Below the pieces are notes generated by a model. It was not told the origin of the DNA, did not search any database, and saw nothing but the letters and a program-made list of their open reading frames with translations. A stretch of DNA of 64,000 nt from Acidobacteriota bacterium (GTDB taxonomy: Bacteria; Acidobacteriota; Terriglobia; 2-12-FULL-54-10): contig SHUM01000001.1 of assembly GCA_009691245.1 (NCBI GenBank), positions 62,001 to 126,000 on the forward strand, in the 5' to 3' direction. The position numbers and the translations under genes are program-made. Positions 1-64,000 of this stretch are shown here, piece by piece. The stretch's first letter is position 1. Every line of letters begins with the position of its first letter.

Positions 1-1030
1 CGCGCGCAGAAACGCGGCGATCTCCGCGCGGTCGTTCGCGCCGAGATTAATATTGCCGATGCCGGGGCCCAGGTTTCCGCCTTGCGGGAAGTCGCCGTTG
101 CGGTTGTAGAACTGCAACATTTGTTCGAGCGTGGCCTGGCCGCCATTGTGAAAGTACGGTCCGGTGAACTCGACGTTGCGCAGCCCCGGTGCCTTGAAGG
201 TTCCGGCGGCTGCGGCGGTGTTGGCAGCGAACAGCGGCACGCCGAAATCGTCCGTGCCGCCCAGGCCGGCATCCTCGCCGATGAGCCGCACGCCGATGCG
301 GAAGAAGCCCAAATCGGCCGGGGTGATGGGGAAACGCCGGGAGACCACGCTCCAGCCCGCCGCGGTTATTTCGGCGCCATTGTGGCAGTTGGTACAACGC
401 GAGGCATTATTGCGGAATTCATTCAAGCCCTGCTGTTCGAGCGAGGTGAGCGCGTCGCTGCGCCCCTCGAGGAACTGATCCACGCGCGAATCGTTGGAGA
501 TGAGCGTGGCCTCGTAAGCCTGAATCGCCAGCCCCCAGAACAGCGCGAAGTTATGCTCGGCCTGGGTCCAGCCATCCAGCAGTTCCGGCGAATCGAAATA
601 CTCCGAGCGAAAGGCCGCCCACCTGCCGCTTGTCACTCAACACGGTGGAATTGTTGTTGCCAGCGTTGGACAGCCGGTGAAACGGGAAATCCGCGCTCGC
701 GAGCGTCTGATTGACCGCTGCGTCCGGGCCGGAGAGTTGATTTTGCAGACGGTGATCAGCACCGGCGTGAAAATGGCAGGTGGCGCAGGCGGTGCGTCCG
801 TCGCTGCCGGCCTGCATATCCCAGAACAGCGCCTTGCCGAGCGCGATCAGCGCCTTCTGGTCAGCCACGTAGCGCTCGATGCCGATGGGCGCCGGCGGCG
901 GCACGGTTTTCAATGAGGCCAGCGGCGGATTCGGCAGCGGGTCGCCAGGTCCGGGCCCGGGGGGGCCTCCTTGCTGCGCAAATCCCCGCGCGGCAGTCAG
1001 CATGATTCCCAGAAGCAAAAGAAATGTCAT
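1..1030 (-). pseudogene. Di-haem cytochrome c peroxidase / MauG-like protein, frameshifted and partial
   Basis: This is a secreted di-haem c-type cytochrome of the CCP/MauG family, which reduces peroxide or oxidises a substrate in the periplasm. It begins with a signal peptide (MTFLLLLGIMLTAARGFAQ) and has a first haem motif CATCH at residues 82-86 (773-787). After about residue 132 the frame stops making sense, but another frame of the same strand continues with family-like sequence (FDSPELLDGW, then QAEHNFALFW). That frame carries the second haem motif CTNCH at 382-396 and a FHNGGQ-like segment, and runs off the left edge. The shift lies at about 600-635, because the downstream frame has a TGA just before that point. 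The gene is therefore either a pseudogene or carries a one-base sequence error. The 3' end is missing from the window. Confidence 0.85.
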
Positions 1031-1155
1031 ATCACACCGCGTCCGTCCTCACATCATACCCGCCTCATATCAAACCCGCTCGGGCCGACGAAGTCGCGCG
1101 AAGTTGCAAATGATTCCAGCACTCCTAGACCATTTTTACTGATGCTGTAGCCCGA

Positions 1156-1273
1156 TCCGAGCCGCGGCAGTTTATGGAGCGTCCACGATATTCAGGTGCG
1201 CGACCAAATCCCGCGTTCAGAGGCACTCAGGTCTTCATGCCTGGTGGACGCTCCATAACTGTCGCGGCTCGGA
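1156..1273. repeat. Imperfect inverted repeat, family A relative
   Basis: Two arms of about 30 bases (1156-1186 and 1244-1273) are near-perfect reverse complements around a 57-base loop. They share the core GGAGCGTCCAC / GTGGACGCTCC and GCGGCTCGGA. A half copy of the same sequence occurs at 59182-59213. It lies between two genes transcribed leftward. Confidence 0.8.
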
Positions 1274-1294
1274 TACACGAACCCGCAAAACGGC

Positions 1295-3667
1295 CTAACG
1301 GTTCGGGCGCTTCTGGGCGGCTGATACAGGCCCGAATGCCGGCGATGGCACGCGGTGGTGCGTGGCCGATTCGTAGGCCGAGGCGGCTTTGATTACGTCG
1401 GGGTCATAGCCCGGGCCGGACCAGAACATCATGCTGATGGGCATGGGATGTGGCATGGTGGTCGGCACAGTTCCCGGCACGGCGTCGTAGCGCTTCTTGT
1501 TCGCGCTCAGGACATACTGGGGATCGTAGGAGACCGCTACAAAGCCGGCGGGAACATCAATCTCCGGGCTACCCAGAAGCGCGGTGAAGCGCTGGCAGCA
1601 ACTGGCCGACTCGCGGCCATCCACGCCGGGCTCCGCCGCCCCGCCCAGCAGGTAGGGCGGCAGGGTGTTCTCGGGATTCACGAAGACGTCGATGTTGTTC
1701 TCGCGCATCACCCGCAGGACGACCAAGCGGTTCACTGACTGCATCTTCAGAAAACTGATCGTGCCCGGCTCGGGAAGAGGGTTCTTGCTTTCGGCGGCGT
1801 TCAGCGCGCGGGCGCGCTCGCCGTCGGTCTTGAAGGTGGCATTGGCCACCCAGCTCGCCCAATCCTTCACGCGCGCATCGCCGCGGCGGGCCAGATACTC
1901 GTTCATGTGCAGAAGCGTCGTGGGATTTCCAAAGCCTTCGCTGATGTTGCGCAGGTTGATTCGGGGCGACAGCGGCGCCTGGCCCATCCCCAGAGCCACC
2001 AGATAGTCCACCGTGGTTACATCCCATCCCGGCACGGCGTAAGTGAGCTGGCCGTCCTCAGACTTGCGTGTGAAGTATTCCGGCACGTGCCGCGAGTACA
2101 CCTCGGCCAGCGCCTGCTGGAACGTGTATTTCATGTTGGGCACGGACGGGTCGTCTAGGTAGAGCGGGTCAACCGACTCGACCAGCTCGGCGCCCAGCTT
2201 GTCGCGCAGGATGGCCTTGATCTCCTGGTCAATCTGGTCGCTGATGGCCTCATCGTTCCTGGTGTGCTTCACCATGAACTCGCGCACGATGCCGATGCGC
2301 ACTCCCTTGAGCGGCTTGTTCTTCACCGCCGACTCGGGCACCAAAAAACTGGTATAAGGCTGCGCGGGAATGATGCCTTTGGGGATGGCCGTGAACATGT
2401 CGGCGGACTTGTAGCCCTTCATCGCGTCCAGCACGCGAGCGGCGTCCGGCACGGTCTTGCAGTGGATGCCGGCGCGGTCGCCCGAGTCGCTGAAGGTGGT
2501 TCCGCCATCCATGGTGATGCCCTTGGTGGTGAGCAGATTGACCACGCCGTTGCGCGAGGCCGGGCCTTTGCACGATGCGGAGGTCTGCTCGCAGATGCCG
2601 CAGGTCGCCAAGTTAGCCGCCACCGAGACGCCCGAGCCGTTGCTGGTGCCGCGCGGCACGCGCGCCGTGTCATAGGGGTTGCAGGCCTGGCCGCTCCATG
2701 GGGCATATTGCAGGTTGCCCTGCGGAAATACCATAGTGGGCTGATGCGGGCCATCCGCAGCCGCGCCGGGCACGTTGCTGGCCGAGGAGATGGCGTAGAT
2801 GATCGCGCCTTTGTCGCGCAGCACGGCGATGTCGGGCGAATCCACTTTGGGTGCGTCCATGGCGAAATTCACATCGTTGCCGCCGGTCGCGCGCATGTCC
2901 TTGGCGTCATACCAGTCCTTGAGCGAGATCACCGCGCAGTACATGGGGAGCTTCGCCAGATCGGGGTTGCGCCGGTACTGGCGGTCGAGCTCGGCGGCGC
3001 GCTCGAGCGCGTCGGGCATCTTGCGGAACTCCTCGCACGCCGCCGGCGCGCCGGCCGGCAACGGCCCGGCCGAGGGCGCGCGGTCGAAGTCGCCCTTGCA
3101 GGTGATGGAACGCTCGCCACGAATGTTCAGCGTCTCCAGCGCGTTGAGCTGCCCGGCGTTGGGTATGCCCACGCGCCAGCCATACTGCAATTGCACGCTC
3201 GGATCGGAGATGGAGGTCATCATCTTCCCAAATTCGATGGGCGGCCCGGCGTACTGATCCAGACTGGGGAGAATGGTGGATGCGGCGACAGTCTGCGTGG
3301 GGTACTGGAGCAGCGCGCCGGCGCGCATCATGCCGGTCGCCAGGCCGGTGGCTAGGCCAGTGCCCGAGCTGGTGGCCGAGCCGGTGGCCGGAGCAAGCGG
3401 TGCGCCGTCAGGCGTTATCAGCGCCGTGCAGACGCCGTTATACGCCTTGGCCCGATCGAGATAGGCCTGCACCACACCCTGGCAGGTCGTCCGCCCCTGG
3501 CGTATGGCGTTCTGAATATCGGAGATCGAGGCCTCCTCGATCTGGAACCCGCGCTGCTGTGCGCGCGCGGACAACACGGCGGCCGCCAGCATCAGTGCGG
3601 TGAAAAACCAACGGGCAGTGAAAAACCAGCTGGAAGCAAACCCCTTGGCGTGTGTTTTCGTAGTCAT
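1295..3667 (-). CDS. Secreted amidase-signature family hydrolase
   Basis: This is an amidase-signature enzyme of about 790 residues, expected to hydrolyse amide bonds outside the cytoplasm. An uncleaved or cleaved N-terminal hydrophobic segment (about residues 14-36, ending ARAQQ) suggests export. The Ser-cisSer-Lys triad can be placed as Lys250 (SLKDWYDAK), Ser342 or Ser345 in GTSNGSG (the usual GGSSGG loop), and a nucleophile Ser365 in TSASCKGPASRNG. These loops are divergent, so the substrate is unknown. Residues 96-113 form a Gly/Ser/Ala/Thr linker (repeated ATGLATGLA). I chose the ATG at 3667 because AGGAGG lies 8-9 bases upstream; a longer frame upstream lacks a site. At about 790 residues it is longer than typical 450-550 residue amidases, because of insertions around residues 130-240. 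Confidence 0.85.
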   Translation of the reverse strand: MTTKTHAKGFASSWFFTARWFFTALMLAAAVLSARAQQRGFQIEEASISDIQNAIRQGRTTCQGVVQAYLDRAKAYNGVCTALITPDGAPLAPATGSATSSGTGLATGLATGMMRAGALLQYPTQTVAASTILPSLDQYAGPPIEFGKMMTSISDPSVQLQYGWRVGIPNAGQLNALETLNIRGERSITCKGDFDRAPSAGPLPAGAPAACEEFRKMPDALERAAELDRQYRRNPDLAKLPMYCAVISLKDWYDAKDMRATGGNDVNFAMDAPKVDSPDIAVLRDKGAIIYAISSASNVPGAAADGPHQPTMVFPQGNLQYAPWSGQACNPYDTARVPRGTSNGSGVSVAANLATCGICEQTSASCKGPASRNGVVNLLTTKGITMDGGTTFSDSGDRAGIHCKTVPDAARVLDAMKGYKSADMFTAIPKGIIPAQPYTSFLVPESAVKNKPLKGVRIGIVREFMVKHTRNDEAISDQIDQEIKAILRDKLGAELVESVDPLYLDDPSVPNMKYTFQQALAEVYSRHVPEYFTRKSEDGQLTYAVPGWDVTTVDYLVALGMGQAPLSPRINLRNISEGFGNPTTLLHMNEYLARRGDARVKDWASWVANATFKTDGERARALNAAESKNPLPEPGTISFLKMQSVNRLVVLRVMRENNIDVFVNPENTLPPYLLGGAAEPGVDGRESASCCQRFTALLGSPEIDVPAGFVAVSYDPQYVLSANKKRYDAVPGTVPTTMPHPMPISMMFWSGPGYDPDVIKAASAYESATHHRVPSPAFGPVSAAQKRPNR

Positions 3668-3820
3668 CACAATTCCCCTCCTCGCAATCACAGTGTGCAG
3701 TATTCCACGGATTGCAAGCCAAGCCAAGAGGCTCAATTCAGCAGTAGTGAGTCGGCTTGCAGGGGTGCATTTTGAAAAGCATTCTTTGAAAGATTTCGGG
3801 AAAGGCTGAGTTGGTCGGCC

Positions 3821-5359
3821 CTAGAGGATTTGAAATGGGCTGGCGGCGGGTTGCGCCTGCTGATATAGCGGCTCAGGCGTGGAGAACCGGGCGTCCAGAT
3901 CGGCGTCCCCATGATCCAATGTCATGCGCTTTTCCGGAACAAACACTGGCGCGCCGACTGCTTCACCTTGCAGCGAGGTCGCGGTTACCTGCGTGACGCG
4001 CGTGTTCCAATACTGGCCCGCAGCGGGGACATCGTGCAGTTCAGCCGGCACCGTGAAGTTCAGGATCAGGTTCTCCGCCGTGCGGCCCTTCCAGAGCTTG
4101 GCCCCGGTGGCGGTGGGCTTCGAGCTGGCCGACTCGATTTGCACCTCCATGAGCGTGCCGACAAAGCGCTGGTAGAGATCGAGCTGGATCTGCCGCTGGC
4201 GATCCTGCACGATGCGCAGGCGCAGGGCCTTCACTTCGTCGGGGATCACGTCGGCGTAGTCGAGCGCGGCGGTGTTGGGGCGCGGCGAAAATTGGAATGA
4301 ATAAATCAAGTCATAGCCGACCTCGTCGAGCAGCGTGATGGTTTGCTCGAAGTCGCGCTCGGTCTCGCCGGGGAAGCCGACGATGATGTCGGTTGAGAGG
4401 CTGATGCGGCGGCGCGCGGCGTTTAATCCGCCCGCGGCGCTTAATGAGGGCGCGTGCGCGCCCTGTTTTATCCAAGCGATGCGTTCCAGATACTGCTCGC
4501 GCGTGTAGTCGCGCTTCATGCCGCGCAGCACGTCGGACGAACCGGACTGCACGGGCAGGTGGACGTGGTTGCACAGGCCGGGATGCGCGGCGATGGCCTC
4601 GACGATATCGCGGCCAAAGTCGCGCGGATGCGACGTGGTGAAGCGCACGCGGCGGATGCCAGCCACGTCGGCGACCTTGGTCATCAACTCGGCGAACGAC
4701 ACGCGCGCTGACGACGGATCGCGGTAGGAGTTCACGTTCTGTCCGAGCAGTTGAATCTCGGTGACGCCGGAGTCGGCGATGCGCCGCGCTTCTTCTATCA
4801 CGCTCACCGAGGTGCGGGAGCGCTCCGGGCCGCGCGTGAAGGGAACCACGCAGTAGGCGCAATGTTTGTCGCAGCCCTCGATGATGGTGATGTAGGCGCG
4901 ATGCGGGTTCTCTCGATTCGTGTAGGGCGTGTCGAACGTTTCTTCGGTGTCGAGGCTGAGGCCGGTAACGCGCTCCTCGCCCGCCTCCAGCCGCGCGATC
5001 AACTCAGGGAGCTTGGAATAACTGGCGGAGCCAGCCACTAATGACACATGTGGAGCGGCGTCGAAGATCGCCTCGCCCTCCTGCTGCGCGACGCAGCCCA
5101 GCACGCCATATTTCTGCGGCATCAGCCAGCCGACGCCCTCGCGCCACTCCGGCTTGGTGCGCTTATGCTCATTCAGCCGGTTGAACACCTTCTGCGCGGC
5201 CTTCTCGCGGATGCTGCACGTGTTGTAGAGGACCAGCGTAGCCATCTCGGCGTCCTCCACCTGCGCGTAGCCGTGCTGGCGCAGCGTCCCAATGACCTTC
5301 TCCGAGTCATGGACGTTCATCTGGCAGCCGAAAGTCTCGAGGTAAAAAGTTTTGGACAT
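3821..5359 (-). CDS. miaB: tRNA-2-methylthio-N6-dimethylallyladenosine synthase MiaB
   Basis: MiaB is a radical-SAM methylthiotransferase that adds the 2-methylthio group to i6A37 of tRNAs in the cytosol. The UPF0004 cluster cysteines are visible at residues 12 (TFGCQMN), 48 (YNTCSIR) and 89 (LGCVAQ). The radical-SAM cluster is CDKHCAYC at 163-170, and a C-terminal TRAM-type region follows at about 380-475. The protein is 512 residues, longer than the usual 440-470. Part of the excess is an insertion at residues 300-317 (GAHAPSLSAAGGLNAARR) between the IAWIKQ helix and LSTDIIVGFPGE, encoded by an 18-base near-duplication (4409-4462). No strong ribosome site precedes the ATG. Confidence 0.97.
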   Translation of the reverse strand: MSKTFYLETFGCQMNVHDSEKVIGTLRQHGYAQVEDAEMATLVLYNTCSIREKAAQKVFNRLNEHKRTKPEWREGVGWLMPQKYGVLGCVAQQEGEAIFDAAPHVSLVAGSASYSKLPELIARLEAGEERVTGLSLDTEETFDTPYTNRENPHRAYITIIEGCDKHCAYCVVPFTRGPERSRTSVSVIEEARRIADSGVTEIQLLGQNVNSYRDPSSARVSFAELMTKVADVAGIRRVRFTTSHPRDFGRDIVEAIAAHPGLCNHVHLPVQSGSSDVLRGMKRDYTREQYLERIAWIKQGAHAPSLSAAGGLNAARRRISLSTDIIVGFPGETERDFEQTITLLDEVGYDLIYSFQFSPRPNTAALDYADVIPDEVKALRLRIVQDRQRQIQLDLYQRFVGTLMEVQIESASSKPTATGAKLWKGRTAENLILNFTVPAELHDVPAAGQYWNTRVTQVTATSLQGEAVGAPVFVPEKRMTLDHGDADLDARFSTPEPLYQQAQPAASPFQIL

Positions 5360-5459
5360 AATTGGGCGGCGTTAGTTCTGCGCACCGAACTGAGATTATA
5401 GCATTGGCGAAGCGAACGCGGATGGTAGCGCTCTGTTTCGGCTCATTGCGAAATAGTGC

Positions 5460-5486
5460 TTGACGAACGGGCCGCGTTCATACAAT
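5460..5486 (+). promoter_or_regulatory. Candidate sigma70-type promoter for the DUF5684 gene
   Basis: TTGACG (5460-5465) and TACAAT (5481-5486) are each one base from consensus, but the spacer is only 15 bases. The -10 lies 60 bases before the ATG at 5546, and an AGGAGG ribosome site is at 5529-5534. Confidence 0.35.
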
Positions 5487-5545
5487 CTACACGCGACTTC
5501 GCAGGACACGTACGGATACTTCAAAGATGAGGAGGATTCACCGAC

Positions 5546-5905
5546 ATGGACGAAGTTGGAGTTGGTGTTGGAATATTATTTATGGGGTTCATTGTGGTGA
5601 TGGTGGCGTTGTTCGTGCTGATTATCGCGTCGTTCTGGGTGGTCTTCACCAAGGCCGGCCAGCCGGGATGGGCCAGCATCGTCCCCATCTACAACATCAT
5701 TGTATTACTGCAGATTGCCGGCAAGCCCACGTGGTGGATTTTGCTGATGCTGCTCCCGCTCGTCAACATAGTGATCGGCATCATGATGGCCATCGCCAAG
5801 AACTTCGGCAAATCCGATGGCTTCGGCATCGGGCTGCTGTTGCTGCCGATGATCTTCTATCCCATGCTGGCCTGGGGCGACGCCCGCTACAATCGTGTGG
5901 CCTAG
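5546..5905 (+). CDS. Small DUF5684-family membrane protein
   Basis: This is a 119-residue integral membrane protein with three hydrophobic segments (about 8-34, 60-83 and 96-112). The conserved features of the DUF5684 family are present: GQPGWASIVPIYN, IAGKPTWWILL, the KNFGKSDGFGIGL loop and the C-terminal GDARYN. Its role is unknown; the family is widespread in bacteria and often lies beside signal-peptidase or envelope genes. AGGAGG lies 11 bases before the ATG. The stop codon sits inside a 13-base unit (GTGTGGCCTAGGC) repeated 2.6 times at 5895-5928, and a 33-bp perfect hairpin follows, which probably ends the transcript. Confidence 0.85.
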   Translation: MDEVGVGVGILFMGFIVVMVALFVLIIASFWVVFTKAGQPGWASIVPIYNIIVLLQIAGKPTWWILLMLLPLVNIVIGIMMAIAKNFGKSDGFGIGLLLLPMIFYPMLAWGDARYNRVA

Positions 5906-5942
5906 GCGTGTGGCCTAGGCGCGTGGCCGAAAAGCGATTTTC

Positions 5943-6028
5943 GGTTGTCATTCCGAGCGCAGCGAGGAATCTGCTGTGCGTGCGTTTGAAGTAAAAGCAG
6001 ATTCCTCGCTGCGCTCGGAATGACAACC
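5943..6028. repeat. Perfect 33-bp inverted repeat, family C (GTCATTCCGAGCG...)
   Basis: Arms 5943-5975 and 5996-6028 are perfect reverse complements with a 20-base loop. The core is GTCATTCCGAGCGCAGCGAG followed by GAATCTGCT. Related copies are at 24089-24117, 40713-40825 and 47589-47627. The rest of the 5906-6212 gap holds only the upstream region of the next gene; I see no further gene there. Confidence 0.95.
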
Positions 6029-6212
6029 AAATCGGAATGACACCCAAAACAGCTTCCAACAATCCGCCGGACTGCCTGCTCGATTCATAAACCCAGCCTA
6101 CCATTCCGCTATTGACCACCCTGCTATTGACCAAAATGCGAGAAGCACATAGAATCTGTACCCAAGTGTATTGGATCGTGTTCTGTCTAGCGTTGTAAGG
6201 AGTTCATAGCAT

Positions 6213-7592
6213 ATGAGCAAAAAAACATTGCAGTCTCATCCTGCATTATTCGTTTATGCCGGAGTCGTGGCCGCCGCCATCGTAATGATGTTGGTTGGCG
6301 GGTCGCCGGGCGAAACCCCAATTGCCAGCTCCTACGGGCCGCGGCTGGTCTCGATTGATCCGCTGCCGGAGATGCCCGAGATGGGCGCCGACGGCGCGAT
6401 GTGCCAGCTGGTGCCGGCCAGTGCGTCATCAGCTTTCGGGTCGATGCAAGCCCAGGCGACACCGCCGGCGGGCGCCACGGCGGACGGCGCGCGCATGGTC
6501 ATCGAGCGAGCGCCTTCGCGCGTGATTAAGGACCCCTACCCCACATACAGCGCAGTGGCGCTGGATCTGGTGAATGGCGAGATCGTCCTGCAGGACGAGA
6601 ACCTGTTTCAGATCATGGTCTATGACCGCAACACCAACACGCCGCCCACGGCGGCCATGAGCGAGCCCAAGCGCGTCATCGGCGGACATCACACCAAGGT
6701 CGAGTTCAACTGCGGCCTCTACATCGACCCCAAAAACGGCGACATCTACTCTGTCAACAACGACACGCTGGACACCCTGACCGTGTTCTCGCGCGAGGCT
6801 CGCGGCGACGTGCCGCCCACGCGCGAGATGGAGACCCCGCACGGGACTTATGGCATCGCCGTGGACGAGAAGGCCGAGGAGATGTTTCTCACCGTGCAGC
6901 ACGCCTCGTCGGTGGTGGTCTATCCCAAATACGGACAAGGCAAAGTCGAGCCGCTGCGCATGATCGCGGGCAACAAGACGGGCCTCGCCGATCCGCATGG
7001 CGTGGTTGTCGACACCAAGAACGGCTGGGTGTTCGTGGTCAACTACGGCAACTTCGCCGAGTACGAAGTGGGCAAGGAACGCGGCGGCGGCGGTGGCACG
7101 GGCGGCCTGGGACGCATCCCCGGCTCGGGCAAGTTCTTCCCGCCCTCCATCACCTCCTATCCCATCAAGACCGACGGCGACGTGGCGCCGCTGCGCACCA
7201 TCCAAGGCCCCAAGACGCAGCTCAACTGGCCCGGCCACATGTTCGTGGACGAGGAAGACGGGCTGATTTACGTGGCCAACGACGGCGGCGACTCCGTCCT
7301 GGTCTTCAAGGTAACTGACAACGGCGACGTGGCTCCCACGCGCGTCGTCAAAGGGCCGCGGACGATGATCAAGAACCCCACGGGCATCTTCGTGGACAAG
7401 AAGAACAAGGAGATGGTGGTGGCCAACATGGGCAACCATTCCGCCACGGTGTATCCGCTCTATGCTGACGGCAATGTCCCGCCAGTGCGCCAGATTCGCG
7501 GAGCTCCCGCCGACCAGCCCGCGTTGCAGATCGGCAACCCCGGCGCCGTTGCCTATGACACCAAGCGCAACGAAATACTCGTACCCAACTGA
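6213..7592 (+). CDS. NHL/6-bladed beta-propeller protein, upstream part before in-frame TGA
   Basis: This is an exported beta-propeller protein of unknown ligand. An N-terminal membrane or signal segment (about residues 12-30) is followed by repeated blades, each with a G-IAVD/GI(F/V)VD strand and a (V/I)xVxN strand ending in xxVxVF or xxVxVYP. Blades fall at roughly 120-155, 170-215, 220-260, 265-330, 345-390 and 395-440. AAGGAG lies 10 bases before the ATG. The frame ends at TGA (7590-7592) inside a blade (EILVPN-stop-VAHPQIAVF), and the same frame continues as propeller for another 296 residues. The intact gene would encode about 756 residues. Nonsense mutation, sequence error or recoding are all possible. 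Confidence 0.8.
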   Translation: MSKKTLQSHPALFVYAGVVAAAIVMMLVGGSPGETPIASSYGPRLVSIDPLPEMPEMGADGAMCQLVPASASSAFGSMQAQATPPAGATADGARMVIERAPSRVIKDPYPTYSAVALDLVNGEIVLQDENLFQIMVYDRNTNTPPTAAMSEPKRVIGGHHTKVEFNCGLYIDPKNGDIYSVNNDTLDTLTVFSREARGDVPPTREMETPHGTYGIAVDEKAEEMFLTVQHASSVVVYPKYGQGKVEPLRMIAGNKTGLADPHGVVVDTKNGWVFVVNYGNFAEYEVGKERGGGGGTGGLGRIPGSGKFFPPSITSYPIKTDGDVAPLRTIQGPKTQLNWPGHMFVDEEDGLIYVANDGGDSVLVFKVTDNGDVAPTRVVKGPRTMIKNPTGIFVDKKNKEMVVANMGNHSATVYPLYADGNVPPVRQIRGAPADQPALQIGNPGAVAYDTKRNEILVPN

Positions 7593-8483
7593 GTGGCGCA
7601 TCCGCAGATCGCGGTCTTCGACAGGTTGTCGAAGGGCAACGAAGCGCCCCGCAGACTGATCTTCGGGCAGGCCACCCTGCTCAGCCGCACCATGCACGAC
7701 ATCCGCTACAACGAGAAGCGCGATGAGCTGGCGGTAACCAACCCGTTTGCGCAGGCCATCCTGACGTATAAGGGCGACGCCGACAAGCAGGCCGCGCCGG
7801 TGCGGATCATTCAGGGGCTGAAGACGATGCTCAGCGGCGACGACACGCTGGAGATCGACCCGGTCCACGACGAAATCCTCATTCCGCAGGATGACCAGAT
7901 ACTGGTCTTCCCCGCCGGAGCCAACGGCAACGTCGCGCCCATCCGCCGTCCCCGCCGTGCCGCCGGACCAGCTAACTGGACCATCGGCGGCGGCATCGCT
8001 GTCGACTATGTCCACAACGTCATCGCCACCGACGGCACGCTGCGCGGCGACTGGGCCAAGAAGTATCCCACCGCCAACCCGCACAATTATCCGACGGGTC
8101 GCAACACGATTCTCATCTTCGACCGGCTGGCCGATGGGGAAGTCGATCCCATCCGGTTCATCCGCGGCCCCAAGACCGGCCTGTACGCTACCCGCCAGCT
8201 CTCGGTCTACTCGAAGGGCGGGTGGATCGTGGCCAGCCAGATCAGCGACGGCGGCACGGCCATCCCTCTGGACACCTTCCTCGGCGTCTGGAGCATCTAC
8301 GACAACGGCGACGTGGCGCCCAAGTGGAAGATCGACGGCAAGGCCTCCAACATCATGGTGAAGCCGCGCGGCGTAACCCTGAACCCCAACCACAAGGAGA
8401 TTATGATCTCCGACATGCGCCTGAACGCGGTGCTGACCTTCTCCTTCCCGGAGCTATTCGATCAGGAGGCCCGGCGGCCCTAG
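7593..8483 (+). pseudogene. NHL/beta-propeller protein, downstream part after in-frame TGA
   Basis: This is the same-frame continuation of the propeller gene. It starts on the codon after the TGA, and that codon is GTG, so a separate start cannot be excluded, but no ribosome site precedes it. It reads VAHPQIAVFDRLSKGN and then further blades (DELAVTNPFAQAILTY, DEILIPQDDQILVF, a VIATDG blade, and a final EIMISDMRLNAVLTFSFPEL). Without the first half it has no export signal and an incomplete propeller, so it is not credible as an independent protein. It probably represents the C-terminal 40% of a single ancestral protein. Confidence 0.7.
7616..7634 (+). other. Hairpin 23 nt after in-frame TGA, SECIS-like in outline
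   Basis: CTTCGAC (7616-7622) and GTCGAAG (7628-7634) form a perfect 7-bp stem with the loop AGGTT. The stem starts 23 bases and the loop 30 bases after the TGA at 7590-7592, and a G is the second loop base. Bacterial SECIS elements place a short stem with a G-bearing loop at roughly this distance. The hairpin also simply encodes FDRLSKG, a blade motif, so it may be coincidence. Confidence 0.25.
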
Positions 8484-8504
8484 GGCTTTTTCCGAAACGG
8501 TGTA

Positions 8505-8552
8505 ACAGAGTCGCTACCGGGAGGGACCGCTCCCTCCCGGTCGCGGCTCTGT
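8505..8552. repeat. Family A palindromic repeat (ACAGAGCCGCGACCGGGAGG...)
   Basis: The 22-base arms 8505-8526 and 8531-8552 differ at two positions and enclose the 4-base loop CCGC. The element sits 21 bases after the beta-propeller stop and may end that transcript. Other copies are at 25194-25222 (half), 33945-34029, 50812-50901 and 62250-62335. Confidence 0.93.
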
Positions 8553-8702
8553 GACAGGTCGGGATGTGTAATTCGGTTCAGCGGGCAATCCGCGAAAAGA
8601 ATCGCTTGCAATCTGCAACGCGCGTACTTAAGCTAGAGGCAAGACTTTGGAGCTAGACAGTATAGATTTGAAACAAACATGACGTTTTCTCAAGGAGATT
8701 CC

Positions 8703-12023
<3,321 letters not shown>

Positions 12024-12048
12024 ACTTTAACTTTTTACTTCCTTCCGA

Positions 12049-12088
12049 AGAGCCACGGCAGCCCCCAAGGGCCGTCGTGGCTCTTTTG
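12049..12088 (+). terminator. Rho-independent terminator after the TonB-type receptor
   Basis: AGAGCCACGGC (12049-12059) pairs with GCCGTCGTGGCTCT (12071-12084), with a small bulge, and is followed by a TTTT run. It lies 26 bases after the receptor stop codon. Confidence 0.8.
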
Positions 12089-12175
12089 TTTCTGCGCGGT
12101 TTGCGGCGCAATTCCGTGGTTTGAGATTGCTTGAGTCCCATGCTATTCTGGCGCTGTCCGCGCACTGGATTTTCG

Positions 12176-12203
12176 TCAGGGCACGACTTTAGTCGTGCCC
12201 TGA
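12176..12203. repeat. Family B short perfect palindrome (GGCACGACT-NN-AGTCGTGCC)
   Basis: This is a perfect 13-bp stem TCAGGGCACGACT / AGTCGTGCCCTGA around a 2-base centre. The same core occurs twice in the compound array at 24673-24850. It lies just upstream of the DUF1592 gene. Confidence 0.93.
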
Positions 12204-12242
12204 CACCGAATGACCGCACATAATTTTGCTGGAGTCAGTGGA

Positions 12243-14746
<2,504 letters not shown>

Positions 14747-14750
<4 letters not shown>

Positions 14751-16114
14751 GCGATATAACGAAACGACCCATGATGATCTTCAAAAAAGCGATTCCGCGT
14801 CGGACATTCCTGCAAGGAGCTGGCGCCACTCTCGCGTTGCCGCTGCTGGATTCGATGGTCCCCGCGCTCGCCGCTGTCGGTGATCCCGCGGCGAAGCCCG
14901 CGCTGCGCTTCGCCACCGTCTACACCGCCAACGGCATGATGATGGACAAGTGGACTCCGGCGGCGGTGGGAAGTAATTTTGAAATCACTCCCATCCTCGA
15001 ACCACTCACGCCCTTCCGCAATCAGATGCTGGTGTTGAGCGGGTTGAATCACGCCAGCGGCCGCGCGCTTGCTGGTGAGAACACCGGCGACCACGCTCGC
15101 GCCGGGGCGACGTATCTCACCGGTGTGCATCCGAAGAAGACCGAAGGCGCCGACACGCGCGCCGGAGTCTCCGCCGACCAGATCGTCGCGCGCGAACTGG
15201 GCAAGCAGACGCGCCACGCCTCGCTCGAACTCGCTCTCGACACGCCCGAGTTGCTGGGCCAGTGCGAGGCCGGCTACACCTGCGCCTACATGAACACGCT
15301 TTGCTGGCGCAGCGAGACTACGCCCATGCCCATGGAAAATCGCCCGCGCATGGTCTTCGAGCGGCTGTTCGGCGACAACGATTCGACCGACCCGGCGGTG
15401 CGTCTGCGCCAGATTCAGAGCGACCGCAGCATCCTCGATTCCGTGCGCGGCAAAGTGAACGCGCTGATCGCCGATGTGGGCTCCGCCGACAAGGCCAAGC
15501 TCAGTGAGTATCTCGACGCCGTGCGCGACGTGGAGCGCGGCATCCGCCTCGCCGAAGAACAGTCCGGGCGCGAACTGCCCGTGCTGACCCGTCCCGAAGG
15601 CGTTCCCGCGACATTTACGGAACATGCGAAGTTAATGTACGACTTGATGCTGCTGGCCTTCCAGACCGATCAGACGCGCGTCATCACCTTCATGACCGGG
15701 CGCGAGTTTGGCGGACGCACCTACCGCGAGATTAATATTCCCGACGGCCATCACGGCCTCACGCACCACCAGTACAAGCCCGACAAGATCGAGAAGGTCA
15801 TCAAGATCAATATCTATCAAGCGCAACACTTCGCCAACTTCCTCGAGCGCATGAGGAACACGCCCGACGGCGACGGGTCGCTGCTGGACCACAGCATGAT
15901 CCTCTACGGCGGGAGCCTGAGCGACGGCAACCTGCACCTGCACGACAATCTCCCCATCCTGCTGATGGGCGGCGCGAACGGCCAGATCAAAGGCGGCCGC
16001 CACCTGCGCTTCCCCGGCGACACCCCCATGCCCAACCTGCTGCTGACCATGCTGGACATGGCCGGCGTGCACCTCGACAGTCTGGGTGACAGCAATGGCC
16101 GGCTAATCCTTTAA
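14747..16114 (+). CDS. Tat-exported DUF1552 protein
   Basis: This is a 455-residue DUF1552 protein. It opens with a twin-arginine signal (IPRRTFLQGAG, Arg18-Arg19, then a hydrophobic LALPLLDSMVPALAA), so it is expected to be exported folded. Family landmarks include RFATVYTANGMMMDKW, LVLSGLNHASG, GDHARAGATYLTG, DTPELLGQCEAGYTCAYMN, ITFMTGREFGGRTY, HHGLTHHQ and a C-terminal LLMGGANGQIKGGRHL segment. The fold resembles alkaline-phosphatase/sulfatase-like DUF1501 proteins, but no activity has been shown. It overlaps the upstream DUF1592 gene by 4 bases and is almost certainly its functional partner. Confidence 0.95.
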
Positions 16115-16190
16115 TGAGGGGAGTCGGGAGTTGGGGAAGCCCGATCATCCTTCCGTTCTGGTGCGGGATTGGATGGGATAAGTGATCTGC

Positions 16191-17168
16191 TCAGTCCACG
16201 TTGCAGGTTGGGAATTCCCGTTGGTAGAACAGAACATTCTGTTTCTTATTGAAGCGAGTACTGTCTACGATCTCGAGTTTCCAATTGCGTCTGCGGCCTG
16301 GAGGCGTCGGGAGCTTAAGCTCTAACCGGTAAAATTCTTTAATTTGTTTATACATAGCGGTAATTCTAGGCCGAATGGCTTCCTTGACATGCTTCGGCAT
16401 ATTCGGATCGAGTGTCCTGGGCATCCGAAGCATCCACCCTCCCGTTGCTTTCACCATTTCTTCCACTTCGTCAAGATCGTCAGGGTAATAATACGTCCTG
16501 TCGTTCATGGCGGTAGGTTCGCTTAGCGTAATTGCAAACAACCTGATTCCAACAGCGACCAACGCGCGCCGTACTTCGTCCGCAGAACGGCGGCTGGCAT
16601 TATCCTCCCCATCGGTAATTAGATAAATCACATCTCCGTCTCCCGATGGCCCAAAAAGCTTAATGGCATCAAGAATGGTATCGCGGAGGCCGGTCGTCCT
16701 GTTCTTGTTGGGTGGGTCCAGCGGCTTATCGATGATCAAATGAAGCCGCTCAATTAGAAGGTTTGAATCGGATTAAAAATCCATCTGCGTCCTAAATCCG
16801 GTCGAAAAGCTCGCCAGCGCCAGAGCGTTTCCGCCTGTAAGTTCCCGAATGGCATCGGCCGCCGCCTGGACTGCGAAATTCCATATCTCGTGGTCCAAAG
16901 TTATACTTCCGCTCACGTCGAGAAGCATCAGAATGCGTCGGGGCTGGTGATCAATCATGGCCGACTTTATTTCGACAGGCTTTCCCCGGAACTCCCCTCG
17001 AAAACTGGAGATATCCAATCCGGCAACCAGCTCGCCTCGGGAATCTATTACGCCAACGGGTACGCTTTGTTGCAGGCACGACTCCTGCCCCAGGAGAATG
17101 CGCTCTGTGAGGAGCAATAGAATTAATATTCGACTAAGGTTGGTCGAATTCATGGCCTTTTTCATCAT
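16191..17168 (-). pseudogene. VWFA-domain secreted protein interrupted by in-frame TAA
   Basis: This is an acidobacterial VWFA-related protein (TIGR03436-like). A signal peptide (about residues 8-28, LILLLLTERILLGQ) precedes a short beta region (VPVGVIDSRGELVAGLDISSF). The VWA domain then begins with the MIDAS motif MLLDVSGSI. The frame stops at TAA (16773-16775) after FRTQMDF, yet the same frame continues with SDSNLLIERLHLIIDK, a TGLRDTILDAI helix and VIYLITDGEDNASRR, which are the rest of the VWA fold. So one gene is broken by a single nonsense codon. It starts 8 bases after the ankyrin gene stop, apparently co-transcribed with it. A start at 17153 is also possible. Confidence 0.82.
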
Positions 17169-17176
17169 TACAAACG

Positions 17177-18790
17177 CTACTTGGGCAGCACCACTGCCGG
17201 GGGCGGCTCGGTGCGCTGGCTTTGGTTCATCTGGAATTCGTAGGAGTCGGCCACCGCGGTGAAGTAACCCGGCGTGTCGAGCGGCGTCGCGCCCAGCTTG
17301 AGCAGCAGGTCGCGCGTGCCGGGGCGCAGGATTTCGCCCAACTCATCGCCCTTGGGGACCCAGGGGAGGCGGTTGCCGGAGGCGATGGTCAGCGGCGTCT
17401 GCTGATACTTGTCTTTGATGTTCACGTTGGCGCCTTTGCCGGCGAGGTAACTAATAATCGCGTCGGCGCCGCTCAACGACGCGCCGTGCAGCGCGGCCAA
17501 GCCGTCTTCGGTCTGGGCGTTCACGTCGTTGCCCATCTCGACGGCGAGCTTCACGGCCTCGAAGGCCAGCTTCTTTTCATCGTCGGTCAGGTCCTGCGCG
17601 CGACCCACTCCGGCGGCCACCATCAGCGGCGACAGATTGGCCTTGGTCGCCACGCGCGGATCAGCGCCCTTCTCCTGCAACATGCGCATGGACATCACGT
17701 CGCCGGTTACCGCGGCCAGCAGAAACGCCGTTCCGCCGACCAGGTTGCCGCCGCCGTAGCCGCCCACGGGCGGGCCTTTCACCAGACGCAGGTTGGGGTC
17801 CGCGCCGCGCGCCAGCAACGCCTTCACTAGCCCCTGCAAATTCGGGCGGAAGATATACGCCTGATAGTTGGCGTAGGCGATCCCGTTCAGATGGGTCATG
17901 CCCGTGGTCATGGAGTAGTGCAGCGCGGTGGCGCCGTACTCGTCGCGGGCGTTGGCGTCGGCGCCCTGTTCCAATAGAAACTGCGCCAGCGCCTCATGCC
18001 CGCTGGCCGCGGCCATTAAGAGCGGCGTCATGGTGCCGGTGGTTCCCGGCTCGGGCGGAGTCTCAGCTTTGATGGACGACGGCGGCGGCGGGGGATATTG
18101 GAGAATGGGCGGCCCGGTAATTTTCTTGACCGGCATGGCCTCGTTGACGTCGGCACCAGCGGCCAGCAGGACGCGCGTGGTCTCGATATCGCCGACGCGA
18201 GCGGCGAACATCATGGGCGAGAATCCGCCCTTCGAGCGCAGATGAATGTCCGCGCCCTTGTCGATCAAAACTTTGGCCACGTCGGCGTGCTTCTGCGCGA
18301 CGGCCCACATCAGCGCGGTCTGCCCCATCTCGGCGTCAACGGCTTCCAGGCGCGCGTCGGCCTCGGCCACCAGCTTCGCGCCCTCCGCGCTCCCCGAGCG
18401 CGCGCAGGTCATCAGCACGGTCTCGCCCGAGGGCAGAGCGGCGGAGTGATCCGCGCCGGCCTTCAACAAGCTGCGAATAATGGCGGCGTTGCTGTTGCGG
18501 CAAGCCAGCGTGAGCGGCGTAACGCCATATTCATTGGCGGTGCGCGGGCTGGCTCCGGCGGCGAGCAGGGCGTCCACGGTTGCGGCGTCATCCCAATGCG
18601 CGGCCCAGTGCAGGGCCGTCGCGCCGTCGGGCTGCGCGGCGTTCACGTCGGCCCGCTCGGCGATGAGCGCGCGGACGGCCTCGCGGTTCTTGGACTTGGC
18701 CGCATCCACCACGCGCAGGTCGGCGGAGTAGGCCGATCCGGCGCATAGAAGCAGCGCGGCAAGCAGGGTAGTCCGTGGTGCATTTAACAT
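17177..18790 (-). CDS. Exported ankyrin-repeat protein
   Basis: The protein has about 537 residues: a signal peptide (TTLLAALLLCAGSAYSA) followed by roughly eleven ankyrin repeats, recognisable by GATALHWAAHWDDAATVDALLAAG, TPLTLACRNSNAAIIRSLLKAGAD, TALMWAVAQKHADVAKVLIDKGADI and TPLLMAAASGHEALAQFLLEQGADA-type units cited here in part. Ankyrin repeats mediate protein binding; no enzymatic domain is visible. A Pro-rich loop (ILQYPPPPPSSIKAE) interrupts the stack after about residue 235. The start at 18790 is preceded by AGGG at 8 bases; an ATG at 18805 is the alternative. The VWFA gene follows 8 bases downstream, so the two probably form an operon. Confidence 0.9.
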   Translation of the reverse strand: MLNAPRTTLLAALLLCAGSAYSADLRVVDAAKSKNREAVRALIAERADVNAAQPDGATALHWAAHWDDAATVDALLAAGASPRTANEYGVTPLTLACRNSNAAIIRSLLKAGADHSAALPSGETVLMTCARSGSAEGAKLVAEADARLEAVDAEMGQTALMWAVAQKHADVAKVLIDKGADIHLRSKGGFSPMMFAARVGDIETTRVLLAAGADVNEAMPVKKITGPPILQYPPPPPSSIKAETPPEPGTTGTMTPLLMAAASGHEALAQFLLEQGADANARDEYGATALHYSMTTGMTHLNGIAYANYQAYIFRPNLQGLVKALLARGADPNLRLVKGPPVGGYGGGNLVGGTAFLLAAVTGDVMSMRMLQEKGADPRVATKANLSPLMVAAGVGRAQDLTDDEKKLAFEAVKLAVEMGNDVNAQTEDGLAALHGASLSGADAIISYLAGKGANVNIKDKYQQTPLTIASGNRLPWVPKGDELGEILRPGTRDLLLKLGATPLDTPGYFTAVADSYEFQMNQSQRTEPPPAVVLPK

Positions 18791-18997
18791 ATGTTGTGCC
18801 CTCATTCCGTCCAGTTATATCCAGCCATAGCCCTATTGTCAACCGCGAAAGTCACGTGGCGCTCGGCTCGGCATGACTTCGAAATGGGAATGGATTAGGA
18901 TCGAACAGCCCTCTTTCAGATGAATGCCGGTGTGCTGACCCGGGAGCCTCGAATGTAAAAGCGGTGGCTCTTTGGACGGGTCGTTTAGAATAAGAGC

Positions 18998-19378
18998 ATG
19001 ACTGGCGTGCGCATGGACAAGTGGCTTTGGGCCGCGCGATTTTTCAAGACACGCGCGCTGGCGTCGCATGCGTGTGAGTTGAGCAGGGTAACCTCCAACG
19101 GGCAGCGCGCCAAGGCGGCGCGCGAAGTCCGTGTCGGCGACCTGCTGCAGGTCTCGAACGATGCCGGCGACTTCACCGTCGAGGTGCTCAGCTTGAGCGA
19201 GATGCGTGGCCCGGCGGCGGTGGCGCAGACACTCTACCGCGAGACGGACGAGAGCAAGCAGTTGCGAGCCGTTGCAGCCGCCGCGCGCAAGGAAGTTCCA
19301 CAATATGAGGGTGAGTGGGGCGGCCGGCCCTCGAAACAGGACCGCCGCACGCTGAACAAACTCCGCGATCGCAACTAG
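18998..19378 (+). CDS. hslR: S4-domain ribosome-associated heat-shock protein Hsp15
   Basis: This is a 126-residue S4 RNA-binding protein of the Hsp15/HslR family, which recycles stalled 50S subunits carrying nascent peptidyl-tRNA. The S4 domain is at the N-terminus (RMDKWLWAARFFKTRALASHACELSRVTSNGQ, shown by its MDKWLWAARFFKTR and VRVGDLLQV motifs). A basic C-terminal extension ends KQDRRTLNKLRDRN. The ATG at 19013 (MDKWLW) is an alternative start. It converges on lysS, with a palindromic repeat between the two stops. Confidence 0.92.
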   Translation: MTGVRMDKWLWAARFFKTRALASHACELSRVTSNGQRAKAAREVRVGDLLQVSNDAGDFTVEVLSLSEMRGPAAVAQTLYRETDESKQLRAVAAAARKEVPQYEGEWGGRPSKQDRRTLNKLRDRN

Positions 19379-19394
19379 CTTCCAGCAGAAAAAT

Positions 19395-19450
19395 ATCCGC
19401 AGATTACGCAGATTGAAAATGCATCTGTGAAATCTGCGTAATCCGCGGAT
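19395..19450. repeat. Family E inverted repeat between hslR and lysS
   Basis: ATCCGCAGATTACGCAGATT (19395-19414) and its near-perfect reverse complement (19431-19450, one mismatch) flank a 16-base loop. It lies between two convergent stop codons and could terminate both transcripts. Confidence 0.9.
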
Positions 19451-19453
19451 GAC

Positions 19454-21043
<1,590 letters not shown>

Positions 21044-21150
21044 GGTGTTTGGGCTCCGTCAGCCAGCCTGCATTCAGCCGGGTAGGACATTATATGGACC
21101 GGCTTCGCGCGGCGTCAACTTGGAGGGACGCGCGGGTATTGTCCTAGGTT

Positions 21151-21244
21151 TGTGTTGCTCCGTATACCTCTGCGTCCTCTGTGGCTTAGTACGACCTCAA
21201 CCGCAGAGGTCGCAGAGGCACGCAGAGGTATGCCCGCAACACAC
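21151..21244. repeat. Family D inverted repeat (CTCTGCGTCCTCTGYGG)
   Basis: The left arm TGTGTTGC...ACCTCTGCGTCCTCTG (21151-21183) matches the reverse complement of the right arm (21200-21244) imperfectly, with small gaps. The same core builds the element found inside lolC (34855-34988). It lies upstream of both lysS and clpB. Confidence 0.85.
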
Positions 21245-21332
21245 AAATCAGAACACATTCGTCAATATAATTAGGTATTTATATATTAGTAAATGTTGTG
21301 CAAGCTATTGAATATAAATGTAATAAAAATAC

Positions 21333-21361
21333 TTGACAGTACTACGCTCATATTTTATTAT
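21333..21361 (+). promoter_or_regulatory. Strong sigma70-type promoter for clpB
   Basis: TTGACA (21333-21338) and TATTAT (21356-21361) are separated by an ideal 17 bases within a markedly AT-rich stretch (21260-21380) unlike the rest of the window. A predicted start near 21368 leaves a leader of about 27 bases, with AAAGGA 7 bases before the ATG. CTTGACA-N7-GCTCATA overlaps the -35 and weakly resembles the HspR HAIR operator (CTTGAGT-N7-ACTCAAG), matching 5/7 and 4/7; heat-shock control is only a possibility. Confidence 0.7.
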
Positions 21362-21394
21362 CTATATATTATATGTATTTGAAAGGACTATCCC

Positions 21395-24064
<2,670 letters not shown>

Positions 24065-24088
24065 ATCGCCGCCATCTCTTCGCGCCAG

Positions 24089-24117
24089 TGTCATCCTGAG
24101 CGCAGCGAAGGAAATTC
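24089..24117. repeat. Half copy of family C repeat
   Basis: GTGTCATCCTGAGCGCAGCG and flanking bases match one arm of the family C palindrome. No opposite arm is present, so it is a degenerate or solo copy downstream of clpB. Confidence 0.7.
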
Positions 24118-24242
24118 GCCTTCCACCGGCTGCTCACGCCGGCTGATCGCGCTGGCTACTGACGCCGCCAGCTTGACGGTTACGGCTGGCGGCCCGTATC
24201 CTTACCTATTGACATTGTTGCCTGTGGAGGCGCTACCGTTCT

Positions 24243-24629
24243 ATGCCGATGTACGAATATCAATGCGGGGCTTGTGGTCATCGGTTGGAAGCCATCCAGA
24301 AATTTTCCGATAAGCCGTTGAAGTCCTGCCCGAAGTGCAAGAAGCCGAAGCTGGAACGCCTGCTCTCCAAGTCTTCCATCCAGTTCAAGGGCAGCGGCTG
24401 GTACATCACCGATTACGCCAAGAAGTCCTCGCCGGAGGTTTCGAAATCCGACTGGGGCAAATCTGCTGAAGGTAAGTCGGATGGCGGCAAGTCAGAGAGT
24501 GACGGCGGATCGAAAGAAAGCAAGACCGAGACCACCAAAGAGTCCTCAAAGGACAAGGCCTCCAAAGACAGCAGTCCCACTTCGACGGAAAAGGCCAAAC
24601 CCGCCAAAGAGTCCTCTGCCAAGAAGTAG
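24243..24629 (+). CDS. FmdB-family zinc-ribbon protein with Ser/Lys-rich tail
   Basis: This is a 128-residue protein. The first 60 residues are the FmdB putative regulatory zinc ribbon: MPMYEYQCGACGHRLE supplies CxxC and CPKCKKPKLERLLS the second CxxC, followed by IQFKGSGWYITDY. The remaining half is a low-complexity tail of Ser, Lys, Glu, Asp and Thr (GKSESDGGSKESK-type), probably disordered, which is common in acidobacterial members. FmdB proteins are small, often near acyl-CoA or metabolic genes, and of unknown mechanism. It lies about 180 bases after clpB with no clear shared promoter. Confidence 0.9.
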   Translation: MPMYEYQCGACGHRLEAIQKFSDKPLKSCPKCKKPKLERLLSKSSIQFKGSGWYITDYAKKSSPEVSKSDWGKSAEGKSDGGKSESDGGSKESKTETTKESSKDKASKDSSPTSTEKAKPAKESSAKK

Positions 24630-24672
24630 CTCCCGGGAAATGAGCCCTGAGATGTAGGTAGTGGGTCAGATT

Positions 24673-24850
24673 GACGTCAGGGCACGACTTCAGTCGTGCC
24701 GAAACGACGCGATGGCCACAGCGGTTTTAACCGCTGTGGTGCGATGTGCAGACTGACATCGCGTGCCTGACACGGCTGAGAACCTCAGGGGTTAAAACCC
24801 CTGATAATGGGGCTGACTATTCGGCACGACTAAAGTCGTGCCCTGACGTT
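24673..24850. repeat. Compound array of four perfect palindromes (family B)
   Basis: Within 180 bases lie four perfect short palindromes, each with a 2-base centre: GGCACGACT/AGTCGTGCC at 24681-24700, CCACAGCGGTT/AACCGCTGTGG at 24716-24739, CAGGGGTT/AACCCCTG at 24786-24803, and GGCACGACT/AGTCGTGCC again at 24823-24842. The outer pair also forms an inverted repeat bounded by ACGTCAGG / CCTGACGT. There is no gene inside. The layout looks like a composite REP/BIME-type element. Confidence 0.92.
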
Positions 24851-24896
24851 CTACAGATTTGAAAATGGGCCCACCATTGCGAAGTAATCTCCGGCG

Positions 24897-24919
24897 CAAT
24901 CAATCAATCAATCAATCAA
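24897..24919. repeat. Tetranucleotide microsatellite (CAAT)n
   Basis: CAAT is repeated 5.75 times, ending 7 bases downstream of the stop of the following leftward gene. It is outside any gene, so slippage would not shift a reading frame. Confidence 0.95.
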
Positions 24920-24926
24920 ATTGGGA

Positions 24927-25139
24927 TTAACGCGAGGGGCCGCGGCGATCCTCGCTGTTGCGGCGGTCGCGGCCTGTGCGGCGATCGACCATCTTGAATA
25001 CCCAGTCGGTCGTGGCGCGGCAGCGCAGGCAGTGCTTGGGCGTAGTCTTGCCGCCACGCATCTCCGTAACAATGGACTCGTCCAGAAAAAACGTCTGGCG
25101 GTTGCCGCAGCTTTCGCAGGTGAGCAGTGAAGTGGGCAT
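24927..25139 (-). CDS. Small zinc-ribbon protein with C-terminal DRR repeats
   Basis: This is a 70-residue protein with two CxxC pairs (CESCGN at 8-13, CLRCRA near 37-42), spaced as a zinc ribbon. An Arg/Asp-rich tail with repeated DRR elements (VDRRTGRDRRNSEDRRG) follows. Similar DRR-tailed short proteins occur in Acidobacteriota; function is unknown, and nucleic-acid binding is a guess from charge and zinc ribbon. It lies downstream of bamA on the same strand, with a family A half-repeat between them. Confidence 0.7.
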   Translation of the reverse strand: MPTSLLTCESCGNRQTFFLDESIVTEMRGGKTTPKHCLRCRATTDWVFKMVDRRTGRDRRNSEDRRGPSR

Positions 25140-25193
25140 AGGGAAAAGTTTAGCACGCCGCCCGGCTGGCTAAGGCACCGGATTCAGCCAGCG

Positions 25194-25222
25194 GAGCCGC
25201 GACCGGGAGGGAGCGGGACCGC
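25194..25222. repeat. Solo half copy of family A repeat
   Basis: GAGCCGCGACCGGGAGGGAG followed by CGGGACCGCT matches the left arm of the family A palindrome. The opposite arm is missing. Confidence 0.75.
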
Positions 25223-25237
25223 TCACACAAAGAAATA

Positions 25238-28159
25238 TTAGAAGGTGCGGCCGATGGTGAATTTGAAGGTGGAGGCCGGTTCCGAGTAGCCGCGCGGGCT
25301 GGCGAACTGCTGGATGGCGCTCTGGTACGTCGCGCTATTGGGGAATAGCGCGCGGTCGATCAGCGGTTGCGGCGTGATGTTGGTGTTGAGCCGTAGAGGA
25401 TTGTAGGCCCAGTACACGCGGAACGGAGCGTTTACAATGGGCATGATCACTTGTAGTTCCAGGCCGGTGGAGGCGCGCCATTGGCCGTTGGTGTCGGCGG
25501 CCAGATCCACGATGCGCTTGAAGTCGGAGCTGGGGAACAGGTTGGTCAGCTCGGTAAGGCGCTGCGAAGTCAGCTCCAATTGATTGCGATGCCAGGCCAT
25601 GTTGATGCCGGCGTCGGCGAAGGCAGCCAGAAAGACTGGGCCAAAAATCGGAATGCGGTATTCGAAGTTGCCGATCACCTTGGTGTCGCCGCCGGGGAAG
25701 GTGATGCGGTTGACGGGAACCTGCACGGTCTGCGCAACACGCTCCTCCAGGCCGATATTGCTGGTTCCGGTGCCGATACGCGGCGTGCCGTCAGCATTCA
25801 GCACAGCCATGAATGTCGTGTCCGGCAAAAATGCGACGGGTCCGATGGTGAAGGAATCGAAGCCGCGAACATCGTTCTCGCCACCGGCGTAGAAGCGCGT
25901 GAAGGGCGGCAGCACGCGGCCCTTGAAGCCGTTCATGGTGGAAGCGCTCAAATGGAAGCCCAGGGTGCGTCCGCCGCCGCCGAACGGGCGGAAGTGTTTG
26001 ATATCCGCCGCCGGCCGGTACATGCGCACATTGCCGCCCAAGCCCGCCAGTTCCAGGCTGCCGAACAGGCTGGTGCCTCGGCTGGGCGTCAGCGGATGAT
26101 CCACGGTGTTGTAGGTATAGGTCGGCGTGATCTTGCTGGTGCGAATGCCTTGCAACTGATCGGTGCCGCCGAAGCCGTTGAAATTCAAATCTTCAAACAG
26201 GCGTTGCGACACGGTGCTGAAAGTTGTCACCTTGCTGGTGTCGTATCCATACGAGAAGCCCAGGCGCGAGAAGCTGCCGCGCAGCGGGTAACTCGCAAAG
26301 GCGGTGATGCCGGTGCTCGACTGGCGATAGTTCTGAATATTGTCCGCGCCCAGCAGATCGAAGATGGGCCGGATGTCCTGGCCGGACAGGACCGAGGCCT
26401 GCTGCGCCTCGTCGAAATTGTAGCGGCGGGAGAAGACCGTCCAGCCCACCTGCAATGGGCGGTCAAACAAATAAGGATGCGTCAGGCCGACCACGACGTT
26501 GCGGTCCAGGCTTCCCAGCTGCGCGTCGAAGGTGAGCGTCTCGCCGAGGCCGAGGAAGTTGTTGGTCTGATAGCCGAAGCCCACGAAGCTGCCCGACAGG
26601 CCGCTGACGCCGCCCGAAAAATTGATGGCATTCTTGCCTTTTTCCTTCACCGTTACGGCGATGTCCACGGTGCCGGCGTTGTTGTTGGTCTGGATGTTGG
26701 AGTCCTTGCCGGGCTCGAGTTTATCGAAGTAATCGAGCTGGTTCAGGCGCAACATGCTGTTCTCCCACAGACGGGAGTTGAACAGCGAGCCTTCCTCCAC
26801 CATCAGTTCGCGCCGGATGACTTTGTCGCGCGTGGTGGTGTTGCCGCTGAATTCGATGCGGCGCACCACGAACTGCTTGCCTTCCTCCAGATTGAAGGTC
26901 ATGTTGATGAGCTTGTTCTGCTCATTGATCTCGGTGTCCGGGCTGGCCACGAAATTGATGTAGCCGAACTCGCCGTAGAGCTTGCGCAGATTCTCCAGGC
27001 CCTTGCGAATCTCCGAGACGTTGAAGATGTCGCCCTCGGTCATGGCGAACATGGGGCGCAACGCGGTGTCGGCCTCGCGGAACAAAGTCGAGTTCTTGAA
27101 CGACACGGTGCCCAGGCGATACTGCTCGCCTTCCACCAACGGAATTTTAATATCCACCTTCTGGCCCGTCTTGCCAAAAAATAGCGCGGGCGGGAAGACC
27201 AACTTGCCGTACCAGGGCAGTCCGGAGAGCGCGCTGCCGCCGGTGGTGCGCGTGGAGGTGGCGGGATCATTCACCAGCACCTTGAAGTAGCCGCGATCCT
27301 GATACGCGCCGCGCACCATTTCCAGATCTTCATCAAGCTTGTTCTTGTCGTAGGTCTTGGCGAAGATGCTGGTGAGGAACACGCTGTAGGGAATGCCAAT
27401 GGGGCGCGAATGCCGCATCGAGCGCACCAGCGTCCCACGGCCAATAATGCTGTTGCCCTCGAAACTAATGTCGCCCACTTTCACTTTGGGGCCTTCATTG
27501 ATGTTGAACGTCAAGGCCACCGATGACGGCGGGATAGGCCGCGATTCGACGTTGATGGTCGCCATCTGGCGACCGCGCTCGGCCAGCAGGTCTTTCAGTA
27601 CCTGTTCGGCGCGCTTGATGCGGGTGGGCTCGAAGCGGCTCTCCACGGTCAAGCCGACCTTGCGGTCGCGGAAACGGTCCAGAATGTCCGAGGTGGTAAC
27701 AGAGGTGTTGCCCTTGTACTCGATGCTGCGGATATTGGGCCGCTCTTTCACCTCAAAGGTGATGAGCTTGCCGGTTTCGCCGTCTTCCACGTTCAGCACG
27801 ATGTCGTCAAACAGGCCGGTGTTGTAGAGCGCCATGAAGTCACGGCGCAGCGCGGCTTCGTCAAAGGCGTCGCCCGGTTGCGTGAAGATGCGCGCGCGCA
27901 TGGTGGCGGCGGGAACGCGGCGGTTACCGCGGAATTCCACGGCTTGCACTTTCTGCGAGGCACCGGCCTGCGTTGCCGCCGCGGCCGGTGTTTGGGCGGC
28001 GGGAGGATTCTGTGGAGTGATCTGCGCGCCGGCTGGCCGGGGAAACACTCCGAGCGCCATGACCATGGTAACCACCAGAGTCACCACTGGCAGGGTTACC
28101 ACTGGGGGCACCATTGCGAGAAAAATCTTCACCAGCCCGTTGGGGAACGGTCTATTCAT
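25238..28159 (-). CDS. bamA: Outer-membrane protein assembly factor BamA
   Basis: BamA inserts beta-barrel proteins into the outer membrane. The protein has about 973 residues: an N-terminal export segment rich in Val/Thr (VVTLPVVTLVVTMVMALG), an Ala/Pro/Gln linker, then POTRA domains (VQAVEFRGNRRVPAATMRARI; NIRSIEYKGNTSVT; VKVGDISFEGNSIIGRGTL; YRLGTVSFKNSTLF; VVRRIEFSGNTTTRDKVIRRE), about five in all up to residue 500. The Omp85 barrel follows and ends with the aromatic FKFTIGRTF. The usual length is 750-900; the extra residues are an insert in POTRA 3-4 and barrel loops. I chose the ATG at 28159; a TTG at 28168 also opens the frame. In related genomes bamA follows lolC-lolD directly. Confidence 0.96.
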   Translation of the reverse strand: MNRPFPNGLVKIFLAMVPPVVTLPVVTLVVTMVMALGVFPRPAGAQITPQNPPAAQTPAAAATQAGASQKVQAVEFRGNRRVPAATMRARIFTQPGDAFDEAALRRDFMALYNTGLFDDIVLNVEDGETGKLITFEVKERPNIRSIEYKGNTSVTTSDILDRFRDRKVGLTVESRFEPTRIKRAEQVLKDLLAERGRQMATINVESRPIPPSSVALTFNINEGPKVKVGDISFEGNSIIGRGTLVRSMRHSRPIGIPYSVFLTSIFAKTYDKNKLDEDLEMVRGAYQDRGYFKVLVNDPATSTRTTGGSALSGLPWYGKLVFPPALFFGKTGQKVDIKIPLVEGEQYRLGTVSFKNSTLFREADTALRPMFAMTEGDIFNVSEIRKGLENLRKLYGEFGYINFVASPDTEINEQNKLINMTFNLEEGKQFVVRRIEFSGNTTTRDKVIRRELMVEEGSLFNSRLWENSMLRLNQLDYFDKLEPGKDSNIQTNNNAGTVDIAVTVKEKGKNAINFSGGVSGLSGSFVGFGYQTNNFLGLGETLTFDAQLGSLDRNVVVGLTHPYLFDRPLQVGWTVFSRRYNFDEAQQASVLSGQDIRPIFDLLGADNIQNYRQSSTGITAFASYPLRGSFSRLGFSYGYDTSKVTTFSTVSQRLFEDLNFNGFGGTDQLQGIRTSKITPTYTYNTVDHPLTPSRGTSLFGSLELAGLGGNVRMYRPAADIKHFRPFGGGGRTLGFHLSASTMNGFKGRVLPPFTRFYAGGENDVRGFDSFTIGPVAFLPDTTFMAVLNADGTPRIGTGTSNIGLEERVAQTVQVPVNRITFPGGDTKVIGNFEYRIPIFGPVFLAAFADAGINMAWHRNQLELTSQRLTELTNLFPSSDFKRIVDLAADTNGQWRASTGLELQVIMPIVNAPFRVYWAYNPLRLNTNITPQPLIDRALFPNSATYQSAIQQFASPRGYSEPASTFKFTIGRTF

Positions 28160-28503
28160 GTACACCAAACCCAGTTGATCTGATTCCGACTGACAAATAC
28201 ACCTGGCATCACACCAGGTAGCCCGCTACGCAAGGTACTAATATTCCTAACACCCAGAGATTCCCAAAAGCCAAACTGGGTTGCCCCTGTTCTGGCACAT
28301 TGTTCGGAACCGCTGTACGGAATATCGTCCGGCAGTTCCACCCACCTGTCTTGCCGGCCTTGCAACAGCATTCAGGTCAATCTAATACTTATAGCAGATT
28401 TTTGGGGAGGAAGTTCCTGAAATACGCATCAAGGAATCGGAAACGCAAAGCGAATGGACTTCAGCAGGCTGCTACGGGGAGCAGAAAAACACCAATGCTG
28501 CGT
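28160..28503. other. Intergenic stretch upstream of bamA, no gene seen
   Basis: This 344-base space is between the bamA start and the end of the broken TPR gene. I see only a small hairpin (ACCTGG...CCAGGT near 28202-28220) and AT-richer sequence around 28380-28400. No convincing promoter or frame was found. Confidence 0.5.
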
Positions 28504-29274
28504 TCACTCGACGTCTTCGCCACGTCGAGTCGCCCGTTTCCGGCGTTCGGCGTGATGGCGCCGCTCACTCGGCACGTTGCGCTTCCCGGTCGATGACGCT
28601 GCAGGTGCACGTCGCGTGCTCCCGGCGCGGCGTTGGGGTTCGCGCTTGCGGTGAAATGTTTTTTCCAGCGCTTCGGCCTCGGCGAGGCGATCCATTTTCC
28701 GTAATTTGGCCACATAGGCGCGCATGGTGCGCAGCGTGGACGTCGCACTCGCCCACAGTTCCTTCAGCTCGATCTTGGCGGCCTGCCGGTAATATTCCAG
28801 ACCCTCCTCGGCGCGGTCGGTGGCGAAACACACGTCGCCCAGATTCGTTAGACGCCGCGATACCTTGGCGTTTTAAGGGCCGTAGTGATTGCGGACAATT
28901 TGCAGAGAACGCTCCAGCAGCGGTTCGGCTTCCGCGTACCAGCCCTCCTCGAAGTAGAGCCGTCCAACGTTGTTCAGGCACTGCCCCACCCTGGGATCCT
29001 GCGACCCATATTTCAGTGAATATTGCGTCAGGCACTCCTGGTACAAACGCTCGGCCTGCTCGAATTTTTTCTGCGCGTGATAAAGAACCGCCAGCCTGTG
29101 CTGCGACTCGGTATCACTCTTCAATCTTTTGTTGGAGTCGGATTGAAACCGAACCTGGTTGCTCTTGGCGGCCCGCACCGATCCGGCGCGCAGCCGTTCC
29201 TGCGCATCCAGATTCTTCAGCAGGTCCGTGGTCATCCCACGCAACGACGGATTCGGCACACTCTTCAAGCGCAA
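28504..29274 (-). pseudogene. TPR-repeat protein, N-terminally truncated and split by TAA
   Basis: Two same-frame pieces belong to one tetratricopeptide protein. The upstream piece (28873-29274) has TPR_12/kinesin-light-chain-type units: ESQHRLAVLYHAQKKFEQAERLYQECL and CLNNVGRLYFEEGWYAEAEPLLERSL, ending HYGP-stop at TAA 28873-28875. The frame then continues NAKVSRRLTNLGDVCFATDRAEEGLEYYRQAA, the next TPR, and finishes in an Arg-rich tail. A TGA two codons before the first usable TTG also cuts off any N-terminal signal peptide. The gene is therefore very probably dead. The intact secreted TPR gene at 40879 has the same repeat type. Confidence 0.75.
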
Positions 29275-29519
29275 CGCCTCTCAGTATTCCTATTCAAAAC
29301 TATAGCGCAATCTGCGCGGCTCCAGACTGGTATCTCTTTCGGTAAGCTCCGTGTCCGGCTCGGGGCCAGGCGCTCATCACCCGCGAGAGCGCCCGCCGAT
29401 TGTCCGATCTCGGAAGGACGGAGAAGCAATTACGCTCCGCCGTCGCAACTCTCAATTGCGAGGAGTGACATACCTCTTTTTGTTCTGCTGTTTGATGGTG
29501 CGTGTTGTAGAATCAGGGT

Positions 29520-29729
29520 ATGAGAATTACCAGTGGCAAGGTTGTTGACGGGCATATCGAAGTGCAGGGAGAATCCCTTCATGACGGACTGACCGTTACC
29601 GTGCTTGTTCCCGAGGAATCTTCATTTACCTTAGATGCGGCCTCGGAGGCTGAACTGCTGCAAGCCATCAAGCAGGCTGATCGCGGTGAACTCCTTGACG
29701 CACGGGATGTTCTTCCGAAGCGTTCCTAA
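29520..29729 (+). CDS. Putative antitoxin of a RelE/ParE-type pair
   Basis: This is a 69-residue protein with an N-terminal beta-rich half (MRITSGKVVDGHIEVQGESLHDGLTVTVLVPEE, in outline a small AbrB/DUF-like strand region). An acidic helical half follows (ASEAELLQAIKQADRGELLDA) of the type that wraps a RelE/ParE toxin. It ends 9 bases before the toxin start, the usual antitoxin-first order. No DNA-binding motif is certain. If the toxin is inactive, this gene may be an orphan antitoxin. Confidence 0.65.
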   Translation: MRITSGKVVDGHIEVQGESLHDGLTVTVLVPEESSFTLDAASEAELLQAIKQADRGELLDARDVLPKRS

Positions 29730-29738
29730 TCACAACTG

Positions 29739-30036
29739 ATGATGATTGTTAAATTTGCTCGGCTGGCTGCGGCTCAGATTCAGGATGCGTCCTGAGTGGT
29801 GGCAGGCGAATCGCCCGAAGGCGCCTAACACTTTTGAAGAGGAATTGCGCCGGGGATGCGATCTCATCGCCCAACAACCAGCGGTCGGAGCGCTTGCAAC
29901 GAACCCGAAGCTGCAGGGAGTTCGCAGGATACATCTAAGCCGCATCCGTTATCATCTCTACTACCGCGTGCAACAGAATCAAGTCGAAATCCTGGCCCTG
30001 TGGCACCCCAGCCGCGGGAGCGGGCCAATGATATGA
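29739..30036 (+). pseudogene. RelE/ParE-family toxin with a frameshift
   Basis: From the ATG at 29739 the frame reads MMIVKFARLAAAQIQDAS and meets TGA at 29793-29795. One base over, the sequence continues EWWQANRPKAPNTFEEELR, with a QGVRRIHLSRIRYHLYYRV segment and a VEILALWHPSRG ending, which is the classical RelE/ParE toxin core and C-terminus. A single extra base at about 29790-29795 explains this. Such toxins cleave ribosome-bound mRNA (RelE) or poison gyrase (ParE); this copy should be non-functional unless the frameshift is a sequence error. A start inside the second frame would lack the first beta-strand and helix. Confidence 0.75.
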
Positions 30037-30044
30037 GCAATTCC

Positions 30045-30566
30045 TTATTCAAGTTTGCAGTAATTTGGTTGGAATGAATCTGTGCGGGGGGCAGTTAGCC
30101 ATTTGTTCGTAACTCCCCGACCTTCAATTACAATGCTGTACGTATCGACCCACGTTCTCTGCCACAGCCATCCCACTTTCGTGCCGGGCGCGTTGGCCTC
30201 AATATAACTTGCGGCTTTTTCCGCCGACAATTCTTCCATGCAATGAAGGCAGCGCGGAGAAGCATCCCTACCAAAGTGGCCTCCGCAATCGCAAGGGGCC
30301 AGCCAAGGTTCCGTTTCGATTTGGATCGGTCCTTGAATCTTCAAGGGAGCCCCTTCCTGATAACCGCCTGGTTCCCATCCACCCAAGGTGTAAATCATCC
30401 CGCAGCGATCGCAATAGGCGAAGGCGGTGTCACTAAAGCCATTGTGTATGAGCCGATACTGGAATGACTTTTGGCAATGCTCACAGCATCCAATATTTAG
30501 TCGCGGGACAAAATTTGGTTTCTGCCTTAGTCTTAAGGTTGAAATGAGCCGCGACACGAAATTCAT
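30045..30566 (-). CDS. Cysteine-rich hypothetical protein with two putative zinc-binding pairs
   Basis: I do not recognise a named family. The protein has about 173 residues. Cysteine pairs are spaced like zinc ribbons: CCEHC with CDRC near the N-terminus, and CDC with CLHC in the middle (APCDCGGHFGRDASPRCLHC). The C-terminal part is rich in Trp (VGWLWQRTWVDTYSIVIEG), and there is no signal peptide. I prefer the ATG at 30566, since the longer frame to 30614 would run through the perfect hairpin at 30591-30625. It converges on the toxin gene, 8 bases away. Confidence 0.6.
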   Translation of the reverse strand: MNFVSRLISTLRLRQKPNFVPRLNIGCCEHCQKSFQYRLIHNGFSDTAFAYCDRCGMIYTLGGWEPGGYQEGAPLKIQGPIQIETEPWLAPCDCGGHFGRDASPRCLHCMEELSAEKAASYIEANAPGTKVGWLWQRTWVDTYSIVIEGRGVTNKWLTAPRTDSFQPNYCKLE

Positions 30567-30590
30567 AGCACGGAACCAATCCAAATGATG

Positions 30591-30625
30591 ACCCCCCGTA
30601 ATTTGAAGATCCAATTACGGGGGGT
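30591..30625 (-). terminator. Perfect 13-bp hairpin downstream of clpC
   Basis: ACCCCCCGTAATT (30591-30603) and AATTACGGGGGGT (30613-30625) form a perfect stem with a 9-base loop, 36 bases after the clpC stop. There is no clear U-run on either strand, so it may attenuate transcription or protect the 3' end rather than terminate strictly. Confidence 0.55.
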
Positions 30626-30660
30626 GTTCTAAGTCTACCAATGAAAATTCGACTTGGAAG

Positions 30661-33108
<2,448 letters not shown>

Positions 33109-33199
33109 GTATCGGTCTCGAAGCTCCTGTCGCTCAAAATCAACTGCAGGGGGATCCAACTCTTGCCATAAACCCGCTACGAACCAACTCCAGAACCCT

Positions 33200-33886
33200 C
33201 TAAGGGAATGTAACGGCCTCCAGCCGACCGGCGGTCAGCTTCCACGCCTGATCGCAACGGCGCGCGTATGCAAGGTTGTGAGTAACCAACAACGTGGTCA
33301 TCCCTTCGCTGCGGTGCAGATTCTCGATCAACTCCATCACCGCGCCGCCCGTACGCGCATCAAGATTGCCGGTGGGCTCATCGGCCAACAGCAATTTCGG
33401 CTGACGGGCCAAGGCGCGAGCCAGCGACACGCGCTGTTGCTCGCCGCCCGAGAGTTCCCCGGCGCGATGTCCGCCGCGATCCGTAAGTCCTACTTGTTCA
33501 AGAAGATGATTGGCGCGCGCGGCGGCCTCACTGTGGTCCTGACCGTTAATCAGCAGAGGCATCATCACGTTTTCTCGCGCCGTAAACTCCGGCAAAAGGC
33601 AGTGCATTTGCCACACAAAACCAATATCTCGGTTCCGAAACTGACTGCGCTCGGCTTCACTGAGCTGCGAAAGCGCTCTACCTTCGAAGTATATCTCACC
33701 GCTCGAAGCCTTGTCCAGCGCGCCTAAAATATGCAGCAGAGTACTCTTTCCGCTACCCGATTCGCCCACCACGGCCATCATCTGGCCGCTATCGAGGGAG
33801 ATATTCATTTGGTCCAACACTACTAGATCGGCATTTCCCGAGCGAAACTTCTTAGTAAGTTTTTCCGTGCGTAGCAAGTTCGGCAC
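33200..33886 (-). CDS. lolD: Lipoprotein-releasing ABC transporter ATP-binding protein LolD
   Basis: LolD is the ATPase of LolCDE, which extracts lipoproteins from the inner membrane for transfer to the outer membrane. It has 228 residues with Walker A GESGSGKS, Q-loop WQMHCLLPEFTA, signature LSGGEQQRVSLARAL, Walker B LLLADEPTGNLD and H-loop VTHN. The Q-loop QMHCLLPEF and the DEPTGNLDARTG segment match LolD/MacB-type ATPases. It lies about 157 bases downstream of lolC, with a family A repeat between them. Confidence 0.93.
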   Translation of the reverse strand: MPNLLRTEKLTKKFRSGNADLVVLDQMNISLDSGQMMAVVGESGSGKSTLLHILGALDKASSGEIYFEGRALSQLSEAERSQFRNRDIGFVWQMHCLLPEFTARENVMMPLLINGQDHSEAAARANHLLEQVGLTDRGGHRAGELSGGEQQRVSLARALARQPKLLLADEPTGNLDARTGGAVMELIENLHRSEGMTTLLVTHNLAYARRCDQAWKLTAGRLEAVTFP

Positions 33887-33944
33887 TTGTGTGATCCTTT
33901 TAATGTTGGATGCGGCAACCGCCGATTAAGTTTCGTATGTGTTA

Positions 33945-34029
33945 ACAGAGCCGCGACCGTAGGGAGTGGACCGACTCAAGGTCACTGGAAATCATCGAGC
34001 CGGTCCGCTTGCTGACGCGCGCGGCACTG
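33945..34029. repeat. Degenerate family A palindrome between lolC and lolD
   Basis: The left arm ACAGAGCCGCGACCGTAGGG (33945-33964) matches the family consensus well. The right arm (34002-34029) is recognisable but with several mismatches. It sits inside the presumed lolC-lolD operon. Confidence 0.7.
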
Positions 34030-34043
34030 TCGCGCGGGCACGG

Positions 34044-35441
34044 TCACTCGTAGCGCAGCGCCTCGGCCGGCTCGATCTGCGTCGCCGCCCGCGCGGGATA
34101 GAGTGTTGCCAGATAGCTAATGGCCACGGCCACCGCCGCCACCCATACGCCATCGATCCAGCGCGCATCAAACGGCACATAGCTGATGGCATACACGTCG
34201 GCGTCCAGCTTCAGGATGTGATAGCGCGCGCCGAGCCACGAGACCAGATATCCGCCCACCAATCCCAACGCCGTGCCCGCCGCGCCAATCATCACGCCCT
34301 GCAACTGAAAGATGCGGCGCACCTGCGCAGGCCGCGCGCCCATCGACATCAGCACAGCGATGTCGCGGTACTTCTCCATGACCATCATGATCAGCGAGAT
34401 CAGAATGTTCAGCGCGGCCACCAGCACGATCAGAGAAATGATGATGACGGTAACGGTCTTCTCCAGGTTCAGCGCGCTGAACAGCGCGCGGTTCTGCTCG
34501 ATCCAGTGCGTCGAGCCGTAGTCCGCTCCCGCTCCACTCTGATTGGCCTGAGTCGCTAGTTCATCGGCCATGCGCGGCGCCTGATAGAGGTCGGTCAGCC
34601 GGAACTCGATCACCGAGACCACGTCGCCGAGCCCCAACATCGACTGCGCCGCGCCCAGCGAAGTGAACGCCCACATCGAATCGAAATCGTAGAAGCCCGA
34701 ATCAAACACGCCGACCACTTTGAAGTTGCGATAGCGCGGCACCATGCCAAACGGAGTGAGGTGCCCCTGCGGGCTGGTCAGCAAAATGGTGTCGCCCACA
34801 TGCGCGCCGAGCGAGTCGGCCATGACTTTGCCTATCACCACCGGCGGCGGAAGATTAACCGCAGAGGACGCAGAGGCTCCTGAGGAAAAATCGGAGGCAG
34901 GAGCAGCAGAGGCATCTGGCGCGCTGCTGCGGGATTTTGCATTTTCTTTTCCCGCCCCCTGCGTTCCCTCTGCGTCCTCTGCGGTTAAATTGTTTTGCTT
35001 TGCACTGCGCAGTTGATCGAACGACCCTTCCTTCACGCTGCCCAGCAGATTGCCGACGCGCAGCTCGGCGTCCACGTCCACACCCTTGAGCACCATCTGA
35101 CTGGACCGCTGCGCGTGCGAGGCCAGCAACGTCCCATAGAGCGCCGGTGCCGCCGCAGCCACACCCGGCGCCGACTGCAACTTACCAACCAACTCGCGCC
35201 AATTCTCAATGCCCTCGCCATCCTTGCGCTGCACGTTGACGTGCGCGGTGGCCCCCAGGAGCCGCTCCTGCATGTCGCGCCGCAACCCATTGTTGACGGC
35301 CAGCGCAACAATCAGCGACATCACGCCCGCCGCGATGCCCAGCACCGACAGCGCCGTGATGACCGAGATCACCGCAATCTTGCGCCGCGCCCGCAAGTAC
35401 CGCACCGCAATGAATGTCTCGAATTTCAATCCGCCGGTCAT
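34044..35441 (-). CDS. lolC: Lipoprotein-releasing ABC transporter permease LolC/LolE, with in-frame repeat insertion
   Basis: This is the membrane subunit of LolCDE, about 465 residues. TM1 is KIAVISVITALSVLGIAAGVMSLIVALAV (about 15-45), followed by a MacB-type periplasmic domain and the FtsX domain with three TM segments (VTVIIISLIVLVAALNILIS, MIGAAGTALGLVGGYLVSWL, GVWVAAVAVAISYLATLYPA). The C-terminus is the typical AATQIEPAEALRYE. Between the periplasmic beta-domain and PPPVVIGKVMADSLG lies a low-complexity stretch of about 45 residues (LTAEDAEGTQGAGKENA...ASSAVN), encoded by a family D palindromic repeat (34855-34988). The frame survives the insertion. I chose the ATG at 35441 (MTGGLKFETFIAVRYL); 35459 is an alternative. 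Confidence 0.93.
   Translation of the reverse strand: MTGGLKFETFIAVRYLRARRKIAVISVITALSVLGIAAGVMSLIVALAVNNGLRRDMQERLLGATAHVNVQRKDGEGIENWRELVGKLQSAPGVAAAAPALYGTLLASHAQRSSQMVLKGVDVDAELRVGNLLGSVKEGSFDQLRSAKQNNLTAEDAEGTQGAGKENAKSRSSAPDASAAPASDFSSGASASSAVNLPPPVVIGKVMADSLGAHVGDTILLTSPQGHLTPFGMVPRYRNFKVVGVFDSGFYDFDSMWAFTSLGAAQSMLGLGDVVSVIEFRLTDLYQAPRMADELATQANQSGAGADYGSTHWIEQNRALFSALNLEKTVTVIIISLIVLVAALNILISLIMMVMEKYRDIAVLMSMGARPAQVRRIFQLQGVMIGAAGTALGLVGGYLVSWLGARYHILKLDADVYAISYVPFDARWIDGVWVAAVAVAISYLATLYPARAATQIEPAEALRYE
34855..34988. repeat. Family D palindromic element inserted inside lolC
   Basis: Perfect 22-base arms (34855-34876 and 34967-34988; TTAACCGCAGAGGACGCAGA... and its reverse complement) flank a 90-base interior. 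On the lolC strand the element is open in the lolC frame and contributes the linker of about 45 residues, starting LTAEDAE and ending SSAVN. The same core is intergenic at 21151-21244. Confidence 0.93.
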
Positions 35442-35470
35442 AGTTCCATTGTAGGCCATGATGCCAACCA

Positions 35471-35562
35471 GGTAGCCACGGTGAGTGGTTTTCTCGCCGT
35501 GGGCTTCGTGTTCAATCGTCGAGGAAAGGCCCACGGCGAGAAAACCACTCACCGTGGCTACC
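35471..35562. repeat. Family F perfect 34-bp inverted repeat upstream of lolC
   Basis: Arms 35471-35504 and 35529-35562 (GGTAGCCACGGTGAGTGGTT... and complement) match at all 34 positions, with a 24-base loop. It lies 30 bases upstream of the preferred lolC start. I saw no second copy in the window. Confidence 0.95.
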
Positions 35563-35645
35563 AAAACCACTGCCCGCTCGATTTCCTATTGATTTGTGCC
35601 CGTGGCACTGGATAATCAGGGGAACTGTTCCAGGAGATTACCATT

Positions 35646-35837
35646 ATGTCCAGTACCGCCTCGAATCCGTTCTCGCACGACGAAGCGACACACAGGGACA
35701 AACTGAACCGCTAGCGCTACGCGCGAGCTTTGGCCAATGTTGCCCGGACCTGCGAGACCCCTTTCGTCATCGGCTTATTCGGCAAATGGGGAACGGGCAA
35801 GACCATCGGTGACAATCGAGGGCCGCAAGGCTGCTGA
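35646..35837 (+). pseudogene. KAP-family P-loop NTPase remnant
   Basis: From the ATG the frame reads SNPFSHDEATHRDKLNR, then an in-frame TAG (35712-35714), then RYARALANVARTC, followed by ETPFVIGLFGKWGTGKT. This is the start of a KAP NTPase, with its Walker A motif (GKWGTGKT). Homology ends right after the P-loop, and a TGA follows 11 codons later (35835-35837). KAP NTPases are large (over 400 residues), often membrane-linked and frequent in defence-type or mobile loci. Only the first tenth survives here, so this is a clear gene relic. Confidence 0.78.
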
Positions 35838-36265
35838 GTCAAGCGAATTATCCTGAAAAATCTGACGGGTTGGGCAATTTGGTCGGAGTGGACAATTTGT
35901 CACCGGTCGGGGCCGGATCGCGTCCCGACGGAGCCGAAAATTGGGGTTTTTGGAGGGGGTTGGGAGGGTTGTCAGGTTGGTCAAGTTGGTGGATTCCGTG
36001 AAAGTGTGCAATTTGTGATTTACCGCATATTGGGACAATTTGGCGGCAAATCTGGCACACGGTTTTGCGGCGGGAATCGTCCTCTCAATCGGCCAACTGG
36101 GACCGTATAGCGTTTCAGGATTCCGAGTGGCCGTCCTCCTCTGGTGTATCAGAAAAGGTAACAGCAGCGTCCAATCCCCTGCCGCTGCGAGGTAACGCGA
36201 CCGGAAGTCGGGCCGATGGAAGAGTCTGGAGCATTGATCCATTGAGCTCGGGGAGGTCGCCTGCA
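35838..36265. other. G-rich intergenic stretch, no gene seen
   Basis: This 428-base region has strong purine skew on the plus strand around 35860-36000 (GGAGGGGGTTGGGAGGG at 35952-35968, preceded by GGGG). No frame here resembles a protein family. The end of the stretch supplies GGGGAGG as ribosome site for the PilZ gene. Confidence 0.5.
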
Positions 36266-38074
36266 ATGAACGCTGAATCATTTAGCCTGAAGGCTCGCCG
36301 CACTACGCGAGTCCCGCTGCGAATGCCGGTTCAGGTGACGATCCAGGAAGCGAATCAGGCGAAGGATGTGGATGGGTGGACCGTGCTCGTCAATATCCAC
36401 GGGGCCAAGATTGAATGCAAGCAGCGGATGCAGGTCGGGGAGAGGGTCAGTATCACGGTGCAGGTCAATCGCAAGACCCAACGCGGAATCATTGTTTGGA
36501 GTGCCTCGGAGGCCAACGTCAATGGGAACTTCGAGTTTGCTGTGGAGCTCAATGACCCCGGCAACTTGTGGGGAGTAGGGTTCCCGCCTTCGGATTGGAA
36601 AGAGGTCCGGGCCGGCGCAGGTCCCGTGGCCGTTCCGTTATCGGCGACGGCAGCGAGCGCAGAGCCGAACAAAACCATCACTTCCGAGAAGCCCGTTACG
36701 CAAGCCAGCGCGCCGGAGCCGAAGAAAATCGTGATTCCCGGCTATGAAATGAAGCCGATCGTACCATTCACCGTTGCGCCCGTTAGCCTCACTGCGGCGC
36801 TTCCTGCGGTGGAGCCGCCGCCCGTTGCGGAGCCAATTGCGGAGATAGTTGCCGAGCCAAACGCGAAGCCAGTTGCTGAGATAGTTGCCGAGATGGAAAC
36901 ACCTGTCCCCGCAACCAGCATCCCTGAGCTTCAGGAAATGCCGATCATGGCCAGCCCCATTGAAATGGAGACCGTGGCATTGCCGTGGCTGATGGAGACC
37001 AGTCCGATCGAGATGGTAGTCGCGCCCGCGCCCGTGGACTTCCGTGACGAAATCAATGACTGGATGAAATCGAGAGGCGCCAATTCGCCCTTGACTGAGC
37101 CCGTGGAGAGCCAGATAGAAATCGTCGAGCCCATTCCAGTTGCGGCGCCAAGTGAAATTGCGGCGGTCGCACCAAGCTTTTCCGAGGTCGAGCAACAGTT
37201 AACTCCGTCGGCAATGATGATCGCACAGCCCGAACTCATCGAGACCATTCAGGAGATGGCTGCTGTGCCATGCGAGACGACCTTAGCTGAATCGGCGATA
37301 ACCATTCAGCCTTCGGTGCCGTCCGTGGCAGAAACCATGCAACCGCCGATGCCGGCATCCGTGCCACTTCCGATCAGCGCGTCTGCATCTTCCCTGCCTA
37401 CGGCCCTGCCGATGGCCATGCCTATCGTCCTGCCTATAGCCCTGCCGATGGCGATGCGGGAGTCCATGCCCGCGCCCGCCAACTCTGCGAACGATCGCTT
37501 CTCCGCGCTGTTGAATGAGCTGGTGGAATCAGCGTTACAGGCGCGCGTGGAAGGACTGATTGACCGAGCCGGCGCGCGCCTGGAATCGCGTATGGCAGAG
37601 GTCGAAGCTTCGGCGTTGGAACGCACCAACAAGCGCATCAGTACGGCGGCGGAAGATCATTATGAGCGGCTCGACCAGCACTCGGAGTCCATGGTGGCCG
37701 CGCGCAGAATCGAGTTCGAACAAGGGTTGACCCAGTTCGCCGAGGCCTCTGAGGCAGCATCGACGCGACGCCAGCAGGAGATGGTGTCTCTGGCTGAACA
37801 AGAGCTGCGGCGGCAGGCCATGGAGGTCTCCGACTCCTCCCGAATCCAGGCCCAGCGGCAAGCCGTGGAGGTCGCGGAAACAACGCAGCTCAGCCTGGCG
37901 ACAAAGATTCAGGAAATGCTGCCGAAGGTCGAGCAGGGGATTGCCGAAAAGTGTGGTCAGCAAACGGAACAGATTATTACGCAACGCCAGACTCAGTTTG
38001 AAGCCATGCTGGCAGCGAACATCGAAGCCGCTCGAGCCTACTGGCAGGAGCAGATGACATCCATGCAGGCCTAG
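36266..38074 (+). CDS. PilZ-domain protein with long Pro/Ala/Glu linker and coiled coil, ended by amber codon
   Basis: The N-terminal 110 residues form a PilZ-like domain (RRTTRVPLRMPVQVTIQ, VLVNIHGAKIECKQRMQVGERV, FEFAVELNDPGNLWGVGFPPSDW). PilZ domains often bind cyclic-di-GMP through RxxxR and (D/N)xSxxG. Here RRTTR is present but the second motif is NIHGAKI, so binding is uncertain. Residues 115-410 are a linker of Pro/Val/Ala/Glu/Met repeats (EPIAEIVAEP, LPMAMPIVLPIALPMAM). From about 415 a coiled coil rich in Glu/Gln/Arg follows. The frame ends at TAG 38072-38074 but continues convincingly afterwards (next entry). A GGGGAGG site lies 9 bases before the ATG at 36266; frames extending further upstream lack a site. 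Confidence 0.8.
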   Translation: MNAESFSLKARRTTRVPLRMPVQVTIQEANQAKDVDGWTVLVNIHGAKIECKQRMQVGERVSITVQVNRKTQRGIIVWSASEANVNGNFEFAVELNDPGNLWGVGFPPSDWKEVRAGAGPVAVPLSATAASAEPNKTITSEKPVTQASAPEPKKIVIPGYEMKPIVPFTVAPVSLTAALPAVEPPPVAEPIAEIVAEPNAKPVAEIVAEMETPVPATSIPELQEMPIMASPIEMETVALPWLMETSPIEMVVAPAPVDFRDEINDWMKSRGANSPLTEPVESQIEIVEPIPVAAPSEIAAVAPSFSEVEQQLTPSAMMIAQPELIETIQEMAAVPCETTLAESAITIQPSVPSVAETMQPPMPASVPLPISASASSLPTALPMAMPIVLPIALPMAMRESMPAPANSANDRFSALLNELVESALQARVEGLIDRAGARLESRMAEVEASALERTNKRISTAAEDHYERLDQHSESMVAARRIEFEQGLTQFAEASEAASTRRQQEMVSLAEQELRRQAMEVSDSSRIQAQRQAVEVAETTQLSLATKIQEMLPKVEQGIAEKCGQQTEQIITQRQTQFEAMLAANIEAARAYWQEQMTSMQA

Positions 38075-38440
38075 GGATTTCATGCGCTACAGGGAAAGCT
38101 GAATGACCACATCGCGCAATGCTCGACCCTTGCTGTCCAGAAGATGGAACTACGTATGGTGCAGGAGGCGGAGCGCGTGCAGGAATCATTCCTAAAGCAC
38201 ATCATTGCCGAGCTGTCCGGCAAACAAAAAATATGGATGGAGATGACTCAAAGGGACATGAACCATCTGGCGGATGTGGGTGCGCGTCAGGTGCGGCTCC
38301 AATTAAGTCAGGTCTGCTCGGCGATTAGTGCGGCGCTGATGCAAGATGATAAATTCTTCTCGAGTCCATCCGCTGGAATCGATTCGATCGCCACAGAACC
38401 GGTATCAGTTCCCGAGAAATCCGTAAGCTCAAATGTCTAA
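38075..38440 (+). pseudogene. C-terminal coiled-coil remnant of the PilZ protein after in-frame TAG
   Basis: This is the same-frame continuation of the PilZ protein: GFHALQGKLNDHIAQ, then VQKMELRMVQEAERVQESFL and QRDMNHLADVGARQVRLQL, a helical coiled coil like that before the stop. It ends with a short polar tail. An internal ATG at 38144 could begin a 98-residue protein, but no ribosome site supports it. Reading through the TAG would give a protein of about 724 residues. Confidence 0.65.
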
Positions 38441-38747
38441 CATTCATTGAATCGGCGGCGGACATTAATTCGCTTGCGGGCGTGGATTCGCCCACCGGCG
38501 CCGATTCGTTAGTATCCTATTTCCTCCCCACTCCTTTCCTCCCCACTCTGGGGTGCGCTCAGCCGCACGTGTCTGGTGCCCAAGCCCAGTCCAGCACCCA
38601 CCCCAATTATCAGCTTGAAGTTTCGGTCGCGGAGCGGTACTTTCTTGGTGTAGAAATTTGTCCGCACCAAGCCCTGTATTGTGGATATTCGGCGTTGTTC
38701 GGAGAAGCCAGGATGCACTCCGAATCATATCTTGAGGAGGATATTCG
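38441..38747. other. Intergenic stretch upstream of amidohydrolase, no gene seen
   Basis: There is a pyrimidine-rich run (TCCTCCCCACTCC-like, 38520-38550) and, at its end, a strong ribosome site GAGGAGG (38733-38739) 8 bases before the ATG. I found no convincing promoter boxes or repeats. Confidence 0.5.
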
Positions 38748-40688
38748 ATGTTGAAATTTACTATTCGCCTGCCACTTCTATTGCTTTATCTAGTGGCTAT
38801 AGGCACCCAGTTGCAGGGACAGGATACTCGGAGCAATGTTCCCGTTGCATTGATTAGCTATCCCGACCTGATTGTTCATAACGGCAAGATCGTGTCGATG
38901 GACAACATCGACCCGCAGGGTCCGGTAGGCAACACCTATCAGGCGATGGCGGTGCGTCAGGACATGATTCAGGCGCTCGGGAGCAATACGGACATGCTGG
39001 CTCTGGCCGGCCCACAGACTAAAAAGATTGACCTGAAGGGACACACGGTGGTTCCCGGACTGATTGATGCTCACAATCATCTGCACAATGGCTTTGTCTC
39101 CGATTGGGCGCGCAAGAATCCCGGCGAAGTGCTCAAGCTCATGCGCGAGTTCGAGGTGTCGGGCAAGACCTACGAAGACTTGACCAAGGGCATTGAGCTG
39201 ATCATCAAGGAAAACATGGCCGGAGCGCCGGAAGGCCAGTGGGCCTACATTAATTTGGGCGGCGGTGGGTCTTCAGCCGCGGGCCTGGGCGTGATGTACC
39301 TGCGCACCAATCAGATGACGCGCGAGCGCCTGGATGAACTGGCTCCCAAGCAGCCCGTGATGCTGGAGGATTCCTCGAACTACTTGATGAACACCGTGGC
39401 CCGCAATGACTTCATGGCATTGTTCGACGTCGAAACGACCGACCACAATGAAAAGGCCGCGATGTCCAACCCGCGCGTGGATCGCAATCTGGTAGCCGAA
39501 AAGTATTTCCGGACGCGCATCCCGCTGCTGGCCAACATCATTGAGGATGGCTTGAATCATTTCGCCGCGATGGGCTTCACCGGATACAGCTCGCACATTG
39601 TCGGACGTCCCATTCACGATGCGTTCAATACCTTGGCACGCGAAGGCCGCATGCCGGTTCGCTTCGGCTGGGCGCATCGCGCCTGTCAGGCGATGGTGGT
39701 GGACATTCCGGTTTGCTTCTCGCGCCTCGGCGACATTGCCGGACACGGCGACAAGTATTTTTGGAACGTCGGCGTAACCCTCGGCGCGCTCGATCTGGAC
39801 GTGCCCGTGGCCTGCACTTCCATGGAGGCCATTGACCCGCGCTTCAAGGCGATGGAGCAGTGCTGGGCCGAACCCGGCGGGCCATATTATGAGGCCATTT
39901 ACACGGCCGTCAAGAACCGTCTGCGTTATGTGATCAATCACAACAACGGCGACAAGGGTGTAACGCAGTTTATGGACATCCTGGACCGCGTGATGAAAGA
40001 GGACCCCAGCATGGACATCGAGTACATGCGCTCACGCCGCTTTACCTCCGACCACTGCCCGTTCTACCCGACGCAGGAGCAGATGCCGCGCATGAAGAAG
40101 TTCAACATGCAGTTCAGCTGCGGCGCGCATGAGCTATCGTCCGACCACGGCTACTCGATCGGGAAGATTTACTCGGAGAGCTACGCCAATCGCGTGGGCC
40201 CCATCGGCAGCCTGATGAAGAACAACATCATGGTCTCCAACGAAGGCGGCGGCAGCGGCATGAGCGACGTCAACCGCACCACCTTCGCCCGCTGGTTCCC
40301 CTACATCAATCGCACGCGCACCGACGGCGTGGTGCTGGCCAAGGAAGAAGCCATCAACCGCGTGCAGTTGTTGAAAATGAGCACCTCGATGGCCGCCTAC
40401 TATGTGCTGAAGGAGAAGGAAATCGGCACGCTCGAAGTGGGCAAGCTGGCCGACTTCATCGTCTATAACAAGGACTACTTCACCGTGCCGGAAGCTGATA
40501 TCCCCAGCGTCTATCCCATGATGGTAGTGGTCGGCGGCAAGACAGTCGTGCTGCGCGATGAGTACGCCAAGCAAATTGGTCTGACTGCCGTCGGTCCGCA
40601 GCTCAAGTTTGAATGGGCGAAGGAAGCGGCACCGGACAAATTGTTTGACCCGCTCGAGTTTCTTAATATTCAGCGCAGGGCGGACTAG
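38748..40688 (+). CDS. Secreted amidohydrolase family 3 (YtcJ-like) enzyme
   Basis: This is a metal-dependent hydrolase of 646 residues with a signal peptide (LPLLLLYLVAIGTQLQGQ). The amidohydrolase opening strand (DLIVHNGKIVSMDN) leads to the metal-binding motif TVVPGLIDAHNHLHNG. Later landmarks include SVYPMMVVVGGKTVVLRDE and the C-terminal IGTLEVGKLADFIVYNKDYF, typical of amidohydrolase_3. The middle (QFSCGAHELSSDHGYSIGK) is unlike canonical YtcJ, so the substrate is unknown. A family C repeat and terminator-like hairpin follow. It is likely monocistronic. Confidence 0.9.
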   Translation: MLKFTIRLPLLLLYLVAIGTQLQGQDTRSNVPVALISYPDLIVHNGKIVSMDNIDPQGPVGNTYQAMAVRQDMIQALGSNTDMLALAGPQTKKIDLKGHTVVPGLIDAHNHLHNGFVSDWARKNPGEVLKLMREFEVSGKTYEDLTKGIELIIKENMAGAPEGQWAYINLGGGGSSAAGLGVMYLRTNQMTRERLDELAPKQPVMLEDSSNYLMNTVARNDFMALFDVETTDHNEKAAMSNPRVDRNLVAEKYFRTRIPLLANIIEDGLNHFAAMGFTGYSSHIVGRPIHDAFNTLAREGRMPVRFGWAHRACQAMVVDIPVCFSRLGDIAGHGDKYFWNVGVTLGALDLDVPVACTSMEAIDPRFKAMEQCWAEPGGPYYEAIYTAVKNRLRYVINHNNGDKGVTQFMDILDRVMKEDPSMDIEYMRSRRFTSDHCPFYPTQEQMPRMKKFNMQFSCGAHELSSDHGYSIGKIYSESYANRVGPIGSLMKNNIMVSNEGGGSGMSDVNRTTFARWFPYINRTRTDGVVLAKEEAINRVQLLKMSTSMAAYYVLKEKEIGTLEVGKLADFIVYNKDYFTVPEADIPSVYPMMVVVGGKTVVLRDEYAKQIGLTAVGPQLKFEWAKEAAPDKLFDPLEFLNIQRRAD

Positions 40689-40712
40689 CAGCTAGTTAAA
40701 AAAACCGCATGG

Positions 40713-40825
40713 ATTGTCATTCCGAGCGTAGCGAGGAATCTGCTTTTTGCTTGCCCCTGCTGAAAAAAGCAGATTCCTCAACCCGGCAAAGTGTGCCGGG
40801 TTTTGGATTGACATCTCTAGTTTCG
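40713..40825. repeat. Family C repeat interrupted by a terminator-like palindrome
   Basis: The left arm (ATTGTCATTCCGAGCGTAGC..., 40713-40748) and right arm (GCAGATTCCTCA at 40769-40780, resuming TTTCGGAATGACAT near 40820) are split by CCCGGCA-AAGTG-TGCCGGG-TTTT (40782-40804), itself a perfect 7-bp hairpin with a T-run. The latter could terminate the amidohydrolase transcript. Confidence 0.8.
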
Positions 40826-40878
40826 GAATGACATCTCTCAGAGATTATTCATTGATCGATCAGGCGAGGAGTGGGATT

Positions 40879-42348
40879 GTGAAGATCCTTACGATTGCGA
40901 GCGCGGCGAGAGCGTTGCTGTTGCTGGTTGTGTTGTCTTTGACCGCTCCCGGTGCAGGGGCGCAGGGTAGTGATGAAATCTGGAAGAAGATCATGGAGTC
41001 TGCCTCCGATGCCTTGAAAAACAACAAAGCCGAAGAGGCGTTGATTGCTTTTCAGTCTGCCATCAAGGAGGCCGAGAAGTTTGGTCCGGAGGACGCGCGG
41101 CTGGCCTCCACTATATTGATCGTCGGTAAGTATTACTACACGCAGAACCAATTGCTGGAGGCCACGACGCTGGTGCGTCGAGCGATCGCGATCCGCGAGA
41201 AGAATCTGGGAGACGCCAGCCCGGAGCTGGCCAGCATCGTGGACTCATTGGCGAGCATGTATATCAGTGAAGGGCAGGGTAGTGAGGCTGCTCCTCTAAT
41301 GCGACAGGCGCTGGCGATTCGCGAGAAGGCTCATGGGCAGGAACACCCGGATGTGGATGCCAGCCTGAATCGTCTCGCTGCGCTCTACGATGCGCAGGGC
41401 AACTTTTCGGAGGCCGAGACGCTTCTGAAGCGTTCGCTGGCCATCCGGGAGAAGGTGCTCGGAGGCGAACATGCGCTGGTGGCCGCCGCGCTGAATAATC
41501 TGGGAATACTCAATCAACGTCAGTCGCGCATGGCCGAGGCCGAAACGTTTATGAAGCGCGCGCTGGCTATCCGCGAAAAACAGTTTGGCACACAGCATCG
41601 CGAGGTGGACAACAGTATCAGCAGTCTGGCCGCGCTGTACCGCGACCAGGGAAAGCTGGCCGAGTCGGAAAAACTTTTTGTCCGCTCAATGGCCATTCGC
41701 GACAACACTCTGGGCATGTCGAATCCCATGAACCCATTGCTGGCCGCCGGTTTGACTGACTTGGCTCAAGTGCGCATGGCCTTGGGGAAATATGCGCAGG
41801 CGCAGCCCCTGCTGGAGCGGGCGCTGTTAATTGAAGAAAACTTTTCAGGCAAGGAGGATCCTGCGATTACCGCCACCCTGCTGAATCTCTCCCGCGTTCA
41901 CGTGCAGCAGAAACAATTTGGACCCGCCGAACAGTTGCTGAAGCGGGCGCTCGCCATTTTAGAAAGGTCCTCCAACGCCCAGCACATTTCTCTCACGCCG
42001 GTGCTTACCGCGCTGGCGGATCTTTACGACCAGCAAGGAACCTATCGCGGCTCGGAGCCGTTGTTGAAACGAGTGCAGGCGATTCTGGAAAAATCAGGAG
42101 ACGAAAATTTGCCGCTGCTCGCGGCCACCCTGGATGCGCTGGGTCGTCATTACGCTGTCCAGCAAAAATACGCCGACGCCGAGCCGTACTATAAGCGCTC
42201 GCTGGAAATCGCCGAAAAATCCCTGGGGGCCAATCACCCGCTGCTGGCCGACGTACTGGATCACTATGCGGAGTCACTCCGCAAATCCAACCGCGCCGCG
42301 GAAGCCGCGCCGCTCGATGCCCGCGCCAAGGCCATCCGCGCCAAATAG
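40879..42348 (+). CDS. Secreted tetratricopeptide-repeat protein
   Basis: The protein has about 489 residues with a signal peptide (LTIASAARALLLLVVLSLTAPGAGAQG). At least nine TPR_12 (kinesin-light-chain-like) repeats of 42 residues follow, each with the form LASIVDSLASMYISEGQGSEAAPLMRQALAIREK. The units are highly regular (RALAIREK, RSLAIREK, RALAILER), and no enzymatic domain is seen; a scaffold or partner-binding role is likely. The start is GTG at 40879, with GAGGAG about 7 bases upstream; earlier in-frame codons would place charged residues before the signal peptide. The broken TPR gene at 28504-29274 is of the same type. Confidence 0.88.
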   Translation: MKILTIASAARALLLLVVLSLTAPGAGAQGSDEIWKKIMESASDALKNNKAEEALIAFQSAIKEAEKFGPEDARLASTILIVGKYYYTQNQLLEATTLVRRAIAIREKNLGDASPELASIVDSLASMYISEGQGSEAAPLMRQALAIREKAHGQEHPDVDASLNRLAALYDAQGNFSEAETLLKRSLAIREKVLGGEHALVAAALNNLGILNQRQSRMAEAETFMKRALAIREKQFGTQHREVDNSISSLAALYRDQGKLAESEKLFVRSMAIRDNTLGMSNPMNPLLAAGLTDLAQVRMALGKYAQAQPLLERALLIEENFSGKEDPAITATLLNLSRVHVQQKQFGPAEQLLKRALAILERSSNAQHISLTPVLTALADLYDQQGTYRGSEPLLKRVQAILEKSGDENLPLLAATLDALGRHYAVQQKYADAEPYYKRSLEIAEKSLGANHPLLADVLDHYAESLRKSNRAAEAAPLDARAKAIRAK

Positions 42349-42455
42349 CGAATGCAAGTTGTTGCAGCAGCACTTGAGTTTAGCGAATTCGTGGCGTATC
42401 CTCGTCCCATCGGAACTGTCGGCATCCGAGGATTCTATTCATTTGAGGTGAGAAC

Positions 42456-43436
42456 ATGATGTTGAAACAGAAACGCGCGAATTGGCGGCCTGAACTATGG
42501 CTAGGCGTGGTCATGGCTGGATTATTGGCGGGCGCGCCGAAGCAGGGATTGCAGGCACAGGCTCCGCCGGCCACCGACGCCCCGGCGGTTACCATTCCGG
42601 TGGGAGCCGACAATGAGAATCACAAGAAGGATCCCATCCGCCTGATCGGCAATATCTGGTGGGTTGGACACTCGCAGGTAGGAGCATTTCTGATCAAGAG
42701 CTCAGCGGGCTACATCATGCTCGACACGACCTCAACGGCGGAGGCGCCGTGGGTGCGCGAGAATCTGGAGAAGCTGAAGATCAACCCCCGCGACATAAAA
42801 ATCATGCTGAACAGCCACACGCATGAAGAGCACATGGGTGGATTCCCCATGTTCAAGGAGCTGACCGGCGGCAGCATCACCATGTCCAAGGCCGCTGCGG
42901 ATGAAGTCGCCACCGGAGGCCGTACTGACTTTCGCGAAGACGGCAGCGAGCGGTACAAACCATTCAAGACGGACAAGATCATCGAGCAGGGCGGAAAAGT
43001 AACGCTGGGCGATGTCACGCTGACGGCGCACATCACTCCCGGCCACACTAAGGGCTGCACCAACTGGACCACCACGGTGCAGGAAGACGGCAAAACTTAC
43101 AACGTGCTGTTTTTTTGTGGCATGGCCACGGCGGGCATTGATCGCGCGCCGCTGCTTGATAATCCCAAGTACCCCAACATCGTCAGCGACTACCAGCAAT
43201 CGTTCAAGCTCCTGCGCTCGCTTCCCTGCGATGTATGGCTCTATCCGCGCGCGACCACCATTCGCTTGCAGGAAAAAGAAGAGCGAATGAAAAAAGGTGA
43301 GAAGCCCAACCCGTTCGTTGATCCGGCCGGCTGCCAGTGGTATATCGATGAATACGAATACGAGTTCAACGACCAGCTTACGCAGCAACTCCGCGTCAGG
43401 GCCGCACAGCGATTGAAGGAATCCATGAAGAAGTAA
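42456..43436 (+). CDS. B3-like metallo-beta-lactamase-fold hydrolase with altered zinc ligands
   Basis: This is an exported MBL-fold protein of 326 residues. After the signal segment (LWLGVVMAGLLAGAPKQGLQAQ) the subclass B3 pattern is clear: IWWVGHSQVGAFLIKSSAGYIMLDT, metal motif HTHEEHMGG, then ITPGHTKGCTNW. The family ligand set is H116, H118, D120, H121, H196 and H263. Here D120 is replaced by Glu (HTHEEH), and the usual GAH region holding H263 reads LYPRATTIRL, with Arg. Both changes affect the second zinc site, so this is probably not a conventional beta-lactamase. A ribosome site (GAGGTGAG) precedes the ATG, and a perfect terminator follows at 43468. Confidence 0.9.
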   Translation: MMLKQKRANWRPELWLGVVMAGLLAGAPKQGLQAQAPPATDAPAVTIPVGADNENHKKDPIRLIGNIWWVGHSQVGAFLIKSSAGYIMLDTTSTAEAPWVRENLEKLKINPRDIKIMLNSHTHEEHMGGFPMFKELTGGSITMSKAAADEVATGGRTDFREDGSERYKPFKTDKIIEQGGKVTLGDVTLTAHITPGHTKGCTNWTTTVQEDGKTYNVLFFCGMATAGIDRAPLLDNPKYPNIVSDYQQSFKLLRSLPCDVWLYPRATTIRLQEKEERMKKGEKPNPFVDPAGCQWYIDEYEYEFNDQLTQQLRVRAAQRLKESMKK

Positions 43437-43467
43437 GGGTGCGATTCATTCCGTTACATTTGCAGGA

Positions 43468-43494
43468 GGGGCATCTGATTTCAGATGCCCCTTT
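43468..43494 (+). terminator. Rho-independent terminator between convergent genes
   Basis: GGGGCATCTGA (43468-43478) and TCAGATGCCCC (43481-43491) form a perfect 11-bp stem followed by TTT. It lies between the MBL-fold gene and the convergent MFS gene and may serve both. Confidence 0.85.
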
Positions 43495-43507
43495 CTATCT
43501 TCGGCAG

Positions 43508-44815
43508 CTACGTTCCTTTGGGAGGCCAGTCAGGCGATGCTTGATTGGAGACCCGCGTGAATTCATCAGTTTCGCGCAGGGCAGGAAACGCGAAGGCCCA
43601 TAACGCCACTACCAACAACGAGCCGACTCCGCCCGCCAGTACGGCCGGAACTGCGCCAAACCAATGCGCGGTGAGTCCGCTCTCGAATTCTCCCAGTTCG
43701 TTGGAGGCTCCAATAAAGATCAGTTCAATGGCAGTCACGCGTCCGCGCATCTGGTCTGGCGTGGACATCTGCACGAGCATGTTGCGGATGATGATGCTGA
43801 CCATGTCACAGGCGCCCACCATGAACAGTGCTGCCATGGACAGCCACAAGTTGCGTGAGAGTCCGAACAGAATAGTGAAGACTCCGAACAGCGCGACGAA
43901 AATGAAGAGGGTAACGCCCACGCGTTTTTTGACGGGACGAAATGCCAGGATCACCGCCATGGTGGCCGCTCCCACCGCCGGCGAGCTGCGCAACAGCCCC
44001 AGTCCCCACGGGCCGGTATGCAGAATTTCGCTGGCATAGACGGGCAGCAGCGCCACGGCTCCACCGAACAGCACCGCGAATAGATCGAGCGAGATGGAGC
44101 CGAGCACAACCTTCTGCCGGCGAACGTAGCGAAGGCCCGCCCAGATCGAGTCCGCGACATGCTCCAGTGCTGGACGTGTCTGAACCTTCATCAGCAATAT
44201 TGCTGAAATGATCGCCGCTACCACCGCGCTCGTATAAACCGAAGTGGGGCCGCCGAGAAAGCTGTATGCCAGTCCCCCCAGCGAAGGCCCGATCAGCACC
44301 GCCGCTTGGTAAAACGTGGCGTTCCAGGCAATGGCGTTTCCGAAGTGATGATCGGGCACGAGCATTTGCAGGATGGATCGGCTGGCCGGGCCGCTGAAGG
44401 CCCGCACCACGCCCACCAGGACCATGATGGCGTAGATGTGTGATACGTCCGGCGTAGCGGAGCGCGTCGCAAAGAATAGCAAAGTGGAACTCAGCGCAAA
44501 TCCAGCGTGGCAGATGATCAGCAGATTGCGGCGGTTATAGCGGTCGGCGGTGTGCCCCGTAATCAGAAATAGCAACAGCCCCGGCAGGAATTGCGCAAGC
44601 CCAACGTAGCCCAGCGCCAGAGGCTGGCGGGTGATCTCATAGACCTGCCAGCCCACCGCCACCGATTGCATTTCCAATCCAATGATGGCCACCAGCCGTG
44701 CTGCCTGAAAATAGACAAAGGCGGGATGCTGAAAAGCCACACGCCCGGCTTTTTGCGTGTCCATGCTGGCGCTGCGTGAAGGATCGGGCGAGAGCGTACT
44801 CCTCGGAGAGTTCAT
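43508..44815 (-). CDS. MFS transporter, EntS-like (MFS_3) family
   Basis: This is an inner-membrane transporter of 435 residues with about twelve hydrophobic segments. Landmarks of the enterobactin-exporter-like MFS_3 family are VGWQVYEITRQPLALGYVGLAQFLP, GHTADRYNRRNLL (the motif-A loop), VVRAFSGPASRSILQMLVP and PDQMRGRVTAIELIF before the last helices. Such proteins export siderophores or other small molecules; nothing adjacent shows the substrate. It diverges from the DUF5916 gene, with two short inverted repeats in the shared upstream region, and converges on the MBL-fold gene. Confidence 0.92.
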   Translation of the reverse strand: MNSPRSTLSPDPSRSASMDTQKAGRVAFQHPAFVYFQAARLVAIIGLEMQSVAVGWQVYEITRQPLALGYVGLAQFLPGLLLFLITGHTADRYNRRNLLIICHAGFALSSTLLFFATRSATPDVSHIYAIMVLVGVVRAFSGPASRSILQMLVPDHHFGNAIAWNATFYQAAVLIGPSLGGLAYSFLGGPTSVYTSAVVAAIISAILLMKVQTRPALEHVADSIWAGLRYVRRQKVVLGSISLDLFAVLFGGAVALLPVYASEILHTGPWGLGLLRSSPAVGAATMAVILAFRPVKKRVGVTLFIFVALFGVFTILFGLSRNLWLSMAALFMVGACDMVSIIIRNMLVQMSTPDQMRGRVTAIELIFIGASNELGEFESGLTAHWFGAVPAVLAGGVGSLLVVALWAFAFPALRETDEFTRVSNQASPDWPPKGT

Positions 44816-44927
44816 GACGGATTAGTGTGCCATAAATCGGAGACGGCCCGCGCTCGGCCACTGGGTCGGATTGCTTTACGCTACTCCGGAGACACGCACT
44901 TCCGAATAAGTTGCGGTACCCGTTCCC

Positions 44928-44971
44928 GTATCCGGGATACTCGGGGTATCATGGACGTACCTTGATACCCC
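44928..44971. promoter_or_regulatory. Two adjacent inverted repeats in a divergent promoter region, possible operator
   Basis: GTATCC-G-GGATAC (44928-44940) and GGGGTATCA-N11-TGATACCCC (44943-44951 with 44963-44971) lie side by side between the divergent MFS and DUF5916 genes. They share the half-site GTATC, so they may bind one dimeric regulator. No regulator gene is adjacent. Confidence 0.35.
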
Positions 44972-45106
44972 ATCCAGCGAGGTCTCGGGATTTCGTACAA
45001 AATCGAAAGTGTGTCATATCCTGTTTGAATACAATTTCCGAGGAGTGGCTCCAACCCGATGGCTATAGCCCTAATAGAAAATATTTGTGGATTGAACCAT
45101 TCCCCA

Positions 45107-47323
45107 ATGAAGTCAAAAGGACGCGCAAGAAAGTTTATTGTTTTGCTGGTCCTTCTGATCGCCAGCGCGAGTCCGGGCAGAAGCCAGCAGAGTCCTCCCG
45201 CCGATACGCGGACGACACTGTCGTCGTCCGCCACGCGCATCGACAAGCCCATCAATCTTGACGGCACACTGGATGAGGGAGCTTGGCAGAGCGCCACGGC
45301 TGCGAGCGGGTTTGTGCAGTCCGAGCCGCGGGAAGGCGAAGCAGCCACCGAGCGGACGGAAGTGAAAATTCTATTCGACGCCAATAACCTCTATGTCGGC
45401 GTGATCTGCTTTGACTCGCAGCCCGATGGCGTGATGGTCCACTCGTTGAAAGAAGACTTCGATCCTAACGATGCAGATTATTTTCAGGTGATCCTGGATA
45501 CCTATCAAGATCAACGCAGCGGATTCCTGTTCGCAACCAACCCCATGGGCGCCAAGCGCGACTCGCAAGTAACCGATGAAGGCCGCGCTACCAATACAGA
45601 CTGGGACACGGTTTGGGACGTGCGCGTGCGGCGGACCTCCGAAGGCTGGTCGGCGGAGTTTGTGATTCCCTTCAAGAGTCTTCCCTTCAATGAGGCGCGG
45701 TCGGAGCAGACCTGGGGTATTAATTTCGCGCGAAACATTCGACGCAAGAATGAGCTGGATGTCTGGTCTCCGATGCCGCGCCGCTTCGGCATCACACGAC
45801 TATCGCTTGCCGGTGAGCTGCGCGGCCTGGAAGGAATTCAGCGCGGACGCAATCTGCGGCTGAAGCCCTTCATCGTGGCCGAGGTGAACCGCCTGGCGCA
45901 AAGCGATCACAGTGTTTGGAAGACGAAGCCGGGGCTGGACATTAAGTTTAGCGTGACACCCAGTCTGACGCTGGACCTGACCGGCAACACCGATTTTTCA
46001 CAGGTGGAGGTGGATGAGCAACAGGTGAATCTCACGCGCTTTTCACAGTTCTTCCCGGAGAAGCGTGAGTTCTTTCTGGAAAACGACGGCCTGTTTCAGT
46101 TGGGTGATGTGCCCGGCGAACGCGGCCCGGAGCGTGGCCGCGAGACGCAGCTTTATTTCAGCCGACGCATCGGCCTCTCCGACGCCGGTGACCCTCTTCC
46201 CATTTTGGGCGGCAGTCGGCTTTCCGGACAAGCGGGCGGCTACCGCATCGGTCTGCTCAACATGCAGACGAAAAAGTTTGGTGGCCGGCCCGGTAATAAT
46301 TACGCGGTCGCTCGTTTGCGCCGCGATATTTTTTCAAACTCCGATATCGGCGTAATCTTCACCAACCGTCAGGCAACCGAGGGCAAGGACTACAACCGTG
46401 TCTGGGGCACCGACGCCAATTTCAAATTTTGGCAGAACCTGGACCTCAACGGCTACATCGCGCAGTCCGCCACGGACGGGTTGACAGGAGAAAACTGGAC
46501 CCGGAAGGCGCGGGCGGATTGGCGGGATGAGAACATTCGGATGAATGTCGCCTATAGCGACGTCGAACAGAATTTCAACCCGGAGATCGGCTATACGCAG
46601 CGACCCGGTATCCGCTACTTCAGCTCCCGCAATGAGGCCTTCGTCCGAACATTCTGGAAAAGTTGGCTGCGTCAATTGCGCCCGCACGTCTATTACACTC
46701 GTCAGACGGACCAGCAAAACCGCCCGGTCTCGAAGGAAGGCCACTACGCACTGTTCGAGTTTCAGCTCCAAAATGGCTCGGGATTCGAGATCTTCTACAA
46801 TACATTCTACGAGCGGCTGGACGTGCCTTTTGCCATTCGCCGCGACATTCCCAAGCAGCCCAACATCTCCATTCCGGCGGGTCTCTATCAATACGACCAA
46901 TGGGTGTTCGAACTCAACAGCGATCCCAGCCGCATGTTTTCGTCCAGCGTGACATTCAAGACTGGAGATTTCTATTCCGGCACCACCAATCAACTCACCG
47001 TCAGTGGCGACTTCCGCCCGTCCTATCACCTGCTCGTGCAGAACCGTTACAGCTATAGCGGCGTCGATTTGAAGGAAGGGTCATTCTCGACTCACCTGTT
47101 CCGATCCCGCATGGATTACTATCTCAGCACCCGCGCATTGTTCAACGCCTTCGTCCAATACAACACCGACCGCAAGCAGGTAACCTCGAACATCCGCTTC
47201 AACTTTATCCACCGCCCGTTGAGCGATCTGTTTCTGGTCTTCAACGAGGCGCGCGAAGTTACCGGCGCGCGCCGCAGCGACCGGGCCCTCACGCTGAAGT
47301 ACACGCAACTATTCTCGTTCTAG
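45107..47323 (+). CDS. DUF5916 outer-membrane protein with N-terminal CBM9-like domain
   Basis: The protein has about 738 residues. A signal peptide (GRARKFIVLLVLLIASASPGRSQ) is followed by a carbohydrate-binding family-9-like domain (ATRIDKPINLDGTLDEGAWQSA, then a VKILFDANNLYVGV strand) to about 230. A DUF5916 beta-barrel then runs to the C-terminus, which ends in the aromatic ALTLKYTQLFSF typical of outer-membrane barrels. Family landmarks are NFARNIRRKNELDVWSPMPR, DFSQVEVDEQQVNLTRF and FFPEKREFFLENDGLFQ. The function of DUF5916 proteins is not established. I start at the ATG 45107, which begins the signal peptide directly; an ATG at 45059 has GGAG 13 bases upstream and cannot be excluded. 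Confidence 0.88.
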   Translation: MKSKGRARKFIVLLVLLIASASPGRSQQSPPADTRTTLSSSATRIDKPINLDGTLDEGAWQSATAASGFVQSEPREGEAATERTEVKILFDANNLYVGVICFDSQPDGVMVHSLKEDFDPNDADYFQVILDTYQDQRSGFLFATNPMGAKRDSQVTDEGRATNTDWDTVWDVRVRRTSEGWSAEFVIPFKSLPFNEARSEQTWGINFARNIRRKNELDVWSPMPRRFGITRLSLAGELRGLEGIQRGRNLRLKPFIVAEVNRLAQSDHSVWKTKPGLDIKFSVTPSLTLDLTGNTDFSQVEVDEQQVNLTRFSQFFPEKREFFLENDGLFQLGDVPGERGPERGRETQLYFSRRIGLSDAGDPLPILGGSRLSGQAGGYRIGLLNMQTKKFGGRPGNNYAVARLRRDIFSNSDIGVIFTNRQATEGKDYNRVWGTDANFKFWQNLDLNGYIAQSATDGLTGENWTRKARADWRDENIRMNVAYSDVEQNFNPEIGYTQRPGIRYFSSRNEAFVRTFWKSWLRQLRPHVYYTRQTDQQNRPVSKEGHYALFEFQLQNGSGFEIFYNTFYERLDVPFAIRRDIPKQPNISIPAGLYQYDQWVFELNSDPSRMFSSSVTFKTGDFYSGTTNQLTVSGDFRPSYHLLVQNRYSYSGVDLKEGSFSTHLFRSRMDYYLSTRALFNAFVQYNTDRKQVTSNIRFNFIHRPLSDLFLVFNEAREVTGARRSDRALTLKYTQLFSF

Positions 47324-47381
47324 GGCTTTCCATCCTGTCTCCTGGCTCCTGTCGCCTGCTTCCTCCAGGGTTTGTCGCGCA

Positions 47382-47411
47382 TTGACAAGCGACAATGCCG
47401 TAAGCTATCGT
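47382..47411 (+). promoter_or_regulatory. Candidate promoter of the hisS leader
   Basis: TTGACA (47382-47387) and TATCGT (47406-47411) are 18 bases apart; the -35 is perfect and the -10 matches at four of six. Transcription would start near 47418, giving a leader of about 220 bases before hisS. Confidence 0.45.
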
Positions 47412-47417
47412 TGCCCT

Positions 47418-47552
47418 TTATGAGCATGAATCGGCACAATCACGCGAATGAGGACGCCAATCGAAACGCGTCGCTGCGGTGCCGTTCCTGCTAATGAAAT
47501 GCTCGAAAGATTAGCAGTCAAGCGGCCCGCCGGAATGCACGGCGGGTTTTTT
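47418..47552 (+). ncRNA. Candidate structured leader or small RNA upstream of hisS
   Basis: Between a candidate promoter and an intrinsic terminator lie nested complementary segments: GAGCAT (47422-47427) with ATGCTC (47499-47504), CGGCAC (47432-47437) with GTGCCG (47479-47484), and a competing 8-bp hairpin CTGCTAAT/ATTAGCAG (47488-47517). A 24-codon frame (47420-47494) includes RHNH and ends inside that hairpin. It has no ribosome site. This could be an attenuator for hisS or an independent RNA; no known RNA family was recognised, and T-box motifs are absent. Confidence 0.4.
47526..47552 (+). terminator. Intrinsic terminator in the hisS leader
   Basis: CCCGCCG (47526-47532) and CGGCGGG (47540-47546) form a perfect 7-bp GC stem with a 7-base loop followed by six T. 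It stands 87 bases upstream of hisS, so full read-through would be needed for hisS expression from the upstream promoter. Confidence 0.85.
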
Positions 47553-47588
47553 GTTGTGAACCAGAAGCGGCTCCCCCTCCTAAGCGGT

Positions 47589-47627
47589 GTCATCCCGAGG
47601 AGCGTCGCGACGAGGGACCTGCTTTTT
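47589..47627. repeat. Degenerate family C copy upstream of hisS
   Basis: GTCATCCCGAGGAGCGTCGC followed by GACGAGGGACCTGCTTTTT matches one arm of family C with several changes. It ends 11 bases before the hisS ATG and leaves no clear ribosome site there. Confidence 0.65.
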
Positions 47628-47638
47628 GTTTTTTATTT

Positions 47639-48976
47639 ATGACCAGACGTGAGCCAATCCGTGCCGTCAAAGGGATGCGCGACATCCTGCCGCCGGAGTC
47701 CGCGCTGTGGGCGCGCATCGAAGATCAGGCCCGCGCTGTCTTCCTCGCCTACAACTATCAGGAAATCCGCACGCCCATTGTTGAACCGACCAGCCTTTTT
47801 GTTCGCAGCGTCGGCGAAGAGACCGACATTGTCGGCAAGGAGATGTACACCTGGACCGACCGCGACGAGTCATCGCTCACGTTGCGTCCCGAAGCCACCG
47901 CTTCGGTGATGCGCGCCTACATTGAGCACCGGCTGGATCAGCGCATCGGCGTGAAAAAATATTTCTACATGGGCCCGATGTTCCGTCGTGAGCGTCCGCA
48001 GAAGGGCCGTTACCGCCAGTTTTTCCAGATTGGCGCGGAAGCCATTGGCTCGGAGAGCCCCGTGGTCGATGCTGAGGTCATCGAGATGCTGGTCGATTAT
48101 TTGGGTCGGCTTGGCGTGAGCGGATACGACCTGCTGGTGAATTCAGTGGGCTGTAAGCAGTGCCGCCCGGCGTATCACACTGCGTTACGCGATGCGCTGG
48201 CGCTGGTGAGTGGTACGATGTGCGTAGATTGCCAGCGGCGTGCCGAGACCAACCCGATGCGCGTACTCGACTGCAAAATCCCCGCCGATCAGCCGATCAT
48301 CGAGAAGTTGCCCACACTCGCTGGTTCGCTGTGTGAAGGTTGCAAGAATCATTTTGCTCAGGTGCAGTTGCTGCTGAACAGCCGGGGTATCGCCTACACG
48401 GTTACGGCCCGGCTGGTGCGCGGGCTCGACTACTACACGCGCACGACGTTTGAGTTTGTGCATGGCTCGCTCGGTGCGCAGAACACGCTGCTTGGCGGCG
48501 GACGCTATGATGGGCTTTCGGAAGACCTCGGCGGACCGCCCGCGCCCGGCATCGGGTTTTCGATTGGCGAAGACCGGCTGGTGCTCACCTTGCAGGATGT
48601 CGCGCCAAAGTCCGAAAAGGATCAGCCCGATGCGCTGGGCGCGCGGCTTCCTTTGTATATCGCATGGATGGGCGAGGTAGCCTACCGCCGCGCTGCGGAG
48701 ATCGCACGCGAAATTCGCAATCACGGAGTTGCAGTGGAGATTGCTGCCGACTCGATGAAGTTGAAGCGCTCGCTTGAAATCGCCTCGAAGATCGGCGCGC
48801 AACGAGTATTGATTATCGGCGATCAGGAACTCGCTGAAGGCCGGTATCAATTGAAGAATATGGCCACCGGCGAGCAGCGCAGTGTAACCGCGGAAGAGTT
48901 GCTGGTGATTTACGATCAGCCGCTCTCGGACCCGGAAGTCTGCGCGCCCGAGGCCGACAAAGGGACTACTCCGTAG
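47639..48976 (+). CDS. hisS: Histidyl-tRNA synthetase
   Basis: HisRS charges tRNA-His. It has 445 residues, with class II motif 1/2 regions (VKGMRDILPPESALWARIE, SLTLRPEATASVMRAYIEH, KYFYMGPMFRRERPQKGRYRQFFQIGAE). The histidine-specific motifs are VRGLDYYTRTTFEF and LLGGGRYDGL with GIGFSIGEDRL, followed by the C-terminal anticodon-binding domain. Two CxxC pairs (CKQC, CVDC then CEGC) in the insertion domain suggest zinc binding, as in some bacterial HisRS. aspS follows after 26 bases, so the two form an operon. The upstream leader contains a terminator, and expression may be controlled there. Confidence 0.97.
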   Translation: MTRREPIRAVKGMRDILPPESALWARIEDQARAVFLAYNYQEIRTPIVEPTSLFVRSVGEETDIVGKEMYTWTDRDESSLTLRPEATASVMRAYIEHRLDQRIGVKKYFYMGPMFRRERPQKGRYRQFFQIGAEAIGSESPVVDAEVIEMLVDYLGRLGVSGYDLLVNSVGCKQCRPAYHTALRDALALVSGTMCVDCQRRAETNPMRVLDCKIPADQPIIEKLPTLAGSLCEGCKNHFAQVQLLLNSRGIAYTVTARLVRGLDYYTRTTFEFVHGSLGAQNTLLGGGRYDGLSEDLGGPPAPGIGFSIGEDRLVLTLQDVAPKSEKDQPDALGARLPLYIAWMGEVAYRRAAEIAREIRNHGVAVEIAADSMKLKRSLEIASKIGAQRVLIIGDQELAEGRYQLKNMATGEQRSVTAEELLVIYDQPLSDPEVCAPEADKGTTP

Positions 48977-49002
48977 GAACGGAACGCTCAAAGGTAGAGA
49001 CT

Positions 49003-50811
49003 ATGACACTCGATCATTTGCCGCCGGAATTGCGGCGCACCGCCAAGTGCGGAGAATTCAGACAGACACACGCGGGCACCAATGTCGTGGCGATGGGTTG
49101 GGTCGCGCGGCGGCGAGATCTCGGCAGCCTGATCTTCATCGATCTTCGCGACCGAGCCGGCGTGGTGCAGGTGGTGTTCAATCAGGAGACCAACGCCGCG
49201 CTGCACGAGCGCGCCGAGGATCTGCGCTCCGAGTATGTAATCGCGGTGGAAGGCAAGATCATTCAACGCGCCGTCGGAACGGTGAACGCGGGCATCCCCA
49301 CTGGCGAAGTCGAGCTGATCGCCGAACGCATATACATCTTGAATGACGCGCGCACACCCCCGTTCCCTATTGAGGACGGCGTGCCCACGGCTGAGGAAGC
49401 GCGTCTGCGCTACCGCTATGTTGATCTGCGCCGCCCACGCATGCAGGCCAATCTCGAGCTGAGGCATCGCGCCAATTTTGCCGTGCGTTCCACGCTGAAC
49501 GATCACGGGTTCCTGGAGATTGAGACGCCCTTCATGACGCGCTCGACGCCGGAGGGTGCGCGCGACTATCTGGTGCCCAGCCGGGTGCAGCCTGGAACTT
49601 TCTACGCGCTGCCGCAGTCTCCGCAGATATTCAAACAGTTGCTGATGGTGGGTGGCTGCGATCGCTATTTCCAAATCGTGCGCTGCTTCCGCGATGAAGA
49701 CCTGCGCGCCGACCGCCAGCCGGAGTTCACGCAGATCGACTTGGAGATGACTTACGCGCAGCCGGAGCTGATCTACAACGTGGTCGAGGAGATGCTGGTC
49801 AATCTGTGGAAGGCCGGCGGGTTTACGATTCCGCGGCCCTTCCCGCGCATCAGCTACGACGAAGCGATGGCGCAGTACGGCAGCGACAAGCCCGAGATGC
49901 GCCTGCCGCGCATGTTCGACGCCAAGCCGCACTTCACTGCCGAGGATATTCAGAAACTGGCTATCGAACCCTCGCTGCCGTTCGTGGCGTTTAGAGTGCC
50001 CGCTTGTAGCGGGCTATCACGCAAGGAGCGCGATGAGCTGAAGCCGGTAGCCACCGAGCGCGGCGCTAAAGTTTTCGACGATGCCAGGGCACTTGAGAAG
50101 CACTATCCACAAGCGGTTGCTGGATTGAAGAAGGAACTCGAGTGGACCGAGAATGACCTGCTGATTTTGGTAGGCGCGCCGCTGGGCAATGGAGAGGCCG
50201 CGCCAATCGCCGGGCCGAATCCGGTGAATGCGGTATACACCGCGGCGGGCGCGCTTCGTTTGCACGCCGGACAGAAATACGCCGCGAAGCACGGCCTGTT
50301 GCGTCCCGATGATTTCCGCTTCCTGTGGGTGCTGAATTTTCCAATGTATGAATGGGACGCGGAGGAGAAGCGTTTCAACGCTGCGCATCACCCGTTCACC
50401 TCGCCTACCGACGACACTTGGGAGATGCTGGAGTCCAACCCCGGCGCGGTGAAGGCCAAGGCCTATGACATCGTTTTGAACGGCACGGAGCTGGGGAGCG
50501 GCTCGATTCGTATTCACCGCAAGGATATCCAAAGCCGCATCTTCACATCGCTCGGCATGAGCGAAGAGCAGGCGAAGCAAAGGTTCGGATTTTTCCTCGA
50601 CGCGCTGGAGTACGGCACGCCTCCGCACGGCGGCATCGCGCTGGGTCTCGACCGCATCATCATGATCCTGGCGGGCGAAAACTCCATACGCGAAGTCATC
50701 GCGTTTCCCAAAACCGCGCGCGCCATGGACCTGATGTGCGAAGCGCCAACGACGGTATCGTCCACCCAGCTGCGCGAGCTGGGCATCGCGCTGAAAAAGG
50801 ATCTGAGCTAG
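49003..50811 (+). CDS. aspS: Aspartyl-tRNA synthetase, bacterial type
   Basis: AspRS of 602 residues, the bacterial length (about 590). The N-terminal OB domain (VVAMGWVARRRDLGSLIFIDLRDRAGVVQVVF) is followed by the class II core with motif 2 (CFRDEDLRADRQPEFTQIDLEM). The GAD insertion domain at about 295-420 is bacterial-specific, and motif 3 (HGGIALGLDRIIMILAGENSIREVIAFPK) comes near the end. Whether it also charges tRNA-Asn cannot be decided from sequence alone. Its TAG stop is immediately followed by a 90-base family A palindrome. Confidence 0.97.
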   Translation: MTLDHLPPELRRTAKCGEFRQTHAGTNVVAMGWVARRRDLGSLIFIDLRDRAGVVQVVFNQETNAALHERAEDLRSEYVIAVEGKIIQRAVGTVNAGIPTGEVELIAERIYILNDARTPPFPIEDGVPTAEEARLRYRYVDLRRPRMQANLELRHRANFAVRSTLNDHGFLEIETPFMTRSTPEGARDYLVPSRVQPGTFYALPQSPQIFKQLLMVGGCDRYFQIVRCFRDEDLRADRQPEFTQIDLEMTYAQPELIYNVVEEMLVNLWKAGGFTIPRPFPRISYDEAMAQYGSDKPEMRLPRMFDAKPHFTAEDIQKLAIEPSLPFVAFRVPACSGLSRKERDELKPVATERGAKVFDDARALEKHYPQAVAGLKKELEWTENDLLILVGAPLGNGEAAPIAGPNPVNAVYTAAGALRLHAGQKYAAKHGLLRPDDFRFLWVLNFPMYEWDAEEKRFNAAHHPFTSPTDDTWEMLESNPGAVKAKAYDIVLNGTELGSGSIRIHRKDIQSRIFTSLGMSEEQAKQRFGFFLDALEYGTPPHGGIALGLDRIIMILAGENSIREVIAFPKTARAMDLMCEAPTTVSSTQLRELGIALKKDLS

Positions 50812-50901
50812 ATCAGAGCCCCGACCGCGAGGGAGGGGGTACGCTCAGCTGTAATAGATAACTGTTGAATGTGCCCCCTCCCTCGCGGTCGGGGCTCTGA
50901 T
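50812..50901. repeat. Family A perfect 28-bp inverted repeat between aspS and mutL
   Basis: Arms 50812-50839 and 50874-50901 (ATCAGAGCCCCGACCGCGAG... and complement) match at all 28 positions around a 34-base loop. The left arm starts on the first base after the aspS stop, and the right arm ends 11 bases before the mutL ATG, overlapping its ribosome-binding region. Confidence 0.96.
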
Positions 50902-50912
50902 GAGATGATTTC

Positions 50913-52850
50913 ATGGGCCGCATCCGCATCCTTCCTGATAATGTCGCCAACAAAATTGCTGCTGGCGAGGTCGTCGAGCGACCGGCGTCGGTGGTGAAAG
51001 AGCTGCTCGAAAACTCGCTTGACGCTGGAGCCACGCGCGTGCGCATCGATGTGGAGGCGGGCGGCAAGCGGCGCATTCAGGTAGTGGACGACGGCTGCGG
51101 TATGGGTCGCGACGACGCCATGCTGGCCTTCGAGCGCCATGCCACCAGCAAGCTGCGCTCCGCCGAAGATATACTTTCTATTTCCACTCTTGGCTTTCGT
51201 GGCGAGGCGTTGCCGACCATCGGCGCGGTCTCGCGACTGTTGCTGGAAACGCACAGCCCCGAGGAGCGTGAAGGTACTCGCGTTGAAATTAACGGTGGCA
51301 AGCTAATTGCTGTTGACGCCGCCGGGTTGCCCTCGGGCACCTCCATCACCGTCAACGATCTGTTCTACAACATGCCGGCGCGGCGAAAATTTCTGCGCGC
51401 GGAATCGACGGAGCTTTCGCACATCTCTTCGCTGGTTACGCACTACGCGCTTGCGTATCCGGATAAGTCGTTTCAGTTGCGCACGGCCACGGGTGATCTG
51501 GTGAATGTTTCGCCTGCCGCGTCGCTGCGCGACCGTGTCTTTCAGTTGCTGGGACAGGAAACGCTCGACGAGATCATCGAGTTCGGTCCGCTCGTGAAGA
51601 ATCTGGAGTTGCCCGCCCACGCGACACCGCCGGGTGAAGCGCCCGAGCGGCCGGAGATTCGCTTCCGAGGATTCCTCTCGCGTCCGCAGATCCAAAAGCT
51701 CAATCGCAATTCCATTTATCTGTTTGTCAATCAACGCATGGTGCGCGATCGTGTGCTGCTGCACGCCATTCAGGAGGCCTACCGCAACCTGATGCCCGGG
51801 CACTGCTTCCCCGTGGCACTGCTGTTTCTGGAGATGCCGCACACGGAGGTGGATGTGAATGTGCATCCGTCCAAGGTGGAGGTGCGCTTCCGGCATCAGA
51901 CGCTGGTGCATGACCTGGTGCGCGACACGCTGCGCGAAGCGTTGATTGCCGCGCGCCCCCTGCCCGCTTTTCCGGAGCCTGCGGCAAGAACCACGAGTGC
52001 GATGCAATCTGGCGGTAATGATGTGAATCAAGCGGGTGCCCCTGCTGTCTCGCTCGGAGCGCCGCTTGAATTGGATAACCCAGAGTTGCCACCCTCTACG
52101 GAGCGGCTCCAATTCAATGTGGCATCCGCGCCGGGCAGAGAAGCGATCTCCACTGCAACGATGCGAGAACTAACGGATGCTTTGTATGCGCCGGGACTAA
52201 CGGCCAGCGTGTTGGTTCCTCCAACTATTTCATCGACAGCGCAGACGGAGAGTGCGGGGCCACAGCTCGACCTCAATGAACTGCTTCCGCTGGGGCAGGT
52301 GCGCGACAGCTTTATCGTGGCCTCCAGCGCATCGGGGCTGTGGTTGATTGATCAGCACGCTGCGCACGAGCGAGTACTCTACGAGAGGTTTGCCTTTGAC
52401 CGCGACCAGGGTGCGGTTGAATCGCAGCGCATGTTGATGCCATACATTTTGCGGCTGACGCCAGCACAGATGAGTCTATGGAGCACGATCTTAAGCGAGC
52501 TGGAGCGGTCAGGTTTTGAAGCCGAGCCATTTGGCCAGAATACGATTGCGGTTAAGGCGGTGCCAGCCAGCGTACGCAGTGATGATATCGAGAAACTTTT
52601 GCGCGAGTTGATCGAGACGTTCGAGCGCGAGTCGCGCGGCTACACGGATGAGGCCGCGCGGCAGCGCATTGCCGCGTCGGTGGCCTGCCACTCGGCGATC
52701 AAGATCAACACGCCGCTCGAGCCGCGCAAGATGGCGTGGCTGATCGCCGCGCTGGCCGCGACGCGCTTCCCCATGAGCTGCGCGCACGGTCGCCCCACGG
52801 TGCTGCGTTATGGAATGAAGGAAATTCTGAAGGCCTTTCATCGCATCTGA
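50913..52850 (+). CDS. mutL: DNA mismatch repair endonuclease MutL
   Basis: MutL couples MutS mismatch recognition to strand incision. It has 645 residues: an N-terminal GHKL ATPase (RILPDNVANKIAAGEVVERPASVVKELLENSLDAGAT, with STLGFRGEALPTI and VNDLFYNMPARRKFL). A variable Pro/Ser/Thr linker (about 345-455) is followed by the C-terminal dimerisation domain. The endonuclease motif DQHAAHERVLYE fits DQHA(X)2E(X)4E, and ACHSAIK and CAHGRP complete the nuclease zinc site. It is thus a nicking MutL for a MutH-independent pathway. Linkage to cmk (19 bases) suggests an operon. Confidence 0.97.
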   Translation: MGRIRILPDNVANKIAAGEVVERPASVVKELLENSLDAGATRVRIDVEAGGKRRIQVVDDGCGMGRDDAMLAFERHATSKLRSAEDILSISTLGFRGEALPTIGAVSRLLLETHSPEEREGTRVEINGGKLIAVDAAGLPSGTSITVNDLFYNMPARRKFLRAESTELSHISSLVTHYALAYPDKSFQLRTATGDLVNVSPAASLRDRVFQLLGQETLDEIIEFGPLVKNLELPAHATPPGEAPERPEIRFRGFLSRPQIQKLNRNSIYLFVNQRMVRDRVLLHAIQEAYRNLMPGHCFPVALLFLEMPHTEVDVNVHPSKVEVRFRHQTLVHDLVRDTLREALIAARPLPAFPEPAARTTSAMQSGGNDVNQAGAPAVSLGAPLELDNPELPPSTERLQFNVASAPGREAISTATMRELTDALYAPGLTASVLVPPTISSTAQTESAGPQLDLNELLPLGQVRDSFIVASSASGLWLIDQHAAHERVLYERFAFDRDQGAVESQRMLMPYILRLTPAQMSLWSTILSELERSGFEAEPFGQNTIAVKAVPASVRSDDIEKLLRELIETFERESRGYTDEAARQRIAASVACHSAIKINTPLEPRKMAWLIAALAATRFPMSCAHGRPTVLRYGMKEILKAFHRI

Positions 52851-52869
52851 CCCGGAGCCCACGCGAACC

Positions 52870-53550
52870 ATGAAGCCGCTAATCATCGCCATTGACGGAC
52901 CCTCTGGTGTGGGCAAGAGTACGCTGGGCCGCGCCTTGGCCGCGCGTCTCGGTTGCTCATTTGTGGAGAGCGGGGCGATGTACCGCGCGGTGGGATTGAA
53001 GTCAATCGAGAGCGGCGTGGCCAGCAATGATGCGGTCGCTGTTGCAAACCTGGCCGAGCAGATTGCGATTCGTTTCGTGGAAACTGCCGCCGGAATGCGC
53101 GTCCATCTGGATGGCTGTGATGTCACGGAACGGATTCGCGCAGCGGATGTTACCGACGCGGCGTCCATCGTCTCCACCATTCCGCGCGTGCGCGAACTCA
53201 TGGTCGTTCATCAACGCGCGTTGGGTGATTCCACCCACAGCGTAGTAATGGAGGGGCGCGACATCGGCACGGTGGTGTTTCCGAGCGCCCACCTGAAGAT
53301 TTATCTGGATGCCGCCCCGGACGTCCGCAGCACGCGGCGTTTCAACGACGGGGAATCGGTGGGACAGATCACCAAGAGCGAAGTGCAAGAGCAGATCGAG
53401 GAACGCGACCGCCGTGACCGGACCCGGCAGGCCTCCCCGCTGATTCCATCTGATGATGCGGTCCACGTAGATTCTTCGCAACTCACGGCGGCGGAGGTGC
53501 TGGAGCGCGTCTGGTCCATGGTGGAGGCTGTGGCGGCACGGAAAAACTGA
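52870..53550 (+). CDS. cmk: Cytidylate kinase
   Basis: Cmk phosphorylates CMP and dCMP for nucleotide synthesis. It has 226 residues, the normal length. The P-loop is IAIDGPSGVGKST (about 5-17). CMP-binding features are GAMYRAVGL, VVMEGRDIGTVVFPSAHLKIYL and DAAPDVRSTRRF, and the lid carries ERDRRDRTRQASPL. It lies 19 bases after mutL on the same strand and is probably co-transcribed with it. Confidence 0.97.
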   Translation: MKPLIIAIDGPSGVGKSTLGRALAARLGCSFVESGAMYRAVGLKSIESGVASNDAVAVANLAEQIAIRFVETAAGMRVHLDGCDVTERIRAADVTDAASIVSTIPRVRELMVVHQRALGDSTHSVVMEGRDIGTVVFPSAHLKIYLDAAPDVRSTRRFNDGESVGQITKSEVQEQIEERDRRDRTRQASPLIPSDDAVHVDSSQLTAAEVLERVWSMVEAVAARKN

Positions 53551-53650
53551 GTTGCGATTGTCCCCAACAAGCTTCATATCTTGCTAAAATACTGCGGTGC
53601 GTGAGTAAGTTTACCTACGGACATTTGATTCACAAAGGCTGCAATTACAG

Positions 53651-54556
53651 GTGACAAATAAACTCAAGTCGGTCGCCGCGGTCGTGAAGACCATCCCCGA
53701 CGGCGCGCACATTGCGCTCGGTGGATTCGCCATCGCGCGCAACGTCATCACCGTCGCGCATGAGCTGATCCGGCAGAATCGCCGAGAACTGACTTTATCG
53801 CAATGCGTGATGGGCCTGGACACGGACCTGCTGGTCGGAGCCGGATGCGTGAAGCGGTTGATGGTGGGCGGCGGATCGCTCGATCGCTTCGGTCTGGTGC
53901 AATGCGTGAATCGCGCGCGCGAGACGGGCGAGGTGGAGTCGCTGGATTACACCAGCCTTTCAATATGCTTTTCCTATCTCGCCGGCGCGCTTGGCATCTC
54001 CTTCATCCCCATTAAATCAATGATCGCCTCCGAGGTGCTGGAGCGGCTGGAACGTGGTGGTGGCGCGGATTACATCCGTCGGATGGACTGCCCGTTTACC
54101 GGCGAACCTTATGTGTTGTTGAAGGCGATTCAGCCGGACGTGTCGCTGGTGCATGTGCAGGTGGCCGATGAGCAGGGCAATTGCCAGATACACGGGCCGC
54201 GTTGGGAGAACGAAGAGCAAGCCAAGGCTGCTCATCGCATCATCCTCATTGCCGAAGAAATCGCGCCAACGAGTTTATTTCAGCAGCATCCCGCACGCAC
54301 GATCATCCCAGCGCACCGCGTCGAGGCCGTGATTCATCAGCCGTTCGGGGCGCATCCGACCTCGGTATACGGTTGTTACGACTACGACTCAGAACATTTG
54401 AAGCTATATGTGGAGCGCGCGCGCACACGCGAGGGCGTGAAACAATATATTGACGAATTCATTTACGGCACGCGGGATCACGCCGAGTATTTGGAGAAGG
54501 TCGGCGGCGCGGCGATGCAGGAAAAGCTGAAGGCCGATCCCGTGCTGGGATATTAG
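53651..54556 (+). CDS. Family I CoA transferase, alpha subunit (glutaconate/IpdA-like)
   Basis: This is the alpha subunit of a two-protein CoA transferase or CoA hydrolase, 301 residues. Family I landmarks are IPDGAHIALGGFAIARN near the start, LMVGGGSLDRFGLVQC, GADYIRRMDCPFTGEPYVLLKAIQPDVSLVHVQVADEQGN and the C-terminal DHAEYLEKVGG. It resembles GctA/IpdA-type subunits acting on dicarboxylic or steroid/aromatic-ring acids. The start is GTG with AAAGG upstream. The beta subunit follows after 36 bases. Confidence 0.88.
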   Translation: MTNKLKSVAAVVKTIPDGAHIALGGFAIARNVITVAHELIRQNRRELTLSQCVMGLDTDLLVGAGCVKRLMVGGGSLDRFGLVQCVNRARETGEVESLDYTSLSICFSYLAGALGISFIPIKSMIASEVLERLERGGGADYIRRMDCPFTGEPYVLLKAIQPDVSLVHVQVADEQGNCQIHGPRWENEEQAKAAHRIILIAEEIAPTSLFQQHPARTIIPAHRVEAVIHQPFGAHPTSVYGCYDYDSEHLKLYVERARTREGVKQYIDEFIYGTRDHAEYLEKVGGAAMQEKLKADPVLGY

Positions 54557-54592
54557 TTACCCCAGTTAAAATAGGCAGGCGACAGGAGCGAG

Positions 54593-55366
54593 ATGAACGC
54601 GGTACGCACGAACGAGATCATGGCGGTGGCGGGCGCACGCGAGCTGCGCGATGGCGAGACCGTTGTCGTCGGGCTTGGCCTACCACAGGTGGCCTGCATG
54701 TTGGCGCGGCGCACTCACGCGCCGGGGCTGACTTCGCTGTTGGAGATCGGCGTGGTGAACACCAATCCCATCGACACGCCGGTGGGATTGGCCGACTCGC
54801 GTATATTTCACGGAGCCACCTGCTGGAGCGGGTTCCTCGACATTTTGGGAATGAACTTGCATCGAGGTGTGGTGGACGTGGGGTTCCTCGGATCGCTTGA
54901 GATCGACCGACATGGTAACATCAACACCACGTTGTTGAAGGACGAAACAACCCCTGGCCAGTCCAAGGTCAAATATTTTAACGGGAGCGCGGGAGGCAAC
55001 GATGTCGCCTCATTGGCCAAGCGTGTGATCGTGATCATGCGGCATGAGAAACGCAAGTTGCCCGCCGTGGTTTCGCACATCACCTCACCGGGCTACGTCG
55101 GCGGAAAAAGCCGCGCCGAGCTGAACCTGCGCGGCGGGGGACCTCACCGCATCATCACTGACATGGCCGTGCTTGGATTTCATGCCGAGACGCGCGAGGC
55201 GATGATCGTCTCCGTGCATCCCGGCATACGAGTGGAGCAGGTGCGCGAGAACACCGGGTTTCCATTGCTCGTCCTGGAGAATGTTCCTGAAACACCGTTG
55301 CCCACCCCGGAAGACCTGCGCATACTGCGCGAAGAGATTGACCCCAAACGAGTCTATTTGGGTTAG
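54593..55366 (+). CDS. Family I CoA transferase, beta subunit (glutaconate/IpdB-like)
   Basis: This is the beta subunit of 257 residues, paired with the preceding gene. Landmarks are TNEIMAVAGARELRDGETVVVGLGLPQVACMLARRTHAPGL in outline, IDTPVGLADSRIFHGA, VDVGFLGSLEIDRHGNIN and the GSAGGNDVASLAKRVIVIMRHEKRK strand. Glu in LLEIGVVN lies where glutaconate CoA transferase carries its catalytic glutamate, but the usual ENG context is missing, so a hydrolase role (as for IpdAB) is also possible. The substrate is unproven; a dicarboxylic or ring-cleavage product fits the neighbours. Confidence 0.87.
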   Translation: MNAVRTNEIMAVAGARELRDGETVVVGLGLPQVACMLARRTHAPGLTSLLEIGVVNTNPIDTPVGLADSRIFHGATCWSGFLDILGMNLHRGVVDVGFLGSLEIDRHGNINTTLLKDETTPGQSKVKYFNGSAGGNDVASLAKRVIVIMRHEKRKLPAVVSHITSPGYVGGKSRAELNLRGGGPHRIITDMAVLGFHAETREAMIVSVHPGIRVEQVRENTGFPLLVLENVPETPLPTPEDLRILREEIDPKRVYLG

Positions 55367-55428
55367 AGTCACAGACTGCGCCTGATCACACGTGGTCCAG
55401 TAACAATTCACGCAAGGAGAGTTACGCC

Positions 55429-56436
55429 GTGGTATTCGACATTGAACTAAACTCCGTGGCCCATTACCCCGCGGATGAATTAATGGAACTGGCTCCTCGT
55501 GTCGAGGACGCAGGCTTCGACTGTTTTTGGAAGGGCGAGTCGAACTCCACTGATCCCATCGTTGCGCTCACCGGCATTGCCGCGCGCACCAAGACGCTGA
55601 AGGTGGGCACGGCAATTTATCACATCTACGGTCGCAGCCCAATCACCATGGGCATTCAAGTGGCCACGCTGCAAGACCTGTCGCACGGCCGGTTGATACT
55701 CGGTCTCGGTGTGGCGAACAAGACCATCGCCGAGTGGCATGGCGGCGTGTTCGACCGCCCGCTGCGCCGCATCCGCGAATACACGGAGATTGTTCGCAAA
55801 GCCGCTGCCGGTGAGCGCGTGGAATACACTGGCGAAATCTACAGCACCGGCAAGCGCTTTCAACTCTCCTGGAAGCCGCGCTATCCGCAGATTCCCATCT
55901 ACCTTGCGGGACTGGGGCCGAAGATGACGCATCTGGTCGGAGAGATCAGCGAAGGCGTGGTCATCAATATGGGCATCCCCGCGAAGGTGCGCGAGATCGC
56001 CGGGCGCGTGCAGCAGGGCGCTATTGACGCGGGCCGCGATCCCAAAAAGGTGGAGATCATGGCTAAGGTGCGCGTCTGCGTGCATCCTGACCGCGCGGTG
56101 GCACGGCAGAAGCTGCGCCAGGTGCTGACGTTTTACAACATCGCCGACCACTACAGCAAGATGCTGCGCGAGTGCGGCTTCGAGAAGGAAGTGGACGCCA
56201 TCGCCGCCGCGTTCAAGGCCAACGGATTCAAGGCCGCGCAGGCCGCGCTGACCGATGAGTATATGGACAAGCTGCCGGTGATTCCCGCGACGTCTGTCGA
56301 GGAAGTGCGCGACCGGCTCGCGCCGTTCGTTGAGTCCGGAGTTACGCGCTTGTCCGTGCCGTACGTTCCAGCGCAGGAGCCAAACGCAGAGGACGCTGCC
56401 CGCTTTATTGAAGGCTGGAGAAGGACCGCAAAATAA
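55429..56436 (+). CDS. LLM-class flavin/F420-dependent oxidoreductase
   Basis: This is a luciferase-like TIM-barrel oxidoreductase of 335 residues, using FMN or F420. Landmarks are DAGFDCFWKGESNSTDPIVALTGIAARTKTLKVGTAIYH, ITMGIQVATLQDLSHGRLILGLG and YTEIVRKAAAGERVEYTGE. A C-terminal segment DRLAPFVESGVTRLSVPYV closes the barrel. Cofactor choice cannot be settled by eye. The start is GTG with AAGGAG 9 bases upstream. It lies in the CoA-transferase operon and may oxidise or desaturate the same acyl substrate. Confidence 0.88.
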   Translation: MVFDIELNSVAHYPADELMELAPRVEDAGFDCFWKGESNSTDPIVALTGIAARTKTLKVGTAIYHIYGRSPITMGIQVATLQDLSHGRLILGLGVANKTIAEWHGGVFDRPLRRIREYTEIVRKAAAGERVEYTGEIYSTGKRFQLSWKPRYPQIPIYLAGLGPKMTHLVGEISEGVVINMGIPAKVREIAGRVQQGAIDAGRDPKKVEIMAKVRVCVHPDRAVARQKLRQVLTFYNIADHYSKMLRECGFEKEVDAIAAAFKANGFKAAQAALTDEYMDKLPVIPATSVEEVRDRLAPFVESGVTRLSVPYVPAQEPNAEDAARFIEGWRRTAK

Positions 56437-56484
56437 TTTCTTGGATAATAAATCAGTCAATCAATCCTGTGGAGGAAAGTCATT

Positions 56485-57570
56485 ATGTGCGATTTTGCCG
56501 CCGATTCAGAGGCCGCTCGTCAGTTGCTGGTGGGCCGAGTGCTCACTGTGGAGCGCGTGCGCGAGTTGAACGCCAAAGATTATTTTTACCAGATGCTCAA
56601 GGACAATCCGGAGATCACCAAGATTCATCCCGGCATCGAGAATGAGTTGCTGCGCGGCGCGATTGATTGCCACATCCACGGCTATCCGGATTTTGTGCAT
56701 CGCTCACAGGACATGTTTCAGATCGCGGTGGACGCCTCGCGCGCCGGCATGCGCGCGCTGGCGTTTAAGGATCACTGGAACGTCAGCGCCAGCTCGGCCT
56801 ATCTGGTGCAGCGCCACATCGACTCGCTTATCGAGCGCGGCGAGTTGACGCATCCCGTGGAGGTCTATGGCGGCACGGGCACCTGCTTCGGCGCGAACCC
56901 GGACGCAGTGCGCGTTGCGTTGCAATATCCCAACTGCAAGATGATCTGGTTTCCGACATTCACTTCGTTCGGCTTCTGGCGCGGCACAGGAAAACGCCCC
57001 GACGGCAAGTTGCAGCGCACCGACGTGCGCCTGGTGGGCGACAACGGCGAAGTGTTGCCCGAGGTGCAGGAGATCATGGAGATGGCCGTGGCTAAGAAGG
57101 TCGGCATGGGATTCGGCCACACAGACTTCAAGGAACTGCTGCCGCTGGCGAAGCTCGCCAAAAAGCTCGGTGTGCGCGCCACGCTCGATCACCCGCTGCT
57201 GGAGTTAAACAAGCTATTGCTCGATGAGATGAAGGAACTGGCCGACCTCGGCGTATACGTCGGGACGTACTGCCAGCCGATGATCCCCAGCCTCTACCAG
57301 CCCGTTGCCGATCCGATGGAAACGGTGAAGACCATCAAAGCCATCGGAGCCGACCGCTGCATCATCGGCAGCGACTTCGGCCAGGTGCTGCACATGGACT
57401 CGATCGACGGCATGCGCGTCTTCATCCGCGCGCTGCTCGGCTTCGGCATCAGCGAAAAAGAAGTGAAGGTGATGCTGCAAGACAATCCCGCAAAACTGAT
57501 GTGGCTGGATTCACCATCCACCGACTTTGCCAAGATTTACAAGGAGGCTCCGCCGGTAGTGGCACATTAG
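56485..57570 (+). CDS. DUF6282-family metal-dependent hydrolase
   Basis: This is a TIM-barrel, amidohydrolase-like protein of 361 residues. The metal-binding HxH is in GAIDCHIHGYPD, and further possible ligands are His in LAFKDHWNV and MGFGHTDFKE, ATLDHPLLEL and the acidic ADRCIIGSDFGQ. The family is annotated only as DUF6282. A strong GGAGG precedes the ATG. The last 4 bases overlap the 3' end of the convergent vapC. It closes the first CoA-transferase operon. Confidence 0.85.
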   Translation: MCDFAADSEAARQLLVGRVLTVERVRELNAKDYFYQMLKDNPEITKIHPGIENELLRGAIDCHIHGYPDFVHRSQDMFQIAVDASRAGMRALAFKDHWNVSASSAYLVQRHIDSLIERGELTHPVEVYGGTGTCFGANPDAVRVALQYPNCKMIWFPTFTSFGFWRGTGKRPDGKLQRTDVRLVGDNGEVLPEVQEIMEMAVAKKVGMGFGHTDFKELLPLAKLAKKLGVRATLDHPLLELNKLLLDEMKELADLGVYVGTYCQPMIPSLYQPVADPMETVKTIKAIGADRCIIGSDFGQVLHMDSIDGMRVFIRALLGFGISEKEVKVMLQDNPAKLMWLDSPSTDFAKIYKEAPPVVAH

Positions 57571-57986
57571 TTCATGATTTGGAACAGGGAGACATGCACA
57601 TGGCTGGCAAAATGCTGAAAATCTTTGTCTGCGGTTAGAATCTGCCATTTGCGATTCAGAGCCACAGCACAGATAAGTAAGTCCACCGGGGAACCGGTTA
57701 TGCCTGCCATACGACAGTCATTGAACATGCGGGCAGCTTGCTCGTAGTCCTCTCGAGTCATTTCAGCGTCATCGAAAAGCCTCAGTTCCTCACGCAACCC
57801 CAGAAACTCGCTCTGTTCGCGTATGCCCGAGAGCATCTCCTGACGGATCGCTCCGATAATTTCCACCCTGCCTTCCAGGATCAACTCTGTAAGCACTTCC
57901 TTAAAGCGCATCTGCTCCGGGTTCAGTCGCTTTTTGGTTGCTCGCAGGGCAACAGACCATACAGACGTGTCAACGAGAACTTTCAC
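57567..57986 (-). CDS. vapC: VapC-type PIN-domain ribonuclease toxin
   Basis: PIN-domain toxin of 139 residues that cleaves RNA. The acidic active-site residues are visible: Asp in MKVLVDTSVW, Glu in IGAIRQEMLSGI, Asp in SPVDLLICAVA and Asp in ILTADKDFQHFA. Its start overlaps the vapB stop by 4 bases (ATGA), the usual coupled arrangement. All catalytic positions are intact, unlike the broken RelE-type toxin at 29739. Confidence 0.93.
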   Translation of the reverse strand: MKVLVDTSVWSVALRATKKRLNPEQMRFKEVLTELILEGRVEIIGAIRQEMLSGIREQSEFLGLREELRLFDDAEMTREDYEQAARMFNDCRMAGITGSPVDLLICAVALNRKWQILTADKDFQHFASHVHVSLFQIMN

Positions 57987-58189
57987 AAGCGCTTTCTCCG
58001 GCGCTCAACTTTATAGTCGTAGTCGGGATCCCAATGCAGCGTGCCGAATAATGAGATGATCCGACGCTGCTTGATCCGCTTGATATACTCCTGCAGCGCG
58101 ACAGTGACCGCATCCTTCTTGGTCTTGTGTTTTCCGATTCGCCGTGCCTCTTCAATCAGCTTGTCCTCTATTGCAAGATTAGTCGCCAT
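57983..58189 (-). CDS. vapB: VapB-type antitoxin
   Basis: Antitoxin of 68 residues that binds VapC and the operon promoter. The N-terminal ribbon-helix-helix-like part (MATNLAIEDKLIEEARRIGKHKTKKDAVTVALQEYIKR, seen in its MATNLAIED and KTKKDAV motifs) is followed by the toxin-binding tail ISLFGTLHWDPDYDYKVERRRKRL, typical of the YDYKxxR VapB group. I chose the ATG at 58189 rather than the longer frame to 58198 because MATNLAI is the family start. vapBC divides the two halves of the CoA catabolic cluster. Confidence 0.92.
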   Translation of the reverse strand: MATNLAIEDKLIEEARRIGKHKTKKDAVTVALQEYIKRIKQRRIISLFGTLHWDPDYDYKVERRRKRL

Positions 58190-58253
58190 CCGAAGCACCT
58201 CCTACAATTAAGTCTACACAACAGAGTGTGTAGCTTCAAGTGTGATGGATAGC

Positions 58254-59156
58254 TTAGGCATGGAGCGATTCGGCGAGCGCTAGGGTGCGGCGGGCACGCT
58301 CGATGATGGGCAGGTCGAGCAACTGGCCGCCGAAGGCAACCGCGCCGTCGCCGCGTGCCTGGGCCTCATCGAAGGCTTGAATGACTTTGCGGCAGTAATC
58401 CAGTTCGGCGGCGGTGGGCGTGAACGCGGCGTTGACCGCGTCAATCTGCGAGGGATGAATCAGTGACATGCCGGTGAAGCCGATTCGGCGTGCCTGCTGC
58501 GCGAATCTCACACAGCCGTCCACGTCGTTCAAGTCGGGCCAGACGCCGTCGATAGCTTGCACATTGGCGGCGGCGGCTCCGCAGACAAACGCCGAGCGCG
58601 CGTAGAGCAGGTCGCGCGCTTCGCCTTCGCGCTGCAGGGGAAGGCCCAGCTCACGGCCAAAATCCTCGGCACCGAAAATCAGTCCGATGACGCGCGGCGA
58701 GGCCGCGGCAATCTCCTGCGCGCGGAGCAAGCCGCGCGGGCTTTCAATCGCCACCAAAAGGCGTGTGCTATTGCGCGCTATGCCCTTCTCCGGCTCCATG
58801 CGATCCAGATATTCTTCCACCGTCTCAATCTCTTCCGGCGAGTTCACTTTCGGCAGCACCAACCCTTCCAACCCGGGACGAATCACTGCTGCCATGTCGT
58901 CAAACATGCGCGCGTGGCCCACGGCGTTGATGCGCACGTAGAGCGCGGGCGTGAGTGCGTCTGACGCCGCGACCTTGTCGAGTGCCAGCGCGATCTGCTC
59001 GCGCGCCGCTTGCTTTTCGGCGGGCGCGACGCCATCTTCAATGTCGAGCATGACCGCGTCGAGCTTCGTCAGCCCGAATGATTTCTCAATCATCTTTTGT
59101 CGATGGCCGGGTACGAACATCCAAGAGCGCAGCAGTCGTGCAGTTTGGTTGGACAT
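58254..59156 (-). CDS. HpcH/HpaI-CitE family acyl-CoA lyase
   Basis: This is a TIM-barrel CoA lyase of the citrate-lyase-beta/malyl-CoA-lyase type, 300 residues. Signature segments are RSWMFVPGHRQKMIEKSFGLTKLDAVMLDIEDGVAPAEK in outline, VRINAVGHARMFDD, GLVLPKVNSPEEI, LLVAIESPRGLLRAQEI (Mg-binding Glu), IFGAEDFGRELGL (Mg-binding Asp) and the C-terminal GMSLIHPSQIDAVNAAF. Citramalyl-CoA, malyl-CoA or methylmalyl-CoA are candidate substrates. I start at the ATG 59156 (MSNQTARLL) with an AAGGCGAG-like site; a longer frame to 59351 overlaps the acyl-CoA dehydrogenase gene and is discarded. Confidence 0.9.
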   Translation of the reverse strand: MSNQTARLLRSWMFVPGHRQKMIEKSFGLTKLDAVMLDIEDGVAPAEKQAAREQIALALDKVAASDALTPALYVRINAVGHARMFDDMAAVIRPGLEGLVLPKVNSPEEIETVEEYLDRMEPEKGIARNSTRLLVAIESPRGLLRAQEIAAASPRVIGLIFGAEDFGRELGLPLQREGEARDLLYARSAFVCGAAAANVQAIDGVWPDLNDVDGCVRFAQQARRIGFTGMSLIHPSQIDAVNAAFTPTAAELDYCRKVIQAFDEAQARGDGAVAFGGQLLDLPIIERARRTLALAESLHA

Positions 59157-59181
59157 TAGATAATTCTCGCCTTCAAAGATA

Positions 59182-59213
59182 GTGGCCGCTCCATTACTGT
59201 CGCGGCTCGGATA
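59182..59213. repeat. Half copy of the 1156-1273 repeat
   Basis: GTGGCCGCTCCATTACTGTC followed by GCGGCTCGGATA matches the right arm at 1244-1273 with few changes. It separates the acyl-CoA dehydrogenase stop from the lyase start. Confidence 0.75.
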
Positions 59214-59217
59214 AAAT

Positions 59218-60378
59218 TTAATACGAGCGCGGCATTCCCAGCACGTTCTGGCCGAGGAACGCCAGCACCATGTTGTTGTTGACTGGGGCCACGGTGAACA
59301 GGCGCGTCTCGCGGAATTTGCGTTCGACGTCATAGTCGCGGGCAAAGCCATAGCCGCCGTAGGTGTTCAGGCAAACGTTGGCGGCTTCCCACGCGGCGTC
59401 GGCGGCGAGCATTTTTGCCATGTTGGCTTCCGCGCCGCACTTCTCGCCGCGCTCAAATTTCGCGGCGGCGTGGAAGCGCATCAGGTCGGCGGCCTCCACA
59501 TGCGCGTATGCCTGCGCGATGGGGAACTGCACGCCCTGATTCGCGCCGATGGGGCGGCCAAAGACGACTCGCTCAGTGGCGTACTTCGAGGCACGATCCA
59601 CAAACCAGCGGCCATCGCCGATGGCCTCGGCGGCAATCAGAATGCGCTCGGCGTTCCAGCCGTCGATGATGTAGCGGAAGCCCATGCCCTCCTCGCCGAC
59701 CAGATTTTCGGCTGGAATCTCCACGTCCTCGAAGAAGACCGTGTTGGTGTGATGATTGATCATGATGTCGAGCGGCTGCACGTCGAGCTTGCCCTTCACG
59801 TTGCGCATATCCACGATGAAGACGGAGAGGCCGCGTGTCTTGTCCTTCAGCTCGTCGTATGGCGTGGTGCGCGCCAGCAGTAGCATCAGGTCGGATTGCT
59901 TGACGCGCGAGATGAAAATTTTCTGCCCGTTGACGATGTACTTATCGCCCTGGCGGATTGCTTTCGTCTCGATGCGCGTGGTCTCCGAACCGGCGTTCGG
60001 CTCGGTAACGGCAAACGCCTGCATGCGAATCTCGCCGCTGGCGATCCCCGGCAGGTACTGTTTCTTCTGACGGTCGTTGCCGTGGCGCAGCAGCGTGCCC
60101 ATGATGTACATCTGCGCGTGGCAGGCGCCGGAGTTGCAGCCTGAGCGGTTCATCTCTTCAAGAATAATGCTGGCGTCAGTGAGACCCAGGCCCGCGCCGC
60201 CGTACTCTTCCGGGATCAGCGCGGCGAGGTAGCCGGATTTGGTGAGCGCGTCGATGAACTCCTTTGGGTAGCGCTCGGCCTTGTCTACTTCGCGCCAATA
60301 GGCGTCGGGATAATCACGGCATAGCTCGCGCACGGCGCCACGGATGGCCAATTGGTCTTCGGTAAGAGTTGTGGGCAT
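59218..60378 (-). CDS. Acyl-CoA dehydrogenase
   Basis: FAD enzyme of 386 residues, normal length. Landmarks are LIPEEYGGAGLGLTDASIILEEM, QAFAVTEPNAGSETTRI (FAD and substrate contact), IVNGQKIFISRVKQSDLMLLL, FGRPIGANQGVQFPIAQAYAHVEAA and the C-terminal CLNTYGGYGFARDYDVERKFRETRL. The catalytic base usually sits in this last segment or in the preceding one; it is not obvious here. The gene precedes the CitE-like lyase on the same strand and is divergent from maoC, with a 143-base shared promoter region. Methylsuccinyl- or isobutyryl-type substrates are possible. Confidence 0.92.
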   Translation of the reverse strand: MPTTLTEDQLAIRGAVRELCRDYPDAYWREVDKAERYPKEFIDALTKSGYLAALIPEEYGGAGLGLTDASIILEEMNRSGCNSGACHAQMYIMGTLLRHGNDRQKKQYLPGIASGEIRMQAFAVTEPNAGSETTRIETKAIRQGDKYIVNGQKIFISRVKQSDLMLLLARTTPYDELKDKTRGLSVFIVDMRNVKGKLDVQPLDIMINHHTNTVFFEDVEIPAENLVGEEGMGFRYIIDGWNAERILIAAEAIGDGRWFVDRASKYATERVVFGRPIGANQGVQFPIAQAYAHVEAADLMRFHAAAKFERGEKCGAEANMAKMLAADAAWEAANVCLNTYGGYGFARDYDVERKFRETRLFTVAPVNNNMVLAFLGQNVLGMPRSY

Positions 60379-60521
60379 TGGGTCAGCTCGCTATCAATGA
60401 AGTTAAGTTCTCGAGGCCATGAGCTCGCAGCTTGTTCCAGGCGCTGAGGACGTAGTATATAAGATGACTTGCTTCATTCCAAAAAGTCCAGCAGGTCAGG
60501 GTTTTATCAGGAGGATTCATC

Positions 60522-61022
60522 ATGGCGGTAAAGCCGGGTTGGGAAGGAAGATTTTTTGAGGACTTCGTGGTGGGCGATATTTATCGGTGCCGCCTGGGTC
60601 GGACCGTAACGGAGAACGACAACATCTGGTTCACGCTGCTGACCAACAACACCAATCAGATTCACTTCAATAATGACTACGGCAAGCGCACCGAGTTCGG
60701 CAAATGCCTCATCAACAGCGCGCTGACCCTGGCGATTGTTGCAGGCATGGGCGTGGCCGACGTCAGTGAGAACGGCTTCGCTCTGGGCTGGGATGAGATC
60801 AAACTGCCCGGCCCGCTCTTTGCCGGCGATACGATTTATTCCGAGTCTGAGGTGTTGGAGATACGCGAGTCAAAATCGAAGCCGCAATGGGGCATCATCA
60901 AGGTGCGAACGCGCGGCATCCAGCAGGAGGGTAAGGTGGTCATCGACTACGTGCGCTCGGTGATGGTCTATAAGCGCGCGCACGCGCCGCTGCAAAACCT
61001 GTTTCCCGAAGTGAAGAAGTAA
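60522..61022 (+). CDS. MaoC-family hot-dog acyl-CoA hydratase
   Basis: This is a single hot-dog domain hydratase of 166 residues. The active-site region TVTENDNIWFTLLTNNTNQIHFNNDYGKRTEFGKCLIN (seen in its NNTNQIHFNNDY motif) corresponds to the DxNPxH motif, with Asn in place of the Asp, as occurs in mesaconyl-CoA-hydratase-like members. A second landmark is LPGPLFAGDTIYSESEVLEIRESKSK. AGGAGG precedes the ATG. The CaiB-type transferase begins 2 bases after its stop, so the two are translationally linked. Confidence 0.9.
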   Translation: MAVKPGWEGRFFEDFVVGDIYRCRLGRTVTENDNIWFTLLTNNTNQIHFNNDYGKRTEFGKCLINSALTLAIVAGMGVADVSENGFALGWDEIKLPGPLFAGDTIYSESEVLEIRESKSKPQWGIIKVRTRGIQQEGKVVIDYVRSVMVYKRAHAPLQNLFPEVKK

Positions 61023-61024
61023 GA

Positions 61025-62242
61025 ATGGCGAACACTCCCTTAAAGTCAATCACCGCGCCGCGCCGCGCTCTCGATGGTGTGCGTGTGCTGGCGCTGGAGG
61101 CTTCCGTCTCGGCGCCGCATTGCAGCCGACTGTTGGCCGATCTGGGCGCCGAGGTCATCAAGATCGAGAAGCCCAGCGAAGGCGATATCCTGCGCGGCTG
61201 GGACTCGGCCGTGCGTGGGCTGGCGTCGGGCTATGTTTGGCTGAACTACAACAAGCGCAGCTTCGCCATTGATGTGAAGAAGCCTGCCGGGCGCGCCGCC
61301 GTCGAGAAGCTGGCCGCGCAGGTGGATGTGTTCCTTGAGAACTTCGCGCCCGGTGTGGCGGAGCGGCTGGGCTTTGGCGCGGCGAAGTTGCGCGCGATGA
61401 ATCCTCGACTTATCTACTGCTCAGTTTCGGGCTACGGGCAGGATGGACCGTATCGCGATGTGAAAGCCTACGACCTGCTGATACAGGGCGAGGCTGGTGT
61501 CATCGCCAGCACCGGAACACCCGAACATCCTGCGAAGGTGAGCGTTCCCATCGCCGACTTGGCCGTCTCGATGTACGCGACATCGGGCATTCTCGCCGCG
61601 CTCTACGAGCGTGAGCGAACCGGGCGCGGGCAGGTGCTGGACGTCTCGATGTTTGAGTCGTTGCTTTCCTGGCTGGGCTATTTCCCGCACCACTTCTGGC
61701 ATCGCGGCGAGGAACCGGAGCGTGTCGGCATGCGCCACCACTTCGTTACGCCTTACGGGCCGTATTTGGCGAGCGATGGCGTATATGTAAATCTTGCGGT
61801 AGCCACTGCGCTTGACTGGACGGTTTTTTGCCAGCAGGTCATTGAACGTCCCGATCTGCTCGATGACGCGAAGTTCGCCACATCCGAGTTGCGCCGCGCC
61901 AACCGCGTGGTGCTGGAGAAATTGATTGAAAAGATATTTCTGACACGGCCAGCGGCGGAGTGGCTACAGCGGCTGGAGACCGCGCGGCTGCCGCACGGCA
62001 TCGTCAGAGGCATCGCGCAAGTGCTGTCGCATCCGCAAACACTTGCACGCCATATGATCCAGCAGGTCGCCTCGCCAGTCGGCGAAGTGCCGGTGATCGC
62101 CAGCGCGCTACGCATGTCGGACAGCCCGCCGCGCCTCGATCCCGTGCCGGACCTCGGAGCGGACACTGAAGCCATCCTCAATGAACTAGGTTTCTCAAGC
62201 GAAGAGATTGCCGCAATGAAGGCCGATCAAACCATTTCCTGA
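61025..62242 (+). CDS. Family III (CaiB/BaiF) CoA transferase
   Basis: CaiB/BaiF-type CoA transferase of 405 residues. Landmarks are LDGVRVLALEASVSAPHCSRLLADLGAEVIKIEKPSEGD in outline, VWLNYNKRSFAIDVKKPAGR, DVFLENFAPGVAERLGFG, LIYCSVSGYGQDGPY and the catalytic Asp in VKAYDLLIQGEAG (as in formyl-CoA transferase Asp169). The C-terminal part has RLPHGIVRGIAQVLSHPQTLARHM. These enzymes move CoA onto carboxylic acids such as itaconate or mesaconate. It is coupled to maoC, and a family A palindrome ends the operon. Confidence 0.93.
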   Translation: MANTPLKSITAPRRALDGVRVLALEASVSAPHCSRLLADLGAEVIKIEKPSEGDILRGWDSAVRGLASGYVWLNYNKRSFAIDVKKPAGRAAVEKLAAQVDVFLENFAPGVAERLGFGAAKLRAMNPRLIYCSVSGYGQDGPYRDVKAYDLLIQGEAGVIASTGTPEHPAKVSVPIADLAVSMYATSGILAALYERERTGRGQVLDVSMFESLLSWLGYFPHHFWHRGEEPERVGMRHHFVTPYGPYLASDGVYVNLAVATALDWTVFCQQVIERPDLLDDAKFATSELRRANRVVLEKLIEKIFLTRPAAEWLQRLETARLPHGIVRGIAQVLSHPQTLARHMIQQVASPVGEVPVIASALRMSDSPPRLDPVPDLGADTEAILNELGFSSEEIAAMKADQTIS

Positions 62243-62249
62243 TTGTGCG

Positions 62250-62335
62250 ACAGAGCCGCGACCGGGCGGGAGCGGTTTCTCAGTGGAGCCGCCAGGCGGC
62301 ATCGCATGACCGCTCTCTCCCGGTCGCGGCTCTGT
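62250..62335. repeat. Family A palindrome after the CaiB-type gene
   Basis: Arms 62250-62276 (ACAGAGCCGCGACCGGGCGG...) and 62309-62335 pair over 27 positions with one or two mismatches around a 32-base loop. It lies between two convergent genes and may terminate both. Confidence 0.93.
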
Positions 62336-62342
62336 TTAGAGA

Positions 62343-63680
62343 TTAATCCGCCCCGCTTGCTGACATCTGCACGGCCACCAGTGCGGACTCGCGGTCGCGC
62401 ATGGCGACGCGGTGCAGCGTGAAGTAGCAGATGGCACCGAGGACATTCATCATCAACAAGAACAGGAAACCGCCCCAGTACGCTCCACCAAGCGCACCGA
62501 TCAGCTTGCCGAAGGCCCACGGGCCGATTGCGGACACGAGACTGCCCACGCACATATAGATTCCTGTTCCTCGAGCGATGGCCTCGGGACGGACCAGTGT
62601 ATGCAGCAGCGCACCATTCAGTGCGGCGATGCTGCAGGGCACGGCGGTCAGCGCGGCCAGCAGCACGGCGCTCAAGGCGGCAGGCCCCCAGTGCGCCGCG
62701 GGCAGAACTACGATCACAAAGACCAGGCAGGTGGCCATCGCGGTCAGGGCGCGCTTCATGGTGCGGTCGGCGATAATGCCCACCAGCACCGTCAGCGGTA
62801 CGGCGAGCAGGTAGCCGATGGTGAGCCACGTGCTCATCTCCCCGCGCGTAAGTCCGCGCTGCGAGAGGACGAAGCTGGGCGTCCACTGAATCATCGTAAA
62901 GATGGTGGTCACGGAGATGATGGTGCACAGCGTGATGATCCAGAATGAGCCGCTGCGCAGCAAGTCGCCAAAGGTCATCTTGACCACCGCGCGTTCCTGC
63001 TTGCGATCCGCCTCAATGTCGGCCAGCTCGCGCGAGTCGAGGCCCTTCTGATCCTGCGGCGTGCTGGAGATGAAGAAAAAATTGATGAGAGGGATGAGCG
63101 AGATGCCCGCCAGCGCGAGGATCATGCCGCGCCAATTGCTGCTGACGATTAGCGCGCTGATGAGAGGCACGCCCAGCGCGGTGCCGAGGCTCGGTCCGGT
63201 GAGCCAAAACGTCTGTGCGCGGGAATGCTCGCGCGAGGGGAACCAGCGGTTGGTGAGCGAGTTGCTCACCGGCCACATGTTTCCTTCGGCCACGCCCAGC
63301 AGAAAACGGGCCACGTACAGTTCCTGCAAGCTGGTGGCCCGCGACATCAGAACCATTACCGCGGCCCAACCCAGCGTTCCGGCAATCAGGCAGGCGCGCG
63401 CGCCGAAACGATCCACCAGCAGGCCCCAGAAAAAAATGGAGACGCCATAGCCGACGAAGAAAAGCGACATCAGCCCACCGAGTTCGCCGAAGCGGCCATC
63501 CATCTGTAGTTCGTCGAGGAATCCTTTGTCGGCGATGACCAGAGAGATGTTGATCTTGTCGAACTGGCCGATGGTCCACCACAGCAACATGCTGGTGGCC
63601 ACCAGCAACCAGCGCTTGGTGCCCAGCATTTGGCCAATCGATACCTTACTGCCCGACCCCGCAGCCATTGGTCCCGCCAT
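62343..63680 (-). CDS. MFS transporter, anion:cation symporter (ACS) type
   Basis: This is a 445-residue inner-membrane transporter with twelve hydrophobic segments. ACS-family features are DKINISLVIADKGFL in TM1, GYGVSIFFWGLLVDRFGARACL (motif A), RFLLGVAEGNMWPVSNSLTNRWFP and FWLTGPSLGTALGVPLISALI. These transporters take up organic anions such as hexuronates, tartrate or dicarboxylates. Beside the CitE/ACAD/MaoC/CaiB genes it is a plausible importer of their substrate. A start at 63668 is also possible. Confidence 0.92.
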   Translation of the reverse strand: MAGPMAAGSGSKVSIGQMLGTKRWLLVATSMLLWWTIGQFDKINISLVIADKGFLDELQMDGRFGELGGLMSLFFVGYGVSIFFWGLLVDRFGARACLIAGTLGWAAVMVLMSRATSLQELYVARFLLGVAEGNMWPVSNSLTNRWFPSREHSRAQTFWLTGPSLGTALGVPLISALIVSSNWRGMILALAGISLIPLINFFFISSTPQDQKGLDSRELADIEADRKQERAVVKMTFGDLLRSGSFWIITLCTIISVTTIFTMIQWTPSFVLSQRGLTRGEMSTWLTIGYLLAVPLTVLVGIIADRTMKRALTAMATCLVFVIVVLPAAHWGPAALSAVLLAALTAVPCSIAALNGALLHTLVRPEAIARGTGIYMCVGSLVSAIGPWAFGKLIGALGGAYWGGFLFLLMMNVLGAICYFTLHRVAMRDRESALVAVQMSASGAD

Positions 63681-63767
63681 CGCTTAATTCTCCTCAGGTT
63701 CCATGAGACGTTCAATAAGAATCTCTGACGCCGCCAACAGTATATATGAACAGCGAATCCTGAAGGG

Positions 63768-64000
63768 TTAGTTGATGGCCACGGTTACACCGGGCTGGCT
63801 GGCAAAACCGCCGATCTGTAGTTCAACGGGTACCGAACTGCCTATGGTAATATTCGCGGGCACGACTACATTAATTTGCAAGAGGCCGGCAAATCCGGGC
63901 GCGGCTCCAGCGAAGCGAACCGTGGCCGGAGCGCCGCCAATGCGCACGGCGACGGGAAGCACTGGGGCGGGGAAGGGGGACTGCGCCAGCACTCCCTCCA
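63768..64000 (-). CDS. C-terminal TIGR03437-type domain of a large secreted protein, partial
   Basis: This is the last 77 or so codons of a gene whose start lies beyond the right edge. The sequence VRIGGAPATVRFAGAAPGFAG, then LLQINVVVPANITIGSSVPVEL and a VTVAIN end, closely follows the Solibacter-type C-terminal domain TIGR03437 (GGxPAxVxFAGxAPGFxGLxQVNxxVP). This domain ends many large secreted beta-rich proteins in Acidobacteriota. The gene's N-terminal function cannot be seen here. Confidence 0.82.
   Translation of the reverse strand, partial: EGVLAQSPFPAPVLPVAVRIGGAPATVRFAGAAPGFAGLLQINVVVPANITIGSSVPVELQIGGFASQPGVTVAIN

Follow-up and report, generated by a model that had tools for sequence, protein, structure and literature searches.

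An in-frame palindromic repeat in lolC of an Acidobacteriota bacterium has ends matching the arms around GxxExxY genes

Palindromes carried in frame inside protein-coding genes are known from Rickettsia and Wolbachia, whose palindromic elements (RPE and WPE; 100–150 bp) lie within ORFs, leave the frame unbroken, and are shared between orthologous loci (PMC3767692). Two other described systems place repeats in genes in different ways. The intervening sequences (IVS) of 23S rRNA (S23p, PF05635) hold a small ORF bounded by terminal inverted repeats and are selfish residents of a functional gene (PMC4990558), and copies of REP sequences, the short dispersed hairpins of REP/REPIN systems with RAYT, have been reported within genes from several species (PMC3733652).

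The window analyzed here is a 64,000-nt stretch of an Acidobacteriota bacterium (GenBank GCA_009691245.1, contig SHUM01000001.1, positions 62,001–126,000 of the forward strand), whose genome we refer to as G000, and which we compared with five other genera of the same family (G001–G005) and a congener (G006). Like RPE and WPE, the element in the lolC gene of this window is a dispersed palindrome carried in frame, with genic and intergenic copies and an empty site in relatives; unlike them, it sits in another lineage and has other arms, which are common to more than ten phyla and to GxxExxY genes. The likeness to Rickettsia palindromic elements suggested in the original prediction therefore appears to hold as an analogy in the way of working, with no homology claimed, and does not extend to membership, given that the arms point to GxxExxY-associated palindromes. 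The features concerned are as follows.

33200–33886, minus strand: LolD-like ABC ATPase downstream of lolC (ORF and ABC-type sequence read directly)
34044–35441, minus strand: lolC, a LolC/LolE-type (LolF-like) lipoprotein-releasing permease of 465 aa with an ATG start (NCBIfam TIGR02212 and Pfam matches)
34855–34988, minus strand: inserted palindromic element, 22-nt arms and 90-nt interior, residues 152–196 (LTAEDAEG...SASSAVN), 45 codons absent in five sister genera
34967–34988, minus strand: 5′ arm (coding strand) TTAACCGCAGAGGACGCAGAGG, encoding LTAEDAE; the arm of the congener is identical, with 0 nonsynonymous changes
34855–34876, minus strand: 3′ arm (coding strand) CCTCTGCGTCCTCTGCGGTTAA, encoding SASSAV; the arm of the congener has decayed
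21164–21231, no strand assigned: intergenic copy of the same core, arms inward, short-loop hairpin (core matches in the window)

The lipoprotein exporter served by lolC is normally essential. The NCBIfam model TIGR02212 (lolCE) matches the product at 3.3e-99 in two stretches with the insert between them, and the Pfam domains are MacB_PCD and FtsX. Given that the gene is the single LolC/E-type match below 1e-30 in the genome and that the nearest solved structures are LolF (9w37) and LolE (7arh), a LolF-like homodimer is likely. An AlphaFold prediction from a 2-row alignment gave a mean pLDDT of 36 and an unusable model, and a search of viral contigs for LolC homologues to deepen the alignment returned none. 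Just upstream of lolC lies a separate, perfect inverted repeat of 34 nt with a 24-nt loop (GGTAGCCACGGTGAGTGGTTTTCTCGCCGTGGGC; window 35471–35562), at least one arm of which is also found upstream of the congener lolC, at a contig edge.

The predicted palindrome, with 22-nt arms, a 90-nt interior, and an open frame, was borne out: the arms are complementary at 22 of 22 positions (34855–34876 against 34967–34988) with 90 nt between them, and the minus-strand frame of the lolC ORF (34044–35441) runs uninterrupted across the element. Its arms point outward (TTAACC..GAGG - interior - CCTC..GGTTAA), and an Rfam search of the window matched no family.

The predicted linker of about 45 residues also agrees with the relatives, whose loop is shorter by exactly that number. 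In an alignment of seven genomes of the family, lolC of G001–G005 lacks exactly 45 codons at the insert position, and the loop segment EGS..ADSLG is a constant 30 residues in these five genera, 75 in G000, and 67 in the congener; the other class members aligned also lack the element. An insert is present at the same position in the congener, the independently assembled MAG Ca. Sulfopaludibacter sp. SbA3 isolate TH-08apr19-221 (G006:C22), where the left arm is identical, the right arm decayed, and the interior 8 codons shorter and stop-free. With the site empty in five genera and an orthologous insert in one congener, the comparison that the original prediction had called for upholds its claim that the insertion postdates the gene. 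Judged from these alignments, the insertion is a single event in the ancestor of the genus, and the suspicion that an assembly artefact had placed the repeat fails, because the separate congener MAG carries it at this position too.

No relative has the same linker without the palindrome, the finding that by the original prediction would have spoken against it; unrelated, non-palindromic linkers do occur, the loop ranging from 27 to 64 residues elsewhere in the class. Since class members carry such linkers in the same loop, the alignments indicate that the insertion site is a permissive loop and is not uniquely disturbed. The same range of lengths in palindrome-free class members is what would lend weight to there having been no insertion at all, only ordinary low-complexity growth of a variable loop that resembles the repeat by accident. 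We give this next to no probability: the loop segment is constant in the sister genera, and the arms, matching at every position, are those of a genome-wide and cross-phylum repeat for which the reversed control gave zero sites in G000. The identity of the arms refutes ordinary loop expansion.

Between G000 and the congener, dN/dS is ~0.49 in the insert (0.35/0.71; 37 codons compared) and ~0.10 in the remainder of lolC (0.034/0.32). The RNA hairpin of the element is strong in the window genome (−83 kcal/mol, z −5.4) and decayed in the congener (z −1.4). With the reading frame kept and the hairpin lost, the comparison favors translated cargo over an RNA-level function, and the insert would thus be tolerated cargo in a naturally length-variable loop, relaxed yet open, with indels in whole codons. 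Were the arms instead to pair in the mRNA so that RNase III removed the insert, the element would resemble the IVS of Coxiella, where terminal inverted repeats form a 28-bp stem and RNase III excises the insert (PMC4990558). The perfect 22-bp stem and its folding energy would suit such a role, and in this phylum palindromes likewise border genes for the IVS protein (PF05635); however, cut mRNA is not rejoined, so the message would be destroyed, and codon-multiple indels keep the frame while the congener stem decays. This explanation is extremely unlikely. The lolC element shares with 23S rRNA intervening sequences its terminal inverted repeats inside a functional gene but differs in its arms, in the occurrence of the repeat in protein genes and intergenic sequence, in the lack of an S23p ORF in the lolC copy, and in showing no sign of excision. 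As a carrier of the lolC-type arm, PF05635 was rejected, with the arm at 0 complete PF05635 loci. These loci (L298–L309) hold genes for four-helix, IVS-type proteins between inverted arms whose short periodic units are different ones, such as CAGTNGT and ACTGGTT, in parallel to the GxxExxY arms described below.

Within the window, the 16-mer core of the arm occurs in both lolC arms, at 21167–21182, and at 21203–21218, and at up to 3 mismatches it gives 5 matches against 1.2 expected. The original prediction had linked the element to an intergenic palindrome at 21151–21244; the core is indeed shared, but the arrangement differs, the arms facing inward (CCTCTGCG..GGTT-n12-AACC..GAGG) rather than outward as in lolC. 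Arm pairs thus come in both orientations, outward (lolC) and inward (21164–21231), and the closest sibling in G000 with the lolC arrangement is C15:39440–39560, whose interior likewise begins AACGCAGGG..AAGAAAA. The suggested genome search showed a dispersed repeat: a 20-mer of the arm has 33 sites in G000 at up to 3 mismatches (reversed control, 0), with the copies in lolC, a DUF255 gene, and MoaDE genic and the others intergenic. Among the relatives, the congener has 18 arm sites, G001 has 28, and the remaining four family members have 1–7.

Beyond the family, a degenerate 22-mer was found exactly in 11 of the 396 genomes of a sample of the phylum (reversed control, 0), and the degenerate arm occurs in 68 viral-contig stretches. 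The exact 22-mer arm of lolC occurs across more than ten phyla and also in a single archaeal MAG, the taxa being Cyanobacteria, Acidobacteriota, Verrucomicrobia, Planctomycetes, Chloroflexi, Gammaproteobacteria, Spirochaetes, Bacteroidetes, Bipolaricaulota, Nitrospiria, Firmicutes (Sporomusa), Synergistetes (Acetomicrobium), and the Thorarchaeota MAG, a list in which single cases may be MAG binning errors. The arm is periodic, with units of 9–10 nt, and part of the sharing across phyla could for this reason have come from convergence or from growth by slippage. A literature search for the repeat sequence returned nothing relevant.

Two known kinds of mobile element could in principle account for such a dispersed repeat. 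One is an element of the REP/REPIN type that would owe its movement to a RAYT (Y1 transposase) and its in-frame position to chance. G000 does contain six Y1_Tnp matches, REPs inside genes are on record in several species (PMC3733652), and the repeat resembles REP/REPIN in being a short dispersed hairpin that is occasionally genic. Yet the lolC-type arm was present in the retrieved flanks of 0 of the 6 RAYT loci of G000; five of the six have inverted repeats of their own, at least two with GTAG beside the palindrome, and the base of the lolC arm has neither a GTAG nor a CGTC tag. Because the RAYT loci carry other repeats, and none in G000 is flanked by AACCGCAGAGG arms, RAYT as the mover is largely refuted, and the lolC-type repeat, which differs from REP/REPIN in lacking both the tag and a linkage to RAYT, is very unlikely to be of this kind. 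The other is a MITE derived from an IS with a DDE transposase, for which the terminal inverted repeats, the size of ~134 bp, and the dispersed non-coding copies would be typical. We regard it as unlikely: target-site duplications were seen at 13 of 63 sites against ~10 in shuffles, none above chance, an IS with such termini was not met in passing, and the interiors between the periodic arms vary in length, some having only a few bases and others several hundred.

The preferred source is suggested by the genes that lie between such arms. Inverted arms flank 31 of 34 GxxExxY (PDDEXK_3) loci, compared to 2 of 300 random intervals (flanking arms called at a score of at least 14; shuffle maximum, 11), and the lolC-type arm core is present on both sides at 20 of these 34 loci, compared to 0 of 2000 random intervals and 0 complete PF05635 loci; the 34 include L357 and L365, two halves of one frame-broken gene. 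Five outward-arm elements with interiors of 417–480 nt each enclose one GxxExxY gene, among them one on a Microcoleus and one on a Verrucomicrobia contig. In G000 itself, the sole GxxExxY gene (C28:16357–16700, L315) is split over two frames, and its arms are a GCCACGGAGGCACAGAGG variant, related to the lolC arm but not identical to it.

The lolC element fits the arm type of the GxxExxY loci (TIGR04256/PF13366 PDDEXK_3), being outward and of the form ACC-RC-RGAG with TTAACC/CACC ends, but differs in lacking a separate ORF: no GxxExxY ORF lies between the arms, and the 90-nt interior is read solely as lolC. As lolC-type arms stand on both sides of many GxxExxY genes, the insert looks like a GxxExxY element in miniature, devoid of the ORF, and at most a miniature derivative. 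The match between the ends of the repeat and the arms of these little-studied, nuclease-like genes suggests the kind of element from which it was derived. A description of this association was not found in a literature search that left out most subscription journals.

From these observations, we propose that a non-autonomous palindromic element with ACC-RC-RGAG arms, as found around GxxExxY/PDDEXK_3 genes, entered lolC in the ancestor of the genus and landed in the length-variable periplasmic loop ahead of the PPPVVIGK strand. Both arms offer open, hydrophilic frames (LTAEDAE, SASSAV) and the element length suits the reading frame, so that the element would be translated as a linker of ~45 residues, rich in Ser, Ala, and Glu, probably disordered, presumably at the protein surface, and tolerated by the transporter. 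We consider this account as a whole probable. Because target duplication was not found, the mechanism of movement stays a matter of inference, the mover being perhaps the GxxExxY nuclease or else a host factor that targets the hairpin.

In-frame palindromes being known from Rickettsia and Wolbachia, lolC adds a clear, polarized case outside both, for which empty sites as well as a congener are available; the repeat is common to several phyla, and the host gene belongs to a lipoprotein exporter. The link through the arms names a testable candidate mover, the GxxExxY protein, for a repeat without one in the literature searched, and offers a possible role for a family named merely after a sequence motif.

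In-frame copies also occur elsewhere. Over 191 sites, 31 overlaps with ORFs were counted, many probably in spurious frames; the copies cited here have Pfam support. In G000, these are a copy in a DUF255/thioredoxin-like protein (LTAEDAEGTE) and one in the interdomain linker of a MoaD-MoaE protein (LTTEGAE), both in variable linkers, with a clean empty site shown for lolC alone. Outside G000, in-frame copies are carried by a Crp/sigma-54-domain protein of cyanobacteria (L163, L172) and by a phage gene of the PD-(D/E)XK/DUF2800 type (L291), and a Plectonema protein (L184) has one between its domains; two more G000 copies are at probable N-termini (C10, C47). About evenly balanced, in our estimation, is the broader reading that these belong to a family of palindromic mobile elements that crosses phyla, in which full-length members have arms of 9–10-nt periodicity on either side of a gene for a GxxExxY PD-(D/E)XK-like protein, and ORF-less miniatures have spread into genes and repeatedly been domesticated in frame as linkers; the domesticated linkers would be those in lolC, DUF255, MoaD-MoaE, the cyanobacterial Crp/sigma-54-domain protein, and the phage nuclease gene.

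Some minor observations concern these copies. Wherever a family member gave a match, MoaD and MoaE are joined in one protein (L034, L332; in G000, C15:49774–50526), and in the genus the repeat lies in the linker that comes shortly past the MoaD Gly-Gly. Four phage contigs (L231, L242, L277, L291) carry the repeat in frame as LTTEDTE; phages could therefore spread it. Finally, three near-identical segments of G000 (C7 near 72950 and the starts of C29 and C32; L025, L030, L031) have the arm inside a gene apparently for a secreted protein, where an in-frame TGA follows soon after the arm, and as two of them are at contig ends, the repeat may break assemblies.
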